NCBI GenBank assembly: GCA_021843755.1
Contig: JAKBWB010000005.1
Coordinates: 124,001-188,000, forward strand
Reading direction: 5' to 3'
DNA from: Pseudomonadota bacterium
GTDB lineage: Bacteria > Pseudomonadota > Gammaproteobacteria > Steroidobacterales > Steroidobacteraceae
Length of the DNA stretch: 64,000 nt
Notes under the pieces: model-generated
Database searches by the model: none
What the model saw: only the letters and a program-made list of their open reading frames with translations
What the model was told of the DNA's origin: nothing
In this document: positions 1-64,000 of the stretch, one piece after another
Numbering within the stretch: position 1 is the stretch's first letter
How the letters are laid out: each line of letters begins with the position of its first letter
Made by a program: the position numbers and the translations under genes

Positions 1-1968
1 CGTGCTCACCGCACAGTCGAGGGCCGGCGGACACGCGAGCGCGCGCATGATCGCCGCTTCCATCGACTGGGTCGCATGCGGCGCGTTGCTGTCCGTCGTG
101 ATATCCACAGTCGCGCGGTTGACGTCCGTCGAGCGGTCGCTCGGCCTGCTGCGCCCGACCCGTGCGAGGACCCGCCGCACGCCGGGCAGGGCACGCAGCC
201 TCGCGACATAGGCGCCGACGAGCCGGTCCGTCTCACCGAGGGACGTTCCAGGCGCCGTTCGCAGGTGCACCACCAGCGCCCGCTGGCTGAAGGTCGGCAG
301 CAACACCACGCGCAGGAACGGGATACTTCCGGCGATGACGGCGAACAACACCGCCGCGATCCCCCCCTCCACGAACATCAGGATCTTCGAGGGCCGGATC
401 AGCCACTGATAGAGCCGCCCGACCGCGCGCGCAGGCGCGGGCGGCGCGCGGCCCGGACCGAGGTCGGCGAGGAGAATGCCGGCCAGAGCCGGGCTGAATA
501 CCAGACTGACCGCAACGGAGGTCACGATCGCGATGATGTAGGTGATCGCGACGGGCCCGAACAGCTCGCCGGGAAATCCCGGCAGCACAACGATCGGCAG
601 GAAAAGAATCGAGGTCACGAGCGCGCAGATCACGGCCTTGGAGCGAATCGCCACGGCCGCATCCAGGATCACCTGCAGTCTGCGCGCCGCGCTGTCCGTG
701 CCGGACCTCTGCAGGAGTCTGCGCTGTATGGTGATACCGTCGGCCACCGAATCGTGGACGATTTCCGCCAGCGCGATCGCAAGACCCGACAGACCGAGCG
801 TATTGAGCGGAATGCCGGCCAAATGCAGCACCGCGAGCGTCCCCAGAACGGAGACGATGATCGGCATGTAGGCCAGGGTGATCATCCGCCAGTCGCGCAG
901 CGCCAACACGAGGATCACCAGAATCCCGACCGCCCCGAGCAGCACCAGGCGCAGCACGTTCGCGACGGCCACGCGGCTGAACGCCGCCGGATCGAACGCA
1001 CGGGACAGAATGCGAATGTGCCGCCCGCGCAGCTGCCGGCGCAGTTGCCGTACCTTGCGCTGCACACGCGCGCCGACCGCCGATGTCGCCGCACCGTGCT
1101 GCGCCCAGACCACCAGAACCACGCCCGGCCGATTGCCGATCAGCGCGGCGCCGACGCGCGGCGCGGCGGTGGTGAGCACTCGCGCCACCATCCCCATCGT
1201 GAGCGGCCGGCCGTCGCGCTGGCCGACGACGCTGTTGGCGAGCGCCGCGCTGGTGAGGGTCTGCCCATGCCCTTCCACCAGGACCCGCTGATTGGGTGAG
1301 ATCACGGCCCCCAGGCCGAGAACGGCGCTCGCTTGATGGGCCGCCGTGGCGAGCTTCCCCCAGCCGATTCCGCTCGCCAGCATCGCCGCTACGTGCGGCT
1401 CGATGGCGATGACCGGCGTCGCTGCGCCATACACCTCGATCTTCGCCACCCCCGCGGTGGCTTCCAGCTCCGGTACGATCCGTGTCTCGACGAGCCGGCC
1501 GACCGTCAACGGCGTAATGCCCTTGCCGAGGACACCGAGTTCCGCAGCGACACCCACCATGGAAGTGAGCCTCTCGATGTGAGGTACGGCGCCCGGGGGC
1601 AGCGTCGCGCTCACTTCGGACAGACGCGCGGCAACCGCTTTGCGATCGAGCGCGAGCCGGGTATGGCTGCGGAAGATCAGGGTGATGATCGACACTCCAG
1701 GCTCCGAGCGCGACCGCACCGTCCGCAGGCCGGTGAGGCCGGTGAGCCCCTGCTCCAGCATGTCGGTGACGGACAGCTCGATGCCGCGCGGCGAGAGACC
1801 GGCAACGCGCGTGATGACCTTGACGACCGGCGGCTCGAACGACGGGAACACCCGGACCGAGGTATTCCTGACATCGAGGAACGCCAGAACGCACAATCCG
1901 GCGACGACCAGGACGAGCGCGTGGCGATACCGCAGGCAGAACCGGACCAGCGTCCGCAACGCGGTCAC
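1..1968 (-). CDS. RND efflux pump inner-membrane subunit (partial, C-terminus outside window)
   Basis: Proton-driven RND exporter subunit. The reading frame is open from a GTG at 1968 to the window edge (656 codons, versus about 1,030 in the family). The translation shows an N-terminal membrane segment, the periplasmic porter region, and then the first transmembrane block. In TM4 the usual paired-Asp motif is represented by HDSVADGITI. The frame then continues into the second porter half. The GTG directly abuts the adaptor's TGA, so the two are translationally coupled. The order TolC-adaptor-pump on one strand is that of a tripartite efflux operon. The motif context resembles heavy-metal/CzcA-like RND groups more than AcrB, but the substrate cannot be told. 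Confidence 0.85.
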   Translation of the reverse strand, partial: MTALRTLVRFCLRYRHALVLVVAGLCVLAFLDVRNTSVRVFPSFEPPVVKVITRVAGLSPRGIELSVTDMLEQGLTGLTGLRTVRSRSEPGVSIITLIFRSHTRLALDRKAVAARLSEVSATLPPGAVPHIERLTSMVGVAAELGVLGKGITPLTVGRLVETRIVPELEATAGVAKIEVYGAATPVIAIEPHVAAMLASGIGWGKLATAAHQASAVLGLGAVISPNQRVLVEGHGQTLTSAALANSVVGQRDGRPLTMGMVARVLTTAAPRVGAALIGNRPGVVLVVWAQHGAATSAVGARVQRKVRQLRRQLRGRHIRILSRAFDPAAFSRVAVANVLRLVLLGAVGILVILVLALRDWRMITLAYMPIIVSVLGTLAVLHLAGIPLNTLGLSGLAIALAEIVHDSVADGITIQRRLLQRSGTDSAARRLQVILDAAVAIRSKAVICALVTSILFLPIVVLPGFPGELFGPVAITYIIAIVTSVAVSLVFSPALAGILLADLGPGRAPPAPARAVGRLYQWLIRPSKILMFVEGGIAAVLFAVIAGSIPFLRVVLLPTFSQRALVVHLRTAPGTSLGETDRLVGAYVARLRALPGVRRVLARVGRSRPSDRSTDVNRATVDITTDSNAPHATQSMEAAIMRALACPPALDCAVST

Positions 1969-2898
1969 TCACCGCTTCCCGACGGCGCTGTCGAGCAGCG
2001 ACCACAACAGGCCCGCCCCCTTGACCACGATCGGCACACGCGCGCTCCCGCGCCACACGCTCTGGTAGCCGGCAATGTGCCCGTCGCTGTAGAAGGGCCG
2101 CGCTTGCGACACCGGAAAGCTGCGGAACCTGTGCGGCTCGATCCTGCGGAAGGCGATGGCCTTGCGGCCGGCGAAAATCAGCGCCGAGACGGGCAGTCTC
2201 AATATACGCGTCGGGCGGGTGCCGAGCCGCAGGCCGATGCGCAGCATCGTGCCCGCCTGCAACGCAGGGCCGAAATAATAGAGTGCCTGGCCGATCATGC
2301 CGGATGGCACCCGTCCCCCGACCCCCAGAAACTGCAACTGCACCGTGCGGCCCCGGAGATTCGCGCCGCCCTCGATACGCGCCGTCGCGCTCCCCGGCGG
2401 GTGCTCCAACACCGGATAGGGCACCATCGCCTCGACAACCGACACCCCCCCGGCGCCGATGCGCCCGACCAGGCGCGGCTCGCTCAGCAACTTGGCCGCA
2501 AACTCCGCGCCGTAGCGCGCGCGCAGCGCACCAACGGCGCTCGCGAGGGCCGCTTGCGCCTCGCTCGCGCTCGCCCTCGCCTGCGCCAGTTTCTGCGCTG
2601 ATATGCGATACGGCGCCCGATACAAAGCCCGTGTCTCGGTGAGCATCACGGCGTCGAGCCGGGCGAGCGCGCGGGCGCTGCGGATCGCCCCGACTGCTCC
2701 GAGGAGCGGACCGAGCCGGATGGCGCGGCCATAGACATACCGAACGGGGCGCTCCCGATGCGCCGTGATGTCGCGGACGACGACATCGCGCCGCAGAAGA
2801 TCCGCAGCGCGCAGCGTCACCGTTCCCGCGTGCGCGCGGCCGGCAACAACCCCGACCGCCAGAACCACCGCGCCGATGTGCGTTCTATCAAGTCTCAT
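1969..2898 (-). CDS. RND efflux periplasmic adaptor-like protein
   Basis: Periplasmic protein of 309 aa that should bridge the RND pump and the TolC-like channel. It has an N-terminal signal peptide (hydrophobic stretch ending near AHA, about residue 24). An alanine-rich helical stretch (about residues 100-130) could be a short coiled coil, and the C-terminal half is beta-rich. It is shorter than typical HlyD/AcrA adaptors (350-400 aa) and divergent, so the assignment leans on position. The ATG overlaps the last 11 nt of the upstream channel gene, and the stop is followed immediately by the pump's GTG. Substrate unknown. Confidence 0.7.
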   Translation of the reverse strand: MRLDRTHIGAVVLAVGVVAGRAHAGTVTLRAADLLRRDVVVRDITAHRERPVRYVYGRAIRLGPLLGAVGAIRSARALARLDAVMLTETRALYRAPYRISAQKLAQARASASEAQAALASAVGALRARYGAEFAAKLLSEPRLVGRIGAGGVSVVEAMVPYPVLEHPPGSATARIEGGANLRGRTVQLQFLGVGGRVPSGMIGQALYYFGPALQAGTMLRIGLRLGTRPTRILRLPVSALIFAGRKAIAFRRIEPHRFRSFPVSQARPFYSDGHIAGYQSVWRGSARVPIVVKGAGLLWSLLDSAVGKR

Positions 2899-4291
2899 TG
2901 CGGATTTTCCACAACTTCCTGTGCAAGGCCGTCATGAGATCGCCGCTCGCCGCGTAATGCTCCTGCTCGGCGCTGAGCAGCCGTATGCGCGCGCTCAGCA
3001 CCTGCAGCCGCACGCCGAGAAGTCGCACCTCGCCGATGGCGCCCGCCCGGTAGGCCTGTCGCGAGGCTGCCAGCTCGCGCTCGGCGGACCGCAAGGCCCG
3101 CCGGGACGCGTCCATGGCCGTCCCGCTTTCGCGCCAATAGACGACCGCGCGCTCGATCTGGCCGAAGACGCTTTCCTGCACGGACCTCAGTTGCGCCGCG
3201 GCCAGACGCCGCTCGGCGCGCGCCACGGCGATCTGACCCTGGTGCTGATTGAACAGCGGCGCATGCGTCTTCAGCGCGAGCGAATAATTGTCGGTCTGCT
3301 GGTTTAGGGCGTAGCCGGGGACGACCTTCACACCGTTGATCAGGCCATCGACCGCCGCCTTCAGCCGGTATTGCGCCGCATTGTATTGCGCAAGCGCCTT
3401 CCTCACGGCGGGCCGCGCGCGCAGCGCCCGCTGCTCGTCCGCATGGAGCGCTTGCGGCGCACGCAGCCGGCGGAATATCGCAAAGCTCAGCCTGACACCG
3501 GTCAATGCCGCGGGCGGCAGCCCGATGACACCGGCCAGATGGGCCGTGGCCAGGCTCGCCCCGAGCTGCGCCTGATGCCAGCGGAACGCGGCCCGCTCGG
3601 CATTGAGATCGGCGGTGGTCAACGCGGTGGCCGAGGCCGTACCGGCGCGATAGCGCTCCCACACCGCCCGCACGATGGAGCGGTCCAGAGCGGCTTGCCG
3701 CCGGTACAGCGTCGCCGTTCGCCGCTGCGCCCACAGCGCCAGGAGCGCATCGTACACGGCCTTGCGCTCGACCCAGGCGACGCTGTCGATCGCCTCGCGG
3801 GCCGCCAGGACATTCTGGCGCGCCGCGCCGATCAAGGCGTCCTTGCTGAAGAAGTTCTGAATGAGCACGCTGAAGATGGACCCCACCGACCACGGCGTCG
3901 GCAGCGGCACCGATGCGTCATACGCGCCGCTGATGCCGATCTTGGGATTGTCGATCTGCTCGGCGATCCGCAGTCTTCCCAGGGCGGCCCGGTACCGGGC
4001 GTTGGCGATGGTCAGCTGCGGCCGCTCGAATACGGCAACATAGGTCAGGCGGCGAAACCCCCATCGGTCCCGGGGCCGCAGACCCATCGCCGCCAGATAG
4101 GCCCCGAGCCTTCGGTTGTGCAGGCTCCGGGCGGCGAAGCGCCGGGCACTGACGCGCAGATTGATCGGCTCGGGCCGGAACGATGCGCACGAGGTCAGAA
4201 GAACACACACGGCGCAAGCGAGCGCGGCCAACGCTCTGGCGCGACCTCCGGCCGGACCGTGCTCAGACTCGGTGGTCGAATTACGCGCCAC
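2888..4291 (-). CDS. TolC-family outer-membrane efflux lipoprotein
   Basis: Outer-membrane channel component of the tripartite efflux system. A signal peptide ends in a lipobox (LLTSC), so the protein is probably lipid-anchored like OprM/NodT. The rest is long alpha-helical, Ala/Arg/Gln-rich sequence with the internal duplication expected of the outer-membrane factor family. Residues such as AARQNVLAAREAID and AERELAASRQAYRAGAI match its helical hairpins. The start is uncertain. A GTG at 4291 gives 467 aa and a sensible signal peptide; an upstream TTG at 4348 would add 19 Arg-rich residues. It is first in the operon, upstream of the adaptor. Confidence 0.8.
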   Translation of the reverse strand: MARNSTTESEHGPAGGRARALAALACAVCVLLTSCASFRPEPINLRVSARRFAARSLHNRRLGAYLAAMGLRPRDRWGFRRLTYVAVFERPQLTIANARYRAALGRLRIAEQIDNPKIGISGAYDASVPLPTPWSVGSIFSVLIQNFFSKDALIGAARQNVLAAREAIDSVAWVERKAVYDALLALWAQRRTATLYRRQAALDRSIVRAVWERYRAGTASATALTTADLNAERAAFRWHQAQLGASLATAHLAGVIGLPPAALTGVRLSFAIFRRLRAPQALHADEQRALRARPAVRKALAQYNAAQYRLKAAVDGLINGVKVVPGYALNQQTDNYSLALKTHAPLFNQHQGQIAVARAERRLAAAQLRSVQESVFGQIERAVVYWRESGTAMDASRRALRSAERELAASRQAYRAGAIGEVRLLGVRLQVLSARIRLLSAEQEHYAASGDLMTALHRKLWKIRNET

Positions 4292-4511
4292 CCTACGGCC
4301 GCGCCCCCGCTGCCGGCGGGACGCCCGGCAGCCACGCCCAACCGTCAACTCGATCCGCTCCCGCCGGGCTCGCCTGGAGTCTCGGGGGGCACCGGGAACG
4401 TCGTTCCGATCGGCCGATCACCGCAGGGATGCCCATTTCTCGGCTCGACGGTCTCAGTCACGACACGGGACGCACGGCAAGATTCTCCTGATGCGCCAGC
4501 ATAATGAATTA

Positions 4512-4551
4512 TCGCCGCCATAAAAAGGTCTTCGTCATTCGATGGCGGCGA
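4512..4551. repeat. Perfect 10-bp inverted repeat (TCGCCGCCAT ... ATGGCGGCGA)
   Basis: Arms at 4512-4521 and 4542-4551 with a 20-nt loop, in the 423-bp gene-free stretch between pstB and the efflux operon (4292-4714). No T-tract follows on either strand, so it looks more like a protein-binding site or RNA hairpin than a classic terminator. It lies upstream of the efflux operon. Confidence 0.5.
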
Positions 4552-4595
4552 GTTCGGTTGAATTCCTGCGCCCAGCTGCGCGGGGCCCGCAGGTC

Positions 4596-4621
4596 GCAGA
4601 CTGTCCCTGCAGACAGTCTGC
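4596..4621. promoter_or_regulatory. Perfect 26-bp palindrome, candidate operator of the efflux operon
   Basis: Arms GCAGACTGTC (4596-4605) and GACAGTCTGC (4612-4621) are exact inverted copies around a 6-bp spacer. The size and symmetry suit a dimeric repressor such as TetR or MarR. It sits about 300 bp upstream of the efflux operon start and 94 bp past the pstB stop. Without a U-tract it is a poor terminator. Nothing else in 4292-4714 looks like a gene. Confidence 0.5.
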
Positions 4622-4714
4622 ATCGGGCCGCGCACCCGGGCGGCACCGAACGAGACGGCCCCTGCCGGCCCGCGCCTCGAGCCGCCCGCGGGCAACTCCA
4701 GCACGCCGGCCCGC

Positions 4715-5668
4715 TCAGCCGAATCGACCCGTGATGTAGTCCTCGGTGAGGCGGTGGCGCGGGTTGGTGAATACCCGATCGGTCTCGCCCACCTCGATCA
4801 GACGGCCGAGATGGAAGTACGCGGTACGCTGCGAGACGCGCGCGGCCTGCTGCATGGAGTGCGTGACGATCACGATCGCATAGGTGACGCGCAGCTGCTC
4901 GATCAGATCCTCGATGTGCGCGCTGGCGATGGGATCGAGCGCCGAGCACGGCTCGTCCATCAGGATCACCTCCGGCTGCACCGCGAGCGCGCGCGCGATG
5001 CACAGGCGCTGCTGCTGGCCGCCGGACAGTCCCAGGCCCGCGGCGTGCAGGCGATCCTTCACCTCGTTCCAGAGCCCGACGCGCTGCAGACACGTGCACA
5101 CCAGCTCATCGAGATCGGCGCGCGTGCGCGTGAGCTTGTGGATGCGCGGACCGTAGGCGACATTGTCGTAAATCGACTTGGGGAAGGGATTGGGCTTCTG
5201 GAACACCATACCGACCCGTGCGCGCAGGCGCGCCACGTCCTGGTGCTTTTCCATGATGTTCTGGCCGTCGAGCAGGATCGTGCCCGTGACCCGCGCGCCG
5301 ACGATGGTGTCGTTCATGCGGTTCAGGCAGCGCAGGAACGTCGATTTGCCGCAACCGGAAGGACCGATGCACGCGAGCACCTGCGCGCGGCCGATGTCGA
5401 GCGTCACGTCCCGCAGCGCCTGAATGGCGCCGTAGTGAACGCTCAGCGATCGGCACGAGAAGATCGGATCGGCGAGCGCCGACTCCCCGACGGTGTTGCC
5501 CGCGAGCTCGCCGCTCAACAGTTCCGGGAGGTGCACCCGGCCGCTCGGCTTGGTGCCGAGCGCGCCGCTCGGCAGCGGCGCGGGCTCGGATCCGCCGCTG
5601 CTGCGTGGCCGGCTCGGGTCCTGCACGGTCGGGCCCTCGTTATCCAAAGCGTCCGGTGACGTAGTCAT
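4715..5668 (-). CDS. pstB: Phosphate ABC transporter ATP-binding protein (copy 1)
   Basis: ATPase of the high-affinity phosphate importer PstSCAB. Walker [10 protein letters not shown], signature [15 protein letters not shown], Walker B VILMDEP and the PstB-typical ending DYITGRFG are all present. At 317 aa it is longer than the usual 250-270 because of a roughly 65-residue Pro/Ser/Gly-rich N-terminal extension. It may really start further in. The ATG at 5668 overlaps the 3' end of the second pstB by 29 nt, so the two paralogues are co-transcribed. The partner membrane subunits are not beside it but at 41.7-43.6 kb. Confidence 0.93.
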
Positions 5669-6452
5669 CGGTCCTGTGGTCCTTCGGTGCGGTGAACAGT
5701 TGCCCGGTCGGCCCCATCTCGATCACTTGTCCCTCGTACATGAAGACCGTGCTGCTCGAGACGCGCGCGGCCTGCTGCAGGTTGTGCGTCACGATGGCGA
5801 TGCAGAAGCGCTCGCGCAGACTCTGCAGCGTCTCCTCGACCTTCAGCGTCGAGATCGGATCGAGCGCGGCGGTGGGCTCATCGAGCAGAATCACCTCCGG
5901 CTCGAGCGCGATCGTGCGCGCAACGCACAGCCGCTGCTGCTGGCCACCGGAGAGGCTGCGCCCATCGTCGTGCAGTTTGTCCTTGACCTCGTCCCACAGC
6001 GCCGCATCGATCAGTGCCGCATGCACCCGCTCCCTGAGCGCGGCCCGGCTGATGCGCTGGGCGAGCCGCAGCCCGAACGCCACGTTCTCGAAGATCGACA
6101 TCGGGAACGGCGTCGGCTTCTGAAAGACCATCCCGACCCGCAGACGCAGACGTGTCACGTTCACCGATTGGGACAGGATGTTCTCCCCATCGAGCAGCAC
6201 TTCGCCCGTGGCGCGCTGCCCCGGGTAGAGCGTGTACATCCGGTTCAGCACCCGCAGCAGCGTCGATTTGCCGCAGCCGGACGGACCAATGAAGGCGGTG
6301 ATGCTGCGGTCCGGCAGCGCGAGGTCGATGTTCTTGAGCACCTGATGGCGCCCGTAGTAGAAGTTCAGGCCCCGTACCGTGAGCTTCGCGGGCGTATTCC
6401 CCGGGCTCGGCGCGTCGCCCGGCGCCGCACTCTGCGTCGCCGGTGAACTCAT
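5640..6452 (-). CDS. pstB: Phosphate ABC transporter ATP-binding protein (copy 2)
   Basis: Second PstB paralogue, 270 aa from the ATG at 6452, a start that gives the normal family length. An in-frame extension to 6617 is possible but unlikely. Walker [10 protein letters not shown], signature [15 protein letters not shown], Walker [13 protein letters not shown] and a C-terminal DDYVTGRFG are intact, so both copies look active. The two are clearly homologous but not near-identical, arguing for an old duplication or separate origins. It lies about 200 bp downstream of the Pho-box-controlled porin and may be in its transcript. Confidence 0.93.
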
Positions 6453-6653
6453 GGCCGCTCTACAGCCGAATGAGAGTCGCTTCTGTGCATGATCTCGCGA
6501 GTGAAACGGCGGCCCTTGCCCGGCGATCCGCAGCCGTGGTTGCCACGCTGAAGGGTGCGATTCTGCCAGCGCAAGGTTACCGCAGTTTGACCCGTTTCGG
6601 GGGACGGTGGCGCTCACGCGGACCGGGCGGCCGGTGGCGCACCACTCGAGCGC

Positions 6654-7982
6654 TCAGAACACGTAGGTCACCATCATCCGATTGTAAAGGAACCGGCCGC
6701 GGCCCGGGTTGGCCGGTCCATTGCTGATGCCCAGACGGTTGCGCAGCGTGAGGCCCTTGACCCAGCCGCGCGGCCGATAGATGACCCCGAAGTAGATCTC
6801 CGAGTCGCGCCCCTCGAAGGCCGTGCGGTACGCCGCGTACGAGGCCGACAGCCGCACGCGCTTGCCGAGCGCCGCCTCGGTGGCCCTGACCTTCCACGCA
6901 TGGCCCGGGCCGAGCTCGACCATGCCGCGGATCATCGAAGTCGTATACAGCGGATCGGTGGCGTAGCCGGCGGTGTAGGGCGAGATGAGCGCCCCGCCCC
7001 CGAGGGCCCCGGGGCCCGCGCGCCGCAACTGATCGTAGGCGACCGACAGACTCGCCCCGTACGCCTTCACACCCGCGAGCGCCCCCAGGGTGAAATTGTC
7101 GACCGCCGTGCCGGGCTGGCCGAACAAGCGGGTGGCCGTCTCGGCGAACCGATTGAGCCCGCCCCACTCGCGCACCACCTGCACACCGGCGAAGGGCTCG
7201 AGCGGCGAGCCGGTCGGCACCGTCTCGCCGACCTGGGCGTAGAACATGTGGGCAAAGCCGTAGAAGCGGTAATACCACACGCTCGCCTTCAGTCCCGAGC
7301 GCCCGTAGTCGGCGCCGAGGGCGAGGGTGCCGCCGGCGGCCCGGGCGCTTGCGGGCAGATTCGAGATCCCGCCGTAATTGGCATCCCCGTGCCAGGTCGC
7401 CGGATAATAGTTGTTGTCCCTGAAGAAGCCCTCCGCGGTGCGGCCCTTGTACCGCAGGATACGCACCGCGGTGAACGTCAGGCCCGCCAGCGGCGAGTAC
7501 GTGCCGTAGCCGGCCTGGTAGGTCGCCGGCAACACGCGCGAATCGCTCGAGCCGGCCCACGGGGTGGCGATCAGCTGATCACCGAGGCGCACCAGCGCGT
7601 CGTGCCCGCTGTACTGGACGAACGCCTGCCCCAACGCGTTGATGGCGTTCGCGGTGCCCATGAGCGTCGCATCGATCCGCTGGGGATTGCGGTTCTGCGT
7701 GCCCAGGGCATTGGCCGAAAAGAAGCTCGCGCCGACACTGAAGCCGTCGAGAAACTCCGGGGTGCGGTAATCGAGGATGCCGGCAAGCGAGAAAGCCTGG
7801 GCGTTCACCGTCGAGGCCGTCGAGTAGTCGCGTCTGAAGTAGTACGCGCGCAACTGTCCGGACAGCTGCCCGCGCGCGAGGAAACCGCTCAGGGTGTCGG
7901 CCTGTACGGTTGCGGTGGCCGCAAGCGTCATTGCGGCGGCGCAGGCGACCGCCAGGGAGGTTCGAAACACGCGCAACTCCAT
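6654..7982 (-). CDS. OprD-family outer-membrane porin, Pho-controlled
   Basis: Outer-membrane beta-barrel of 442 aa. The signal peptide ends near TVQA-DTLSG. The mature protein has alternating aromatic/polar strands with many Tyr/Gly residues and ends in phenylalanine (VTYVF), the usual BAM recognition end. The strand pattern and length fit OprD-type substrate-specific porins. The ATG at 7982 is preferred over one eight codons upstream because it gives a standard signal peptide. Two Pho boxes lie 90-155 bp upstream and pstB follows, so uptake of phosphate or a phosphorylated compound is a reasonable inference. The substrate itself is not readable. Confidence 0.75.
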   Translation of the reverse strand: MELRVFRTSLAVACAAAMTLAATATVQADTLSGFLARGQLSGQLRAYYFRRDYSTASTVNAQAFSLAGILDYRTPEFLDGFSVGASFFSANALGTQNRNPQRIDATLMGTANAINALGQAFVQYSGHDALVRLGDQLIATPWAGSSDSRVLPATYQAGYGTYSPLAGLTFTAVRILRYKGRTAEGFFRDNNYYPATWHGDANYGGISNLPASARAAGGTLALGADYGRSGLKASVWYYRFYGFAHMFYAQVGETVPTGSPLEPFAGVQVVREWGGLNRFAETATRLFGQPGTAVDNFTLGALAGVKAYGASLSVAYDQLRRAGPGALGGGALISPYTAGYATDPLYTTSMIRGMVELGPGHAWKVRATEAALGKRVRLSASYAAYRTAFEGRDSEIYFGVIYRPRGWVKGLTLRNRLGISNGPANPGRGRFLYNRMMVTYVF

Positions 7983-8073
7983 TGAGGGCCGTCGTGGGGA
8001 TGGCACAGTCTCGGCTATGCTCGGCGGGCGCTTCGGCGCCGGTGCGCACCCCAGCGTGCGCGCCGAACCGTAT

Positions 8074-8095
8074 CAATGTGACCGTACCATGACGC
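8074..8095 (-). promoter_or_regulatory. Pho box (PhoB site), promoter-proximal to the porin
   Basis: On the minus strand the half-sites GCGTCAT and CGGTCAC are separated by GGTA, giving the 11-nt periodicity of the PhoB consensus (CTGTCAT-N4-CTGTCAT). It is one of two such boxes upstream of the porin gene. Confidence 0.7.
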
Positions 8096-8115
8096 GGGAT
8101 GGGAGTTTAGCCGCG

Positions 8116-8137
8116 GATTGTGACAATCGCATGACGG
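8116..8137 (-). promoter_or_regulatory. Pho box (PhoB site), distal to the porin
   Basis: On the minus strand the half-sites CCGTCAT and TTGTCAC are separated by GCGA. It starts 42 bp upstream of the proximal box, about four helical turns, so PhoB dimers at both could lie on the same DNA face. The remainder of 7983-8328 holds only these sites and the dapE promoter. Confidence 0.7.
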
Positions 8138-8240
8138 GCGCCAGGGCCCGCCGGCGGCGGCTCGCGGCGCGCGTCCTGATCATGACGGATTGATGACCAG
8201 CGCCCCCGGCGCCGCGCCTCGCGAGAGAGAGAAAAACGGC

Positions 8241-8269
8241 TTGCTCCCGGGGCGCCCCCTCGCTATAAA
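8241..8269 (+). promoter_or_regulatory. Sigma70-type promoter of dapE
   Basis: TTGCTC (8241-8246), a 17-bp spacer and TATAAA (8264-8269), followed by a leader of about 55 nt to the dapE ATG. Confidence 0.6.
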
Positions 8270-8328
8270 GCCGCCCTGCCCCCCCCATCACGCGCGCGCA
8301 CCCGAGCCCGCTCCGCCGGTACGGAGAG

Positions 8329-9459
8329 ATGTCCCCCACCCTCGAGCTCACCCGGAATCTGATGTCCCGCCGCTCCGTGACGCCCGCCGACGAGGGCTGT
8401 CAGGAACTGATGTGCGAGCGGCTGCGCGCGCTCGGCTTCAGGATCGAGCCCTTGGCCTTCGGGAACGTCTCGAACTTCTGGGCCGTGCGCGGCGCGGCGG
8501 GTGGACCGCAACTGTGCTTCGCCGGCCATACGGACGTCGTACCCACCGGACCGCTCGAGGAATGGCGCAGTGACCCGTTCGTGCCGACGATCCGCGACGG
8601 GGTACTCTACGGCCGCGGTGCGGCCGACATGAAAAGCGGACTGGCCGCGATGATCACCGCCACCGAGGCTTTCGTGGCGGCGCACCCGCGCCATCACGGG
8701 CGCATCGCCTTTCTCATCACGAGCGACGAGGAAGGGCCCTCGGTCGATGGGACCAAGCGCGTCGCGGCCCTGCTCGCCGAGCGCGGCGAGCGCATCGACT
8801 GGTGCGTGGTCGGAGAGCCCTCGAGCGAGCAGACGATCGGCGATACGATCAAGATCGGACGGCGCGGCTCCCTCAGCGGGCGGCTCACCGTGCACGGTGT
8901 GCAGGGTCACATCGCCTACCCGCAGCTGGCCGAAAACCCGGTGCATGCATTCGCTCCGGCGCTGGCGGAGCTGACGCGCCGGGTGTGGGATCGGGGCACC
9001 GAGCACTTCGAGCCGACGAGCTTCCAGGTCTCGAACCTCAACGCCGGCACCGGCGCTCCCAATGTCATCCCCGGGGAGCTCAAGGCGCGGTTCAATCTGC
9101 GCTACTCGCCGATCCAGTCGCTCGAGGGACTGAAGGCCACGGTGGAGGGCATCTTGCGCGCCCACGGCGTGCGCTTCACGATCGAGTGGCACCTCTCGGG
9201 CGAGCCGTTCTACACCCCCCCGGGAAAACTGTCGGCGGCCGTCTGCGCGGCCATCGAGTCCGTCACCGGCGCGGCCCCGCGCCTCTCCACCGGCGGAGGC
9301 ACCTCCGACGGGCGCTTCATCGCCCCGCTCGGCGCGCAGGTCGTCGAGCTCGGCGTGGTCAATGCGAGCATTCACAAGCTGAACGAGTGCGTGCGCGTGG
9401 CGGACATCGAGACGCTGCACCGCATGTACTTCAACGTGCTGGTCAACCTGTTGACTTGA
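8329..9459 (+). CDS. dapE: Succinyl-diaminopimelate desuccinylase
   Basis: M20-family zinc hydrolase of the lysine/peptidoglycan pathway: N-succinyl-LL-diaminopimelate is cleaved to LL-diaminopimelate and succinate in the cytoplasm. At 376 aa it is normal length. Metal-site motifs are FAGHTDVVP (His67, Asp69), [10 protein letters not shown] (Asp100) and TSDEEGP (Glu134/135), with the late motif [11 protein letters not shown]. The N-terminus [14 protein letters not shown] matches the family, supporting the ATG at 8329 although its GGAG is very close. The 3' end overlaps the convergent dsbB by 17 nt. Confidence 0.95.
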
Positions 9460-9952
9460 CCCGGCCGAGCCACCCGTTCACCAGAGCGCCGAACGCCCCG
9501 AGCGCCAGGGCCCACAACAGCACCCACTCGGACATCGCCAGGCCGAGAAACCGCCAGTTGACGATGCTGCACTCGCCGCTGCCCTCGAGCACCTTGCGGA
9601 TCACGGAGGTCACGGGCATGAACTGCAGCATCACCGACAGCGGCGCGCCGCACGAGGGCACCGAGCCCGGCGGCAGGTGCTGCAGATAGATCTGCCGCAC
9701 GGCAACGCCCGCGGTGGCGAGCGCCGCGATCGCCACCAGCACCGCGTACACCCGCCTGCCCCAGCGGCGGGGGTGGTGCACCGCCGCGAGCAGAAACACC
9801 AGGCCGATCAGGGCGATGCCGATGCGCTGAAAGATGCACAACGGACAGGGCTGCAGGTGCAGATGAAACTGCGCGTAGAGGGCGAAGCCGAGCAGCCCCG
9901 CGCAGATCAAAACCCCGATGACATTGCCCATGCGGCGCAATGCGGCGATCAC
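9443..9952 (-). CDS. dsbB: Disulfide bond formation protein B
   Basis: Inner-membrane quinone reductase that reoxidises DsbA. 169 aa with four membrane helices. Both catalytic Cys pairs are present: Cys36/Cys39 in QPCPLC in the first periplasmic loop, and Cys101 with Cys128 in the second. The GTG at 9952 overlaps the phoU TGA (GTGA), implying it is translated from the phoB-phoR-phoU transcript. An internal ATG at 9931 is the alternative. Linkage of dsbB to the pho operon is unusual. The 3' end overlaps dapE. Confidence 0.92.
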
Positions 9953-10707
9953 GAACCACTCCCCCCATGGGCTTCGCCGGCGCCGCCCGCCCCGCGCTGA
10001 CCGAGCGCCCGCTCGACGTCATCGAGCGAGGTATGGCGCACGTCCTTGCCGTAGACCATGTAGATGATGTACTCGCTGATGTTCTTGGCATGATCGCCGA
10101 TGCGCTCCAGAGAGCGCACGATCCACATCACATCGAGCGCCCGGCGGATGGTGCGCGGATCCTCCATCATGAAGGTGATGCTCTGGCGCTGGATCGCCTC
10201 GTATTCCTCATCGACCAGCCGGTCCTGGCGGGCCACCCGCAAGGCCGCATCCGCGTCCATGCGCGCGAACGCATCGAGCGATTCGTGCACCATTTCGGTC
10301 ACGATGCGGCCAAGATGCTTGATCTCGCGGTACTTGTCCGCCGGTCGCTCCATGGTGGCGAGCCGCGAGGCGATGTAGCCGATCTTCTCGCCCTCATCGC
10401 CCATGCGTTCGAGGTCGGTGATGGTCTTGATGATGGCGACGATGACGCGCAGATCCCCGGCCGCCGGGGCGCGCGTGGCGAGAATGCGGCTGCACTCCTC
10501 GTCGATCGACACCTCCATGTCGTTCACCTGGTGGTCGGCGAGCGCGACCGCCTCGCCGAGCGCGCTGTCACCCTCGAGCAGCGCCGTGATGGCCTTCTGG
10601 ATCTGCTGCTCGACGAACCCGCCCATGGCGAGCACCTTGGTGCGCACCCGCTCGAGATCCTCGTTGAAGCGACGGGAAATATGATGGGTGAGATCGGCGG
10701 TTTCCAT
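9949..10707 (-). CDS. phoU: Phosphate signalling regulator PhoU
   Basis: Cytoplasmic all-helical protein that couples Pst transporter status to PhoR and keeps the Pho regulon off when phosphate is plentiful. The two PhoU repeats are visible, each with metal-binding motifs of the E/DxxxD type around ERMGDEGEKIG and ERIGDHAKNI. The ATG at 10707 gives 252 aa and has a GAGGTG Shine-Dalgarno. A longer frame reaching 10866 has an unrelated N-terminus. It follows phoR by 34 nt and overlaps dsbB by 4 nt. Confidence 0.93.
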   Translation of the reverse strand: METADLTHHISRRFNEDLERVRTKVLAMGGFVEQQIQKAITALLEGDSALGEAVALADHQVNDMEVSIDEECSRILATRAPAAGDLRVIVAIIKTITDLERMGDEGEKIGYIASRLATMERPADKYREIKHLGRIVTEMVHESLDAFARMDADAALRVARQDRLVDEEYEAIQRQSITFMMEDPRTIRRALDVMWIVRSLERIGDHAKNISEYIIYMVYGKDVRHTSLDDVERALGQRGAGGAGEAHGGSGS

Positions 10708-10741
10708 CGGCGGACACCTCGGACTGTGCGGCCATGATAGC

Positions 10742-12085
10742 TCAAGCATCCTCGGCCAGTGGCGCGGGCGCCGCGCGCTGCACCGGCCGGACTCGCTCGG
10801 GCGGGAAGTGGCAGGTGAAGGTGCTGCCCTTGCCCGGTGTGCTGCGCACCTCGAGTTGCGCTCCATGGCGCTGCAGCACGTGTTTGACGATCGCCAGCCC
10901 CAGCCCGGAGCCGCCGGTGGCCCGCGAGCGGCCCGGATCGACGCGGTAGAAGCGCTCGGTGAGCCGCGGCAGATGCTCGGCCGATATGCCGATGCCGGTA
11001 TCGCTCACGGCGAAATGCCCGCCATCGGCATCGACCCACCAGCGCAGTTCGATCGAGCCCTCCGGCGGGGTGTATTTGGCGGCGTTGTCGACCAGGTTGG
11101 CGAACGCGGAATGGATCTCGGACTCCCGGCCGATCAGCGCCGCGGCGCTCTCCAGGCGCACGTGCACCTCGCGCGGGCGCACCGTCCGGGCGAGCACATC
11201 CTTGCGCAGCAGTGCCGCCATCGCCTGCACATCGAGCGGCTCCCCGCCCACCCGCTCGTCGGTCTGCTCCAGCCGCGACAGCTCGAGCAGATCGCGCACG
11301 ATGGCGGTCATGCGCTCGGCCTGGCGGCGCATCTCGGCGATCGGCGCGGCGAACTCGGCCGCGAGCGCCGCATCGTGCGAGAGGGTCTCGAGATAACCGG
11401 AGATCACCGTCAGCGGCGAGCGCAGCTCGTGCGAAGCGTTGGCCACGAAGTCGCGCCGCACGGCCTCCAGGCGCATCTGGCGCGACACGTCGGCCGCGAG
11501 CAGCAGCTGCTGCCCGTCGCCGTAGGCAACCAGCTGCAGGGACAGGAAGATCTCGCTCGGGCTCGAGCGGCGCACCACCACCGGATTGGCGTAATCGCCC
11601 TTCTCGATGTAGCGGGCGAACTGCGGCTCGCGCACCAGATTCTCGATGCGCAGCCCGAGATCGATATTCGGCCGCAGCCCGAGCAGCCGCCCCGCCATGT
11701 GGTTGAACCAGACGATCTCGCGCTCGTCATTGAGAATCACCACCCCGTTCGGCAGCGCCGCGGTCGACTGCTGCAGTTGGCGCATCAGCTGTACGAAGCG
11801 CAGCTTGTGGAAGCGTTTGCGCCGGTGCAGCCGGGCGATGAGCGCGATGACCGTGCCCCACACGCCGCGAGCCTCGGGCGGATCGGCGACACTGCGATGC
11901 TGCAGCCACCACTCGACCCGATAGAGCATCACCAGCTGCCAGCCGAGATACCCGGCCAGCACCCCGGCCATCCCCAGCCACGGGTGCGAGAACAGCAGCC
12001 CGAGCAGCGCCCCGAGGAATGCCGCGCTGAGCACCCTGACCGAGGCGTACGCCAGCCCCTGGAGCGAGGGTCGCAGCGGCTGCAT
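10742..12085 (-). CDS. phoR: Phosphate-sensing histidine kinase PhoR
   Basis: Membrane sensor kinase that phosphorylates PhoB. 447 aa: two hydrophobic N-terminal helices (about residues 15-55), a charged linker, a PAS domain (about 107-200), the H-box NASHELRSPLT with phospho-acceptor His219, and a HATPase with N-box (NLVDNAAKYTP), G1 (DTGIGI) and G2 (GGSGLGL). No large periplasmic domain, as expected for PhoR. Its ATG overlaps the phoB stop by one base (TGATG), so the pair is coupled. Confidence 0.94.
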   Translation of the reverse strand: MQPLRPSLQGLAYASVRVLSAAFLGALLGLLFSHPWLGMAGVLAGYLGWQLVMLYRVEWWLQHRSVADPPEARGVWGTVIALIARLHRRKRFHKLRFVQLMRQLQQSTAALPNGVVILNDEREIVWFNHMAGRLLGLRPNIDLGLRIENLVREPQFARYIEKGDYANPVVVRRSSPSEIFLSLQLVAYGDGQQLLLAADVSRQMRLEAVRRDFVANASHELRSPLTVISGYLETLSHDAALAAEFAAPIAEMRRQAERMTAIVRDLLELSRLEQTDERVGGEPLDVQAMAALLRKDVLARTVRPREVHVRLESAAALIGRESEIHSAFANLVDNAAKYTPPEGSIELRWWVDADGGHFAVSDTGIGISAEHLPRLTERFYRVDPGRSRATGGSGLGLAIVKHVLQRHGAQLEVRSTPGKGSTFTCHFPPERVRPVQRAAPAPLAEDA

Positions 12086-12780
12086 CAGTCGACCTTGGCG
12101 GAGAATCGGTATCCGGAGCCGCGCACCGTCTGCACGAAGCGCTCGACGCCGAATTTCTCGAGCGACTTGCGCAACCGCCGCACGTGCACGTCGATGGTGC
12201 GCTCCTCGACGTAGACATTGCCGCCCCAGAGACGATCGAGCAGCTGATCGCGGCTGAAGACCCGCTCGGGGTGGGTCATGAAGAACTCGAGCATGCGGTA
12301 CTCGGTCGGGCCGAGCGGCACGGTCTGCCCGCCGACGGTGATGCGCTGACCCTGTTGGTCGAGCTTGAGCGCATCGAATTCCACGATGTGATCGAGCCCC
12401 GCGGCGCCGCTGCGGCGCAGGACCGCATGGATGCGCGCGATGAGCTCGCGGGGCGAGAAGGGCTTGGTGAGGTAGTCGTCCGCGCCGCTGTCGAGTCCGG
12501 TGACCTTGTCGGCCTCCTCGGCCCGCGCGGTCAACATGATGATCGGCAGCTCGCGCGTGTGGCGGTCACGCTTGACGCTGCGCGTCAGCTCCAGGCCGCT
12601 CGTATCGGGCAGCATCCAATCGATCAGGATCAGGTCGGGTCGCTGATTGGCGAGCGCCTCGCGCGCCTGGCGCGCATCGAACGCCTCGCACACTTCGAAG
12701 CCCGAGCGCTGCAGGGCGAAGGCGATCATCTGGCGGATCGCCGGCTCGTCTTCCACGATGAGTATGAGCTTTTCCGACAT
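12085..12780 (-). CDS. phoB: Phosphate regulon response regulator PhoB
   Basis: OmpR/PhoB-type regulator of 231 aa. The receiver domain has acidic pocket Glu10/Asp11, phospho-acceptor Asp54 (LIDWMLP) and conserved Lys in LTKPF. A winged-helix DNA-binding domain covers about residues 128-231 (motifs RVFSRDQLLDRLWG and RTIDVHVRRLRKSL). The ATG at 12780 matches PhoB proteins exactly. A Pho-box-like element lies 51-68 bp upstream, consistent with autoregulation. First gene of phoB-phoR-phoU-dsbB. Confidence 0.95.
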   Translation of the reverse strand: MSEKLILIVEDEPAIRQMIAFALQRSGFEVCEAFDARQAREALANQRPDLILIDWMLPDTSGLELTRSVKRDRHTRELPIIMLTARAEEADKVTGLDSGADDYLTKPFSPRELIARIHAVLRRSGAAGLDHIVEFDALKLDQQGQRITVGGQTVPLGPTEYRMLEFFMTHPERVFSRDQLLDRLWGGNVYVEERTIDVHVRRLRKSLEKFGVERFVQTVRGSGYRFSAKVD

Positions 12781-12830
12781 GCTGGAGGCCCGAACAGAAC
12801 CGCAGTGCGTGTCTATTTGAGAGGTTTTCG

Positions 12831-12848
12831 ATTGCAGAATCATGACAA
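12831..12848 (-). promoter_or_regulatory. Pho-box-like element upstream of phoB
   Basis: Minus-strand half-sites TTGTCAT and CTGCAAT separated by GATT. The second half is degenerate. A -10-like AAATAG lies about one turn downstream, before the phoB ATG. It is weaker than the boxes at the porin and pstS. Confidence 0.5.
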
Positions 12849-12861
12849 TGCGGCCGATATG

Positions 12862-13535
12862 TCATACCGATGACGGTCGCGCCACCGTGTTGCGCACGTA
12901 GCTCGGCAGGGCCTGCTCGGGCGCGAGCAATCGGCCCTGGCGCACCTCGGGGGCGGCCAGCTGCGCGATCTCCCGTGCCCTCGGCAGCAGCCGCTCCCAG
13001 CCCGGCGGCACCGCCACGCCCAGCCGCTCGGCCAGGTGCGGGTACGCGGCAAATGCCCGGCCAATCCCCGCGAGCCCGCGGCACGTGTCGGCGAGCGTTT
13101 CGGCCGTACCCACCCGCTCCGGCCCAAGCGGCACGGCCCACTCGCCACGGCGCTCGTAGCATGCGCAGTATGCCTCGCCCATGCGCGCATCATTGCACAC
13201 CACGATTCGATCGACCCGCGGCCGCAGGCCGAGACCGCGCTGGGCGAGCGCCTGCAGATCCGAGATGGCGACCACCCCGAGGCTCGCGCCGAACGCGAGC
13301 CCCTGCGTGACGCTGGCCGCAAGCCTCACCCCCGTGAACGAGCCCGGTCCGCGGCCGAAGGCAATCGCATCGAGGGCAGCCAGCCTCACGCCGGCCTCCC
13401 CCAGCAGCGCATCGATCATCCCCAGGATGTGCTCGGCGTGACCGCGGGTACACTCGATCTGCCGCTCCAGCAGGTGCTCATCGGCCAGCAGGGCCGCCGA
13501 GCAATTCTCCGTGGCGGTATCGATCGCGAGCAGCT

Positions 13536-13539
<4 letters not shown>
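12862..13539 (-). CDS. tsaB: tRNA threonylcarbamoyladenosine biosynthesis protein TsaB
   Basis: Scaffold partner of TsaD in forming t6A37 in ANN-decoding tRNAs. 225 aa, ASKHA fold. The N-terminus KLLAIDTATENCSAAL and the motif FGRGPGSFTGVRLAAS are diagnostic. No ATG is available. The TTG at 13539 overlaps the preceding helicase stop (TTGA), giving coupled translation and the expected N-terminus. A frame reading back to 14640 is an artefact of the overlapping helicase gene. Confidence 0.93.
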
Positions 13540-15509
<1,970 letters not shown>

Positions 15510-15645
15510 CGGCGCATTGTACGGCGCGCGCGTTGTGCGCACGCGTCCCACGCGTTCCGCCGCCCCCGGGGCCACGGAGCCTGGAATTCCAGTCCTTTTG
15601 CCGTGTGCGATTACTGAACAGATTTCCTCCTTTTATCGTACTTTA

Positions 15646-15676
15646 TGGTCAGCGCCCCGGGGGGCGCGACTATACT
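15646..15676 (+). promoter_or_regulatory. Putative promoter of pckG
   Basis: TATACT at 15671-15676 with a weak -35 candidate TGGTCA at 15646-15651 (19-bp spacer). It lies in the 217-bp gap between the divergent helicase gene and pckG. Confidence 0.4.
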
Positions 15677-15726
15677 GGGGGTACGCGAGGAAGGCCTGCC
15701 GAGGCGTCCAAACGAGGTATCGAGCG

Positions 15727-17502
15727 ATGTCCACCGCTGTTCCCTTGCCGATGCCGATGCCGCAGCTCAGCCGCGCCGTAACCGAATGGGTCGATTCGGT
15801 GCGCCAGCTCACCCAGCCGGCCGACGTGCACTGGTGCGACGGCAGCGCCTCGGAGCGGGAGCGGCTCATCGCCGAGCTGGTGCGCGACGGGCAGTTGCTG
15901 CGGCTGAACCCCGAGCACTTCCCGGACTGCCACCTTTACCGCTCGCATCCGGGCGATGTGGCCCGCGTCGAGCACCTGACGTACATCTGCACGCGCTCCC
16001 AGGCGGACGCCGGTCCGAACAACAATTGGATGGACCCGCAGGCCGCGCACGCCAAGATGCGCGAGCTGTTCCGCGGCGCGATGCGCGGGCGCAGGCTCTA
16101 TGTCATCCCCTACTGCATGGGACCGGTCGATTCCGCGCTCGCGCGCTGCGGCGTCGAGATTACCGACAGCGCCTACGTCGCCGTGAACATGTTGATCATG
16201 ACGCACGCCGGGCGTGCCGCGCTCGAGCGCATCGCGCACGAGGGGGTCTTCGTGCGCGGCCTGCATTCCCTCGGCGAACTCGATCCCGAGCGGCGGTTCG
16301 TCATGCACTTTCCAGAGGAGCTCGCGATCGAGAGCTTCGGCTCCGGTTACGGCGGCAACGCCCTGCTCGGCAAGAAGTGCCATGCGCTGCGCATCGCGAG
16401 CTGGCAGGCCCGCAGCGAAGGCTGGCTCGCCGAGCACATGCTGATCGTGGAATTGCGCAACCGGCGCGGCGAGACACATTACATTGCCGCCGCCTTCCCC
16501 TCGGCCTGCGGCAAGACCAATCTGGCGATGCTGATCCCCCCGGCGAGCCTGCCGGGCTGGGAGGTCCGCACCGTCGGGGACGACATCGCCTGGCTGCATC
16601 CGGGCGCGGATGGGCGCCTGTGGGCGATCAATCCCGAGGCCGGATACTTCGGGGTGGTGCCCGGAACCAACCGCCAGACCAATCGCAACGCCTATGAGAT
16701 GATCCGGCGCGAGACACTGTTCACGAACGTCGCGCTCACCGCCGACAACCAACCCTGGTGGGAAGGCCTGACGGACGGCACGCCCCGCATCGATTGGCAG
16801 GGACGTCCGTACGATCCGGCGCGCGGCCCTGCGGCACATCCGAACTCGCGCTTCACGGTCGCGGCGCGGCGCAATCCGGCCTGCTCGCCCCGCGTGAACG
16901 ATCCGCGCGGCGTGCCCATCTCGGCCATCGTCTTCGGGGGCCGGCGCCGCGAGCTCGCGCCGCTCGTTTACGAGGCGCGAGACTGGCGGCACGGCGTTCT
17001 GGTCGGGGCGTCGATGGCCTCGGAGACCACTGCGGCGGCGGTCGGCCAAGTCGGGGTGGTACGGCGCGATCCGATGGCCATGCAGCCGTTCTGCGGCTAC
17101 AACTTCGCCGACTATTGGCGGCACTGGCTCGAGGTCGGCGCACGGCTGAGCCGGCCGCCGCGCATCTTCCACGTCAATTGGTTCCGGCGGAACTCGCAGG
17201 GACGGTTCCTGTGGCCGGGCTTCGGGGAGAACCTGCGGGTGCTCGCCTGGATGATCGAGCGCTGCGCCGGACGGGCCGCAGCCCATGACGCCGGGATCGG
17301 CCTGCTCCCGCGGCCCGAGGAAATCGACACCCGGGGCATGAGCCTGGAGCCCGAAACGCTGCGCGCACTGCTGGCGGTGGATCGGCAGCTCTGGCGGCGC
17401 GAGCTCGCCGAGACGCGCACGTACCTCGAGCAGTACGGCGAGCGACTGCCGGACCAGATGCGCACGGAGCTGGACAAGAGCGCCGCGGCGCTCGCCGTCT
17501 AA
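15727..17502 (+). CDS. pckG: Phosphoenolpyruvate carboxykinase (GTP)
   Basis: Gluconeogenic enzyme converting oxaloacetate and GTP to phosphoenolpyruvate, GDP and CO2. 591 aa, the usual length of the GTP class (about 600), versus 540 for the ATP class. The kinase loop FPSACGKTN (residues 257-265, Lys263) is the GTP-PEPCK signature, and NWFRRNSQGRFLWPGFG is the guanine-binding region. The ATG at 15727 follows a GAGG. Several aromatic and Arg residues of the active site, such as SGYGGNALLGKKCHALR, are conserved. Its stop overlaps the convergent cyclase gene by 3 nt. Confidence 0.95.
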   Translation: MSTAVPLPMPMPQLSRAVTEWVDSVRQLTQPADVHWCDGSASERERLIAELVRDGQLLRLNPEHFPDCHLYRSHPGDVARVEHLTYICTRSQADAGPNNNWMDPQAAHAKMRELFRGAMRGRRLYVIPYCMGPVDSALARCGVEITDSAYVAVNMLIMTHAGRAALERIAHEGVFVRGLHSLGELDPERRFVMHFPEELAIESFGSGYGGNALLGKKCHALRIASWQARSEGWLAEHMLIVELRNRRGETHYIAAAFPSACGKTNLAMLIPPASLPGWEVRTVGDDIAWLHPGADGRLWAINPEAGYFGVVPGTNRQTNRNAYEMIRRETLFTNVALTADNQPWWEGLTDGTPRIDWQGRPYDPARGPAAHPNSRFTVAARRNPACSPRVNDPRGVPISAIVFGGRRRELAPLVYEARDWRHGVLVGASMASETTAAAVGQVGVVRRDPMAMQPFCGYNFADYWRHWLEVGARLSRPPRIFHVNWFRRNSQGRFLWPGFGENLRVLAWMIERCAGRAAAHDAGIGLLPRPEEIDTRGMSLEPETLRALLAVDRQLWRRELAETRTYLEQYGERLPDQMRTELDKSAAALAV

Positions 17503-18422
17503 TCGCGCTCGCAGACGAAGCGGATGGTCTGGGCGGACTCCGCCTCGGGCATGCGCCCGAGGCTGATCAGCCCGCCGCCCTTGAGCTGCAGAGAATCGCG
17601 GCGCACGAACGCCTCCTCGCCCCCGCCCCCGCCCTCGCGCACGAACGTGCCGTTCGTACTGTGATCGACGAGCGTGAACTTGTGGCGCGCGTACTCGATG
17701 CGCGCGTGCAGCCGCGAGACCAGATTGCCCTTGACGACCAGATCGTTCTCATCGGCCCGGCCGATGGTGAGAATGGGGCGCTGCTCGTCGACCAGCAGCT
17801 CGCGGTCGAGCCACCACAGCCGCAGCCGCGTGAAGGAGGAGCGGTCCACGTCCTGTCCCACCATGCGCACCATGCTGGTCACGTCGTCGACCTGCCAGAG
17901 CACCTCGTAGAGGGGAACCTCGGTGCGCTGGCCCTTGATCGGAGCGTTGTCGATCAACCGGCAGGCCGAGCGCCATTGGGCCGTGAGCTGGCCGACGGTG
18001 GCCTCGGTGATGATGATCTGTCCGGCTTTGGCCTGACTGGTCATGCGGTTGGCCGTATGCACGGTGGAGCCGAATATGTCGTGACTCTCGGCCACCACCG
18101 GGCCGTAGTGGCAGCCGATGCGGATCGAGACCGGCTGGCCCTCGACGCGCAGCTGAGTGTGCGCCGAGATCTGCTTCTGCATCTGGGCGGCGGCATTCAG
18201 CGCCGCCTCGGCGCTCGGGAAGGTGGCCATGACCTCATCCCCCATGGTCTTGATGACCGTCCCGCCGCAATGTTCCGTGGCGCCGCGCATCACGTCGATG
18301 CACAGCGCAACCATGTCGCGTGCCCGCTGATCGCCCATGCGCTCGTAGAGCCGGGTCGAGCCGACCACGTCCGCGAACAATACGGCCAGTTCGACGTCCT
18401 CACCCATCGATTGGGCAGCCAC
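17499..18422 (-). CDS. Class III adenylate/guanylate cyclase fused to an FHA domain
   Basis: Soluble signalling protein of 307 aa. Residues about 10-180 are a class III cyclase domain with metal-binding Asp in FADVVGSTRLYE and in KTMGDEVMATF. Residues about 210-300 form an FHA phosphothreonine-binding module (GRADENDLV, SRLHARI, STNGTFV). No membrane segment. The GTG at 18422 has a GGAGG five bases upstream, better than the internal ATG at 18407. The combination suggests cyclic-nucleotide synthesis targeted or gated by Ser/Thr phosphorylation. The product, cAMP or cGMP, cannot be read confidently. Confidence 0.88.
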   Translation of the reverse strand: MAAQSMGEDVELAVLFADVVGSTRLYERMGDQRARDMVALCIDVMRGATEHCGGTVIKTMGDEVMATFPSAEAALNAAAQMQKQISAHTQLRVEGQPVSIRIGCHYGPVVAESHDIFGSTVHTANRMTSQAKAGQIIITEATVGQLTAQWRSACRLIDNAPIKGQRTEVPLYEVLWQVDDVTSMVRMVGQDVDRSSFTRLRLWWLDRELLVDEQRPILTIGRADENDLVVKGNLVSRLHARIEYARHKFTLVDHSTNGTFVREGGGGGEEAFVRRDSLQLKGGGLISLGRMPEAESAQTIRFVCERD

Positions 18423-18521
18423 CCGTCCTCCCAGGCTGTTGGATTCGGCGATTTAACATAGCCCCGCCGTTGGATTATACGCGAGCCGCCCACGCCCGCC
18501 ATCGTGCCCGCTCCCAATGCC

Positions 18522-19550
18522 TCACGAGGGCCCGCGCGCACTGCCGCCGGCCTCGCGAGCCGATGCGCCGGCCCGGCGAATCAGCCGCGCGTCCGCCCCC
18601 TGCGCGCGCGCGCCCTCGCTCAACAGGCGCCGGTACGCCCGGGCACCGGGCTCTCCGGCATAGAGCCCGAGCATATGACGGGTGATCGCCGCGAGCGAAT
18701 GGCCCGCGGCGAGCTCTCGCTCGGCATAGCCGGCCATGCGTGTCAGCAGCGCCTCCCGCGACGGCATGACGGTCTGCGGTGCCAGTGCCTGGGCCAGTTC
18801 CGCCAGGAACAGCGGCCGATGATAGGCCTCGCGTCCGAGCATCACCCCCTCGCACCAGGAGAGCGCATCGAGCGCGCCGTGCACGGTGCGCACACCGCCG
18901 TTGAGCACGATCGAAGTATCCGGCATCGCCGCCTTCAAACGGCGCACCACGTCGTAGCGCAGTGGAGGCACCTCCCGATTCTCCTTCGGCGAGAGGCCCC
19001 CCAGCACCGCCATACGCGCATGCACGATGGCCGCCTGGCTGCCGGCCTGCCGGGTGAGCGCCACGAATTCGCGCAGCGCCGCGAAATCGTCCTCCTCGAA
19101 CCCCGCACCGGCCAGCCCAGGCCGCGCCCCGCTCACGACCCCGATGCGCATCTTGACCGTGACGGGAATGCGCACCGCGGCCACCATGGCCGCGACGCAC
19201 TCGGCCACCCGGTGCGGCTCGCGCATCAGGCACGCACCGAAGGCGCCGCTCGCCACCCGGTCACTCGGGCAGCCGCAGTTGAGATTGATCTCGTCGTAGC
19301 CGAAGTCCGCGCCGATGCGGGCCGCCGCGGCGAGCTCGCCCGGATCGCTGCCACCGAGCTGCAGCGCCACCGGATGCTCCTCGGGATCGAATGCCAGCAG
19401 CCGCGCCGCATCCCCGCGGGTGATCGCCGCCGCGGTGATCATCTCCGTGTACAACAACGTCGCCGGCGAGAAGCCGCGCAGGAAGTAACGGCAGTGCCGG
19501 TCCGTCCAATCCATCATCGGTGCGACGGATAGTTTTCTATTCAATACCAA
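18522..19550 (-). CDS. dusA: tRNA-dihydrouridine(20/20a) synthase
   Basis: FMN-dependent reductase making dihydrouridine in the tRNA D-loop. 342 aa TIM barrel followed by a helical domain. APMMDWTDRHCRYFLR at the start, the catalytic-Cys motif NLNCGCPS and the FMN-phosphate motif LNGGVRT are those of DusA. The start is TTG at 19550 or a second TTG two codons on (19544). No ATG precedes APMMDW closely enough. Confidence 0.93.
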   Translation of the reverse strand: MVLNRKLSVAPMMDWTDRHCRYFLRGFSPATLLYTEMITAAAITRGDAARLLAFDPEEHPVALQLGGSDPGELAAAARIGADFGYDEINLNCGCPSDRVASGAFGACLMREPHRVAECVAAMVAAVRIPVTVKMRIGVVSGARPGLAGAGFEEDDFAALREFVALTRQAGSQAAIVHARMAVLGGLSPKENREVPPLRYDVVRRLKAAMPDTSIVLNGGVRTVHGALDALSWCEGVMLGREAYHRPLFLAELAQALAPQTVMPSREALLTRMAGYAERELAAGHSLAAITRHMLGLYAGEPGARAYRRLLSEGARAQGADARLIRRAGASAREAGGSARGPS

Positions 19551-20011
19551 TTACTTACCACGTATTCAGAAAGTACTTTATCGCACGGTTCCGCAGCCTT
19601 CATGGAACTTTAGCAGAGCGGTCCTGACGGTTCCGCTCGGCGGGATCGGCATCGAGCCGGGTGGGCACGTGAAAAACTGCGCGGCGGCTGTCCCGTGAAA
19701 CCCCAGACGCGTACGCCCTCCGCAGCGGCAAAGAGCCGTGCCCTGGTCGCGGCCCGTGCGGGATCTCGGGCCCTGTCCCCCGCCGCACGTGACCCCAACT
19801 CCGTTCAGGCCCATCCGATTCGATGGCTCACAGGCCGGCACGCGCCCCAGAGCATCGCGGGTGACCTCGAGTTCGGTGCGTCCGTGTCGCGGTACATCTC
19901 GTGCGGGGATTCTCTTGCGCGTTGGCCGCAGCGGCGTATCCTGACCTTGGGGCGAAGTGTCCGGTCAGCCGCCTCGATGGCGCTTGCGCTGCCCAACGCG
20001 GGAGTCCACGG
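19551..20011. other. Gene-free interval, 461 bp
   Basis: Between divergent dusA and the small lipoprotein gene. The first 60 bp are AT-richer and presumably hold the dusA promoter. I see no RNA gene, repeat or convincing ORF in the rest. Confidence 0.5.
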
Positions 20012-20395
20012 ATGAGGTCAAGTCGGAAAGTTGCCGGGTGCGTGTCGGGTATTCTGGTGATGGCGTACCTGTCCGGGTGCGCGAGCGTGCCGCGCAGCGT
20101 CTCCCCGCAAACGACTCAGATCGCCTCCGCCCCTACGGGGCCGCCCATTCCGGCACACCTGAACAAGAAGAAGAACGGCAGTAATGTTGTCGTCGCCGGC
20201 CTCGTTCCGGCACTGCGCAAGACCGGCGATGTCCTGCTCGACATCGTCGAGGCCGTACTCCCGGAGCCTGTGACCAACTCGTACAATGGCAAAGGGTTCC
20301 GCGGCTGGCGCAGCTGGGAGCGCAGCATCGGATGGACCGGTTGTACCGGGGATGTACCCGGCAGCTCCGGCGTGCAGTGGTGTTCGAATCCGTGA
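20012..20395 (+). CDS. Small putative lipoprotein, unknown function
   Basis: 127 aa. The ATG at 20012 has GGAG eight bases upstream. The signal peptide ends in a lipobox (YLSGC, Cys about residue 23), so export and lipid anchoring are likely. The mature part is Pro/Ser/Thr-rich, then has a short hydrophobic stretch (VVVAGLVPAL), and ends with a Trp/Gly/Cys-rich tail containing two Cys. I do not recognise a family. It precedes the GH9 gene by 136 bp on the same strand. Confidence 0.6.
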   Translation: MRSSRKVAGCVSGILVMAYLSGCASVPRSVSPQTTQIASAPTGPPIPAHLNKKKNGSNVVVAGLVPALRKTGDVLLDIVEAVLPEPVTNSYNGKGFRGWRSWERSIGWTGCTGDVPGSSGVQWCSNP

Positions 20396-20531
20396 CGGCC
20401 TGACGGGCCGCATGCCGGGAACCGCGCCCGCCCGCCGGCTCTGTCCGGCTTGCAGGTGGTACCGGTATCAGGTTATCGTCGGCTCGGTGCGCAGGCGCAC
20501 ATTGGCAACGAGAACGACCCGGGGGCGCGTC

Positions 20532-23129
20532 ATGAAGTCCATTCGTCAGCCTGCTGTTGCGATCGCCCTGATGAGTCTCATGCTGGCGGGCCAAGCCGCC
20601 CTCGCCGCCGGCCTGCGCCTGAAGGTCACCGGTACCGGCTATCTGCGCGGGCGCGGCGTGAGCGTCATGCTCTACAACAATACCTACAGCCCCGTATTCT
20701 TCGATCAGAAGGATGCGGGCATGCAGATCATTCTGCATGGCCACCGCATCGCCACCAATGGCAGCGTGCGGCTGCTGCCGACGCCGCAACAGTGGGATCG
20801 GATTCCACAGCTCCACGGCCGCAAGGTGGAGCGGGCGCGCGGACGGCTCACCGCAAGACTTTCCTACCCGGCCTTTCATTTCAAATACCAGGTGGTCGTC
20901 AAGGCCGAGCCGGGCGGCGTGCGGGTGAGCGTGAACCTCGATGAGCCGCTGCCGCCGCTGCTGCGCGGCCGGGCGGGCTTCAATCTGGAGTTTCTACCGT
21001 CCGTATACATGGATCGCACCTACGTGGTGGATCACAAGGTGTTCGGCATCCTGCCGCGCTACCCCGAGGACCGGATGGTCAGTGTGCCGCCGCGGCCCGG
21101 CAACCCCAAAGAACCGTGGTACGTGGCGCAGTGGCACCGCGAGCGGGGCTACATGCAGCCGCTGCCGCTGGCCACCGGTCACACGATCACCCTCGCGGCG
21201 GCCGACCCCCTCTACCGCATCACCGTCACCTCGCAGACGGGCCGGCTGCGCCTCTACGACGGGCGCGACCTGGCGCAGAACGGCTGGTTCGTTCTGCGCA
21301 CCCTGATCCCCGCGGGCAAGACGCACGATGCCGTGGTCTGGAACATCCGGCCCCACTACATCGCGCACTGGATCCAGCCGCCGATGATCGCGCACAGCCA
21401 GGCCGGCTACAGCGCGGACTTCCCCAAAGTCGCCGTCATCGAGCTCGACCCGAGGTTTGCCGCGCCGAAGACCGCCGAGCTGCTGCGTCTTTCGGCCGAT
21501 GGATCCTTCCGCCGTGTATTCACCGCGCCGGTCTCCGCGCCCATGCACTGGCTGCGCTATGACTATGTGAAATTCAATTTCTCGCCCGTGAAAAAGCCGG
21601 GGCTTTACCAGATCGAATACGCCGGTCATCGGTCCGATACGTTCCCCATCGCGGCGAACGTCTACAGCCACACGTGGCAGACCACGCTCGACGGATTCCT
21701 CGCCGTGCAGATGGACCACGTGTCGGTACGCGACGCCTATCATGTCTGGCACGGTGTCTCGGACCTGAACGATGCGCTGCAGGCACCGCCGAATCTGACT
21801 CACTTCGACGGCTACTTCATGGGTCCGAACACCGAGTCCCCCTACCAGCCCGGCGAGCACATCCCGGGACTGAACGTCGGGGGCTGGTACGACGCGGGCG
21901 ATTTCGACAACGATGCGTTCGGCCAGTATGGAACCATCGAGAATCTCGCCCTGACCTACAACACCTTCCATCCCCAATGGGACGAGCTGTCGGTCAACGA
22001 GAAGACCCGGACGGTCGTGATGCACGAGCCTGACGGTGTTCCCGACCTGGTCGAGCAAGTCGAGCACGGCGTCCTGCAAACCCTCGCGCAGATCCATGCG
22101 TTCGGACACCCCATCATGGGCATCCAGTGGCCGTACCTCGAGGGCTACACCTCCACCGGCGATGCGGCGTCCTTGAACGACGGGCTGATCTACAACCCGA
22201 AATACGGTCCGGGTCCGGTCAAGGGGATCCACTCCGGGTGGCCGGACGACCCTTGGGCATGGACCCAGTACCGACCCAGCATGGAATACGCGGCGGCGGC
22301 CTCCCTTGCGGCCGCCTCCATCACCTTGCGGGGCTGGAACGAGCCGCTGTCCCGGAAGTGTCTCGCCACCGCGATCGAGCTCTGGCACCGCATGCGGACC
22401 ACTCCCCCGCCCCCACAGCATTGGCCGCCCTTCACGGAAGGCTCGGGAGGCTACCGCGAGCACGCCATGGGACCGCCGAAGTGGACCGCGGCGCTGCAGC
22501 TGCTCATCGCCACCCACGGCGCGCAGCCGTACAAGCGGCAGGTCGAGAAGATGTTCCCGGGGATGCTGCGGCACATGGGGTTCGGGGGCTGGGAGGCGGT
22601 GCAGGCGCTGCCGTACCTCGGGGCGCGCTACCGCACGCGCCTGAAAGCCGCGGTCGCCGCCTACATTGCGCGCTTGCATCGCCAGCTCACCGCCACCCCG
22701 TTCGGGGTGCCGCCCTCACTCGGCAGCTGGGGCAACTCGGCGCAGGTGGCCGAATTCGGCGTCGAGATGTACTTCCTCCACGAGGCGTTCCCCGGCCTCG
22801 TCGGGCCGAACGCCACGCTGCGGGCGGCCAACTACCTGCTCGGCACGCACCCGGTGTCCAGCGTGTCGTACATCTCGGGGATCGGCCGAATCTCCAAGCT
22901 GGTCGCCTACGGCGGAAACAATCGATCGGATTATTCCTTCATACCCGGGGGAATGATCCCCGGCTACGTGATCATCAAGCCCGATTTCCCGGAGTGCATC
23001 ACCGGCTTCGGATTCCTCTGGTACGAGGATGAATACACCGTCGATGCGGCGGCGACCTGGATCCTGGAAGCCAACGCGGCGAACGCCCTGGTCGAGCAGG
23101 CCGCGCAGGCACGGGCACCAAAATCCTGA
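20532..23129 (+). CDS. Secreted glycoside hydrolase family 9 (cellulase-like) protein
   Basis: 865 aa exported enzyme. Signal peptide about residues 1-26 (AALAA). Then an uncharacterised beta-rich region (about 27-280), an Ig-like N-terminal cellulase domain beginning near HSQAGYSADFPKVAV, and a GH9 (alpha/alpha)6 catalytic domain. The catalytic motif GGWYDAGDFD places the nucleophile/base Asp pair at residues 454 and 457, and a C-terminal WYEDEYTVD (about 832) supplies the likely acid Glu. GH9 enzymes cleave beta-1,4 glucans or related oligosaccharides. The extra N-terminal domain is unusual for the family. An in-frame extension back to 20286 lacks a signal peptide and is rejected. Confidence 0.88.
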   Translation: MKSIRQPAVAIALMSLMLAGQAALAAGLRLKVTGTGYLRGRGVSVMLYNNTYSPVFFDQKDAGMQIILHGHRIATNGSVRLLPTPQQWDRIPQLHGRKVERARGRLTARLSYPAFHFKYQVVVKAEPGGVRVSVNLDEPLPPLLRGRAGFNLEFLPSVYMDRTYVVDHKVFGILPRYPEDRMVSVPPRPGNPKEPWYVAQWHRERGYMQPLPLATGHTITLAAADPLYRITVTSQTGRLRLYDGRDLAQNGWFVLRTLIPAGKTHDAVVWNIRPHYIAHWIQPPMIAHSQAGYSADFPKVAVIELDPRFAAPKTAELLRLSADGSFRRVFTAPVSAPMHWLRYDYVKFNFSPVKKPGLYQIEYAGHRSDTFPIAANVYSHTWQTTLDGFLAVQMDHVSVRDAYHVWHGVSDLNDALQAPPNLTHFDGYFMGPNTESPYQPGEHIPGLNVGGWYDAGDFDNDAFGQYGTIENLALTYNTFHPQWDELSVNEKTRTVVMHEPDGVPDLVEQVEHGVLQTLAQIHAFGHPIMGIQWPYLEGYTSTGDAASLNDGLIYNPKYGPGPVKGIHSGWPDDPWAWTQYRPSMEYAAAASLAAASITLRGWNEPLSRKCLATAIELWHRMRTTPPPPQHWPPFTEGSGGYREHAMGPPKWTAALQLLIATHGAQPYKRQVEKMFPGMLRHMGFGGWEAVQALPYLGARYRTRLKAAVAAYIARLHRQLTATPFGVPPSLGSWGNSAQVAEFGVEMYFLHEAFPGLVGPNATLRAANYLLGTHPVSSVSYISGIGRISKLVAYGGNNRSDYSFIPGGMIPGYVIIKPDFPECITGFGFLWYEDEYTVDAAATWILEANAANALVEQAAQARAPKS

Positions 23130-23177
23130 GCGCCGCCCGCCCGGTCTGCACGCACCAGCGCCCCCCGGGACTCGTCA

Positions 23178-23198
23178 AGGAACCCCGTCACGGTTCCT
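23178..23198 (+). repeat. 7-bp stem hairpin after the GH9 gene
   Basis: AGGAACC and GGTTCCT with a 7-nt loop, 49 bp past the GH9 stop and followed by GC-rich sequence rather than a T-run. Possibly a mRNA-stabilising structure. The rest of 23130-23430 has a TATACT at 23223-23228, implying a roughly 200-nt leader for the protease gene. No riboswitch class was recognised. Confidence 0.4.
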
Positions 23199-23430
23199 GA
23201 TGTCCCCGCCGGGGCGGCACGCTATACTTGCATAAATTCAAAGCCATCAGGCCGACCCAGGCGCGGATGGGCCCCGGCGGGCCTTTCGCAACTCGAAAAC
23301 CTGGCGCAGGGGAGTGAGCACTCGATCGCCGCGACGCGGGCAGTCGGCATTTTATTGATTTTTGGGCGTATCGCCCGTCGCGCCGGCGGGACGGGCCAGC
23401 GTCACGTTCACCACCATGGGAGGCAATGAG

Positions 23431-25440
23431 ATGCTTGGCAGAAGGTCAATTGCGCGTTTAGCGCTCGTGTCGCTGTGCGCCATCGCGGCCGGGCTCGCGA
23501 GGCCCGCCGCGGCCCGGGCACAAGAGGCGCACCCGTTCGGCTCGCACACGCACGATGCCGGCCCGACGGCCGCATCCACCCCGATCACCACCTCGATCGT
23601 CCTTCACGTCACCAACCTGCGCAATCTCGAGGAGTACGTCCGCTCCACCGTCACTCCGGGAAACCCCAACTTCCATCGGTTCCTGTCCGTGCAGCAGTTC
23701 CGCGACCGTTTCGCCCCGTCGAACCGGCGGATCGACCACCTGGTGCGCTACCTCGAGTCCTTCGGCATCACGGTGAACAAAGTCTACCGGGATCACCTCG
23801 ACATGACGGTCACCGGCACCACGGCCGCGATCAATGCCGCCTTCGGCACCCAGGAGCACGACTACGACCGCGGCAATGAGCGCTTCCACCGGCCCGCCAT
23901 TCAGCCGGCGCTGCCGGGTACGCTCGGACAGCTGGTCCTCGCAATGCCCGGCCTGAACAACCAGCCGGGCAGCTTCCGTCCGATGATCGTGCGCCTCGGC
24001 CATGGCCCGTACGCGCAGATCACCCCACCGCCGGTGCAGTGGCCGAAGAACGGCACCGCCACGGGCATCCCGCAGGACTACACCGTGGGCGACGTCGCCG
24101 ACTTCTACGACGTCAACCCGCTGTATCACGAGGGCATCACCGGCACGGGCCAGACGGTGGGCATCATGACGCTCGCCAACTTCAACAAGACGGATGCGTA
24201 TTCCTACTGGCGCGACATCGGACTGCCGGTGGCCTCGCACCGCATCACCAAGGTGATGGTCGACGGCGGCACAGCGGTCGCCGCGGGCGTGGGCGACGAT
24301 GAGACGTCGCTCGACGTCGAACAGTCCGGCGGACTCGCCCCCGAGGCGCTCATCCGCGTGTACATCGCACCGAACACCAACCAGGGATTCCTCGATCTGT
24401 TCTACAGCGCGGTGTCGGACAACATCGCCGACACGGTGTCGATCAGCTGGGGCGAGCCCGAGGAGCTGTACTTCGCCGCCCTCAACGGCGGCGTGAGCTA
24501 CACCGGCCAGTTGCAGGCCATACATCAGGCGTTGCTCGAGGGCGCCGCCCAAGGTCAGTCGTTCTTCGCCGCCGCGGGCGATGCGGGCGCCTACGACATC
24601 AACGACAGCCAGCTCGCGGCTCCGCCGCAGTACAGCACGCAGCTGACGGTGGATGCGCCGGCCGATGACCCGGCCATCACGGCCGCCGGCGGCACCACCA
24701 TCGCCGCGACGGTTCCGGGCATTCCCCAGTACAACTGCCCGGCCATCGTCGTGCCCACCCAGCGCATCTGGGGCTGGCACTACCTGCTCACGAACTGGGG
24801 CAGCTGCCTCGGTCTGACCCTGTACGGCAATAGCGGCGTGTTCCCGGTCGGCGGCGGCGGCGGTGTCAGCTCCTTCTGGCCCATGCCCGCCTACCAGGGC
24901 TCGACCGAGGGAATCGAGCGGACCGAGCCGGATCAGAGTCTGTATTACTACCCGAACTACCCGAGCCGCGCCGGCGCGCAGCGTCTCATCACCCTGCCGG
25001 CCGATTTCCGCGGGCGCAACCTGCCGGATCTGTCGTTGAATGCCGATCCGGAAACCGGCTATCTCATCGTGGACTGCACGGACTATCCGGCACCGGCCAA
25101 TCCGAAGTGCGCGCAGACGGGCTTCGGCGGCACCAGCTTCGTGGCGCCGCAGCTGAACGGCATCACGGCACTGATCGATCAGGCCTCGGGCGGACGGGTG
25201 GGATTACTCAATCCGACGCTGTACGCCCTGCAGAACGCGCTCGGCTATGGTCCCCGCTCTCCGTTCAACGCCGTCACGGCGGGCAACAACTGGTTCTACC
25301 ACGGTACGTCCGGGTACAACGACGGCGCGGGCATCGGCACGATCGATGCCGCGCGTCTGGCGCTCAACTACCAGTTGCTGAGCGGAACGGACGCGAGCGG
25401 CGATGTTGGCGGTGGCGGCTTGCAGCACGGCAACCGCTGA
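23431..25440 (+). CDS. S53 family peptidase (sedolisin/pro-kumamolisin type)
   Basis: Secreted acid serine-carboxyl protease with pro-domain, 669 aa. Signal peptide to about residue 30, an activation pro-domain (about 45-200) and a subtilisin-like catalytic domain. The E-x3-D pair of DETSLD gives Glu291 and Asp295; GDAGAYD carries the oxyanion Asp; GFGGTSFVAPQ supplies Ser569. All catalytic groups are present. The ATG at 23431 follows GGGAGG by 7 nt and is preferred over upstream in-frame starts. The family works at low pH, which fits an acidic habitat. Confidence 0.92.
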   Translation: MLGRRSIARLALVSLCAIAAGLARPAAARAQEAHPFGSHTHDAGPTAASTPITTSIVLHVTNLRNLEEYVRSTVTPGNPNFHRFLSVQQFRDRFAPSNRRIDHLVRYLESFGITVNKVYRDHLDMTVTGTTAAINAAFGTQEHDYDRGNERFHRPAIQPALPGTLGQLVLAMPGLNNQPGSFRPMIVRLGHGPYAQITPPPVQWPKNGTATGIPQDYTVGDVADFYDVNPLYHEGITGTGQTVGIMTLANFNKTDAYSYWRDIGLPVASHRITKVMVDGGTAVAAGVGDDETSLDVEQSGGLAPEALIRVYIAPNTNQGFLDLFYSAVSDNIADTVSISWGEPEELYFAALNGGVSYTGQLQAIHQALLEGAAQGQSFFAAAGDAGAYDINDSQLAAPPQYSTQLTVDAPADDPAITAAGGTTIAATVPGIPQYNCPAIVVPTQRIWGWHYLLTNWGSCLGLTLYGNSGVFPVGGGGGVSSFWPMPAYQGSTEGIERTEPDQSLYYYPNYPSRAGAQRLITLPADFRGRNLPDLSLNADPETGYLIVDCTDYPAPANPKCAQTGFGGTSFVAPQLNGITALIDQASGGRVGLLNPTLYALQNALGYGPRSPFNAVTAGNNWFYHGTSGYNDGAGIGTIDAARLALNYQLLSGTDASGDVGGGGLQHGNR

Positions 25441-25470
25441 TTCCCCGACACGGCAGTCACGGCGCGCCGG

Positions 25471-25737
25471 TCACTCCGGCGCGCCGTCCTGATACGGCGT
25501 GCGGACCGCCAACTCCGCCAACTCCTCTTCCGAGGGCGGCGGCTCGGCCAGGATCTGGCTCGCCCGCGCGTGCCACCAGCGCGGCACACGCACCTCCACG
25601 CTCTGTTCGAAGTCCGGCAGCGGACCGCGCAGCTCCACCTGCACGGGAATGGACTCGGCCCGCAACCGTCCGGCGATCACCTGGCCGCTGATCCGGTCGC
25701 GGCACACCTGCAGCACGACCCAGGGCGCTTCGCTCAT
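25471..25737 (-). CDS. Small DUF2007-like protein
   Basis: 88 aa, acidic C-terminus. The beta-alpha-beta pattern (WVVLQVCRDRISGQVIAGRLRAE, then IPVQVEL, then VEVRVPRWW and ARASQIL) matches DUF2007, small cytosolic proteins labelled putative signal transducers, with no defined role. It follows the S9 peptidase by 15 nt on the same strand, so probably one transcript. ATG at 25737; a GTG two codons earlier is possible. Confidence 0.6.
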   Translation of the reverse strand: MSEAPWVVLQVCRDRISGQVIAGRLRAESIPVQVELRGPLPDFEQSVEVRVPRWWHARASQILAEPPPSEEELAELAVRTPYQDGAPE

Positions 25738-25752
25738 GCCCACGGCCCGCGC

Positions 25753-28946
<3,194 letters not shown>

Positions 28947-29004
28947 GCCGCGGCGCACGGCATGCACCCCTGAATTCACCGCCTGACAGGAGGAGTCTGA
29001 TTCG

Positions 29005-30066
29005 ATGTACAAGGTCAAAGCCTATGCCGCCACCCATGCCGCCTCGCCGCTCGCTCCCCTCACGATCGAGCGGCGCGATCCGACCGCCACCGACGTGCGC
29101 ATCGAGATTCTCTTTTGCGGCGTGTGCCACTCGGATCTGCACCAGGTGCGTGACGAATGGCACGGCGCGATGCCGACGGTCTATCCGTGCGTGCCCGGCC
29201 ACGAGATCATCGGGCGCGTGACGGCCGTAGGCTCGCAGGTCACGCGCTTCAAGAGCGGCGATCTGGTCGGCGTCGGATGTCTCGTGGATTCCGACGGCAC
29301 CTGTGCGCAGTGCCGCGCCGGACTCGAGCAGCTCTGCGCCGCCGCGGTGCTCACCTACAACTCCCCGGACAGGCATTCCGGCGGCGTGACGCTCGGCGGA
29401 TACGCCGAGAGCATCGTGGTCGATGAGCGCTTCGTGCTGCGCATCCCCTCGAGTCTCGATCCGGCGGCCGCCGCGCCCCTGCTGTGCGCCGGCATCACCA
29501 CCTACTCGCCGCTGCGCCGCGCTCGGGTCGGCCGGGGCGCCAAGGTCGGCATCGTGGGGCTGGGGGGCCTCGGGCACATGGGGGTGAAAATCGCCCATGC
29601 CCTCGGTGCGCACGTGCACGTGCTCACCACCTCCCCCGGCAAGCGCAGCGACGCGCTGCGCCTCGGCGCCGATGAGGTGATCGTCACGCGCGATAGCGAG
29701 CAGATGCGCCGGCATGCCGGCACCTTCGAGTTCATCCTCGACACCGTGTCCGCCGAGCACGACCTCAACGCCTATCTCAATCTGCTGCGCCCCGATGGCA
29801 ACATCACCCTGGTCGGCGCGCCGTCGCAGCCGTTCACGATACCGGCGTTCTCGCTGCTGATGGGCCGGCGCAGCCTCTCGGGCTCGGTGATCGGCGGCCT
29901 GCCCGAGACCCAGGAGATGCTCGAGTTCTGCGCCGAGCACGCCATCGCCGCCGACGTGGAAGTGATTCCCATCCAGCGGATCAACGCCGCCTTCGAGCGC
30001 CTGCAGCGCTCGGACGTCAAGTATCGCTTCGTCATCGACATGGCCTCGCTCCGTGATGCGGGTTGA
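29005..30066 (+). CDS. Zinc-dependent alcohol dehydrogenase (YahK/CAD group) with altered structural zinc site
   Basis: Medium-chain dehydrogenase, 353 aa, acting on aldehydes/alcohols with NADP(H). The catalytic zinc site is intact (Cys41 in CGVCHSD, His66-Glu67 in PGHE), and GLGGLGHMGVK is the Rossmann dinucleotide motif. In the structural-zinc lobe the usual four Cys appear as Asp97, Cys100, Cys103 and Cys111; the first cysteine is replaced by aspartate. Asp or Glu can ligate zinc in some relatives, so function may be retained. RBS GGAGGAG. The downstream DUF302 gene is 15 nt away. Confidence 0.92.
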   Translation: MYKVKAYAATHAASPLAPLTIERRDPTATDVRIEILFCGVCHSDLHQVRDEWHGAMPTVYPCVPGHEIIGRVTAVGSQVTRFKSGDLVGVGCLVDSDGTCAQCRAGLEQLCAAAVLTYNSPDRHSGGVTLGGYAESIVVDERFVLRIPSSLDPAAAAPLLCAGITTYSPLRRARVGRGAKVGIVGLGGLGHMGVKIAHALGAHVHVLTTSPGKRSDALRLGADEVIVTRDSEQMRRHAGTFEFILDTVSAEHDLNAYLNLLRPDGNITLVGAPSQPFTIPAFSLLMGRRSLSGSVIGGLPETQEMLEFCAEHAIAADVEVIPIQRINAAFERLQRSDVKYRFVIDMASLRDAG

Positions 30067-30081
30067 GGCCGGGAGTACATC

Positions 30082-30474
30082 ATGGCGTATTACATGACCA
30101 ACACAGTCAGCGGCGACTTCGATGCCGTCGTGGCGGCGGTTACCGCGCGCCTGAAGGCGCACGGTTTCGGGGTGCTCACCGACATCGACGTACAGGCGAC
30201 GCTGAAGGGCAAAATCGGCGTGGACATGCCGAAGTACCGCATCCTCGGGGCCTGCAACCCCGCGCTCGCGCACGCCGCGCTGCAGCAGGAAACGCACCTC
30301 GGCGTGCTGCTGCCGTGCAACCTCATCGTGCGTGAGAGCAGCGATGGGCTCGTGGAAGTGGCCAGCATCGACCCGGTCGCCTCGCTCGAGCGCACGGGCA
30401 ACGAGGCGCTGCGCCCCTTCGCCGAGCAGGTCCGCGTGGCGCTCGCAGCGGTGCTGGCGGAGTTGGCGCCGTAA
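30082..30474 (+). CDS. DUF302 domain protein
   Basis: 130 aa, one DUF302 domain: FDAVVAAVTARLKAHGFGVLTDIDVQATLKGK... and a characteristic cysteine-containing motif ILGACNPALAHAAL with LLPCNLIV. The family is small, cytosolic and of uncertain role, often beside redox or detoxification genes. Here it probably shares the transcript of the alcohol dehydrogenase (15-nt gap, GGGAG before the ATG). Confidence 0.88.
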   Translation: MAYYMTNTVSGDFDAVVAAVTARLKAHGFGVLTDIDVQATLKGKIGVDMPKYRILGACNPALAHAALQQETHLGVLLPCNLIVRESSDGLVEVASIDPVASLERTGNEALRPFAEQVRVALAAVLAELAP

Positions 30475-30597
30475 CGGCCGCGCGACCCGCCCGTGCCCCG
30501 GCGGCGGGACTGCACGGCGCTCGCACTGACTGACAATCAAATCACGGCGAACCTGTGTCCCGCAGGCGGAGGAATCTCAGTTCAACGTGTCGTCGCG

Positions 30598-31596
30598 CTA
30601 GGTCACTTGAAAGCCCGCGGGAAAGGGCTCGCGCGGATCGATCCATAGCATGTTGTATCCGGTCGCCCACGCCGAGCCCTCGATCGCGGGAATGATCGCG
30701 GCGCTGCCGGCGAGCTTGAGCGCCTCGAGCACCCGCCCGGTGAAGCGGCTGCCGATGATGCTCTCGTGCACGAACGTATCGCCCGGGCGAAGCTCTCCGC
30801 GCGCAGCGAGCTGCGCCATCCGCGCGCTGGTGCCGGTTCCGCAGGGCGAACGGTCGATGGCTCGATCCCCGTAGAACACCGCGTTGCGCGCGTGCGCGCC
30901 GGGGCTGCGCGGCCGATCCGTCCACATGACATGACTGACGCCGCGGATGGTCGGATCGAGCGGGTGGACGGGCTCGAAGATCTCGCGCACGCGCTGGCGC
31001 ACCAGGGGGCTCAGGCGCACCAGCCCCGAGGCGCCGAGCGCATCGATCCCCGCGAATCCCGGCTGCGGCTCGATGATGGCATAGAAGTTCCCGCCGTAGG
31101 CGACATCCACTCGCAAGCGGCCGAGATCGGGCACCTCGATCTCGAGGGCGGCCTTGGCGAGATATGACGCCACGTTGCGAACGCAGACGCGAGTGACCTT
31201 CTCGCCCTCGAGCACATACTCGAGGCCGAGGATACCGGCCGGCACCTCAAGCACGAGCCGTCCGGGCACACGCGGCCGCAACAGCCCATGCTCGATCGCG
31301 AAGGTCACCAAGCCGATCGTACCGTGGCCGCACATCGGCAGACAGCCGCTGGTCTCGATGAAGAGAATGGACGCATCGTGTTCGCTCGCAAGCGGCGGCA
31401 TCACGAAGCCACCGGACATCATGTCGTGTCCGCGCGGCTCGAACATCAGGCCGCGGCGGATCCAATCGAAGCGCCGCTGAAAGTCGGCGCGCCGCTCGCT
31501 CATGGTGCGCCCCTCGAGAAAGGGGGCGCCGCCGGCCACCAGCCGCACCGGGTTGCCGGCGGTATGACCATCGATACAGAAGAACATGGACTTCAT
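30598..31596 (-). CDS. 4-hydroxyproline epimerase (proline racemase family)
   Basis: Cofactor-independent epimerase interconverting trans-4-hydroxy-L-proline and cis-4-hydroxy-D-proline. 332 aa. Both catalytic cysteines are present, Cys89 in LPMCGHGTIG and Cys252 in SPCGTGTSA. This excludes the Thr/Ser-containing 3-hydroxyproline dehydratase variants. The ATG at 31596 has a purine-rich GGGGGTG upstream and yields the family N-terminus (CIDGHTAGNPVR). The predicted next enzyme, an FAD D-amino-acid dehydrogenase, now lies 3.5 kb away across an insertion. Confidence 0.88.
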   Translation of the reverse strand: MKSMFFCIDGHTAGNPVRLVAGGAPFLEGRTMSERRADFQRRFDWIRRGLMFEPRGHDMMSGGFVMPPLASEHDASILFIETSGCLPMCGHGTIGLVTFAIEHGLLRPRVPGRLVLEVPAGILGLEYVLEGEKVTRVCVRNVASYLAKAALEIEVPDLGRLRVDVAYGGNFYAIIEPQPGFAGIDALGASGLVRLSPLVRQRVREIFEPVHPLDPTIRGVSHVMWTDRPRSPGAHARNAVFYGDRAIDRSPCGTGTSARMAQLAARGELRPGDTFVHESIIGSRFTGRVLEALKLAGSAAIIPAIEGSAWATGYNMLWIDPREPFPAGFQVT

Positions 31597-31985
31597 GCGC
31601 ACCCCCGCAGCGCCAGCGCCTGCCGCCGCGCACGCCGGCACCGGCCGCAGGACGTCCCGCAGGCCCCGGGCGTACGCGCCGGGCGCGACCGCGCATTGTG
31701 ACGCCCATCGTATACGCTATGCGCCACGGCGCAAACGACCGCCCTCCCCGCCCCCTCAGGAATCTGGTGCCGCGGCAGCCGAGCCCCACCCGCCCCGGGG
31801 AGGGAAATCCGCCGCCCGTGATCGATCCCGAGAGACCCAATATCCGACGGCGCCCCGGGAGATGGCGGCCGCGCCAGGGGCTGCCGGTTGCACCCCGACC
31901 GGCCGCCGAGGGCAAACCTCGGCGCTATCGTGTTCCGGGCAAGCCGGGATACGCCTGAGCTGTGCGCGCAGGGCATGCGCGTCAA
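31597..31985. repeat. Direct repeat copy A (duplicated divergent intergenic region)
   Basis: About 390 bp that align almost throughout, with scattered substitutions and small indels, to 34748-35137 in the same orientation. Homology begins exactly at the base after the epimerase start codon and ends just past an ATG corresponding to the dehydrogenase start. Both copies keep the core CCATCGTATACGCTATGCG (contains the palindrome CGTATACG), likely an operator or promoter. Copy A supplies the epimerase promoter. Confidence 0.85.
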
Positions 31986-32335
31986 CCCCAAACGGGTGCA
32001 TCGAGCGAGCCGCGAGGAAGACCGGGCATCTGCAAGGGCCGCCATCCGGTACGATGTTTCATTCCGACCGCGGCAGTCAGTCAGCGATGATTTCCGCGAG
32101 GCTCTCGGCAGACTCGGCAAGATGGCCCCCATGAGCCGCAAGGGATATTGCTCAGACCATGCGGTCTCGGCGCGCGTCCTCGCGACACTGAAGACCGAGG
32201 AAGCAACCGAGCCGTGGTGAACGAAACACCAGACCCGCAGCGCGATCGGGCAATACATCCACGGATTCTGCAATCCTGTCCGCCCGCACACATCACTCGA
32301 ATACTCATCGCCCAACGAGTATCGGCTGAGAATGC
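31975..32335 (+). pseudogene. IS3-family transposase (OrfB) remnant
   Basis: Broken transposase. Three pieces of an IS3 OrfB are readable in different frames: NPKRVHRASREE (near 31984), FHSDRGSQ (near 32054) followed by SDDFREALGRLGKMAPMSRKG in the next frame, and YIHGFCNPVRPHTSLEYSSPNEYR (to about 32335; shown in parts). The DDE catalytic core is mostly deleted and frames are shifted, so it is inactive. It lies at the left edge of the DNA inserted between the two direct repeats. No terminal inverted repeats were recognised. Confidence 0.75.
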
Positions 32336-32504
32336 CACACGTCGATCAAGACCCGTCGATGAGGTCTGCGGCGCAGGGACCACTGCATCATTCGGCTCAG
32401 CGGCCGCTTGCGCTTGGGGTCAAACCCGCGGACCGGAGAAGGGCGCTACGTCGCATCCGAGCCGAGCGGGTGTGACGGCCGATTCCTGGAGTCGATCGTG
32501 GGGA

Positions 32505-32534
32505 GGGGTCCTCGCCGCCGGCACCGAGGACCCC
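32505..32534 (+). terminator. Strong GC hairpin, possible terminator or insulator upstream of brnT
   Basis: GGGGTCCTCG (32505-32514) and CGAGGACCCC (32525-32534) form a perfect 10-bp stem with a 10-nt loop. No T-tract follows, so intrinsic termination is uncertain. The brnT promoter starts 8 bp later. 32336-32504 shows no gene. Confidence 0.4.
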
Positions 32535-32541
32535 CAAGCAA

Positions 32542-32574
32542 TTGACCCAATGGCTGTATATGATGGTAATATAC
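32542..32574 (+). promoter_or_regulatory. brnT promoter overlapped by a GTATAT/ATATAC inverted repeat
   Basis: -35 TTGACC at 32542-32547 and -10-like TAATAT at 32567-32572. The inverted repeat GTATAT (32556-32561) and ATATAC (32569-32574) covers the -10 and ends four bases before the ATG. This is the expected layout for autorepression by an antitoxin-toxin complex. Confidence 0.55.
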
Positions 32575-32578
32575 ACCA

Positions 32579-32956
32579 ATGGTCGATTGGACTCGCGTTG
32601 CTGGATTCGATTGGGACGCGGGCAATGCGCGCAAGAGCAGCGACAAGCACGAGGTGAGCCAGGCGGAGGCGGAGCAAGTCTTCTTTAACGCTCCCCTCAG
32701 CATTGTGCCGAATACGAGGCACAGCGCCGACGAACCCCGATTCCATGCGCTGGGCAAGACCGATGACGACAGAAGGCTGCACATTACTTTTATGGTGCGC
32801 TCCGATGGGACATTGATCCGGGTGATCTCGGCACGAGACATGCACCGGAAGGAACGAAGAATCTATGGCGACAGACAGATCCAAGGCCCGCACGCCGCGG
32901 CCGACAAGGCACGCAAAGTCGCACCCGACAAAAATGGCTCCAGCATTCAGAAGTGA
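32579..32956 (+). CDS. brnT: BrnT-family toxin of a type II toxin-antitoxin pair
   Basis: RelE-fold ribonuclease toxin. 125 aa: FDWDAGNARKSSDKHEVS, AEAEQVFFNAPL, FHALGKTDDDR and the C-terminal VISARDMHRKERRIYG match BrnT. Known BrnT proteins end near that last motif (about 90-100 aa). Here the frame runs 29 residues further and overlaps the antitoxin start by 92 nt, so the tail may be recently acquired or the stop lost. The family requires the downstream BrnA-like antitoxin for neutralisation. Confidence 0.82.
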   Translation: MVDWTRVAGFDWDAGNARKSSDKHEVSQAEAEQVFFNAPLSIVPNTRHSADEPRFHALGKTDDDRRLHITFMVRSDGTLIRVISARDMHRKERRIYGDRQIQGPHAAADKARKVAPDKNGSSIQK

Positions 32957-33188
32957 AGCGCAGGAGCGGGCATTCTGGGAAGCGCACGATTCGACCGATT
33001 ACGTCGATTGGACTCACGCGCCTTCGGTGCGGCTGCCGAATCTGAAGCCCTCGACCCAGACGATATCGCTGCGGCTGCCCGTCGGACTACTCGAGCGAAT
33101 CAAGGTAGAAGCAAACAGACGCGACATGCCCTATCAGTCGCTGATCAAGGCGTGGCTCGCCGACCAGGTAGGCCGGCCTCGGGCGTAG
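32865..33188 (+). CDS. brnA: BrnA/CopG-type antitoxin
   Basis: 107 aa. Residues about 28-55 (FRSEAQERAFWEAHDSTDYVDW) are the toxin-binding segment typical of BrnT partners; LPNLKPSTQTISLRLP and LLERIKVEANRRDMPYQSLIKAWL form a ribbon-helix-helix DNA-binding domain. The order toxin then antitoxin with overlapping frames is characteristic of brnTA. A basic 20-residue N-terminus is extra. The ATG at 32865 lies inside brnT; a later start at Met24 would give a standard-length antitoxin. Confidence 0.82.
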   Translation: MATDRSKARTPRPTRHAKSHPTKMAPAFRSEAQERAFWEAHDSTDYVDWTHAPSVRLPNLKPSTQTISLRLPVGLLERIKVEANRRDMPYQSLIKAWLADQVGRPRA

Positions 33189-33269
33189 AGCGCTCGTCGG
33201 CCTCGCATTCCACGGCGGTCCGCTCCAAGGGCCGCTCGGAGCATCGATTCCCATCATAGGTTGCTAGAC

Positions 33270-34733
33270 ATGAAACCTGGTCGCAATGACCCCTGCCCTT
33301 GCGGCAGCGGCAAGAAATTCAAGCACTGCTGTCTGCGGGCCGAAAGCAACACGCTCGCAACCGCGAACGCGCTCGTCTGGCGGCGAATGCGACGGGTACT
33401 CGATGAGTTTGCGATGGGCACGACGATGCTCGAATTCGTGGTGAAAACCTACGGCCCTGAGGCGCTGAGCGAGGCTTGGGCCGAATTCTCCGGCCTCGAG
33501 GCGCCATTCGATCCCCAGACCCCGAACATAGCGCTCTTCACGTCTTGGTTCTTCCATCGCTGGTCGCCGGACCCCCACGACAGTGCAACCTTGGACCCCG
33601 CCGTCAGCGAGCGCATCCCAACGCAGCTGTATCTTGAACGTGAAGGCCAACGCCTCGACCCGGCGCTGCGGCGCTACCTGGAGAGCTGCCTTGGAGCCCC
33701 TTTCAGCTTTCACGAAGTCCTGCGGTGTGATCGGGGCACCGGCTTCGGAGCACGCGACCTGTTCACGGGGGAGGAACGCTACGTTATGGAACGCGGCGCG
33801 ACCGAGGGAATGCAGGTCGGCGATATTGTGTTCGGCCAACTGGTCGATGTCGACGACATCACCATGCTCGAATGCGCCGGTCCCTACTATATCCCGCCGA
33901 TCCGAAAACTCGAGCTCATCGAGTTGCGCAAGGCATTGCTCAACGGGAAGACGCGTTGCACGCCGGAGGAGCTGCACGACTGGGATTTCGAGCTCATCGA
34001 GCAATACCTCGTCATCGCCGAGGAAATGCTTCACCCGAGCTTGCCGAAAATGCACAACACCGATGGCGACCCGATCGAGATGCACCGCCTTGACTTCGAC
34101 ATCGACTCCGCGGAAGGAGTTCTCCGTGCACTCGCGGATCTCGACCTTGGACGAACCTCAGACGAAGTGCTTGCCGATGCCGAGCGTAACCCGCTCGGGC
34201 AGATCACGCGCGTGGAATGGCTGTGGAAGAAATCCGGCAACGACATGCACAACAGTCTGAGCAACACCATTTTAGGACGCCTCGAAATCAAGGGCCGCAA
34301 GCTCATTGCCGAGGTAAACTCCGCACACCGGGCGCGCGAGCTGCGGACGCTCATCGAGTCGCGTCTCGGGGATGCGGCGCGATTTCGAACCGATACGATC
34401 CAGTCGCTCGAGAAACTGCTCGCCGATCGCCCTCCTTTCAACGCGGCCAAGGCGCCCGCACAAGGGAAGGCCGATGAGCTGGCAGAGCACCCTGAGATCA
34501 AGGCCGCGATGCAGAATTTCATGGCCCAGCATTTCGAGCATTGGGTTTCGGAGAGCATTCCGGCACTTGATGGTCGTACCCCGCTCGATGCCGTGCGCGA
34601 TCCCGAAGGTCGCGAGAAAGTGCTGGCGTTGGTCATCGACGCTGAGCGACGCGCACGCACGATGACGCCGGCGGTGGACGAGGCGGTACTTCAGCGCTTG
34701 CGCGCGCGCCTCGGCCTGCCCCTGGAAGATTAG
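33270..34733 (+). CDS. SEC-C motif protein with MbcA/ParS-like C-terminus
   Basis: 487 aa, cytosolic. The N-terminus (residues about 4-20, [16 protein letters not shown]) is a complete SEC-C zinc-binding motif, as at the SecA C-terminus. The middle is unrecognised. A stretch near the C-terminus ([20 protein letters not shown]) resembles the conserved motif of MbcA/ParS/Xre-type toxin-binding domains. It follows brnTA by 81 bp within the inserted segment. Possible roles are ribosome or toxin-associated stress function; this is inference. ATG at 33270, with a TTG three codons upstream. Confidence 0.7.
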
Positions 34734-34747
34734 CGCGGCGTGTCTCG

Positions 34748-35137
34748 GCGCATCACCGCAGCGCCAACGCCTGCCGCCGCGCACGCCGGCCCGGCCGCAG
34801 GACGGCCCGCAGGCCCCGGGCGTACGCGCCGGGTGCGACTGCGAATTGTGACGCCCATCGTATACGCTATGCGCTATGGCGCAACCGACCGCCATCCCCG
34901 CCCCGCTCAGGGATCTGCTGCCGAGGCACCCGAGCCCCTCCCGCCACCGGGGAGGGAAATCCGCTGCCCGTGATCGATCCCGAGAGGCCCAATATCCGGC
35001 GGCGCCCCGGCACATGGCGGCCGCGCCAGGAACAGCCCGTTGCACCGCGCCCGGCCGCCGAAGGCAAACCTCGGTGCTATCGTATCCCCGGCAAGCCGGG
35101 ATACGGCTGAGCTGCGCCGCACCGGCATGAGCACCCA
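34748..35137. repeat. Direct repeat copy B (duplicated divergent intergenic region)
   Basis: Second copy of the intergenic segment at 31597-31985. It begins 15 bp past the SEC-C gene stop and ends just inside the dehydrogenase gene, whose start codon at 35127 corresponds to the ATG at 31975 in copy A. It supplies the dehydrogenase promoter. The shared palindromic core is at about 34857-34872. Confidence 0.85.
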
Positions 35138-36404
35138 CCCACATGAGACCGCCGGGGAGCACATCGCGATCATCGGTGCCGGCGTCATCGGCTGTGCGCT
35201 CGCGTGGGCCCTGGCCCGCGAGGGCCGCCGCGTCCTGCTCATCGATCGCGCCGAGCCCGCCACCGCCGGAGCGTCCTTCGGCAATGCCGGCCACATCGCC
35301 TGTGAGCAGCTCGAGCCGCTCCCCTGCCCGGCGGTGCTGTGCACCTTCTGGCGGGAGCTGACGCTCTTCGGCGGCGCGGTCGATCTGCCGGTGCACCGCT
35401 GGGTGGCCCTCGCGCCCTGGCTGGCGCAATTCGTGTACGCCGCCTTCCGTCAGAAGCGCAACACACCGGCGCTGGCCGCGTTGGTGGCGCCAGCCGCGGC
35501 GGCGCTGGAGGCGGCGTTGCGCGAGATCGCGCGGCCGGAGCTGCTGGTGCGTCACGGACACTACGCCCTGTGGCGCGGCCCGCATGCGGCCGAGCGCGCC
35601 GCCCGCGCGGCGCGCGCCGCCCGCGCCCTCGGCGTGCGCACCGAGCAGGCATCGCCGGAACTGTTGCACGCCGCGCGCGCGCGCGGCGGCCAGGGCGATG
35701 CGGCCGGACTGCACTATCCGGACAGCGGCCACGTCATCGACCCGCGCCAGCTCGCCGTTGCGCTCGCCGGCGCGGCGTTGCGAGCGGGCGCGACGTTCCG
35801 CCAGGCTGAGGTCCAGGAACTCACGCCCCTCGGGGCGCGCATCGGGGTGCGTGCCGAGGGTCAGATCGTGCCGGCCGCGGCGGCGGTGGTGTGCGCCGGC
35901 GTCGAATCGAAACGACTGCTCGCACCCTTCGGCGTCCCTGCGCCCCTGACCGCCGAGCGCGGCTACCACCTCGAGATGCCGGGCACGCCGCCGCTGATCG
36001 ACGCGCCGGTGCTGCACGCCGACCACAACATCATCGTTACGCCGATGCAGGGCCGGCTGCGCGCCACGAGCTACCTCGAGTTCGAGCGCCATGGCGCGCC
36101 ACCGGACCGGCGCAAGATCGCGCGGCTGCGGGCCCGATTGCACACGTTCGGCTATGCCTGCGCGACAGCCCATGCCGGATGGGTGGGCTCGCGCCCCACG
36201 CTGCCGGACTATCTGCCGGGCCTCGGGCGCGCCCCGGGCGAGGCGCCGCTGTTCTACGCCGTCGGCCACCAACATCTGGGGCTCACACTGGCGGTGCCCA
36301 GCGCACACGTGATGGCCGCACTGGTGGCCGGACGCCCCCCGCCGCTCGATGCGCGGCCCTTCGACCTGATGCGCTTCGGCACCGCGCGCACCGCGCGCCG
36401 TTGA
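35127..36404 (+). CDS. FAD-dependent D-amino-acid / D-hydroxyproline dehydrogenase
   Basis: DadA-like flavoprotein, 425 aa. The FAD-binding GxGxxG motif is IIGAGVIGCALAWAL near the N-terminus, with the acidic residue of VLLIDRAEP closing the beta-alpha-beta fold. The C-terminal YAVGHQHLGLTLAVPSAH is the substrate/flavin motif of this family. Because it originally faced the 4-hydroxyproline epimerase across one intergenic region (see repeats), oxidation of cis-4-hydroxy-D-proline is the likely reaction. Very rich in Ala/Arg in the middle. Confidence 0.85.
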   Translation: MSTHPHETAGEHIAIIGAGVIGCALAWALAREGRRVLLIDRAEPATAGASFGNAGHIACEQLEPLPCPAVLCTFWRELTLFGGAVDLPVHRWVALAPWLAQFVYAAFRQKRNTPALAALVAPAAAALEAALREIARPELLVRHGHYALWRGPHAAERAARAARAARALGVRTEQASPELLHAARARGGQGDAAGLHYPDSGHVIDPRQLAVALAGAALRAGATFRQAEVQELTPLGARIGVRAEGQIVPAAAAVVCAGVESKRLLAPFGVPAPLTAERGYHLEMPGTPPLIDAPVLHADHNIIVTPMQGRLRATSYLEFERHGAPPDRRKIARLRARLHTFGYACATAHAGWVGSRPTLPDYLPGLGRAPGEAPLFYAVGHQHLGLTLAVPSAHVMAALVAGRPPPLDARPFDLMRFGTARTARR

Positions 36405-36559
36405 GGCCGCGCGCGAACAGTGTGCGCGAGCACCTGCAGTTAAAGCGAATGCGAGCCGTGCGGCAGCGCCTGGGCGAGAGCCGCCGCAGCATCGGGCAGA
36501 TCCTGACGGAGTTCGGCGTGAGCGATGTGACTTCTTCCGCACGGTGCCTCCCCCGTTGA
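36405..36559 (+). pseudogene. Possible AraC-family C-terminal remnant
   Basis: A short in-frame stretch reads RMRAVRQRLGESRRSIGQI and then EFGVSDVTSSARCLPR before a TGA at 36557. This resembles the second helix-turn-helix of AraC regulators (SI-x-I-x-x-x-x-GFSD-x-S-x-F-x-R-x-F). No start or upstream regulator sequence exists because the dehydrogenase stop precedes it. Probably a fragment of the lost pathway regulator. The remainder to 36812 has no gene. Confidence 0.4.
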
Positions 36560-36779
36560 GCGGCTGTTCAGGATCAAAAGAACAATTGCCCGGGCGGCAG
36601 TGCGAGCCCACCGTCTCCGGTTCGCACCTCTGCAACCGGACGATCGGCCGCGACACGCCGCGGATGATCCGGCGACCTGTGTTCGTTGCGCGCAATTTCC
36701 CCGCTTCGCCGCGCCGTCCTGCGCGCATGGGCGCCCAGCCTTCGACCCGTTCTGCGCGGCACGGCCGGCGACATGCGCA

Positions 36780-36806
36780 TTGGACACGGTGCCCGCAGGC
36801 TATACT
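36780..36806 (+). promoter_or_regulatory. Promoter of the MFS gene, predicting a leaderless mRNA
   Basis: TTGGAC (36780-36785), a 15-bp spacer and TATACT (36801-36806). The ATG is only seven bases past the -10, so transcription would start at or near the A of the start codon. No Shine-Dalgarno is visible. Confidence 0.45.
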
Positions 36807-36812
36807 TGCGCC

Positions 36813-38246
36813 ATGCCCGGATGGAACGACCTGACGGCCGCGCTGCGCCGGCCCTCGATGCAGATCGCGCTCATCGTGGCGAGCGCGATGTTCATGCAAA
36901 ACCTCGACTCGACGATCATCGTCACGGCGCTGCCGGCCATGGCGCACAGCTTCGCCACCACCGAGAGCCGGGTGAGCGAAGGCATCACCGGATATGCGCT
37001 TGCCGCCGCGGTCTGCATCCCCTCGAGCGCGTGGCTGGCCGACCGGATCGGGACCCGGACCCTGTTCTGCGGCGCGATCGTGCTGTTCACCCTGGCCTCG
37101 ATGGCCTGCGGCCTGTCGCATGATTTCCCGGCGTTCATCGCCGCGCGTCTGGTGCAAGGCGGCTCGGCGGCGATGATGTCGCCGGTCGGGCGGTTGATCG
37201 TGCTGCGCAACACCGCCAAGCACGAGATGATGGGCACGCTCTCGGCGCTGGTGTGGCCGGCGCTGCTCGCGCCGGTCATCGGGCCGGCGCTCGGCGGTTT
37301 CATCACCGAGGCGCTCAACTGGCGCTGGATCTTCTATGTCAACGTGCCGATCGGCGTGCTCGCCATGGGGCTGGTGCTTGCGCTCATTCCCAACCACAAG
37401 GAAAGCGAGCGCACCGCGTTCGATATCCGCGGCTTCCTGCTGTTGGCGCTCGCCGTCGGCTGTCTCAGCGCCGGGCTCGACATGCTCGGCGGCAAGCACA
37501 TCGAGGCGTGGCTCGCGATCGGATTGCTCGCCGCGGCCGGCGCCGCCGGCTACGCCGCGCTGCGCCACCTCGCATCGGCGCCGGCGCCGCTGATCCGGCT
37601 CGATGTGATGCGCAGACCCGCGTTCCGCGTCGCAACGCTCTCCGGGGGCGGTCTGACGCGCGCGGCGATCAGCGCCACGCCGTTTCTGCTGCCGCTCATG
37701 CTCGAGTTGGTCTACGGCCTGACACCGTTGCAGGCCGGGGTGCTGCTGCTGGTGTACATGCTGGCGAATCTGCTGATGAAGACCCTGACCAATCCCATCA
37801 TCCGCCGCTTCGGACTGCGCTCGGTGCTGATCGTCAACGGCGCGATCACCGCCGCCGGCATCGCGGCCTGCGCGTGGATCTCGCCGCAGCTGCCGATGGC
37901 GCTGACCGTGATCATCCTGCTGTTCGCCGGCGCCAGCCGCTCGATGCAGTTCACCGCGATCACGTTCACCACGTTCGCCGAGGTGAGCGCCGAGGAGCGC
38001 GCGCCGGCGAGCGTCCTGTCATCGCTCACCCAGCAGATCAGCACGGCCGCGGGCGTGGCGAGCGCGGCGCTGATCCTGAACTTCTCGCGCCTGCTGCGTC
38101 ATGGCAGCGCACTCGGCGCGCTCGACTTTCGCGTCGCGCTCACCTTGATGGCCGCGCTCGCGGTGTTCGGTTTGATCGGCTACGCGAGCCTGCCGAAGGA
38201 CACCGGCGCGGAGCTCAGCGGGCGGGGCCGCGTCGCGGCCTCCTGA
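36813..38246 (+). CDS. MFS exporter, DHA2 (14-TM) family
   Basis: 477 aa multidrug-type major facilitator. DHA2 hallmarks are LDSTIIVTALPAM in TM1, the motif-A loop LADRIGTRTLF, the motif-C region PALLAPVIGPALGGFI in TM5, and WRWIFYVNVPIGV. About 14 hydrophobic segments. Drug:H+ antiport across the inner membrane is the family role; the substrate is unknown. ATG at 36813 chosen because the hydrophobic N-terminus begins directly after it. Confidence 0.9.
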   Translation: MPGWNDLTAALRRPSMQIALIVASAMFMQNLDSTIIVTALPAMAHSFATTESRVSEGITGYALAAAVCIPSSAWLADRIGTRTLFCGAIVLFTLASMACGLSHDFPAFIAARLVQGGSAAMMSPVGRLIVLRNTAKHEMMGTLSALVWPALLAPVIGPALGGFITEALNWRWIFYVNVPIGVLAMGLVLALIPNHKESERTAFDIRGFLLLALAVGCLSAGLDMLGGKHIEAWLAIGLLAAAGAAGYAALRHLASAPAPLIRLDVMRRPAFRVATLSGGGLTRAAISATPFLLPLMLELVYGLTPLQAGVLLLVYMLANLLMKTLTNPIIRRFGLRSVLIVNGAITAAGIAACAWISPQLPMALTVIILLFAGASRSMQFTAITFTTFAEVSAEERAPASVLSSLTQQISTAAGVASAALILNFSRLLRHGSALGALDFRVALTLMAALAVFGLIGYASLPKDTGAELSGRGRVAAS

Positions 38247-38256
38247 GACGCGCGCC

Positions 38257-40251
38257 TCAGGCGCGCACCAGCCGCCCGACCCAGCGATACAGCACGAGCA
38301 CCACGGCCGCGAACGTCACGCCGCCGAGCCACATCGCGGCGGCATGGAAATCCTTCCCGACCAGCGCGATCGGCTCGGGCCGGCCGCTGAATACCACCAC
38401 GCCGGCATAGATCACCCCGAGCAGGCTCTCCCCGACGATCAGTCCCGAGGCCAGCAGCACGCCGAGCTGTTTGATCGCAGCCCCGCGCGGCTTGGCGTCC
38501 GCGCTGCGGTTGAACCACCAGCCCACGAGCGCGCCCACGGTGATCATCAGCGTCGTGGAAGGCGGCAGATAGATCCCCAGGCCCACGGCGAGCGGCGGCA
38601 GGCGCACGGTCTTGAATGCGCGCCCGAGACCCGCATCGAGCGCGATCATGAGCGCACCGATCCCGAAGCCGACCGTGATCGCGCTCCAGTCGATGTTGTG
38701 CTGGATCACGCCCTGGGCGAGTGCCGAAATCAGCCCGGCCTGCGGGGCGGGCAGCGCCCGCGCGGGATTGACGCCGGGCGTGCCGAGAAAGCCGTAGGCA
38801 TGATTGAGCAGATCGAGCACCGGCGGGATGACCAGCGCCCCGGCGATGACACCGACGACCAGCGCCCACTGCTGCTTGGCGGGCGTCGCATCGACCAGCT
38901 GCCCGGTCTTCAGATCCTGCAGATTGTTGTTGGCGATGGAGGCCACCGCGAATACCACCGACGTCACGAACAGCGCAAAGGCCACCAGCGCCCGGCCGGC
39001 CGTTGCCGGCAGGCCGAGCCTGATTCCCGCCACCAGCAACAGCGCAAACACCACCACGACGAGGATGCCGATCCCCGAGAGCGGACTGTTGGATGAGCCG
39101 ATCAGGCCGGCCATGTAGCCGCACACGGTCGAGACCAGAAAGCCCATCAGGGCGACGAAGATCACCCCTCCGATCGCAAGCCCCCAGGCATCGGCCCCGA
39201 GTCCGCTGAGGTGGCTGAAGTGCCACAGCAGCCAGATCACCGGGACCAGACAGGCGAGCGAAATCAGCCCGACGGTGCCGATCGGTATGTCCTGTTCGGT
39301 GCGCGGCAGCAGATGTCCCTGGCCGCCCCGGCGCGCCCGCGAGGAGGCCATCGCTCCGGCAAGCCCCTTGATGACCGGCTTGATCAGCATGGCGAGCGTC
39401 CACACCGCGGCGATGCCGATCGCCCCCGCCCCGACGAAGCGCACGTAATGATCCCACGCGCCTTGCGCAGCAGCGGCGGGCGAGCCTCCCGCCGCGTGGG
39501 TGAGCAGGAAGTGCGGTACGGCCCAGCCCCACCCGATCAGCGCCCCGACGAATATCGCCACGCCCACGGCCGGTCCGACCAGATGACCGATGGCGAACAG
39601 GGCGAACGACAAGCTGAAATCGAAGCCGCTCGCGGCTCGTGTCCGGCCGATGTGAAAATAACGGGCGAGGTCGCTGGCGAAGATCTGGGTCTGCACCACC
39701 ACGTAGAACGCCGCCGAGACCAGCGCACCGACCACGACAGCCTTCAGCCCCGCCCCGCCCGTCTCGACCGCCTCGACGTCCGCATTCTGGGCCTGGCCGG
39801 AGCCGACCTTGAGCACCTCGGCGCAGGCCACCCCTTCCGGGTAGGGCAGGTCCGAGTCCGTCACCAGCGCCCGGCGCAGCGGGATGGTGTACATCACCCC
39901 CAGAATGCCGCCGGCGGCACACACCGTGAAGGACATCCAGAACGGAAAGCCGGTCCACCAGCCGACGATCACCAGGCCGGGCAGCACGAAGATGATGCTC
40001 GAGAGCGTGCCGGCCGCGGACGCCACGGTCTGTACGATGTTGTTCTCCTGTATGGTCGCGTCCTTGAACGCACGCAGGATGCCCATCGAGATCACCGCCG
40101 CCGGGATCGATGTCGAGAAGGTGATGCCGGCCTTCAGACCGAAGTAGACGTTGGCTGCGGTGAATGCCAGGGTGATCAGCACCCCGATGACCATGCCGCG
40201 GAAGGTGAACTCGCCGTGCGACCCGGCGCGCTGCGGTGCGGGTGTATTCAC
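38257..40251 (-). CDS. OPT family oligopeptide transporter
   Basis: 664 aa from the GTG at 40251 (an ATG at 40305 would add 18 basic residues). About 15-16 membrane spans. Family motifs are FTFRGMVIGVLITLAFTAANVYFGLKAGIT at the start (quoted in part), PYPEGVACAEVLKVG, and GVIQHNIDWSAITVGFGIG. Bacterial OPT proteins import small peptides or metal-chelating compounds by proton symport. The 3' end faces the MFS gene with an 10-bp gap. It is transcribed divergently from pstS. Confidence 0.9.
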   Translation of the reverse strand: MNTPAPQRAGSHGEFTFRGMVIGVLITLAFTAANVYFGLKAGITFSTSIPAAVISMGILRAFKDATIQENNIVQTVASAAGTLSSIIFVLPGLVIVGWWTGFPFWMSFTVCAAGGILGVMYTIPLRRALVTDSDLPYPEGVACAEVLKVGSGQAQNADVEAVETGGAGLKAVVVGALVSAAFYVVVQTQIFASDLARYFHIGRTRAASGFDFSLSFALFAIGHLVGPAVGVAIFVGALIGWGWAVPHFLLTHAAGGSPAAAAQGAWDHYVRFVGAGAIGIAAVWTLAMLIKPVIKGLAGAMASSRARRGGQGHLLPRTEQDIPIGTVGLISLACLVPVIWLLWHFSHLSGLGADAWGLAIGGVIFVALMGFLVSTVCGYMAGLIGSSNSPLSGIGILVVVVFALLLVAGIRLGLPATAGRALVAFALFVTSVVFAVASIANNNLQDLKTGQLVDATPAKQQWALVVGVIAGALVIPPVLDLLNHAYGFLGTPGVNPARALPAPQAGLISALAQGVIQHNIDWSAITVGFGIGALMIALDAGLGRAFKTVRLPPLAVGLGIYLPPSTTLMITVGALVGWWFNRSADAKPRGAAIKQLGVLLASGLIVGESLLGVIYAGVVVFSGRPEPIALVGKDFHAAAMWLGGVTFAAVVLVLYRWVGRLVRA

Positions 40252-40471
40252 TTTGAATTTCTTTCGATGGCGAGATTCCGCGCCGCCCTCGCGCGGAGCC
40301 CCCAAGGGGCGGCACCTTAACCGATTCGCGCCGAGGTGTCTGCCGCGGCGCGCGCCGGTCCCGCCGCGCAGCGCGGCTGCACCGCCGGGCCGGTGGGGGC
40401 CGTAACGTGAAAGTCGTTCCGAAAAGTTTCTTATCTATTTGTTTTGTAATGATTTTTTAATCTGGCGCGGC

Positions 40472-40493
40472 CTGTCATATCAGTGTCACATTG
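40472..40493 (+). promoter_or_regulatory. Pho box upstream of pstS
   Basis: CTGTCAT (a perfect consensus half), ATCA, GTGTCAC, ATTG. A -10-like TAGAGT follows at 40500-40505, about 10 bp past the second half-site, as in PhoB-activated promoters where the box replaces the -35. The interval 40252-40548 also contains an AT-rich stretch (40420-40465) and no gene. Confidence 0.85.
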
Positions 40494-40548
40494 CCGACGT
40501 AGAGTACGCGTCGATGGCACCCTCCCACATGCAATCGGAGATCACCCT

Positions 40549-41628
40549 TTGAGCACGAAAAATACCGCTCGCCGCTGGAGCGCTTCCCTGGTGCTGGCGA
40601 GCCTCCTCGCCCTGGGCGCAATGACGGCCGGCCACGCCGCAATGGCCGAGGAGCGGTTGCTCGAGACCGGCTCCTCGCTGCTGTATCCGCTGTTCAACCT
40701 GTGGGTTCCGGTCTACGGCAAGACTCATCCGGGCGTGCAGATCACCACCGAATCCACCGGCAGCGGCACGGGCATCTCCGAGGCGGCCTCGGGGATTGCG
40801 CAGATCGGCGCCTCGGATGCCTACATGAGCGATTTCATGGTGCGCCGGCATCCGGGCATTCTGAACATTCCGCTCGCGATCTCCTCGCAGATGGTCAATT
40901 ACAACATCCCGGGCTTGAACGGCGTTCACCTGCGCCTCAGCGGCCCGGTGCTCGCGGCCATGTACACCGGAACGATCCGCTACTGGAACGCTCCGGCGAT
41001 CCAGCGGCTCAACCCCGGGGTGCGCCTGCCGCACAAGCAGATCGTGCTGATCCACCGCACGGACGGCAGCGGCGACACCTTCATCTTCTCCCAGTACCTG
41101 TCCTTCAGCACGCCCTCCTGGAACAACTCGGTGGGCTACGGCACCACGATCAGCTGGCCGCCGGTCGAAGGCGGTGTCGGCGCGGAAGGCAACCCGGGCA
41201 TGGTCGATGCCTGCAAGGGCACGCCGTATTCCATCGCCTACATCGGCATCAGCTACAAGAAATACACGCAAGCGGCCGGGCTCGGCGAGGCGCTGCTCGA
41301 GAACCGCAGCGGCCACTTCGTCCTGCCGACCCCCCAGACGATCCAGGCCGCCGTCAATGCCACCGCGTCCCACACGCCGGCCGATGAGCGCACCAGCCTG
41401 ATCTTCGCCCCGGGGGCTGATTCGTACCCGATCATCAATTACGAGTACGCCATCGTGAATGCCCGGCAGCCGAACCCGGCCACCGCACAGGCCTTGAAGC
41501 AGTTCTTCGAGTGGGCCCTGAGCCCCGATGGCGGGAACGCGCCGCGGTTCATGCAGCAAGTGGGCTTCGTGTCGCTGCCGCCGGCGATCGTGCGTCTCAG
41601 CGAGGCGCAGATCGCCAAGATCCACTGA
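40549..41628 (+). CDS. pstS: Phosphate-binding periplasmic protein PstS
   Basis: Solute-binding protein of the high-affinity phosphate importer. 359 aa with a signal peptide (LLALGAMTAGHA). Phosphate ligands are recognisable in TGSSLLYPL, TESTGSGTGISEA (Ser/Gly loop), GASDAYMSD (Asp) and HRTDGSGDTFIF (Arg-Asp-Ser). No ATG gives this N-terminus; TTG at 40549 has GGAG eight bases upstream. Directly behind a strong Pho box, and followed by pstC after 112 bp. Confidence 0.94.
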   Translation: MSTKNTARRWSASLVLASLLALGAMTAGHAAMAEERLLETGSSLLYPLFNLWVPVYGKTHPGVQITTESTGSGTGISEAASGIAQIGASDAYMSDFMVRRHPGILNIPLAISSQMVNYNIPGLNGVHLRLSGPVLAAMYTGTIRYWNAPAIQRLNPGVRLPHKQIVLIHRTDGSGDTFIFSQYLSFSTPSWNNSVGYGTTISWPPVEGGVGAEGNPGMVDACKGTPYSIAYIGISYKKYTQAAGLGEALLENRSGHFVLPTPQTIQAAVNATASHTPADERTSLIFAPGADSYPIINYEYAIVNARQPNPATAQALKQFFEWALSPDGGNAPRFMQQVGFVSLPPAIVRLSEAQIAKIH

Positions 41629-41740
41629 CGCAACGTCTCCCTCGAAGCCGGCGTCCACCACACGGATGAGGTGCGATGCCGGCTTCGTTCTGCCACGAAT
41701 CCGTTGCATCGAGGCAGCCGAGCGGCCATCCTTGCCCGCC

Positions 41741-42709
41741 ATGAAGTTCAGAGCCTGGCTCGCCATCGTGGCGGGCATCCTGCCCCTGGCGCTCATCGCC
41801 ATCGTGGCGTTCCTGGCCATCTATTCGTGGCCCGCCATGCATTTCAATGGCTTCGGCTTCGTCACGCGCGACACCTGGAGGCTCGGCAATCTCTATGCCA
41901 ACCCGGTCGTGGTGCACGGCACGCAGATCCCGCGCGGCGCGACCTACGGCATACTCTTCCTGATCGTCGGCACGCTGCTGTCGACCGCGATCGCGCTGCT
42001 GATCGCCCTGCCGCTCGGGGTGGGCGCGGCGATCTTCCTCGCCGAAGTGATCCCCGATGCGCTGCGCACCTGGATATCGTTCTTCGTCGAGCTGCTGATG
42101 GCCATCCCGAGCGTGGTGTTCGGGCTGTGGGGCTACGTGGTGGTGATCCCGTTCCTGGGGCAGCACTTGTACCCGGCGCTCGCCCACACTCTCGGCCGAG
42201 TCATTCCGATCTTCGGCGAGCCGAGCGGCAGCGGCTATGGCCTGCTCACCGCCGGTGTCGTGCTCTCGCTGATGATAGTGCCGATCATCGCCGCCACGCT
42301 GCGCGATGCCCTGGTCAGCCAGCCGAGCTCGCTGCGCGAGGCGGCGCTCGGGCTCGGCGCGACGCGCTTCGAGGCGCTGTGGAAGGTGATGTTGCCCGGT
42401 ACGCGCAAGACGCTGATCGGGGCCACGTTCCTTGCGCTCGGCCGGGCGCTCGGGGAGACCATGGCGGTGCTGATGGTCAGCGGCAACGCGCTGAACATCC
42501 TGCCGCACCGCATCTATGATCCGATCTCGACGATGGCCGCGTTCATCGTCTCGCAACTCGACAGCGCGCTGCAGGATCCGACCGGACTCGCGGTGCGCTC
42601 GCTGGCGGAGATCGCCTTCGTCCTGGCGATCATCTCCATCATCGTCAACGCGCTCGCCCGGCTGCTGCTGCTGATGTGGAACAGCAACCAGCGCTCGGTG
42701 ATGGTGTAG
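41741..42709 (+). CDS. pstC: Phosphate ABC transporter permease PstC
   Basis: 322 aa, six membrane helices plus a periplasmic loop. The cytoplasmic EAA loop reads LREAALGLGATRFEALWKVMLPGT, the ATPase docking site (quoted in parts: EAALGLGAT, VMLPG). GRALGETMAVLMVSGN is the conserved PstC motif. ATG at 41741. Pairs with pstA 4 bp downstream. Its ATPase PstB must come from the distant pstB genes or elsewhere in the genome. Confidence 0.94.
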   Translation: MKFRAWLAIVAGILPLALIAIVAFLAIYSWPAMHFNGFGFVTRDTWRLGNLYANPVVVHGTQIPRGATYGILFLIVGTLLSTAIALLIALPLGVGAAIFLAEVIPDALRTWISFFVELLMAIPSVVFGLWGYVVVIPFLGQHLYPALAHTLGRVIPIFGEPSGSGYGLLTAGVVLSLMIVPIIAATLRDALVSQPSSLREAALGLGATRFEALWKVMLPGTRKTLIGATFLALGRALGETMAVLMVSGNALNILPHRIYDPISTMAAFIVSQLDSALQDPTGLAVRSLAEIAFVLAIISIIVNALARLLLLMWNSNQRSVMV

Positions 42710-42713
42710 TGGC

Positions 42714-43580
42714 ATGAGCGCCATCGCGGCGGCCCCACGCCAGATCCGCCTCTCGCGCCGCATCGTGAGCATCAGCGGCTGGGCGCTGAGCGGTCTGTGC
42801 CTGGTGGCGCTGTCGGTGCTGATGGTGTGGATCCTGTCGGTCGTGTTCGTGCGCGGCGTCGGGGCGCTGAACTTCAAGGTGCTCACGACCATCACGCAGG
42901 GCAGCGGGGGCGGACTGCTCAACGCCATCGAGGGCACGCTGGTGCTCTCCGGCGCCGCGCTGTTGCTGGCGGTGCCGTTCGGCGTGGCCGCCGGAATCTA
43001 CTCGGCCGAGTACCGCTTCAGCTCCTGGGCCATCACCATCCGCTTCCTCGCCGATGTGCTGGTCGGGGTTCCCTCGATCGTCATCGGCTACTTCGGCTAC
43101 GTCGCGCTGGTGCAATGGCTCGGCTGGAACTTCTCGCTCGCCGCCGGCGCGATCTCCCTCGCCATCATCAGCCTGCCCTATATCTGTCGCACCACCGAGC
43201 TGGCGCTGCGTCAGGTCTCCAACGATCTGCGCGACGCGGCCTACTCCCTCGGAGCCAACGAGCGGCGGGTCATCTTCGGGGTGTGCCTGCCGGCGGCCCT
43301 GCCCTCCATTCTCACCGGCGTCCTGCTCGCCCTTGCGGTCTCGGTGGGCGAGACCGCCCCGCTGCTGTATACCGCGGGCTGGTCCAACTTCATGTGGGAC
43401 GGACATCTGACCCACTCGCCGATCGCCTACCTCACGTACGCGATCTGGACCTTCATCAACGAGCCGTTCGCCTCGGCCAACGCGCTCGCCTACGCCGCGG
43501 CGCTGCTCGTCACCGGGTTCGTGCTGGTCATCAACATCCTCGCCCGCTTCGTGCTCGAGCGGCGGCGCCTGCGCCGCTAG
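42714..43580 (+). CDS. pstA: Phosphate ABC transporter permease PstA
   Basis: 288 aa, six predicted helices. EAA-type loop DLRDAAYSLGANERRVIFGVCLPAALP (in parts: AAYSLGAN, VCLPAALP) and the PstA motif AVSVGETAPLLYTAG. The usual pstB does not follow; the next gene is convergent. Last gene of the pstSCA operon. Confidence 0.94.
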   Translation: MSAIAAAPRQIRLSRRIVSISGWALSGLCLVALSVLMVWILSVVFVRGVGALNFKVLTTITQGSGGGLLNAIEGTLVLSGAALLLAVPFGVAAGIYSAEYRFSSWAITIRFLADVLVGVPSIVIGYFGYVALVQWLGWNFSLAAGAISLAIISLPYICRTTELALRQVSNDLRDAAYSLGANERRVIFGVCLPAALPSILTGVLLALAVSVGETAPLLYTAGWSNFMWDGHLTHSPIAYLTYAIWTFINEPFASANALAYAAALLVTGFVLVINILARFVLERRRLRR

Positions 43581-43584
43581 CCGC

Positions 43585-44283
43585 TCACGGCGGCAGCCGC
43601 TCCCCGCCGTGGCGCAGGTCGGGATCGACCGCGTCCTGCCGGCCGTAGGTGCGGAACTTCTCGATCACGCGTGTCATTTCGGAAGCATCCAACACCTCCA
43701 CCGCGCCGATGGCCAGCGCCGCGCAGTACTGCGCCGCGAGATTCTCCACCTCCCCGGCGAGGCGCAAGGCGGCATCGAGGTCGGCCCCGAGGGCGATGAG
43801 CCCGTGATGCGCCAGCAGACACGCCCTGCGATCGCGCAGCGCCGCGAGGACCGCATCGGACAGGGCCTGCGAGCCGAACGTGTGGTAGGGCGCGCAACGG
43901 ATATCCTCGCCGCCTGCCACCGCGACCATGTAGTGGAATGCCGGAATGCCGCGGCCCGTGCAGGCGAGCGCCGTGGCGTAGCGGGGGTGGGCGTGCACGA
44001 TCGCGCCCACCTCGGGCCTGGCGGCGAAGATGTCGCGATGGAAACGCCATTCGCTCGAGGGCCGGCACCGGCCGTGCCACAGTCCATCGAGGCTCATCAG
44101 CGGAACATCGTGCGGCTCGAGCGACTCGTACAGCCGCCCGGTGGGACTGATGAAGAACGAGCGCGAGTCGCGCCGCACGCCGACGTTTCCCGACGTGCCG
44201 TGCGAAAGCCCCAGACGCGACAGCTCCCGGCATCCGCCGATCAGCGCACGGCGCAGGACCTCATCCGCGTCCGCCTCGCTCAT
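43585..44283 (-). CDS. Class II aldolase, probable 5-deoxyribulose/methylthioribulose-1-phosphate enzyme
   Basis: Cytosolic zinc enzyme of the AraD/FucA/MtnB superfamily, 232 aa. Zinc ligands His97, His99 (VHAHPRY) and His159/160 (LAHHG); candidate catalytic Glu78 in [18 protein letters not shown] is the phosphate-binding motif. The ATGA overlap with mtnA shows it acts on the MtnA product. Without mtnC/mtnD/mtnK nearby, it could be MtnB of the methionine salvage pathway or the aldolase of the dihydroxyacetone-phosphate shunt, which yields DHAP and an aldehyde. Sequence inspection alone cannot decide. Confidence 0.82.
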
Positions 44284-45365
44284 GCGGCGCGTTCCGGATA
44301 CAGCGCGGCGAGGCCGGCACGGCTTGCGGCGCACACGCCGCGCTCGGTGATCAGACCGGTCACGAGGCGTGCCGGCGTGACATCGAAGGCGAGATTGAGC
44401 GCAGCGCTCCCCTCGGGTACGAGGCGCACGCGCTCGAGGACGCCCGCGGCGGTGCGCCCGCTGATGTGAGTGACCTCCTGCGGATCGCGCGCCTCGATCT
44501 CGATGGCGCGGCCGTCCTCGAGGCTCCAGTCCAGGGTGCTGACCGGCAGGGCCGCGTAGAACGGCACGCCGTTGTCCCGCGCCGCGAGCGCCTTCAGGTA
44601 CGTGCCCACCTTGTTGCACACGTCACCGGCGGCCGTGGTCCGATCGCTGCCGACGATCACCAGGTCCACCTCTCCGTGCTGCATCAGATGCCCCCCGAGG
44701 TTGTCCACGATCACGGTGTGCGCCACCCCGTGGGCCCCCAGCTCGAAGGCGGTCAACGCGGCGCCCTGATTGCGCGGCCGGGTTTCATCGACCCACACGT
44801 GCACGTCGATTCCGGCATCGTGCGCCACATAGACCGGCGAGAGCGCCGTGCCCCAATCGACGCATGCCAGCCAACCGGCGTTGCAGTGCGTGAGGACGTT
44901 GATGCGCCGGCGCGCCTGCTGCGCCAGCGCGCGGATGATCTCGGCGCCGTGCAGGCCGATCGCGTGACACTGCGCGACATCCTCCTCGCAAATGCGCCCC
45001 GCCTCGGCGAACGCCGCGGCCGCCCGATCCCCCGGCGGCAGATGCGCAATGGCCGCGCGCACCCGCTCGAGCGCCCAAGCAAGATTCACGGCCGTCGGTC
45101 GCGTCGCGCGCAGCACCTGCACCGCCTCGGCGATCCTCGCCTCCGAGGGGTCTTGACGCAGCGCCAGCGCCAGCCCGTAGGCCGCCGTGGCGCCGATCAA
45201 CGGTGCGCCGCGCACGACCATGGTCCGGATGGCGTTCGCTGCGTCCTCGAGCGTCGTCAGATCGAGGGTCTCGAACTCGAACGGCAGACGGGATTGATCG
45301 ATCACCCGCACCGCCCCGCAGGCGAGCGGCCAGATCGTCCGATAGGGGGTTGCAGAGATTCGCAT
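44280..45365 (-). CDS. mtnA: S-methyl-5-thioribose-1-phosphate isomerase
   Basis: Isomerises 5-methylthioribose-1-phosphate (and 5-deoxyribose-1-phosphate in shunt organisms) to the ribulose form. 361 aa, eIF2B-like fold. [19 protein letters not shown], the catalytic Cys161 in [10 protein letters not shown] and Asp241 in [19 protein letters not shown] identify it. ATG at 45365 gives the family N-terminus. A frame continuing upstream to 46385 is spurious. Overlaps the aldolase gene by 4 nt. Confidence 0.94.
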
Positions 45366-46528
45366 GCGGCAATTGTAATCCCGCGGCGCAAGCCGTGGCA
45401 GCGCCGCGCGCACTCGGCCGCATCGCGCGGTCTCGGATCGGCGAGCCGTCGCCGCCCGCCGCGGCCGTGTGATCTGACCGGGACTCCACCGCAGAGGTGC
45501 CCTGATCCGCCGCACGACTTCCCGGCGCGCCGCTACCCTCATCGATACGCCGCGCATCCCGCGACCCGCAGGCGAACCAGCCTCCCAGGCACTGCCGCGC
45601 CGGACGCGTGCAGTGATGCGTAGAACGCCGCGCAGGCTGACAACCTGCCGCGCTGCGCAGCGGCTCCGCGGGCGCGAGTGCCGCGTGGATTGCGCCGAGG
45701 ATATTCTCGGTGCGTCAACGAACAGACGCCCCCTCGGCATCAAGCGCAATCTCCCGCGCGCAGGGACAGGACGAGGCGACGCGATCGACTTTTCGCACCG
45801 CAGGGGTACCTCGGCGCGGATACAGGATGAATGCGCCGCGACATTCCGGACCACGATACCGCCGGGCACGCCCCGGTCCGCGTGCGAGGGTGCCAGGGTT
45901 GTACGGTGATCAGCGCGGGCCAAGACCGGTCGACAGCCGAGTTGCGCAAATGACGTCATTACAATGAGTGAACAAGATCGGAATGACACGGGCCAATGAA
46001 CACACCTACAAGACAAGACGCGCGCTGGCCAAACGCCTGGCGCAACACGCGCAAGCGGCTGATGGCCGAACGGCGTAAACATCACCCTTGGAATCCCGCT
46101 CGCGATGCCACTGCCTGGCCGAGCCCCGAAGCACTTGCCCTGTTGCGCCGCCTTCACCGCAGCTCGTGGCTCCAGGGGGTGCGAGAGCCTTCGTGGCAGT
46201 GGCATTGGGCCACGGCGGCTCGCGCACCCGCGGCGCGCAAATTCCCTGCACCTTCGGTGCCCGGCGAATGCCGCGGGTTGACCGCCGCTCCGAGTCCGTG
46301 ACCGCCCCGTGGGATGGCGGATGAGGCTCCGCCCGGGGCAGGTGCAACGCGATACCGGAATCGCGCCCCCATCCCGGATACGCACACATGCGTACGTTTT
46401 TTGCGCGAAGTCCCTATAGGCTATTCAGCGGATCCGGTGAGGCTTGACCTCGCCTCCGGCGCGCTCGCCGGATAGGGTTGACCTGGAATCGTGCAGCGGT
46501 CGCGCAGCCGCCGGTGCGTGATAGAGCG
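45366..46528. other. Long gene-poor interval, 1.16 kb
   Basis: No reading frame here resembles a known protein. A frame at 45996-46301 (101 codons, ATG, very basic N-terminus, no Shine-Dalgarno) is the best candidate for a small gene but I cannot support it. A perfect 12-bp palindrome AATGACGTCATT at 45949-45960 lies upstream of it. The lack of genes, next to a truncated permease further right, suggests this stretch and the synthase gene arrived by rearrangement. Confidence 0.5.
45949..45960. repeat. Perfect 12-bp palindrome AATGACGTCATT
   Basis: Isolated palindrome in the gene-poor interval, 36 bp before the ATG of the doubtful 45996-46301 frame. It could be a dimeric-regulator site. Nothing ties it to a particular factor. 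Confidence 0.35.
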
Positions 46529-47935
46529 ATGGGGACGACCGAGATGAACGGGAGCAAAACTCGACGAGCGATTCCCGTCGCGCTCGCGCCGGGTCCGGAC
46601 GAGTGCGGCGCGCCGCGCGCGCAACCTCTGCAGCAAGGCGAAACGCTGTGGAACCTCGCGGTCTATGCGTCCATCGCGATCGGCATCCTGCTCATTGCCT
46701 ACGTTGAATTTCACTCCGTCGTTCCCCGGGTGCTCGCGGTGGCGAGCGAGCGCGGCGACATCCGGCTGCTCGTCTACGCCGGCATCCTCTGGACGATCCT
46801 CGGCTTTGCCCTGATTATCGTGCGAACGATCCTGTGGATGATCTATCGGCCCGTACCGCCGGCAACCCGCGAAACGGCACCGACCCTGTCGGTGATCATT
46901 CCGGCTTATAACGAAGGGATCATGGTGCTGAAATCGATCGAGTCCGTGATCGGCGCGAACTATCCAGCCGATCGGCTCGAGATCCTGGTCGTCGACGATG
47001 GGAGCAAGGATGACACCTGGGAGCATATTTGCGCCGCCGTGCATCGCTATCCGGGACGGGTCACCGCGTTACGCCACGAGCGCAACCTCGGCAAACGCGA
47101 GGCGCTGGCCTGGGGTTTTACCCGTGCCCGGGGCGAGATTCTGGTGACCATCGATTCGGACAGCGTGATCGAGCGCGACGCTCTCCTCGCGCTGGCAGGT
47201 CCGTTCCGGGATGCGCGCATCGGCGCGGTGGCGGGCAAGGTTCTCGTCTACAACCGGGCGGACGGCGTCATTCCGCGCATGCTGCATGTCCGTTTCATTA
47301 TCCAGTTCGACATGTTGCGTGCCGGGGAGTCGGTCTACCGCAATGTTTATTGCTGTCCCGGAGCGCTGAGCGCCTATCGGGCCGCGGCCGTCAATCGCGT
47401 GCTCGAGCGATGGAGGACTCAGGTGTTCCTGGGCTCGCGCTGCACGTTCGGAGAAGATCGCGCCATGACGAACTATCTGCTCGAGGCCAACTATGACGCA
47501 CTCTATCAGCGTACGGCCGTCGTGCATACCATCGTACCGAACAGGTACTGGAAACTCTGCAAGATGCTGCTGCGCTGGGACCGGTCCTATGTGCGCGAAG
47601 AGATCCGCTTCGCGCGCATCGTGTGGCGCAGACCGTGGCGGACGCGCATCCTGGCGCTATTGGACCGGTGCACGACTGACGCGGCGCTGCCGATTTCCTG
47701 TTTGGGCCTGATCGTCGTGCCGGTCGTCATCGCGTTGCATCCGTCCGTGGTGCGCCCCATGCTGGAAGTGGTCGGAGCGATATCGGTCTTTCAGGTGTTG
47801 TATTACCTGCGTACCGAACGATCGTTCCACATCGTCTACGGGGTGCTCTACGGGTATTACTCGTCCGTCGCGCTCATGTGGATCTTTCCTTATGCGCTCT
47901 TTACGGTACGGGCCCGCGCATGGCTTACCCGCTGA
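46529..47935 (+). CDS. Processive GT2 glycosyltransferase (NodC/hyaluronan-synthase-like)
   Basis: Inner-membrane polysaccharide synthase, 468 aa. Two N-terminal helices, a GT2 catalytic domain with LSVIIPAYNEG, VDDGSKDDT, the metal-binding DSD (TIDSDSVIE), the acceptor-site GEDRAMT and LLRWDRSY (equivalent of the Q-x-x-R-W motif, with the Gln replaced by Leu), then three or four C-terminal helices. The family makes chitin oligomers, hyaluronan or beta-glucans from UDP-sugars. Start uncertain (ATG 46529 or 46544, the latter with GGGGA). A truncated ABC permease begins six bases after its stop. Confidence 0.85.
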   Translation: MGTTEMNGSKTRRAIPVALAPGPDECGAPRAQPLQQGETLWNLAVYASIAIGILLIAYVEFHSVVPRVLAVASERGDIRLLVYAGILWTILGFALIIVRTILWMIYRPVPPATRETAPTLSVIIPAYNEGIMVLKSIESVIGANYPADRLEILVVDDGSKDDTWEHICAAVHRYPGRVTALRHERNLGKREALAWGFTRARGEILVTIDSDSVIERDALLALAGPFRDARIGAVAGKVLVYNRADGVIPRMLHVRFIIQFDMLRAGESVYRNVYCCPGALSAYRAAAVNRVLERWRTQVFLGSRCTFGEDRAMTNYLLEANYDALYQRTAVVHTIVPNRYWKLCKMLLRWDRSYVREEIRFARIVWRRPWRTRILALLDRCTTDAALPISCLGLIVVPVVIALHPSVVRPMLEVVGAISVFQVLYYLRTERSFHIVYGVLYGYYSSVALMWIFPYALFTVRARAWLTR

Positions 47936-47940
47936 GCCCC

Positions 47941-48417
47941 ATGCCACGCCTGGCGTACCTCCTGGCCAAGATGCTCAGCAGCGCCGCCTTCGCGCTCATC
48001 GTCATGGCCGCGCTCATCTGGCTCGGCACCACCGTCGGCGGCGTGACGGTGAGCCCGGGACAGGCGGCGCGCTTGGCCCTCATCGTGCTGCTCGGCTCGA
48101 TCCCGTTCACGGCCCTCGGCCTGCTGATCGGGCTGCTCATGCCGGCGAGCGCCGGGGCCGGCCTGATCAACCTGATCTACCTGCCGGTGTCGTTCGCCTC
48201 GGGATTCTTCATGCCGCTGCGCATGCTGCCGCACTGGGTGCAGGTGCTCGCCCCGGCCCTGCCGACGTATCATCTGGCGCAGCTGGCCCTGGCGGTGTTC
48301 GGATTCGCGCCGCGCGCCGGCGCGCCCCTGCACTGGCTGGTGCTCGCCGCCTTCAGCGTGTTGATGTTTGGAGCCGCCTGGATTACGTTCGCCCGCAGAG
48401 AAGTCCGAACGCCATGA
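47941..48417 (+). pseudogene. ABC-2 type permease, 5'-truncated
   Basis: Only the C-terminal part of an ABC-2 permease remains: 158 aa with about four membrane segments, versus about 250 aa and six segments in the family. LINLIYLPVSFASGFFMPLRMLPHW is the conserved re-entrant/TM5 region (quoted in parts: NLIYLPVSFASG, LRMLPHW). Homology begins at once after the synthase stop, pointing to a recombination junction there. It may still be translated (ATG 47941) and overlaps the kinase gene by ATGA, as intact permeases in permease-desK-desR operons do. Confidence 0.7.
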
Positions 48418-49544
48418 GCCGATCCGTGTCGACCCGCGAGCCCTGTGGCATGCCGCCGCGCCCCCCGGAACGCGTACGGGCGGTTGATTTCATCTGGCTG
48501 TGTTATTCGATCTATTTCTTTGCCGTGCCCGCGCAGCAGCCCTCGAGCTTCGCCGTCTGGCTCACCGCCGCGCTGCTGTATCTGTGCTTCCTGGCGCTGT
48601 ATGTCGGTCTGGTATTCACCCGCCGGCTGCGCACGAAGCGCCTGCTCCTGGCATCGCTCGCCCTGCTCGGCCTCGCCTACTACCCGTTCAACCCCGGTTC
48701 CGGCGTCGTATTCATCTATTGTGCGGCATTCGCTCCCCTGGTCGCCGAGTCCATCCCCGTCGTCATGGCGCTGATCGTCGCGGCGGCCGCGGCGAGCGCC
48801 GTCGAGGGATTGGCGCTGCACTTCAGCGCTTGGATCTGGGGCATCTTCGCCTTCTTCTCGTTCCCGGCCGGCATCGGCAACCTCATCTGGACACTGCATG
48901 CGCGCAGCCGGACCCGCCTCGGCCTGGCGCAGGAACAGATCGAGCACCTGGCCCAGGTGGCCGAGCGCGAGCGCATCGCGCGCGACCTGCACGATGTGCT
49001 CGGCCACACGTTGTCGCTCATCGTGTTGAAATCCGAACTCGCCGGGCGATTGCTGCACACCAACCCGCAACAGGCGCAGCGAGAGATTTCCGAGGTCGAG
49101 CAATCCGCGCGCACGGCGCTCGGCGAGGTGCGCGAGACCATCCGCGGCTACCGCTCCGAGGGGCTCGCCGCCGAGCTCGCGCGGGCCCGCGCGACCCTCG
49201 CGCTCGCCGGGGTGAGCCTGGAGTGCGCCGAGCCGCTGCCGCGCGTCGAGCCGGTCGCCGAGTCGGTGCTGGCGCTGGTGCTGCGCGAATCGGTCACCAA
49301 CATCGTGCGGCACGCCCGCGCCACGCGCTGCCGCCTGATCCTCTCGGTGGATCCGCGGGGCACGGCCTTGCGCATCGAGGACGACGGACGCGGCGGCATC
49401 GAGCACGAGGGCAACGGGCTGCGCGGCATGCGCGAGCGGTTGGCCACCCTCGGGGGCCGCCTCGCCATCGACTCGCGCGGCGGGACGCGGCTGACGGCGG
49501 AGATTCCGGCGCCGGCCGCCGCCGCGCAGGCTCAACCGGCATGA
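48414..49544 (+). CDS. DesK-family sensor histidine kinase
   Basis: 376 aa: four to five membrane segments (about residues 25-160), a short coiled coil, the HisKA_3 H-box RERIARDLHDVLGHTLS with His193, and a HATPase with ALRIEDDGRGG and GLRGMRERL. This is the NarL/DesK architecture, with the sensor in the membrane, probably responding to membrane or envelope state. Overlaps both neighbours by ATGA. It may once have controlled the upstream ABC exporter. Confidence 0.9.
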   Translation: MSRSVSTREPCGMPPRPPERVRAVDFIWLCYSIYFFAVPAQQPSSFAVWLTAALLYLCFLALYVGLVFTRRLRTKRLLLASLALLGLAYYPFNPGSGVVFIYCAAFAPLVAESIPVVMALIVAAAAASAVEGLALHFSAWIWGIFAFFSFPAGIGNLIWTLHARSRTRLGLAQEQIEHLAQVAERERIARDLHDVLGHTLSLIVLKSELAGRLLHTNPQQAQREISEVEQSARTALGEVRETIRGYRSEGLAAELARARATLALAGVSLECAEPLPRVEPVAESVLALVLRESVTNIVRHARATRCRLILSVDPRGTALRIEDDGRGGIEHEGNGLRGMRERLATLGGRLAIDSRGGTRLTAEIPAPAAAAQAQPA

Positions 49545-50152
49545 GCGCGATCCGCGTACTGATCGCCGAGGATCAGGCCATGATACTCGGCGCCCTGGCC
49601 GCGCTCCTGGCCGGGGAGCCGGACCTGGCCGTGTGCGCACGCGCCGTCAACGGGCGCGCGGCGCTGCGCGCGCTGGCCGCCGAGCGGCCCGACGTGCTCG
49701 TCACTGACATCGAGATGCCGGAGATGACCGGCCTGACACTGGCCGCGGAGGCGCGCGCGCGCTTTCCCGCCACGCAGGTCGTCATCCTCACCACCTTCGC
49801 CCGCCCCGGTTATCTGCGCCGGGCGCTCGAGGCCGGTGCGAGAGGCTACCTCCTGAAGGACCGGCCGGCCGCCGAGCTCGCCGAGGCGGTACGCCGCGTA
49901 CATCGCGGCGAGCGGGTGATCGACCCGGAGCTGGCCGCCGAGGCCTGGGCGAGCGATCCGGATCCGCTCACCGAGCGCGAGCGGCAGATTCTCTGGCGCG
50001 CGGGCGAGGGGCGCTCGAGCGCCGAGATCGCCGCGGAGGTGCATCTCTCGGAAGGCACGGTGCGCAACTACCTCTCCGAGGCCATCAGCAAGCTCGGCGC
50101 CGCCAACCGCATCGAGGCGGCGCGCATTGCGCGCCAGAAGGGCTGGCTGTAG
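49541..50152 (+). CDS. DesR/NarL-family response regulator
   Basis: 203 aa: receiver domain with Glu10/Asp11, phospho-acceptor Asp56 (VTDIEMPEMTG) and Lys in YLLKDRPA, then a LuxR-type HTH (about 140-203; LTERERQILWRAGEGRSS, GTVRNYLSEAISKLGA). Cognate to the kinase with which it overlaps by 4 nt. Likely regulates the local ABC transporter genes. Confidence 0.92.
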   Translation: MSAIRVLIAEDQAMILGALAALLAGEPDLAVCARAVNGRAALRALAAERPDVLVTDIEMPEMTGLTLAAEARARFPATQVVILTTFARPGYLRRALEAGARGYLLKDRPAAELAEAVRRVHRGERVIDPELAAEAWASDPDPLTERERQILWRAGEGRSSAEIAAEVHLSEGTVRNYLSEAISKLGAANRIEAARIARQKGWL

Positions 50153-50289
50153 ACCGGCACCGCGCCCCGCCAGGCGGCGGCACACGTCCTTGTTGGGCGA
50201 TCCGCCCGCCTCGTTCCGGCCGTCCGGCGCCCCATGCTATTCTGCCTGCGCCCGGCGGCATGCTGCCCGGACCGATCGGAGACCCGCCC

Positions 50290-51078
50290 ATGATCGTCGT
50301 GCAGAATCTGACCCGCAAGTTCGGCGAATTCATCGCCGTGCACGACATTTCCTTCACCGTCGAGGCCGGGGAGATCTTCGCCTTCCTCGGGCCGAACGGC
50401 GCCGGCAAGACGACCACCATCAAGATCCTCACCACCCTGCTGCCGCCGACCGCCGGAACCGTGCGCATCGACGGGCTGGATCCAACGCGCGAGCCCAACG
50501 AGGTCCGCAAACGCTTCGGCATCGTGTTTCAGGATCCGAGTCTGGATCAGAACCTCTCGGCGTGGGAGAACCTCGAGCTGCACGGCGCGCTCTACCACGT
50601 GCCACGCAAGGTGCGCCGCGAGCGCATCCGCGCCCTGCTCGATCTGTTTGGTCTGTGGGAGCGGCGCGACGAGCTCGTCAAGCAGTACTCCGGTGGAATG
50701 ATGCGCCGCCTGGAGATCGCCCGCGGCCTGCTGCACACGCCGCGGATCCTGTTCCTCGACGAGCCGACCCTGGGCCTCGACCCGCAAAGCCGCAACCAGC
50801 TGTGGACGCACGTGCGCCAGCTCAACAAGGACGAAGGCGTCACGGTGTTCCTCACCACCCACTACATGGACGAGGCCGAGCGGGTGGCCGGGCGCATCGC
50901 GATCATCGATCACGGGCGCATCGTCGCCCTCGGCAGCGCGGCTGAGTTGAAGACGCGCACCGGCACCGGCACGCTGGAGGAGGCATTCCTCGCGCTCACC
51001 GGCACCGAGATCCGCGAAGAGACCGCCGACGCCTCGGATCGCATGCGGCGCATGGCGCGTGCCTGGCGCGCGCGCTGA
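50290..51078 (+). CDS. ABC transporter ATP-binding protein (DrrA-like)
   Basis: 262 aa ATPase of an ABC-2 exporter. Walker A GPNGAGKTTT, Q-loop VFQDPSLD, signature YSGGMMRRLEIARGLL, Walker B ILFLDEPTLGLDP and H-loop TTHYMDEAE. The C-terminal tail TGTLEEAFLALTG is typical of DrrA/NodI-like proteins. No permease follows; the only local permease is the truncated one at 47941. Its partner is therefore lost, truncated or encoded elsewhere. Confidence 0.92.
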   Translation: MIVVQNLTRKFGEFIAVHDISFTVEAGEIFAFLGPNGAGKTTTIKILTTLLPPTAGTVRIDGLDPTREPNEVRKRFGIVFQDPSLDQNLSAWENLELHGALYHVPRKVRRERIRALLDLFGLWERRDELVKQYSGGMMRRLEIARGLLHTPRILFLDEPTLGLDPQSRNQLWTHVRQLNKDEGVTVFLTTHYMDEAERVAGRIAIIDHGRIVALGSAAELKTRTGTGTLEEAFLALTGTEIREETADASDRMRRMARAWRAR

Positions 51079-51102
51079 ATCCCGGGCGGACCAGAGGCGC
51101 CG

Positions 51103-51723
51103 CTACGACCGTGCCGTGCGCACGATCCCGGCACGCATGACCAGTTGAATCAGCTGCGCGGTGCTGTGCGCGCCGAGCTTCCTTTTGATCGTCTTGCGAC
51201 AGGATTTGACCGTGCTCTCGGCGATCCCGAGCCGCGCGGCGGTCTGCTTGATGCGCTCGGAGGCCAACAGTGCATCGAGCACCTCGTGCTCGCGCGGCGT
51301 CAGCAGCGCCACGGCCTGCGCCAACGCGCGCTCCCGTTCCTGAGCGTCCGCGCCGCGCAGCAGAGCCTGCGCATTGAGCACCGCGGCCAGCAGCTGCGCC
51401 TCCGGGATCGGCTTGTCCAACAACAACACCGAGCCGGCGCGCAGCGCGCCCACCGCTTCCCCCCGCTCGGCCTGCGTGGCGAGTGCGAGCACGGGCCACG
51501 GGTACCCGGCTGCCGCAAACTCGCGCAGAGCCTCGAACCCCCCCGGCGCGGGCAGCGCCAGATCCAGGATCACGCAGCCGGCGGGCAGGCGCGCACAGGC
51601 CTGAAGGAAGGCGATCCCGGAGGCGAAGCTGCGCGCCAGGTATCCGGCCGCTTTGAGCGTCCGCTGCAGCCCCCCGCGTATCCCCGGGTCCGCAGCGACG
51701 ATGTACACCCTCGTCTGCATCAT
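51103..51723 (-). CDS. FixJ/NarL-like response regulator, orphan
   Basis: 206 aa. Receiver-like domain with Asp54 (VILDLALPAPGG) and Lys in LLLDKPI, but only one acidic residue of the usual N-terminal pair (AADPG), so phosphorylation may be weak or absent. LuxR HTH at about 140-206 (LTPREHEVLDALL, ESTVKSCRKTIKRKLG). No kinase is adjacent. Divergent from the luxR gene across about 400 bp, so it could influence the quorum-sensing operon. ATG at 51723 or 51720. Confidence 0.85.
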   Translation of the reverse strand: MMQTRVYIVAADPGIRGGLQRTLKAAGYLARSFASGIAFLQACARLPAGCVILDLALPAPGGFEALREFAAAGYPWPVLALATQAERGEAVGALRAGSVLLLDKPIPEAQLLAAVLNAQALLRGADAQERERALAQAVALLTPREHEVLDALLASERIKQTAARLGIAESTVKSCRKTIKRKLGAHSTAQLIQLVMRAGIVRTARS

Positions 51724-51738
51724 GCGCAGTCCCACATC

Positions 51739-51759
51739 CCGGGCACGCACCGTGCCCGG
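51739..51759. repeat. Inverted repeat CCGGGCACG-CAC-CGTGCCCGG
   Basis: Perfect 9-bp arms with a 3-nt spacer just upstream of the orphan regulator's start. The half-site CGTGCCC recurs in the luxR-luxI intergenic palindrome at 52930-52945. The rest of 51724-52119 contains no gene that I can support. Confidence 0.5.
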
Positions 51760-52119
51760 CCTCCCATGATCCCCCTCTGGCGCGCTCCGGCGCCCGCAGC
51801 GCCCGGTAGGCTCTCGATCTGACCGCGGCGGAGGTTGCCCCACCCCAACGACACCCGTCATGCCGGGTTGGAGCCCTCCGCATCCGAGTTATTGTCAACT
51901 CACCGGCTGTCCAAGGCATGGAGCTTTGCTTGCCCATGCAACACCGGCCCAACCACGGCGAGGAAATACTCCTGCGGCGAGGGCCTGTCAAGGCGTCAAA
52001 AGACGGGGCGCGCGCCGCGTGAATCTGCCGGCCGATTGCGCCACTCTACGGTGAGCGTCGCCTTCCTTTGGGGAAACATGCGCCGGCGACCTGACCTTGC
52101 TCCGACGCTATGGCATGTC

Positions 52120-52872
52120 ATGGATCATCTCGATCTGCTCCAGTCGTTCCTCGAGCGCTGCCAGAGCGAGCAGTGCTCGCGCGCGGACATCGGCGCGGCG
52201 TTCCACGCGGCGATCGAGCGTCTCGGTTTCCGCTACTTCGCCTGCTGCTCGCGCATCGACCCGCGCGATCCGCCCACCGCGACTGTCCTGCTGCACAACT
52301 ACCCGGCCGCATGGGCGCGGCGCTTCCGCGCAGCCGGACTCTTTCGGCTCGACCCGGTGCTGCAGCTCGCCGAGCGCACCCCTGCGCCGTTCTTCTGGGA
52401 CGCGGCCTTCGCGACGCGCCCGATCACGGAGCGGCAGCGAGGCGTGCTGGAGGAGGCGGCCGGTTACGGCATCGCGCACGGCTACACGGTACCGCTCGAG
52501 GCCTGCGGCCCTCCCGGCTCGCCCCGCGCCTCGTGCTCGGTGGTTCCCGAGGGCGGCGCGATCGATCCACGCAGCTACACCACCGTGCAGCTGCTGGCTC
52601 TGTACCTGTATGCCTTCACCCGCCGCGCCCGCATGCAACCCAGCGGCGCCATGGGCGCCGAACTGACGCCACGGGAACGACAGTGCCTGCAGCTCGTGGC
52701 GTGCGGCAAGACCGACTGGGAGATCGCCCGCCTGTTGGGATTGAGCCCATTCACGGTCCACTATCACATCGAGCGCGCCAAGCGCCGCTTCGACGTGATC
52801 ACGCGGATCCAGGCGGTGGTTCAGGCGCTGAGGACCGGGCAGATCTCCTGCGCCGATGGGGCGCCGAAGTAG
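52120..52872 (+). CDS. LuxR-type acyl-homoserine-lactone receptor/regulator
   Basis: 250 aa. N-terminal autoinducer-binding domain with the conserved Trp/Tyr/Asp set (YPAAWARRF, FRLDPVLQ, PFFWD) and Gly in YGIAHGYTVPL; C-terminal GerE HTH (LTPRERQCLQLVACGKTDWEIARLLGLS in part; VHYHIERAKRRFDV). This is a classical quorum-sensing regulator. ATG at 52120 chosen by homologous length; upstream in-frame Met at 52078 is possible. luxI follows 168 bp downstream in the same orientation. Confidence 0.92.
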   Translation: MDHLDLLQSFLERCQSEQCSRADIGAAFHAAIERLGFRYFACCSRIDPRDPPTATVLLHNYPAAWARRFRAAGLFRLDPVLQLAERTPAPFFWDAAFATRPITERQRGVLEEAAGYGIAHGYTVPLEACGPPGSPRASCSVVPEGGAIDPRSYTTVQLLALYLYAFTRRARMQPSGAMGAELTPRERQCLQLVACGKTDWEIARLLGLSPFTVHYHIERAKRRFDVITRIQAVVQALRTGQISCADGAPK

Positions 52873-52929
52873 GGGCCGCGACCCGCGTTGCGGGTACGGC
52901 GAGGGCGCCTCGCCAGAGGATGCAACGGA

Positions 52930-52945
52930 CGTGCCCGCGGGCACG
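52930..52945. promoter_or_regulatory. 16-bp palindrome between luxR and luxI, candidate LuxR site
   Basis: CGTGCCCGCGGGCACG is a perfect palindrome 95 bp before the luxI ATG. lux boxes are 18-20-bp palindromes at this sort of position, though the sequence differs from the Vibrio consensus. Lacks a T-run, so not an evident terminator. Confidence 0.45.
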
Positions 52946-53040
52946 CCGCCGGTCAGCGCCACCCTCCCCTGATCAGAGGATTGGCGCGCGTGCGCGCAGC
53001 GCGCAGGGTTGCCGCACGGTACGCAAGCCCGGAGCGCGCG

Positions 53041-53700
53041 ATGATTTTCCTCGTCAACGCCGAGAACCGCTCACAGTTCGCCGCCGATCTCGCCGCGATG
53101 CATCGGCAGCGCAAGATCGTCTTCGTCGACCGTGCCGGCTGGAACGTTCCCGTGAGCGGGGATCAGGAGATCGATCGCTACGATCGCGACGATACGCTCT
53201 ACCTGCTCGCCAAGGACGCCCCGTGCGGTCCCATTCTCGCCTCCGTGCGGCTGCTGCCGACGCAGCGGCCGCACCTGATGAGCGAGCTGTTCCCGCTCGC
53301 ATGCCTGGCCGCCATCCCGCGCGGACCGACAGTCTGGGAGGCCTCGCGGATGTGCGTGGCGCCGGGCCTGCGCGCCGAGCGCCGCGCGCACGCGCTCGTG
53401 TGGGAAATGGTGTGCGGAGTGCTCGAGACCGCCCTGCTCTACGGCATCGACCAGGTGGTCTTCGCGGTCAACCGCGCTCTGCTGCGCCTCGTGCTGCACT
53501 GCGGCTGGGAGGTGCGACCCCTGGGTCCCCGCCTCGGCGCCGGCGAGCAGGAAGTTGCTGCCGCGGCCGCGACGGTCACGGCGGCGGGATTGCGCGCCGT
53601 GCGCCAGCGCCACGGCATATCGATCCCCGCCACGCGCCTGCACGCACGCGTGTGCCTGCCGGCGGCAACATCTGCCGCCGGCTCGATCGCCACCCCGTGA
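53041..53700 (+). CDS. LuxI-type acyl-homoserine-lactone synthase
   Basis: Makes AHL signal from S-adenosylmethionine and an acyl donor. 219 aa. All invariant LuxI residues are in place: Arg24, Phe28, Trp34, Asp45, Asp48, Arg70 (ASVRLLPT), Phe84 (ELFP), Glu100 and Arg103 (WEASRMCVAP). The C-terminal tail is about 20 residues longer than usual and Ala-rich. ATG at 53041. Its TGA overlaps a possible GTG start of the dioxygenase gene, coupling them. Confidence 0.93.
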   Translation: MIFLVNAENRSQFAADLAAMHRQRKIVFVDRAGWNVPVSGDQEIDRYDRDDTLYLLAKDAPCGPILASVRLLPTQRPHLMSELFPLACLAAIPRGPTVWEASRMCVAPGLRAERRAHALVWEMVCGVLETALLYGIDQVVFAVNRALLRLVLHCGWEVRPLGPRLGAGEQEVAAAAATVTAAGLRAVRQRHGISIPATRLHARVCLPAATSAAGSIATP

Positions 53701-53708
53701 GCGCGACC

Positions 53709-54632
53709 ATGACCGAATCCTTCCCGTCGATTCCAGCGAGCGAGCCCGGCGCGGCCGCCGGCGCACCCGGACTGCCGACGGCGCTCGACCTGCTGCGCGC
53801 CAGCGGCTATGTCATCTTCGAGCGGCTGCTGCCCGATGCCACCGTGGACCGGCTGAACGCCGAGCTCGATCCGTGGTTCAGCGCGACGCCGCGCTGTCAG
53901 GGCGATTTCTACGGCTGGAACACCACCCGATTCGGGTCGGTGCCGCTGAAATCGCCGGCCTCGCACGCCCTGGCCCTGCACCCGGTGATCCTGAGTCTCC
54001 TTGACGCGGTGCTCGGGCCGCACTGCGACTGGTATCAGCTCAACCTGACCCAGGCGGTGCGCCTGCACCCCGGCGAGCGGCGGCAGGTGCCGCATCGGGA
54101 CGAGGAGATGTGGCCGTGTCCGAAGGGCGGCATCGAGTACCTGGTCAATGTCATGTGGGCACTGTCGGATTTCACCGCCCGCAACGGCGCCACCCTGCTG
54201 TGGCCCCGCAGCCAGTTCACGCGCCTCTCGCGCGAGCTCGATCTGGCGCAGGCCACGGTCGCCGCCATGCCGCGCGGGTCGGCGCTGGTGTACCTCGGCT
54301 CGCTGACCCACTGCGCGGGCGCCAACCGCAGTGACCGGCCGCGGACCGGATTGATCCTGAGCTACTGCCTCGGCTGGCTGAAACAGTACGAGAATGCCTT
54401 TCTGTCCTATCCGCCGGCGGTGGCCCGCCAGTTCCCGCCGGCCCTGCGCGACTTGCTCGGCTATCGCATCCACCGACCCAACCTGGGCGGATACGAAGGA
54501 CAGGATCCGGCGGTGCTGTTCGAGACCGCATCGCATAGTCTGCCCGCCGTCGATGCCTTACCCGCGGGCACCGTGCGCGAGCTGCGCGAGTTCTACGCCC
54601 GCGAGCCCCGCGAGGCCGGCGAAGCCCCGTGA
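53709..54632 (+). CDS. Phytanoyl-CoA dioxygenase (PhyH) family Fe(II)/2-oxoglutarate enzyme
   Basis: 307 aa non-haem oxygenase that hydroxylates or otherwise oxidises a small substrate with 2-oxoglutarate and O2. Iron ligands His129 and Asp131 (VPHRDEEMWP) and His201 (LTHCAGANRS); Arg212 (PRTGLILSY) would bind 2-oxoglutarate. The whole jelly-roll core is readable. A GTG at 53697 overlapping the luxI stop (GTGA) is an alternative start. Its position in the AHL operon suggests it modifies a signal-controlled metabolite. Substrate unknown. Confidence 0.88.
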   Translation: MTESFPSIPASEPGAAAGAPGLPTALDLLRASGYVIFERLLPDATVDRLNAELDPWFSATPRCQGDFYGWNTTRFGSVPLKSPASHALALHPVILSLLDAVLGPHCDWYQLNLTQAVRLHPGERRQVPHRDEEMWPCPKGGIEYLVNVMWALSDFTARNGATLLWPRSQFTRLSRELDLAQATVAAMPRGSALVYLGSLTHCAGANRSDRPRTGLILSYCLGWLKQYENAFLSYPPAVARQFPPALRDLLGYRIHRPNLGGYEGQDPAVLFETASHSLPAVDALPAGTVRELREFYAREPREAGEAP

Positions 54633-55495
54633 GCGGGTGTCCCGTGCGCGATGCCGGATTGCTCGTAAGCGCCGATCCGTTCCGGTGTCGCAGCTGGGCA
54701 CTCAACGCGCGCCTCGAAGATGACCTGACCGAGGCGTCGTGCCGGGCCGAAATCGACAGCGTGGCCCGCAACGGACAGCTGGTTCCGGTCATCGGCCGCA
54801 CGCTGGCCGGCGATCCGGACTTCGACATCGAGGTGATCTGCGGCACGCGCCGGCTGTTCATCGCGCGGCAGCTGAACGTGCCGCTTCGCGTCGAGATCCG
54901 CTCGCTCACCGACCAGCAGGCGGCCGTGGCCGTCGAAGCCGAAAACGACCTGCGCAGGCAGGCCAGCGCATACGAGCGGGGACTGTGGCTCGCGAAGCTG
55001 CTGCGCCGCAATCTGTTCGGCTCGCAGGACCAGATGGCGCGCGAGCTCGGCATTACGCCCACGCAGGTGACCCGACTGCTGAAATTCGCCGAGCTCCCCG
55101 CGGCCATCATCGGCGCATTCGCCACGCCCCACGAGATCCTGGAGTCGTGGGCCGTCGAGCTGCACAAGGCCTGCAATGACGATCGCCGCCCCATGCTTCT
55201 CGAGCGGGCCCGGACGATCCACAGGCGCATGCCCCGCCCGCCGGCGGTCTCGGTCTACGAGCTGCTGCTCGCCGAGCGGGGCGCGGCCCGCCGCGCCAGC
55301 CGGCACAGCACGCGCCGCGTAATCAAGGGTCCCGCCGGAGAGGCGCTGTTGCGCTTGGAGCGCCAGCGCCGGGACATCGTGCTCAGAATTCCCAACGCAC
55401 GGGTCGACGCGCGCCTCGAGCAGGCCATCACCCAAGCCGTGGTCGCGGTCCTGATCGGCCGCGACTGCCCCGAGCCCGCGCCCGGCGCGGCGTGA
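54629..55495 (+). CDS. ParB-like nuclease/CTPase-fold protein in the quorum-sensing operon
   Basis: 288 aa. N-terminal ParB domain: IDSVARNGQLVPVIGR, the CTP-binding ICGTRRLFIARQL (GxRRxxA box) and EAENDLRRQAS (ENxxR box). Central KorB/ParB-type HTH: SQDQMARELGITPTQVTRLLKFAEL (in part). The C-terminal domain is unrelated to chromosomal ParB dimerisation domains as far as I can see. No parA or parS-like array nearby, so a role in gene regulation or DNA loading is more likely than partition. GTG start overlapping the upstream stop (GTGA). Confidence 0.85.
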   Translation: MSGCPVRDAGLLVSADPFRCRSWALNARLEDDLTEASCRAEIDSVARNGQLVPVIGRTLAGDPDFDIEVICGTRRLFIARQLNVPLRVEIRSLTDQQAAVAVEAENDLRRQASAYERGLWLAKLLRRNLFGSQDQMARELGITPTQVTRLLKFAELPAAIIGAFATPHEILESWAVELHKACNDDRRPMLLERARTIHRRMPRPPAVSVYELLLAERGAARRASRHSTRRVIKGPAGEALLRLERQRRDIVLRIPNARVDARLEQAITQAVVAVLIGRDCPEPAPGAA

Positions 55496-55519
55496 TGCGC
55501 GCGCAGTGGCAAGCACACC

Positions 55520-56533
55520 ATGGCACGCCCGAGGCGCTGTGAATTCCCCGGAGCTCTGCACCTGGTGAGCGTCTGCGGCCCGCCCGGCGGTCACGTGTTC
55601 TACGATCCGGACCTGTTCAGGCGATTCCCGGACAACCCGCGCGCCCACGCGCCGCATGTCGAGGTCTTCGAGGGTTTGCTGTGGGACGCGTGCGAGCAAT
55701 ACGATGCCCTGATCCACGCGTATGTCACGGAACCGAACGCCGGGCTGATCATCCTGCAGAGCGGCGGCGCGCCTCTGTCGTGGCTGATGCACGACCTGCT
55801 CTTGCGATACGCGCGGCACCTGCGGGGGGAAGCTCGCACGCCCGGAGGCGAGCGGCTCTTTCCACGCCGATACAAGGCGCAGCTGCTGCAGCCGGCGAAG
55901 CTCCCCTACGCGGTGCGCCACGTGCAGCGCCGGGAATTTCCTGGCGCGCGGCGCCGCGCCGCCCATCATCCGTTCAGCTCCAGCCTGATCTACTGCGGCC
56001 GAAAACCGCGGCCGGCGCGCTTCGTCGTGAGCGCCCTGCGCGCGGCGCTCGAGCCTCTGGGTTATGTCGGTCCGGGCGCCTATTTCGAGTTCATGGCGCA
56101 GCGCGACAGCCCCGCCATCGCGGACCTGCTGGCGCGGCCGGTCATCGGGGAACGGAGCTTCCGGCAGAGCGTGCGCGAGCGGTGCCGCCCGCCGGCAAGG
56201 ACACCTTCCCCCGAGGACCTGCTGCGGGAGGTGACCTGCACGGTGCTGCATACCCAGCCCGGCGTCGCCTGCGCCTCGACCCATCGGGGCGCCCTCGCCC
56301 GGGCGCTCGTGGCCTGGTATGCGATGCGGACCGGGGCGGCGCGGATCGGGACGGTGGGCGGATGGTTCGGCGTCACGAGTTCGGACCTGCGCCATCTGAT
56401 CGACCGGCATCGGCGCACGCATCCCCAGTACTTTGCGCTCGCCACCCCGGAATTGTTCCCGGATCTGGCCGCACGGCCGCCCGGGGCCACACCGCGCGCG
56501 CCGCCGACGCGCGCGGCCTGCGGGGCCGCGTAG
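55520..56533 (+). CDS. REP-associated transposase (RAYT) homologue lacking HUH catalytic residues
   Basis: 337 aa. The N-terminus MARPRRCEFPGALHLVSVCG is clearly the Y1/REP transposase opening. However, where active proteins read PNHYHLL, this one has EPNAGLIIL (residues 71-79), so both HUH histidines are gone. The catalytic-tyrosine segment YIHLNP is also replaced (near residues 132-142). The RYKAQLL and PFSSSL landmarks remain. The C-terminal 100 residues resemble the DnaA-like HTH often fused to RAYTs. Probably a domesticated nucleic-acid-binding protein. It precedes the ABC exporter with no gap. Confidence 0.82.
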   Translation: MARPRRCEFPGALHLVSVCGPPGGHVFYDPDLFRRFPDNPRAHAPHVEVFEGLLWDACEQYDALIHAYVTEPNAGLIILQSGGAPLSWLMHDLLLRYARHLRGEARTPGGERLFPRRYKAQLLQPAKLPYAVRHVQRREFPGARRRAAHHPFSSSLIYCGRKPRPARFVVSALRAALEPLGYVGPGAYFEFMAQRDSPAIADLLARPVIGERSFRQSVRERCRPPARTPSPEDLLREVTCTVLHTQPGVACASTHRGALARALVAWYAMRTGAARIGTVGGWFGVTSSDLRHLIDRHRRTHPQYFALATPELFPDLAARPPGATPRAPPTRAACGAA

Positions 56534-58285
56534 ATGTCCGGGAGCGGTACGGGGGTTGCGCCGGTGCTGCGGATCCTCTACCGGGAGGCCACACCCTTCG
56601 TCCGGCGCCGGCTCGCCCTCGTCCTCGGACTGGTGCTCTGCGCCGCCGTGCTGACGGGGCTCGGTCCCCTCGCTCTGAAGCTGATCATCGACAGTTTCAC
56701 GGCAGCGACGCGCACCGCGCCGATCCTGCTGGTGGCCCTGTACGCGCTCAGCCAGTGGCTCGCCCGCTCGGCCGGCGAGGTGCGCGGGATGGTGTACGGG
56801 CGCATCGAGCGGCGCATGTTTCGCACCCTCAGCGAGCGGCTGTTCGCGCATCTGCTGCACCTGCCGCTGCGCTTCCATCTGGACCGCCAGACCGGCGCCG
56901 TCAGCGAGACGCTCACCAACGGCCTGGAGGGCTTGCAGCTGATCCTGCACCACCTGCTGTTTACGGTCCTGCCGGTCACCGCGGAGCTCGCGACGGTCAT
57001 CGTGGTCCTGTGGCGCCTGGCACCCCTGTTGTTTCTCGTCCTCTTCTGCGCCGCGCTGGTGTGCTATGCCGCGGTCTTCGGCTATTCGGCCGCGAGTCTT
57101 GCCCGGACTGCGCGCGTGGCGTCCGCCGCCCGCGTGCAGGCCGGAGCCGCCCTCACCGATGGTCTGCTGAACTACGAGACCGTGAAGTACTTCGCCGCGG
57201 AGTCGGCGGTGCAGGCGCGGGTCGGACAGGCCATGGCGCGCAGCGAGCGCGAATGGGTCGCGTTCTATCGCCGCTTTGCCGGCAACGGCCTGCTCGTGGC
57301 GAGCATCTTCGCGGCGTTTCTCGCCGCCACCACCTGGTACGCGACGGTCGATGTGCGCAGCGGCCGCATGACCCTCGGCGAGTTCGTCCTCGTCAACACC
57401 TACATGCTCCAGCTGGTGCGGCCCGTCGAGACCCTCGGCTATGCCGTGCAGGGCTTCTCCCAGGGTCTGGCCATGCTCGAGAAGATGCTGGGACTGTTTC
57501 GCGAGGCCCCCGAGCCCGCCGGGAGCCTGACGGGCACTGCCGAGGGACCCGGCGCGCTGACGTTCGACCAGGTCAGTCTGTCGTACCGCAGGGGCTGCCC
57601 CGTGCTCCGGGACATCAGCTTCAGGATCGAGGCCCGCCGTACGCTCGCGGTCGTGGGCTCGAGCGGCTCGGGCAAGTCGAGCATCGTGCGGCTCCTGACC
57701 CGCCTGATCGAGCCGGACGGGGGGCGGATCCTGCTCGATGAGGTACCGATATCCCGCCTGCCGCTCGCGCAATGGCGCCGGGCCATCGCCGTGGTTCCCC
57801 AGGACACGGTGCTCTTCAACGACTCCCTCGCCTACAACATTGCCTTCGGCCGCCCCGGAGCAACCCTCGCCGAGGTCCAGCGGGCCGCCCGCATCGCCCA
57901 TCTGCACGAGTTCATCATGAGTCTCCCGGACGGATACGACACCCGGGTCGGAGAACGGGGCGTGAAACTTTCCGGCGGCGAGCGCCAGCGCGTCTCGATC
58001 GCCCGCGCGGTTCTGACCTCCCCGCGCCTTTATGTCCTCGATGAACCCACCGCCTCGCTCGACAGCCGGACCGAGCAGGACGTCCTGGCGAGCCTGCGCG
58101 AGATCTGCGAACACCGCTGCACTCTGTTGATCGCACATCGGCTCTCGACCGTAGTACATGCCGACGAGATCGTGGTGCTCGAGCAGGGACGCATCGTCGA
58201 GCGTGGAACCCATGCCAGTCTGCTGCGGCAGAACGGCGCCTATGCCGCCTCGTGGCGCGCACAACAGCAGGACCACGCCGCATGA
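56534..58285 (+). CDS. Atm1/HMT1-type ABC exporter (fused permease-ATPase)
   Basis: 583 aa half-transporter that dimerises. Six membrane helices (residues about 25-310) including the Atm1-family hallmark LLNYETVKYFAAE. The nucleotide-binding domain has Walker A GSSGSGKSS, signature LSGGERQRVSIARA, Walker B LYVLDEPTASLD and H-loop IAHRLSTV. Atm1-like exporters move glutathione-linked sulfur/persulfide or metal conjugates. In this operon it could export the dioxygenase product. ATG directly follows the RAYT-like stop (TAGATG). Its stop overlaps an ATG at 58282. Confidence 0.92.
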   Translation: MSGSGTGVAPVLRILYREATPFVRRRLALVLGLVLCAAVLTGLGPLALKLIIDSFTAATRTAPILLVALYALSQWLARSAGEVRGMVYGRIERRMFRTLSERLFAHLLHLPLRFHLDRQTGAVSETLTNGLEGLQLILHHLLFTVLPVTAELATVIVVLWRLAPLLFLVLFCAALVCYAAVFGYSAASLARTARVASAARVQAGAALTDGLLNYETVKYFAAESAVQARVGQAMARSEREWVAFYRRFAGNGLLVASIFAAFLAATTWYATVDVRSGRMTLGEFVLVNTYMLQLVRPVETLGYAVQGFSQGLAMLEKMLGLFREAPEPAGSLTGTAEGPGALTFDQVSLSYRRGCPVLRDISFRIEARRTLAVVGSSGSGKSSIVRLLTRLIEPDGGRILLDEVPISRLPLAQWRRAIAVVPQDTVLFNDSLAYNIAFGRPGATLAEVQRAARIAHLHEFIMSLPDGYDTRVGERGVKLSGGERQRVSIARAVLTSPRLYVLDEPTASLDSRTEQDVLASLREICEHRCTLLIAHRLSTVVHADEIVVLEQGRIVERGTHASLLRQNGAYAASWRAQQQDHAA

Positions 58286-58608
58286 GACAGACCCGCTCCT
58301 GTCCTCCACCGACCCTGAGCGCGACCGTCACTTGGCGGATGTGTCCCCGGTGCGGTGCGCCCGGCCCGCGGGTCGAGGAGCAGACCGGCGTCCCTCAGGT
58401 CATCACGGCCCAATGCTGCCACCTGACCCGACAACGCCCGCACTATGCCCGCCTGCGGTCCGGGGATAGGATAGGGCGTCGGAGGGTTGACCCCGACGCG
58501 CTGGGCGAGGCTTCAGGTGCGCCGCAGCCCGCCCGGCAGGGCGGACAGCCGGCCCCGGTACAATGCTCGCCCCACCGATATCAGGGCGAAAAACAACGGC
58601 ACCGGGTC
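58282..58608 (+). other. Interval with an in-frame Cys-rich stretch before the SWIM gene
   Basis: An ATG overlapping the exporter stop (ATGA, 58282) opens a frame that contains MCPRCGAPG and AQCCHL and runs without a stop into the SWIM gene. It could encode a 178-aa SWIM protein with an N-terminal Cys-rich extension. A TACAAT at 58559-58564 instead suggests a separate promoter for the shorter gene. I cannot decide. Confidence 0.35.
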
Positions 58609-58818
58609 ATGACGTCCACCGACACCAACAAGGTCTTTCGATTCGACATCGAAGGACAGGAAGTTGTCTGCTATCAGATGGGCAACGACCGCCTCTGGGT
58701 CTGCAAGTGCGAATACTTTCAGGAGCGGCTGCGGCTGCGCCACCAGGGATACTGCCCGCATATGGCTGCCGCCATCCTGCAGGCCATGGACGAAGGAACC
58801 ATCGACTTCGTGTTCTGA
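58609..58818 (+). CDS. Small SWIM-type zinc-finger protein
   Basis: 69 aa. CKCEYF at about residue 34 and GYCPHMAAAI at about 51 make a C-x-C...C-x-H SWIM zinc-binding motif, a DNA/protein interaction module usually seen in larger proteins. Preceded by a beta hairpin (VFRFDIEGQEVVCYQM). ATG at 58609; Shine-Dalgarno weak. Located between the quorum-sensing cassette and the lasso region; role unknown. Confidence 0.7.
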   Translation: MTSTDTNKVFRFDIEGQEVVCYQMGNDRLWVCKCEYFQERLRLRHQGYCPHMAAAILQAMDEGTIDFVF

Positions 58819-58901
58819 ATCGGACGGCGCGCCGGCAACCGGCCGAGAACGCCTTTGCGGTCAAGGGCTTGCGCCCTAAATCATTGCAATCGGCGCGCGC
58901 C

Positions 58902-60284
58902 TCAGGCCTGCCGCCCCCCGGCCTGTAGCACCTCGCGCCTCACCCGCATGAGGAACTTCACGAAGCGCTTCAGGTGCCGCCGCGCATCATAGTCCGCGCC
59001 CTCGCGCATCCCGAATTTCTCCGCGATCGCGCCTCTGAGGTACCCGGAGAAGCGCCCCGTCAGCGCCCCGGCCCGAACCCTCGGTCCTGCGACCCCGCCG
59101 GCGGCCTGCCACGCCAGCAGCGCCGCCTCCAGCTCCCCCAGCACCAGATCGAGATAATCGAACAGACTCACCATCAGCTTGATCGACACCAGCTGATACA
59201 ACGGATAGCCCCAGGTCTCGTACGTCGAGAACCACTCGCCGGCGCACGGCAGCTCCCCCGCCGGCAGACCCCTCGCGCGCCGCAATGTCCAATCAACCGT
59301 CAGCCCCTCGAAATCCCGGTAATAGAAGTCCCCGAGCGGAACCGCATCCGCCGACAGCGCCAGCAGCACATTCTGCGCATGGGCCTCGAGAATCAGGCCG
59401 AAGTCGAACACCAGATCCACCCACAAGCGCGCAAACCGCGCGAGCAGCACCCCTTCAATCAGCTCCCCGGCGCCGGGCCCCAGATGCGCCATGAGCTGGC
59501 GCAACAGCGGCGGATGGCCCTCGCTGCCGCCCATGAGCGCGAACAGCGGCGCCGCAACGACCTGCCCGCCGAGGATCTCCTCAGGAATGGCGCGGAATAT
59601 GACACCCCCCGCGGGCAGCCCCCGCGGCACCAGGCCCGGCCCCTCGGGAAAGAACCGCAGGGCCTGCGGGAGCGTCTCGCGCTCCCGTTCCAGGAGGCCC
59701 GACAGCCCGACGCTGCGCGCCACTCGAGTACGCGTCAACGCTCGGTCGCCCAACTCACGAGACAGCAGCGACAATTTGACGAAGCTCACCTGCTCCGGTC
59801 GATTCTCGGGCCACGCCAGCACCGTCCGCGTGCTCGAGGTTGGTGTTGCCCACAACCGCGGACCTTCCGCCGGGAACTCGCGCGCCTTCGCACCCGCCAG
59901 AGCCGCCGCATACCGGGCCTGCTCCACCGGATGCACCGGCAACAACACCTCGCCGGGCACGACCCCAGCGCCGCCCGCGCCCTCTGCCAGAGATAACCCG
60001 GACGAGTGCCCATAGCGAACCACGGACCTTCCGCTGAGGCGAAAACACGGCAGGCGGAAGATCGCCCCACGCTCGGGAAAGTACGCTCCGAGGGATCCGG
60101 CGCCCGCGCTCGAGTCGCGCAGACGATCCGGCCGCCACAGTCCGCGCTGCTCGAATCGCAGGAGCGCACCCACGCTCCCGGGCAGCGGACCGTCCGCGCC
60201 TGCCACATCACCGTCGAAACACCCGCCACGCGCCACGATTCGCCTCGGACGTCCGCCCCGCGGCCAGCGTGTTCTCCTTGTCAC
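58902..60284 (-). CDS. IucA/IucC-like NIS synthetase, N-terminally divergent
   Basis: 460 aa from the GTG at 60284 (true start may be later). NRPS-independent siderophore synthetases join citrate or similar acids to amines via acyl-adenylates. Visible motifs: LLPVHPVEQARY (the VHPWQ motif), ATPTSSTRTV, VKLSLLSRELGDRALTR (in part), EAHAQNVLLAL and YRDFEGLTV, with a FhuF-like C-terminal region. The N-terminal GHPxHPxxK-R motif of complete enzymes (about 580-600 aa) is not found, so it may be truncated or a specialised variant. Divergent from the lasso precursor gene. Confidence 0.75.
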   Translation of the reverse strand: MTRRTRWPRGGRPRRIVARGGCFDGDVAGADGPLPGSVGALLRFEQRGLWRPDRLRDSSAGAGSLGAYFPERGAIFRLPCFRLSGRSVVRYGHSSGLSLAEGAGGAGVVPGEVLLPVHPVEQARYAAALAGAKAREFPAEGPRLWATPTSSTRTVLAWPENRPEQVSFVKLSLLSRELGDRALTRTRVARSVGLSGLLERERETLPQALRFFPEGPGLVPRGLPAGGVIFRAIPEEILGGQVVAAPLFALMGGSEGHPPLLRQLMAHLGPGAGELIEGVLLARFARLWVDLVFDFGLILEAHAQNVLLALSADAVPLGDFYYRDFEGLTVDWTLRRARGLPAGELPCAGEWFSTYETWGYPLYQLVSIKLMVSLFDYLDLVLGELEAALLAWQAAGGVAGPRVRAGALTGRFSGYLRGAIAEKFGMREGADYDARRHLKRFVKFLMRVRREVLQAGGRQA

Positions 60285-60691
60285 CCGCGGTCAACCCCGC
60301 CCGCACGACAGACTGACTCGCGTGTTTTCCAGACACAACAGAACGCTCAAGAGAAAAAAAGAGGGAGAAAATATCTCACACGTGGCACCCCAACACGCGC
60401 CGCGCCGTCACGAACGCCGCACTCCGGACGCCACGGCGCAACCTGCGGACCCCAGGACATCACCGCCCCCGCGCCCCTCACGAGCAGAAAACCCCTGATA
60501 ATTCCGTACGTTCCGGCCTTCCCTCCCGAGACTCGACTCCTGCGCACCTCGAATTGCGACGACACGGGATAGCCGCTCAACACCCCTGATTTGACCCCCT
60601 TCCGTTCATTGACGGAACACAAACAAGCATCAACCATAGTCATGCCGCGAACGACGCGGCATTCGACATCACTCAGCACAGGAGATTCATC
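60285..60691. promoter_or_regulatory. Divergent intergenic region before the lasso genes
   Basis: 407 bp without a gene. Contains a purine-rich block (60350-60370) and the inverted repeat TTCCGT-TCATTG-ACGGAA (60600-60617) that overlaps a -35-like TTGACG (60609-60614). A convincing -10 is not visible (nearest CATAGT at 60635). This probably holds the lasso operon promoter and an operator. Confidence 0.4.
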
Positions 60692-60784
60692 ATGATCACA
60701 CTCGGTACGGTTTCGAAGGAAACAATGGGCGTCAAGCTCGTCGGGTCTCCAGAGCCGATCTTCCAGCAAGCCCAGGCCCTGTAG
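60692..60784 (+). CDS. Lasso peptide precursor
   Basis: 30-residue ribosomal precursor, too short for usual gene finders. GGAG seven bases before the ATG. Leader MITLGTVSKETM has the conserved LG-x-V and the penultimate Thr required for cleavage. The predicted core is GVKLVGSPEPIFQQAQAL: Gly1 and Glu9 would form a nine-residue macrolactam ring, leaving a nine-residue tail with Phe12 and Gln13/14 as possible plugs. The leader is only 12 residues and lacks the upstream Y-x-x-P element usually bound by the RRE. B, C and isopeptidase genes follow directly. Confidence 0.85.
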   Translation: MITLGTVSKETMGVKLVGSPEPIFQQAQAL

Positions 60785-60823
60785 CCCACTTCGCAATCTG
60801 TCGATGACGTTTCAGGACGTCAC

Positions 60824-60859
60824 GGCGGGCATGCCGACCCTCCGGCCGGCATGCCCGCC
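60824..60859 (+). terminator. Hairpin between lasso A and B, likely attenuator
   Basis: GGCGGGCATGCC (60824-60835) and GGCATGCCCGCC (60848-60859) make a perfect 12-bp stem with a 12-nt loop, followed by TCTTTCC. Its position after the precursor suits a leaky terminator or mRNA 3' stabiliser that raises precursor over enzyme levels. It argues that the B gene starts after it. Confidence 0.7.
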
Positions 60860-60890
60860 TCTTTCCAGTCTGGAGCAGCGCTGTCCCGGC

Positions 60891-61616
60891 ATGACCGCCT
60901 ACCACTTCCCCAGCCACGTGCACTACGCCGTCGTCCAGGACGCGGTGATTTTCATGGACCTGCGCGCCGATCAGTACAGCCTGCTTGCCGGCGATAAGGC
61001 ACGGCTCTTCGCCACGCTGCTCGCCCCCGCTCCGCACACCCAAGGACGAACTGTCCGCATCGACCCGAGCGCGCACGACGAGAACGCGCGAGCTCGCCAT
61101 GCGCTCGTGACCGAGCTTCTGAATTGCAATCTGTTGATGCCAGGGGCAGAAGCGACAGCGCTGACTCGCCCTACCCTGCCGCCGCCTCGCGAGGACTTCC
61201 TCACCGCCGGCGATGAGTGTGCCCCGCGCATCCGCCTGCGCCACGTTGGACGGTTCTTGATCGCTTGCCTCGTCTCCGCGTGGCGTCTGCGATACACAAC
61301 CTTAGAAGACACCGTACGCGCCGTCGAGCGCCGCCGCAGGACCCGAGCAGCGAAGCCTCCGCTCGACGGGCCGGAACTGCACGGGCTCGTGACACTTTTT
61401 CAGCGGATGCGCCCGCTGTATCCGAAAGACGCGCTGTGCCTGTTCGATTCTCTCGCGCTCTTGGCGTTTTTGGCGAAGTACGGCTGCTTTCCCCACTGGG
61501 TGTTCGCCGTGACGCTGACGCCCTGGTCCGCCCACTGCTGGGTGCAATATGCGGACGTCTCCCTGAACGAGGACGCCGAGCGAGCGCGTCACTACACCGT
61601 CATTTTCGTCGCGTGA
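60891..61616 (+). CDS. Lasso peptide biosynthesis B protein (RRE plus leader peptidase)
   Basis: 241 aa, fused form. Residues about 1-85 are a PqqD-like RRE that binds the leader (YHFPSHVHYAV, FMDLRADQYSLL). The rest is the transglutaminase-like cysteine protease: Cys183 in KDALCLFDSLAL, His215 in SAHCWVQY and Asp222. It removes the leader after the threonine motif. The start at 60891 matches family N-termini and clears the hairpin. An ATG at 60804 would add 29 residues encoded across the hairpin. Confidence 0.9.
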   Translation: MTAYHFPSHVHYAVVQDAVIFMDLRADQYSLLAGDKARLFATLLAPAPHTQGRTVRIDPSAHDENARARHALVTELLNCNLLMPGAEATALTRPTLPPPREDFLTAGDECAPRIRLRHVGRFLIACLVSAWRLRYTTLEDTVRAVERRRRTRAAKPPLDGPELHGLVTLFQRMRPLYPKDALCLFDSLALLAFLAKYGCFPHWVFAVTLTPWSAHCWVQYADVSLNEDAERARHYTVIFVA

Positions 61617-61623
61617 TCGCCCG

Positions 61624-63510
61624 ATGCGCCGCTACCTAGTTTTTCTCTGGAATCCCTCGGATCACGAGAGCACCGCTCGCGTCCAGCGCGTGGCGCACCG
61701 CCTCGGCGCCGAACCGCCGTGGGCGCTCGTGTATCAGCATCCCGGCGTGCTGGTTGGACACGCGTCCTCGGACTCGGCCGTCCCGGGCGTCCACTCGCTC
61801 GCCCATGCGCAAGGAGTGATTCTCGGCTCCCTCTATCGCCGGACACCGGATGCGCACAGCACCGCCGTCGGCGACCTCGACGAGGCAAGCACTCGAGGCA
61901 TCGTCACCTCCGCGGGCCGTGACCTGATCGAGCGCTACTGGGGCGCCTATGTTGCACTGATCCGGGATGCCCGCTCGGGACAGTGCAGCCTGCTGCGCGA
62001 GCCCACCGCGTCCCTGGCCTGCTTCCACTTCATGTGGGACGGCATTCACGTCATCTTTTCCGAGTTCGCGGATCTCGTGCGGTACATCGCCCCGCCCCTC
62101 ACCGTCGACCGGTCATACCTCGCCACCCGCCTGGCGCTCGGATTCCAGCCCTCGCGCCGCTGCGCCCTGACGGAAGTCGAGGACATTCCGGGCGGCGAAT
62201 GGACCACGTTCGCCGAGCGCCGCCCGGCGCGCACCACCCTCTGGCACCCGGATCGATTCTGCATCGAGCGCCCGCTGGAAGACGAGTCGCAGGCCGCGGC
62301 AGCCCTGCGCGCGACCGTCCTCGACACGGTGCAGGCCTTGACCGCTGCGCACGATCGCATTCTCCTGCAGCTCTCGGGCGGTCTCGACTCCTCCATCGTC
62401 GCCGCCTGCATTGCCCGACAGACCCATCGGCCCCAGGCGCAAGGCCTCAACTTCTTCATGCCCGCCTCCGATGCGGCGCCGTACCCTCTCCCGCTTCCCG
62501 TCGGACTCGCTCCCGAGGATCGGGCCAAGCTCCTCCGCCTCGCCTCCAGCGGCGATGAGCGGGAATTCGCCCGAATCGTCGCCCGGCGCTGCGGCTTCCC
62601 GTTGACCGAGTACGAGAAGCGCCTCCTCGACCTTCGGGATCCCCGCATCGGAAACGCCCCCCTCGCCCCCGTCCCCTCGGCGTATGTCTTCAGCTACGAG
62701 GATGATGCCGCCGAATGTGAATCGGCCGCCCAGACCGGGGCGACCGCCTGCTTCTCCGGCCACGGCGGCGACACCGTGTTCTACGCCACTCAGCGCCCCG
62801 TGGGCGCCGTGGATTACGCCTTCCTCCATCCGTTGCGCGCCGGCCTGGGTCCACAGATCCTGCGGGCGGCGACCCTCAGCGGCGAATCGATCGTGAGCGT
62901 CTTGCGCAAGGTCTTCCGCCATGGACTCCTCCACGCGCCGCTCCCCCAGCCCATCGATCCGATGCGCCAGCCTCACCTCCTGCGGGATGATGTCTTCCAC
63001 GGCGTCTCGACGAGCAACCCGCCCCACCCCTGGCTGGACCCGGCCGTCTCGCTGTGTCCCGGGAAACGAATCCACAGCCTCGGGGTCGCCCTCTCGATTC
63101 CCTTCTATTACAACACGTATCGCCGCGAGATCCTGGCGCCCGCCGTCCACCCGCTGGCCGCGCAACCCGTCGTGGAGCTCGCGCTGCGCATTCCCACCTA
63201 TGTCCTGCTCGCGACCGGCATCTCCCGCGGCCTCGCGCGACGCGCCTTTCACGATCTCCTGCCCGCCGAGATCACGCGGCGGACAGTCAAGGGCACCTCC
63301 GCACAGTACTGGCAGCACGTCGTCCGGCACAACGTTCCGGTCTTGCGCCAGTGGCTCCTCGATGGCGAGTTGGTCCGGCACGGACTGCTCGACCGGTCAA
63401 GACTGGAACACTACCTGACGCCCGACCAACCGTTTCTCACCGTCCCGCCCACGCGCATCATGGACTACCTGGCGTGCGAGACCTGGCTGCACCAAGTTCG
63501 ACCCCGGTAA
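61624..63510 (+). CDS. Lasso peptide cyclase (asparagine-synthetase-like, C protein)
   Basis: 628 aa. Activates the Glu9 side chain with ATP and joins it to Gly1. N-terminal Ntn-like domain without the catalytic Cys of asparagine synthetase. Synthetase domain has the PP-loop LQLSGGLDSS (Ser251-Ser257) and downstream TACFSGHGGDTVFY. C-terminal KGTSAQYWQHVVRHN is typical of lasso C proteins. ATG seven bases after the B stop, so co-translated. Confidence 0.92.
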   Translation: MRRYLVFLWNPSDHESTARVQRVAHRLGAEPPWALVYQHPGVLVGHASSDSAVPGVHSLAHAQGVILGSLYRRTPDAHSTAVGDLDEASTRGIVTSAGRDLIERYWGAYVALIRDARSGQCSLLREPTASLACFHFMWDGIHVIFSEFADLVRYIAPPLTVDRSYLATRLALGFQPSRRCALTEVEDIPGGEWTTFAERRPARTTLWHPDRFCIERPLEDESQAAAALRATVLDTVQALTAAHDRILLQLSGGLDSSIVAACIARQTHRPQAQGLNFFMPASDAAPYPLPLPVGLAPEDRAKLLRLASSGDEREFARIVARRCGFPLTEYEKRLLDLRDPRIGNAPLAPVPSAYVFSYEDDAAECESAAQTGATACFSGHGGDTVFYATQRPVGAVDYAFLHPLRAGLGPQILRAATLSGESIVSVLRKVFRHGLLHAPLPQPIDPMRQPHLLRDDVFHGVSTSNPPHPWLDPAVSLCPGKRIHSLGVALSIPFYYNTYRREILAPAVHPLAAQPVVELALRIPTYVLLATGISRGLARRAFHDLLPAEITRRTVKGTSAQYWQHVVRHNVPVLRQWLLDGELVRHGLLDRSRLEHYLTPDQPFLTVPPTRIMDYLACETWLHQVRPR

Positions 63511-63519
63511 CGCCGCCGA

Positions 63520-64000
63520 TCACCCGTGGCGTTTCCCCGAACGCCGCGGTCTGCGCGTCACACAGAACACCGGCCGGCCGGGATTCTCCCGCTGCTGCTC
63601 CGCGCACAGCCGCTGCCAATGGTGGTATTCGCTGCGCGTCGCCGGGCCCCGAGGCTCCTGACCGTTGAGCCAGAAATCGAACCAGTCGACACTCTCGCCC
63701 GACGCCACCGAGATGCTCATGGGCACTTGCATGATGTGCTCATCCTTTATCCGCCCATCCAGCACCAGCATCTGCACCGGCCTCCTCAGTTCCCGCAGCC
63801 CATGCAGCCACTCCCACTCGTACAGCGCAATGACCCGGTGGTGCGGGATGACGAGTAAGAGCGGCGTGTGCACACGGTTCACATGAAGGATGGGCGCCCG
63901 CCTCACCCAGTTTGTCAATGTCCTTCCGAACGGCGGCCCACCGTATAGCGACTGATCATCAACGGAATTCTGCAAACTCAGCATATACTCCATGGGACTT
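63520..64000 (-). CDS. S9-type lasso peptide isopeptidase (partial, N-terminus outside window)
   Basis: The C-terminal part of an AtxE-like hydrolase that linearises lasso peptides by cutting the isopeptide bond. The frame stays open to the window edge. LYGGPPFG, RAPILHVNRVHTPLLLV and DWFDFWLNGQEP are family landmarks. The catalytic His lies in KDEHIMQ. The segment that normally holds the catalytic Asp after LLLV reads IPHHRV instead, so this isopeptidase may be altered. Convergent with the cyclase gene, nine bases between stops. Confidence 0.82.
   Translation of the reverse strand, partial: SPMEYMLSLQNSVDDQSLYGGPPFGRTLTNWVRRAPILHVNRVHTPLLLVIPHHRVIALYEWEWLHGLRELRRPVQMLVLDGRIKDEHIMQVPMSISVASGESVDWFDFWLNGQEPRGPATRSEYHHWQRLCAEQQRENPGRPVFCVTRRPRRSGKRHG

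Follow-up and report, generated by a model that had tools for sequence, protein, structure and literature searches.

Six genes between positions 52120 and 58285 of the window (the whole stretch of 64,000 nucleotides analysed here) raise the question of what is produced, and under what control, by a quorum-sensing operon that also encodes a dioxygenase, a ParB-like protein, a protein resembling a REP-associated tyrosine transposase (RAYT), and an ABC exporter. The original prediction proposed a make-modify-export circuit. Because genes for a putative lasso peptide precursor (A), leader peptidase (B), and cyclase (C) follow on the same strand, we revised this interpretation, and propose, with a probability of roughly 60%, that the six genes act as a quorum-sensing front end to a lasso peptide cluster, in which an AHL-driven operon would be linked to A-B-C by a ParB-like/RAYT-like relay. 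The conserved quorum-sensing operon, the two DNA-binding-type proteins, and the exporter of the circuit are retained, but its product is most likely a lasso peptide and not a modified AHL alone.

The quorum-sensing operon and the neighbouring lasso genes

Open reading frame calling places all six genes on the forward strand, and their coordinates confirm the tight spacing described earlier (Table 1). luxI overlaps phyH if the latter begins at its GTG start and is separated from it by 8 bp if it begins at ATG, phyH overlaps the parB-like gene, a 24-bp gap precedes the RAYT-like gene, and the RAYT-like and ABC genes abut. Domains above curated cut-offs are Autoind_bind and GerE, Autoind_synth, PhyH, TIGR00180 ParB, and the ABC exporter domains; no sigma-70-type promoter was found in a scan of 51800-61700. 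LuxI is predicted to be an AHL synthase from its domain and from Arg24, Phe28, and Trp34, which are retained in 11/11 aligned rows and are given as AHL synthase residues in the available part of one account (PMC3704786). luxI is rare in the Steroidobacteraceae, being present in 13 of 150 genomes. Upstream of it is a lux-box-like site with an imperfect dyad in the window (7/9 positions paired) and a core, CTGATCAGAGG, that is invariant across six aligned genomes. A genome scan permitting up to two mismatches returned two distinct sites, the other at two mismatches, and the sole exact match of the conserved site is that upstream of luxI; no comparable dyad was found upstream of luxI in loci L122 or L100.

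Table 1. Positions of genes and sites from luxR to the end of the window
Feature	Coordinates	Strand	Basis
luxR, predicted AHL-responsive regulator	52120-52872	+	Autoind_bind and GerE; gene order in relatives
lux-box-like site CTCCCCTGATCAGAGGAT	52964-52981	+	7/9 dyad pairs
luxI, predicted AHL synthase	ATG 53041-53700, frame open from 52888	+	Autoind_synth
phyH, predicted Fe(II)/2-oxoglutarate dioxygenase	GTG 53697 or ATG 53709 to 54632	+	PhyH domain
ParB-like protein, SopB-type HTH, probable regulator	GTG 54629-55495	+	TIGR00180 ParB domain
RAYT-derived protein lacking the HUH motif, the catalytic Tyr, and the Asn metal ligand	55520-56533	+	Alignment, structure model
ABC exporter, probable lasso peptide exporter (D)	56534-58285	+	ABC domains above cut-off; relatives' neighbours
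Small SWIM-zinc-finger-like ORF	ATG 58540-58818	+	SWIM 13.6 bits, below cut-off
FhuF/IucA-like protein	58902-60284	-	Domain search
8-bp perfect hairpin, 29 nt upstream of precursor gene	60642-60662	+	1/200 mononucleotide shuffles equally good
Predicted lasso precursor A, MITLGTVSKETM / GVKLVGSPEPIFQQAQAL (leader/core split), predicted ring Gly1-Glu9	60692-60784	+	
Predicted lasso B protein, leader peptidase	60804-61616	+	NF033537 55.6 bits vs cut-off 33
Predicted lasso C cyclase, asparagine synthetase-like, SGGLDS motif	61624-63510	+	PF00733 above cut-off
First isopeptidase-like S9 protein, C-terminal end	63520-64000, continuing past window	-	

The precursor start, absent from the earlier account of this DNA, lies 2.4 kb past the ABC gene. 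Lasso precursors have Thr at -2 and an acidic ring residue at positions 7-9, and the candidate conforms, with MITLGTVSKETM followed by GVKLVGSPE. No Pfam match to an RRE (PqqD-like) domain was found in the N-terminal part of B, and the lasso-specific NCBIfam models for C score below their cut-offs. The predicted lasso A-B-C genes occupy 60692-63510, on the strand of the cassette. Isopeptidase-like genes and genes for a TonB receptor, FecR, and an ECF sigma factor lie beyond the window; the two isopeptidase-like copies are 72% identical (Peptidase_S9 above cut-off in one), with 26% identity to a Povalibacter protein. The SWIM-like ORF is conserved 3' of the ABC gene in relatives, and FhuF-like genes are also found near other lasso clusters (L097, L099, L101, L107, and L116).

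The exporter had been assigned to the Atm1 type, and its sequence does match NaAtm1, one among 139 strong PDB matches, and other ABCB proteins. Near-full-length relatives (45-73% identity), however, adjoin lasso genes in 10 fetched loci, and this is probably a lasso peptide exporter.

PhyH and the recurrence of the gene order

The HxD...H triad of PhyH (H129, D131, and H201) is invariant in 7/7 rows. We suggest that the enzyme acts on the AHL signal or its acyl supply, and less likely on the peptide. A role as a lasso tailoring oxygenase would accord with its top PDB profile matches, which are natural-product oxygenases, and with the frequent position of phyH beside lasso genes, but is doubtful given that luxI is immediately upstream in 36/36 PhyH loci (recovered with a query built from luxI-linked PhyH), including those with no lasso genes in the flank, and that L100 has luxI, RAYT, and lasso genes and yet no PhyH match. 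Neither luxI nor lasso genes were matched near a more distant PhyH (39%; L069).

The six-gene order, for which a search of other genomes had been advised, is not peculiar to this DNA: it recurs in relatives and is complete in L112, L115, L116, and L123, with partial versions at contig ends in L113 (from a luxI fragment) and L114 (up to a parB fragment). Locus L116 retains the entire series luxR-luxI-phyH-parB-RAYT-ABC-SWIM-FhuF-lassoB-lassoC-isopeptidase, and Povalibacter uvarum (L122) has luxR-luxI-phyH-RAYT-lassoB-lassoC in a single run. Lasso B and/or C genes are present in the fetched flank of 19/36 luxR-luxI-phyH loci. The scan behind this count picks up only DNA that encodes either of two short peptide patterns; it gave 61 stretches, of which 36 were confirmed. 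Among the 150 genomes of the family, lasso B is within 15 kb of luxI in 4/13 cases, and at about 31 kb in a fifth. The same operon occurs in L115 with no lasso B or C match in its full flank, and luxI-phyH is found in L124, L126, and L139 with no lasso genes in the flank; at the level of whole (draft) genomes, lasso B is in 9 of the 12 searched, with none found in those of L124, L131, and L112.

Such loci raise the question of whether the two halves are simply separate neighbours, with a quorum-sensing operon that makes and exports a small molecule, such as a modified AHL, next to a lasso cluster controlled by its own FecI/FecR. The opposite-strand FhuF-like gene and the 2.4 kb between the operon and lasso A count against a front end, and the downstream FecR and ECF sigma genes, the lack of a lasso B match in the L124 genome, and luxI-phyH modules described without lasso genes (PMC3704786 and PMC4288048, as far as their available parts extend) point the same way. 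Nonetheless, the linkage recurs across distant lineages in those 19 loci, and RAYT-like genes adjoin lasso genes even where the fetched flank has no luxI (L049, L050, L103, L104, and L106, some on short contigs), and we regard separate units as unlikely.

A transposase-like protein without its catalytic motifs

Against Pfam and NCBIfam the RAYT-like protein gives no match up to E 0.1, and a PDB profile search from the RAYT alignment was likewise empty up to E 1. We assign it by alignment with intact RAYTs and by an AlphaFold model of modest quality (mean pLDDT 60.9) with a predicted Y1-transposase fold, for which the top Foldseek PDB match is 4er8, a REP-associated tyrosine transposase (E 2.1e-4). 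The HUH motif is absent, with EPNAGLII in place of the xxNHxHxx of intact RAYTs, as are the catalytic Tyr and Asn (Y---NP), where the window has RHVQRREFP; the L113 and L115 proteins retain the Tyr and lack the Asn. The C-terminal region aligns with the DnaA-like HTH region of its kin. No relatives were found among viral contigs, or, beyond its own genome, in 321 genomes sparsely sampled from the class, at a strict limit of E 1e-20.

In the 150 Steroidobacteraceae genomes, HUH is lost in 12/12 RAYT-like genes near lasso B versus 13/54 elsewhere, a Fisher comparison that treats related copies as independent; since near-identical Steroidobacter copies account for five of the 12, the independent cases are fewer, perhaps seven. 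All 12 places lie no more than 10 kb from lasso B, against 0.21 expected under a Poisson calculation with the same assumption of independence, and distances were compared by eye, with short contigs perhaps hiding links. HUH-less proteins also occur away from lasso B (11/52 background copies). The set joins two genome searches, one of which had the window's RAYT as query and so favours its kin, as does the search of the class. Five fragmentary PF01797 places (G146 twice, G111:C49, G102:C25, and G035) and the broken G017:C113 were dropped before fetching, alignable protein was obtained from 52/57 fetched background places (none from L169 or L179-L182), and the unlinked class of 54 consists of these 52 plus G133 and G085. 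Weak linked rows found only through lasso proximity (L073, L074, L091, and L094) are outside the 12. Because the second His and the Tyr survive in 8 of the 12 linked proteins, calling these dead is an inference from the missing first His and Asn.

Three duplicates were excluded from the trees, as were the divergent rows L200 and L203. Lasso-linked RAYTs do not form a single clade, the label needing four changes. On a quick tree, a branch with SH-aLRT 89 sets the proteins without HUH apart from the rest; once the catalytic columns are taken out, the loss takes two changes (one change in 6% of 200 bootstrap trees), so a single event is not upheld, and the trees are compatible with either one or two origins. 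Decay of a transposase relic sitting in the operon by chance, as the missing catalytic residues, the missing Pfam match, and a dN/dS above those of phyH, parB, and ABC in 3/4 pairs might suggest, is highly improbable, since dN/dS is below 0.5 (0.27-0.46 in four pairs), the frame is open in all five relatives with the full gene (L112, L113, L115, L116, and L123), and dead versions cluster on the tree (one or two changes) and recur beside lasso genes. Our tentative explanation, short of even odds, is that a Steroidobacteraceae REP-associated transposase lineage lost its nuclease and became a regulator relaying quorum sensing to lasso genes, perhaps through hairpin DNA or RNA binding beyond the HTH.

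The hairpin before lasso A was considered as a RAYT target and rejected: similarly placed hairpins are present in L097 and L099, which have no nearby RAYT, and no hairpin of at least 7 bp was found in the RAYT-bearing L116, L122, L049, L050, and L063. The inverted-repeat scan was confined to two stretches of the window.

The ParB-like protein scores 78.6 bits against TIGR00180 (cut-off 58.45), and no ParA partner was found among the ten proteins of the locus scanned. StrR/VirB/KorB-type proteins are ParB-like and act on transcription, a role that the window's protein may share; it is probably a regulator. A relative with 45% identity adjoins NRPS-type genes; beyond its own genome there is no match in 398 genomes sparsely sampled across the phylum, again at a strict limit (E 1e-30). 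Its structure model is poor in the N-terminal part and was not used. RAYT occurs with no ParB match in L061/L122, L060/L121, and L100, and ParB with no RAYT match in L117; because each is found without the other, the two need not act together as the nucleic-acid-binding pair that the original prediction offered as a possibility.

Proposed pathway and known systems

In the proposed pathway, LuxI would produce an AHL, and AHL-bound LuxR, acting at the lux-box-like site (52964), would activate luxI-phyH-parB-RAYT-ABC. The presumably dead RAYT-like protein and the ParB-like protein, as DNA-binding regulators, would then pass the signal to A-B-C; B would cleave the precursor, C would close the lasso, and the ABC protein would export it, with the downstream isopeptidase-like proteins and TonB receptor importing and opening it. 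The available part of a review describes the activation of lasso peptide genes as poorly understood (PMC6963729). The arrangement links AHL signalling with lasso genes in gamma- and alphaproteobacteria, and because some carriers are cultured it is open to experiment. If the pathway is correct, AHL addition may be a route to awaken silent lasso clusters, and if the RAYT-like protein is a regulator, it would offer a specific example of a transposase in bacteria turned dedicated controller after losing catalysis.

Astexin-type proteobacterial lasso clusters have A, B, C, isopeptidase, TonB receptor, and FecR/FecI genes, and the cluster here has counterparts of these, those of the isopeptidase being isopeptidase-like genes; luxR-luxI-phyH-parB-RAYT-ABC, the FhuF-like gene, and the two isopeptidase-like copies are additional. 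The original prediction knew of no described system of this composition, which holds for the RAYT part, on which literature searches found no publication, but not for AHL/lasso hybrids or luxI-phyH pairs (PMC9318849, PMC3704786, and PMC4288048, each available in part). A hybrid homoserine-lactone/lasso peptide cluster is described in Qipengyuania pacifica and Citromicrobium, the antiSMASH region sharing with the cluster here an AHL synthase, a lasso B protein (B2 there), an asparagine synthetase, and a TonB receptor, and having an AtxE2-type isopeptidase where the cluster here has isopeptidase-like genes; the available text mentions no ParB-like, RAYT-like, or PhyH protein and no test of regulation (PMC9318849). 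Sphingomonad luxR-luxI-phyH modules of topology T also have phyH beside luxI, and some share a double luxR with some loci here, but their phyH is described as convergent, with no lasso gene mentioned in the available sections (PMC3704786 and PMC4288048), whereas phyH in the window is the next operon gene. The capistruin cluster of Burkholderia thailandensis likewise has lasso A-B-C-D genes, although as described in the accessible part of the review it has no luxI or RAYT-like gene, and the suggested AHL influence is indirect, through ScmR, and repressive (PMC6963729). Finally, TnpA_REP/RAYT subclass 2.1 with Bac_DnaA_C has the fold in common with the window's protein, whose kin carry the DnaA-like C-terminal domain; that study, in the part available, took proteins with both motifs (PMC6006769), whereas the protein encoded here has lost HUH, Tyr, and Asn and belongs to a quorum-sensing operon.

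The luxI-phyH cassette and its lasso genes

The six cassette genes stand where the original prediction placed them and are packed as it claimed, as judged from ORF positions, and LuxR (Autoind_bind, GerE), LuxI (Autoind_synth), PhyH, ParB (TIGR00180), and the ABC exporter all have domains above curated cutoffs. Lasso genes follow, and beyond the window its continued locus (L110) encodes two S9 isopeptidase-like proteins, a TonB receptor, FecR, and an ECF sigma factor, a layout that, together with A-B-C, we take to be that of an astexin-type lasso cluster. The isopeptidase-like proteins, one of which exceeds the Pfam cutoff, are 72% identical to each other and 26% identical to the Povalibacter isopeptidase; they are tandem paralogues 3' of a single lasso cluster.

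Positions of features in the window and in fetched loci (L-numbers)
Feature	Position	Strand relative to cassette	Remark
Six-gene cassette	52120-58285		
GC-rich dyad	52928		spacer before luxI
SWIM-like small ORF		same	after ABC gene; scores below Pfam cutoff
FhuF/IucA-like gene	58902-60284	opposite	between SWIM-like ORF and lasso precursor
Lasso precursor	60692-60784	same	
Lasso B protein	60804-61616	same	after precursor; NF033537
Lasso C protein	61624-63510	same	after B; asparagine synthetase-like
Isopeptidase-like pair	L110:1521-6579		
Precursor of FhuF-like-bearing cluster	L116:16429		
ParB-like relative	L048:13586-14497		genome G001
HUH-less RAYT	L205:6021-6983		away from lasso B
HUH-less RAYT	L209:9006-10019		away from lasso B
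HUH-less RAYT	L206:8689-9591		away from lasso B

A search of genome contigs for PhyH relatives with alignment A1 returned 36 loci, and luxI is directly upstream of phyH in all 36, the query having been built from luxI-linked PhyH proteins; no luxI match was found at L069, whose PhyH is more distant (39%). Lasso B and/or C fall within the fetched flank at 19 of the 36 (L119 with only a partial C at the edge), and 12 of the remaining 17 reach a contig end <6 kb after phyH. Five loci lack lasso genes in the flank despite a longer contig (L115, L121, L124, L126, and L139); the L121 contig has a lasso B gene ∼31 kb from luxI, and those of L115, L126, and L139 are elsewhere in the genome, outside the flank. 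Lasso B is present in 9 of 12 genomes searched and was not found in those of L112, L124, and L131. L116 has the whole window order, continuing into the lasso genes. Povalibacter uvarum (L122) has luxR-luxI-phyH-RAYT-lassoB-lassoC-isopeptidase-TonB receptor, and L117 has a ParB match and no RAYT match. The named relatives carrying the array are Steroidobacteraceae, and the lasso link of the cassette is well supported.

The FhuF/IucA-like protein adjoins lasso clusters in the window, L116, L097, L099, L101, and L107, whose precursors share the leader M[IV][KT]LG[KT]V[ST]xxT and, within the predicted core, constant Lys3 and Glu9; core residue 1 is variable (Gly, Asn, Asp, Thr), which is odd if cleavage follows the Thr(-2) rule. 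Among alphaproteobacterial and other loci, there are two precursor candidates per cluster in L127, L132, L134-L138, L140-L143, and L145, and a second luxR match stands in front in L134, L136, L137, L138, L141, and L147.

NaAtm1 is among the ABC protein's listed matches (the best 60 of 139 strong PDB sequences). Because a comparison of 48 loci with lasso genes shows near-full-length relatives (45-73% identity) at 10 of them, peptide export appears the likelier function. The PhyH triad (H129, D131, H201) is present in 7/7 rows, and a signal-linked role is favored because phyH is tied more closely to luxI than to the lasso genes.

RAYT-like and ParB-like proteins

Although a profile search gives the RAYT-like protein no family match, its predicted RAYT origin is borne out, as indicated by alignment with intact RAYTs from this bacterial family and by a modest AlphaFold model (mean pLDDT, 60.9). 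The best PDB match of the model is 4er8 (E = 2.1e-4; TM 0.29 by query, 0.56 by target), a REP-associated tyrosine transposase. Lasso B occupies 48 places in 33 of 150 family genomes, and, with fragmentary or broken places left out, there are 71 RAYT-like places (57 background copies and 14 others). Twelve of these lie ≤10 kb from lasso B, versus 0.21 expected, five of the twelve being near-identical Steroidobacter sequences.

In all 12 linked RAYTs, HUH is missing its first His and the Y---NP motif its Asn, residues that are metal ligands according to PMC6006769. Calling the protein dead is an inference from these two losses; 8 of the 12 keep the second His and Tyr, both of which are gone in the other four, including the window's; Tyr is still present in its close relatives L113 and L115. 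Among 54 unlinked RAYTs with a readable protein, HUH is kept in 41 and lost in 13 (Fisher p = 1.1e-6 versus linked). Two of the 13 sit in quorum-sensing operons (G133, G085); neighborhoods were fetched for ten of the other 11, and L205, L209, L211, and L206 were annotated. Translations place FecR and FecI-like genes near the L205 copy and sigma-like genes near that of L209, and reveal no FecR/FecI-like or sigma-like gene near that of L211; TonB-receptor and weak isopeptidase matches are near the L206 copy.

On trees, the dead RAYTs cluster with 1 to 2 changes. A DnaA-like C-terminal domain scores above the Pfam cutoff in L096 and just below it in L100 and L061, was not found by Pfam in L050, and is visible in the window RAYT only through alignment; a RAYT subclass with such a domain appears in PMC6006769, a study of proteins holding both motifs. 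The dN/dS values of the window RAYT against four relatives (0.27-0.46; phyH, parB, and ABC, 0.12-0.36) suggest that the gene is under selection, looser than for those three. We read the protein as a probable transposase turned DNA-binding protein.

The ParB-like protein has a ParB domain and a SopB-type HTH, and no ParA occurs in the ten proteins scanned; the simplest reading is that it is a putative regulator. A 45% relative adjoins two AMP-binding and two condensation-domain proteins.

Proposed LuxR control and relay

LuxI retains Arg24, Phe28, and Trp34 in 11/11 aligned rows. The gene is scarce in the family (13/150 genomes), with lasso B within 15 kb in four of the 13 and ∼31 kb away in a fifth; the remaining eight comprise short contigs (G133, G096, G135), contigs other than the lasso's (G115, G123), and genomes where lasso B was not found (G059, G117, G125).

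The core CTGATCAGAGG of the site before luxI is invariant across six aligned genomes, and the remaining spacer drifts. A scan demanding at least 8 of 9 pairs found a dyad in 16 of 25 spacers, with those of L115, L116, and L123 at the CTGATCAGAGG site, and none in L112, L117, L122, L100, and five alphaproteobacterial or other spacers. The window's lux-box-like site pairs at 7/9 positions, under this threshold; its spacer has another, GC-rich dyad, and 18 of 200 shuffles contain one. Allowing ≤2 mismatches, the genome has the site once exactly, before luxI, and a further occurrence that differs at 2 positions; a scan of the 64-kb window (18 bases, 3 mismatches) found no second copy. With no second window site and so few genome matches, direct LuxR control probably stops at the operon; any response of the lasso genes to AHL would therefore require a relay. 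Our hypothesis is that such a relay runs from the quorum-sensing operon to the lasso genes. We give the reading of the cassette as a quorum-sensing front end of the lasso cluster, ParB-like/RAYT-like relay included, a probability of about 0.6, slightly lowered because many linked RAYTs keep Tyr and the window's lux-box-like dyad is imperfect.

Comparison with described clusters

The single occurrence of 'RAYT' in PMC7470986 is part of an author list. In the open-licence literature, judged mostly from titles, no title links RAYT or ParB to lasso genes, and the dead-RAYT component of an AHL-linked lasso cluster was not found in print there. The original prediction's 'no described system' is only partly right, since earlier reports already contain an AHL/lasso hybrid cluster (PMC9318849) and phyH beside luxI (PMC3704786, PMC4288048). 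An indirect AHL effect on the capistruin cluster via ScmR is suggested in PMC6963729. The cassette and lasso genes make up a genuine and conserved form of AHL-linked lasso cluster.
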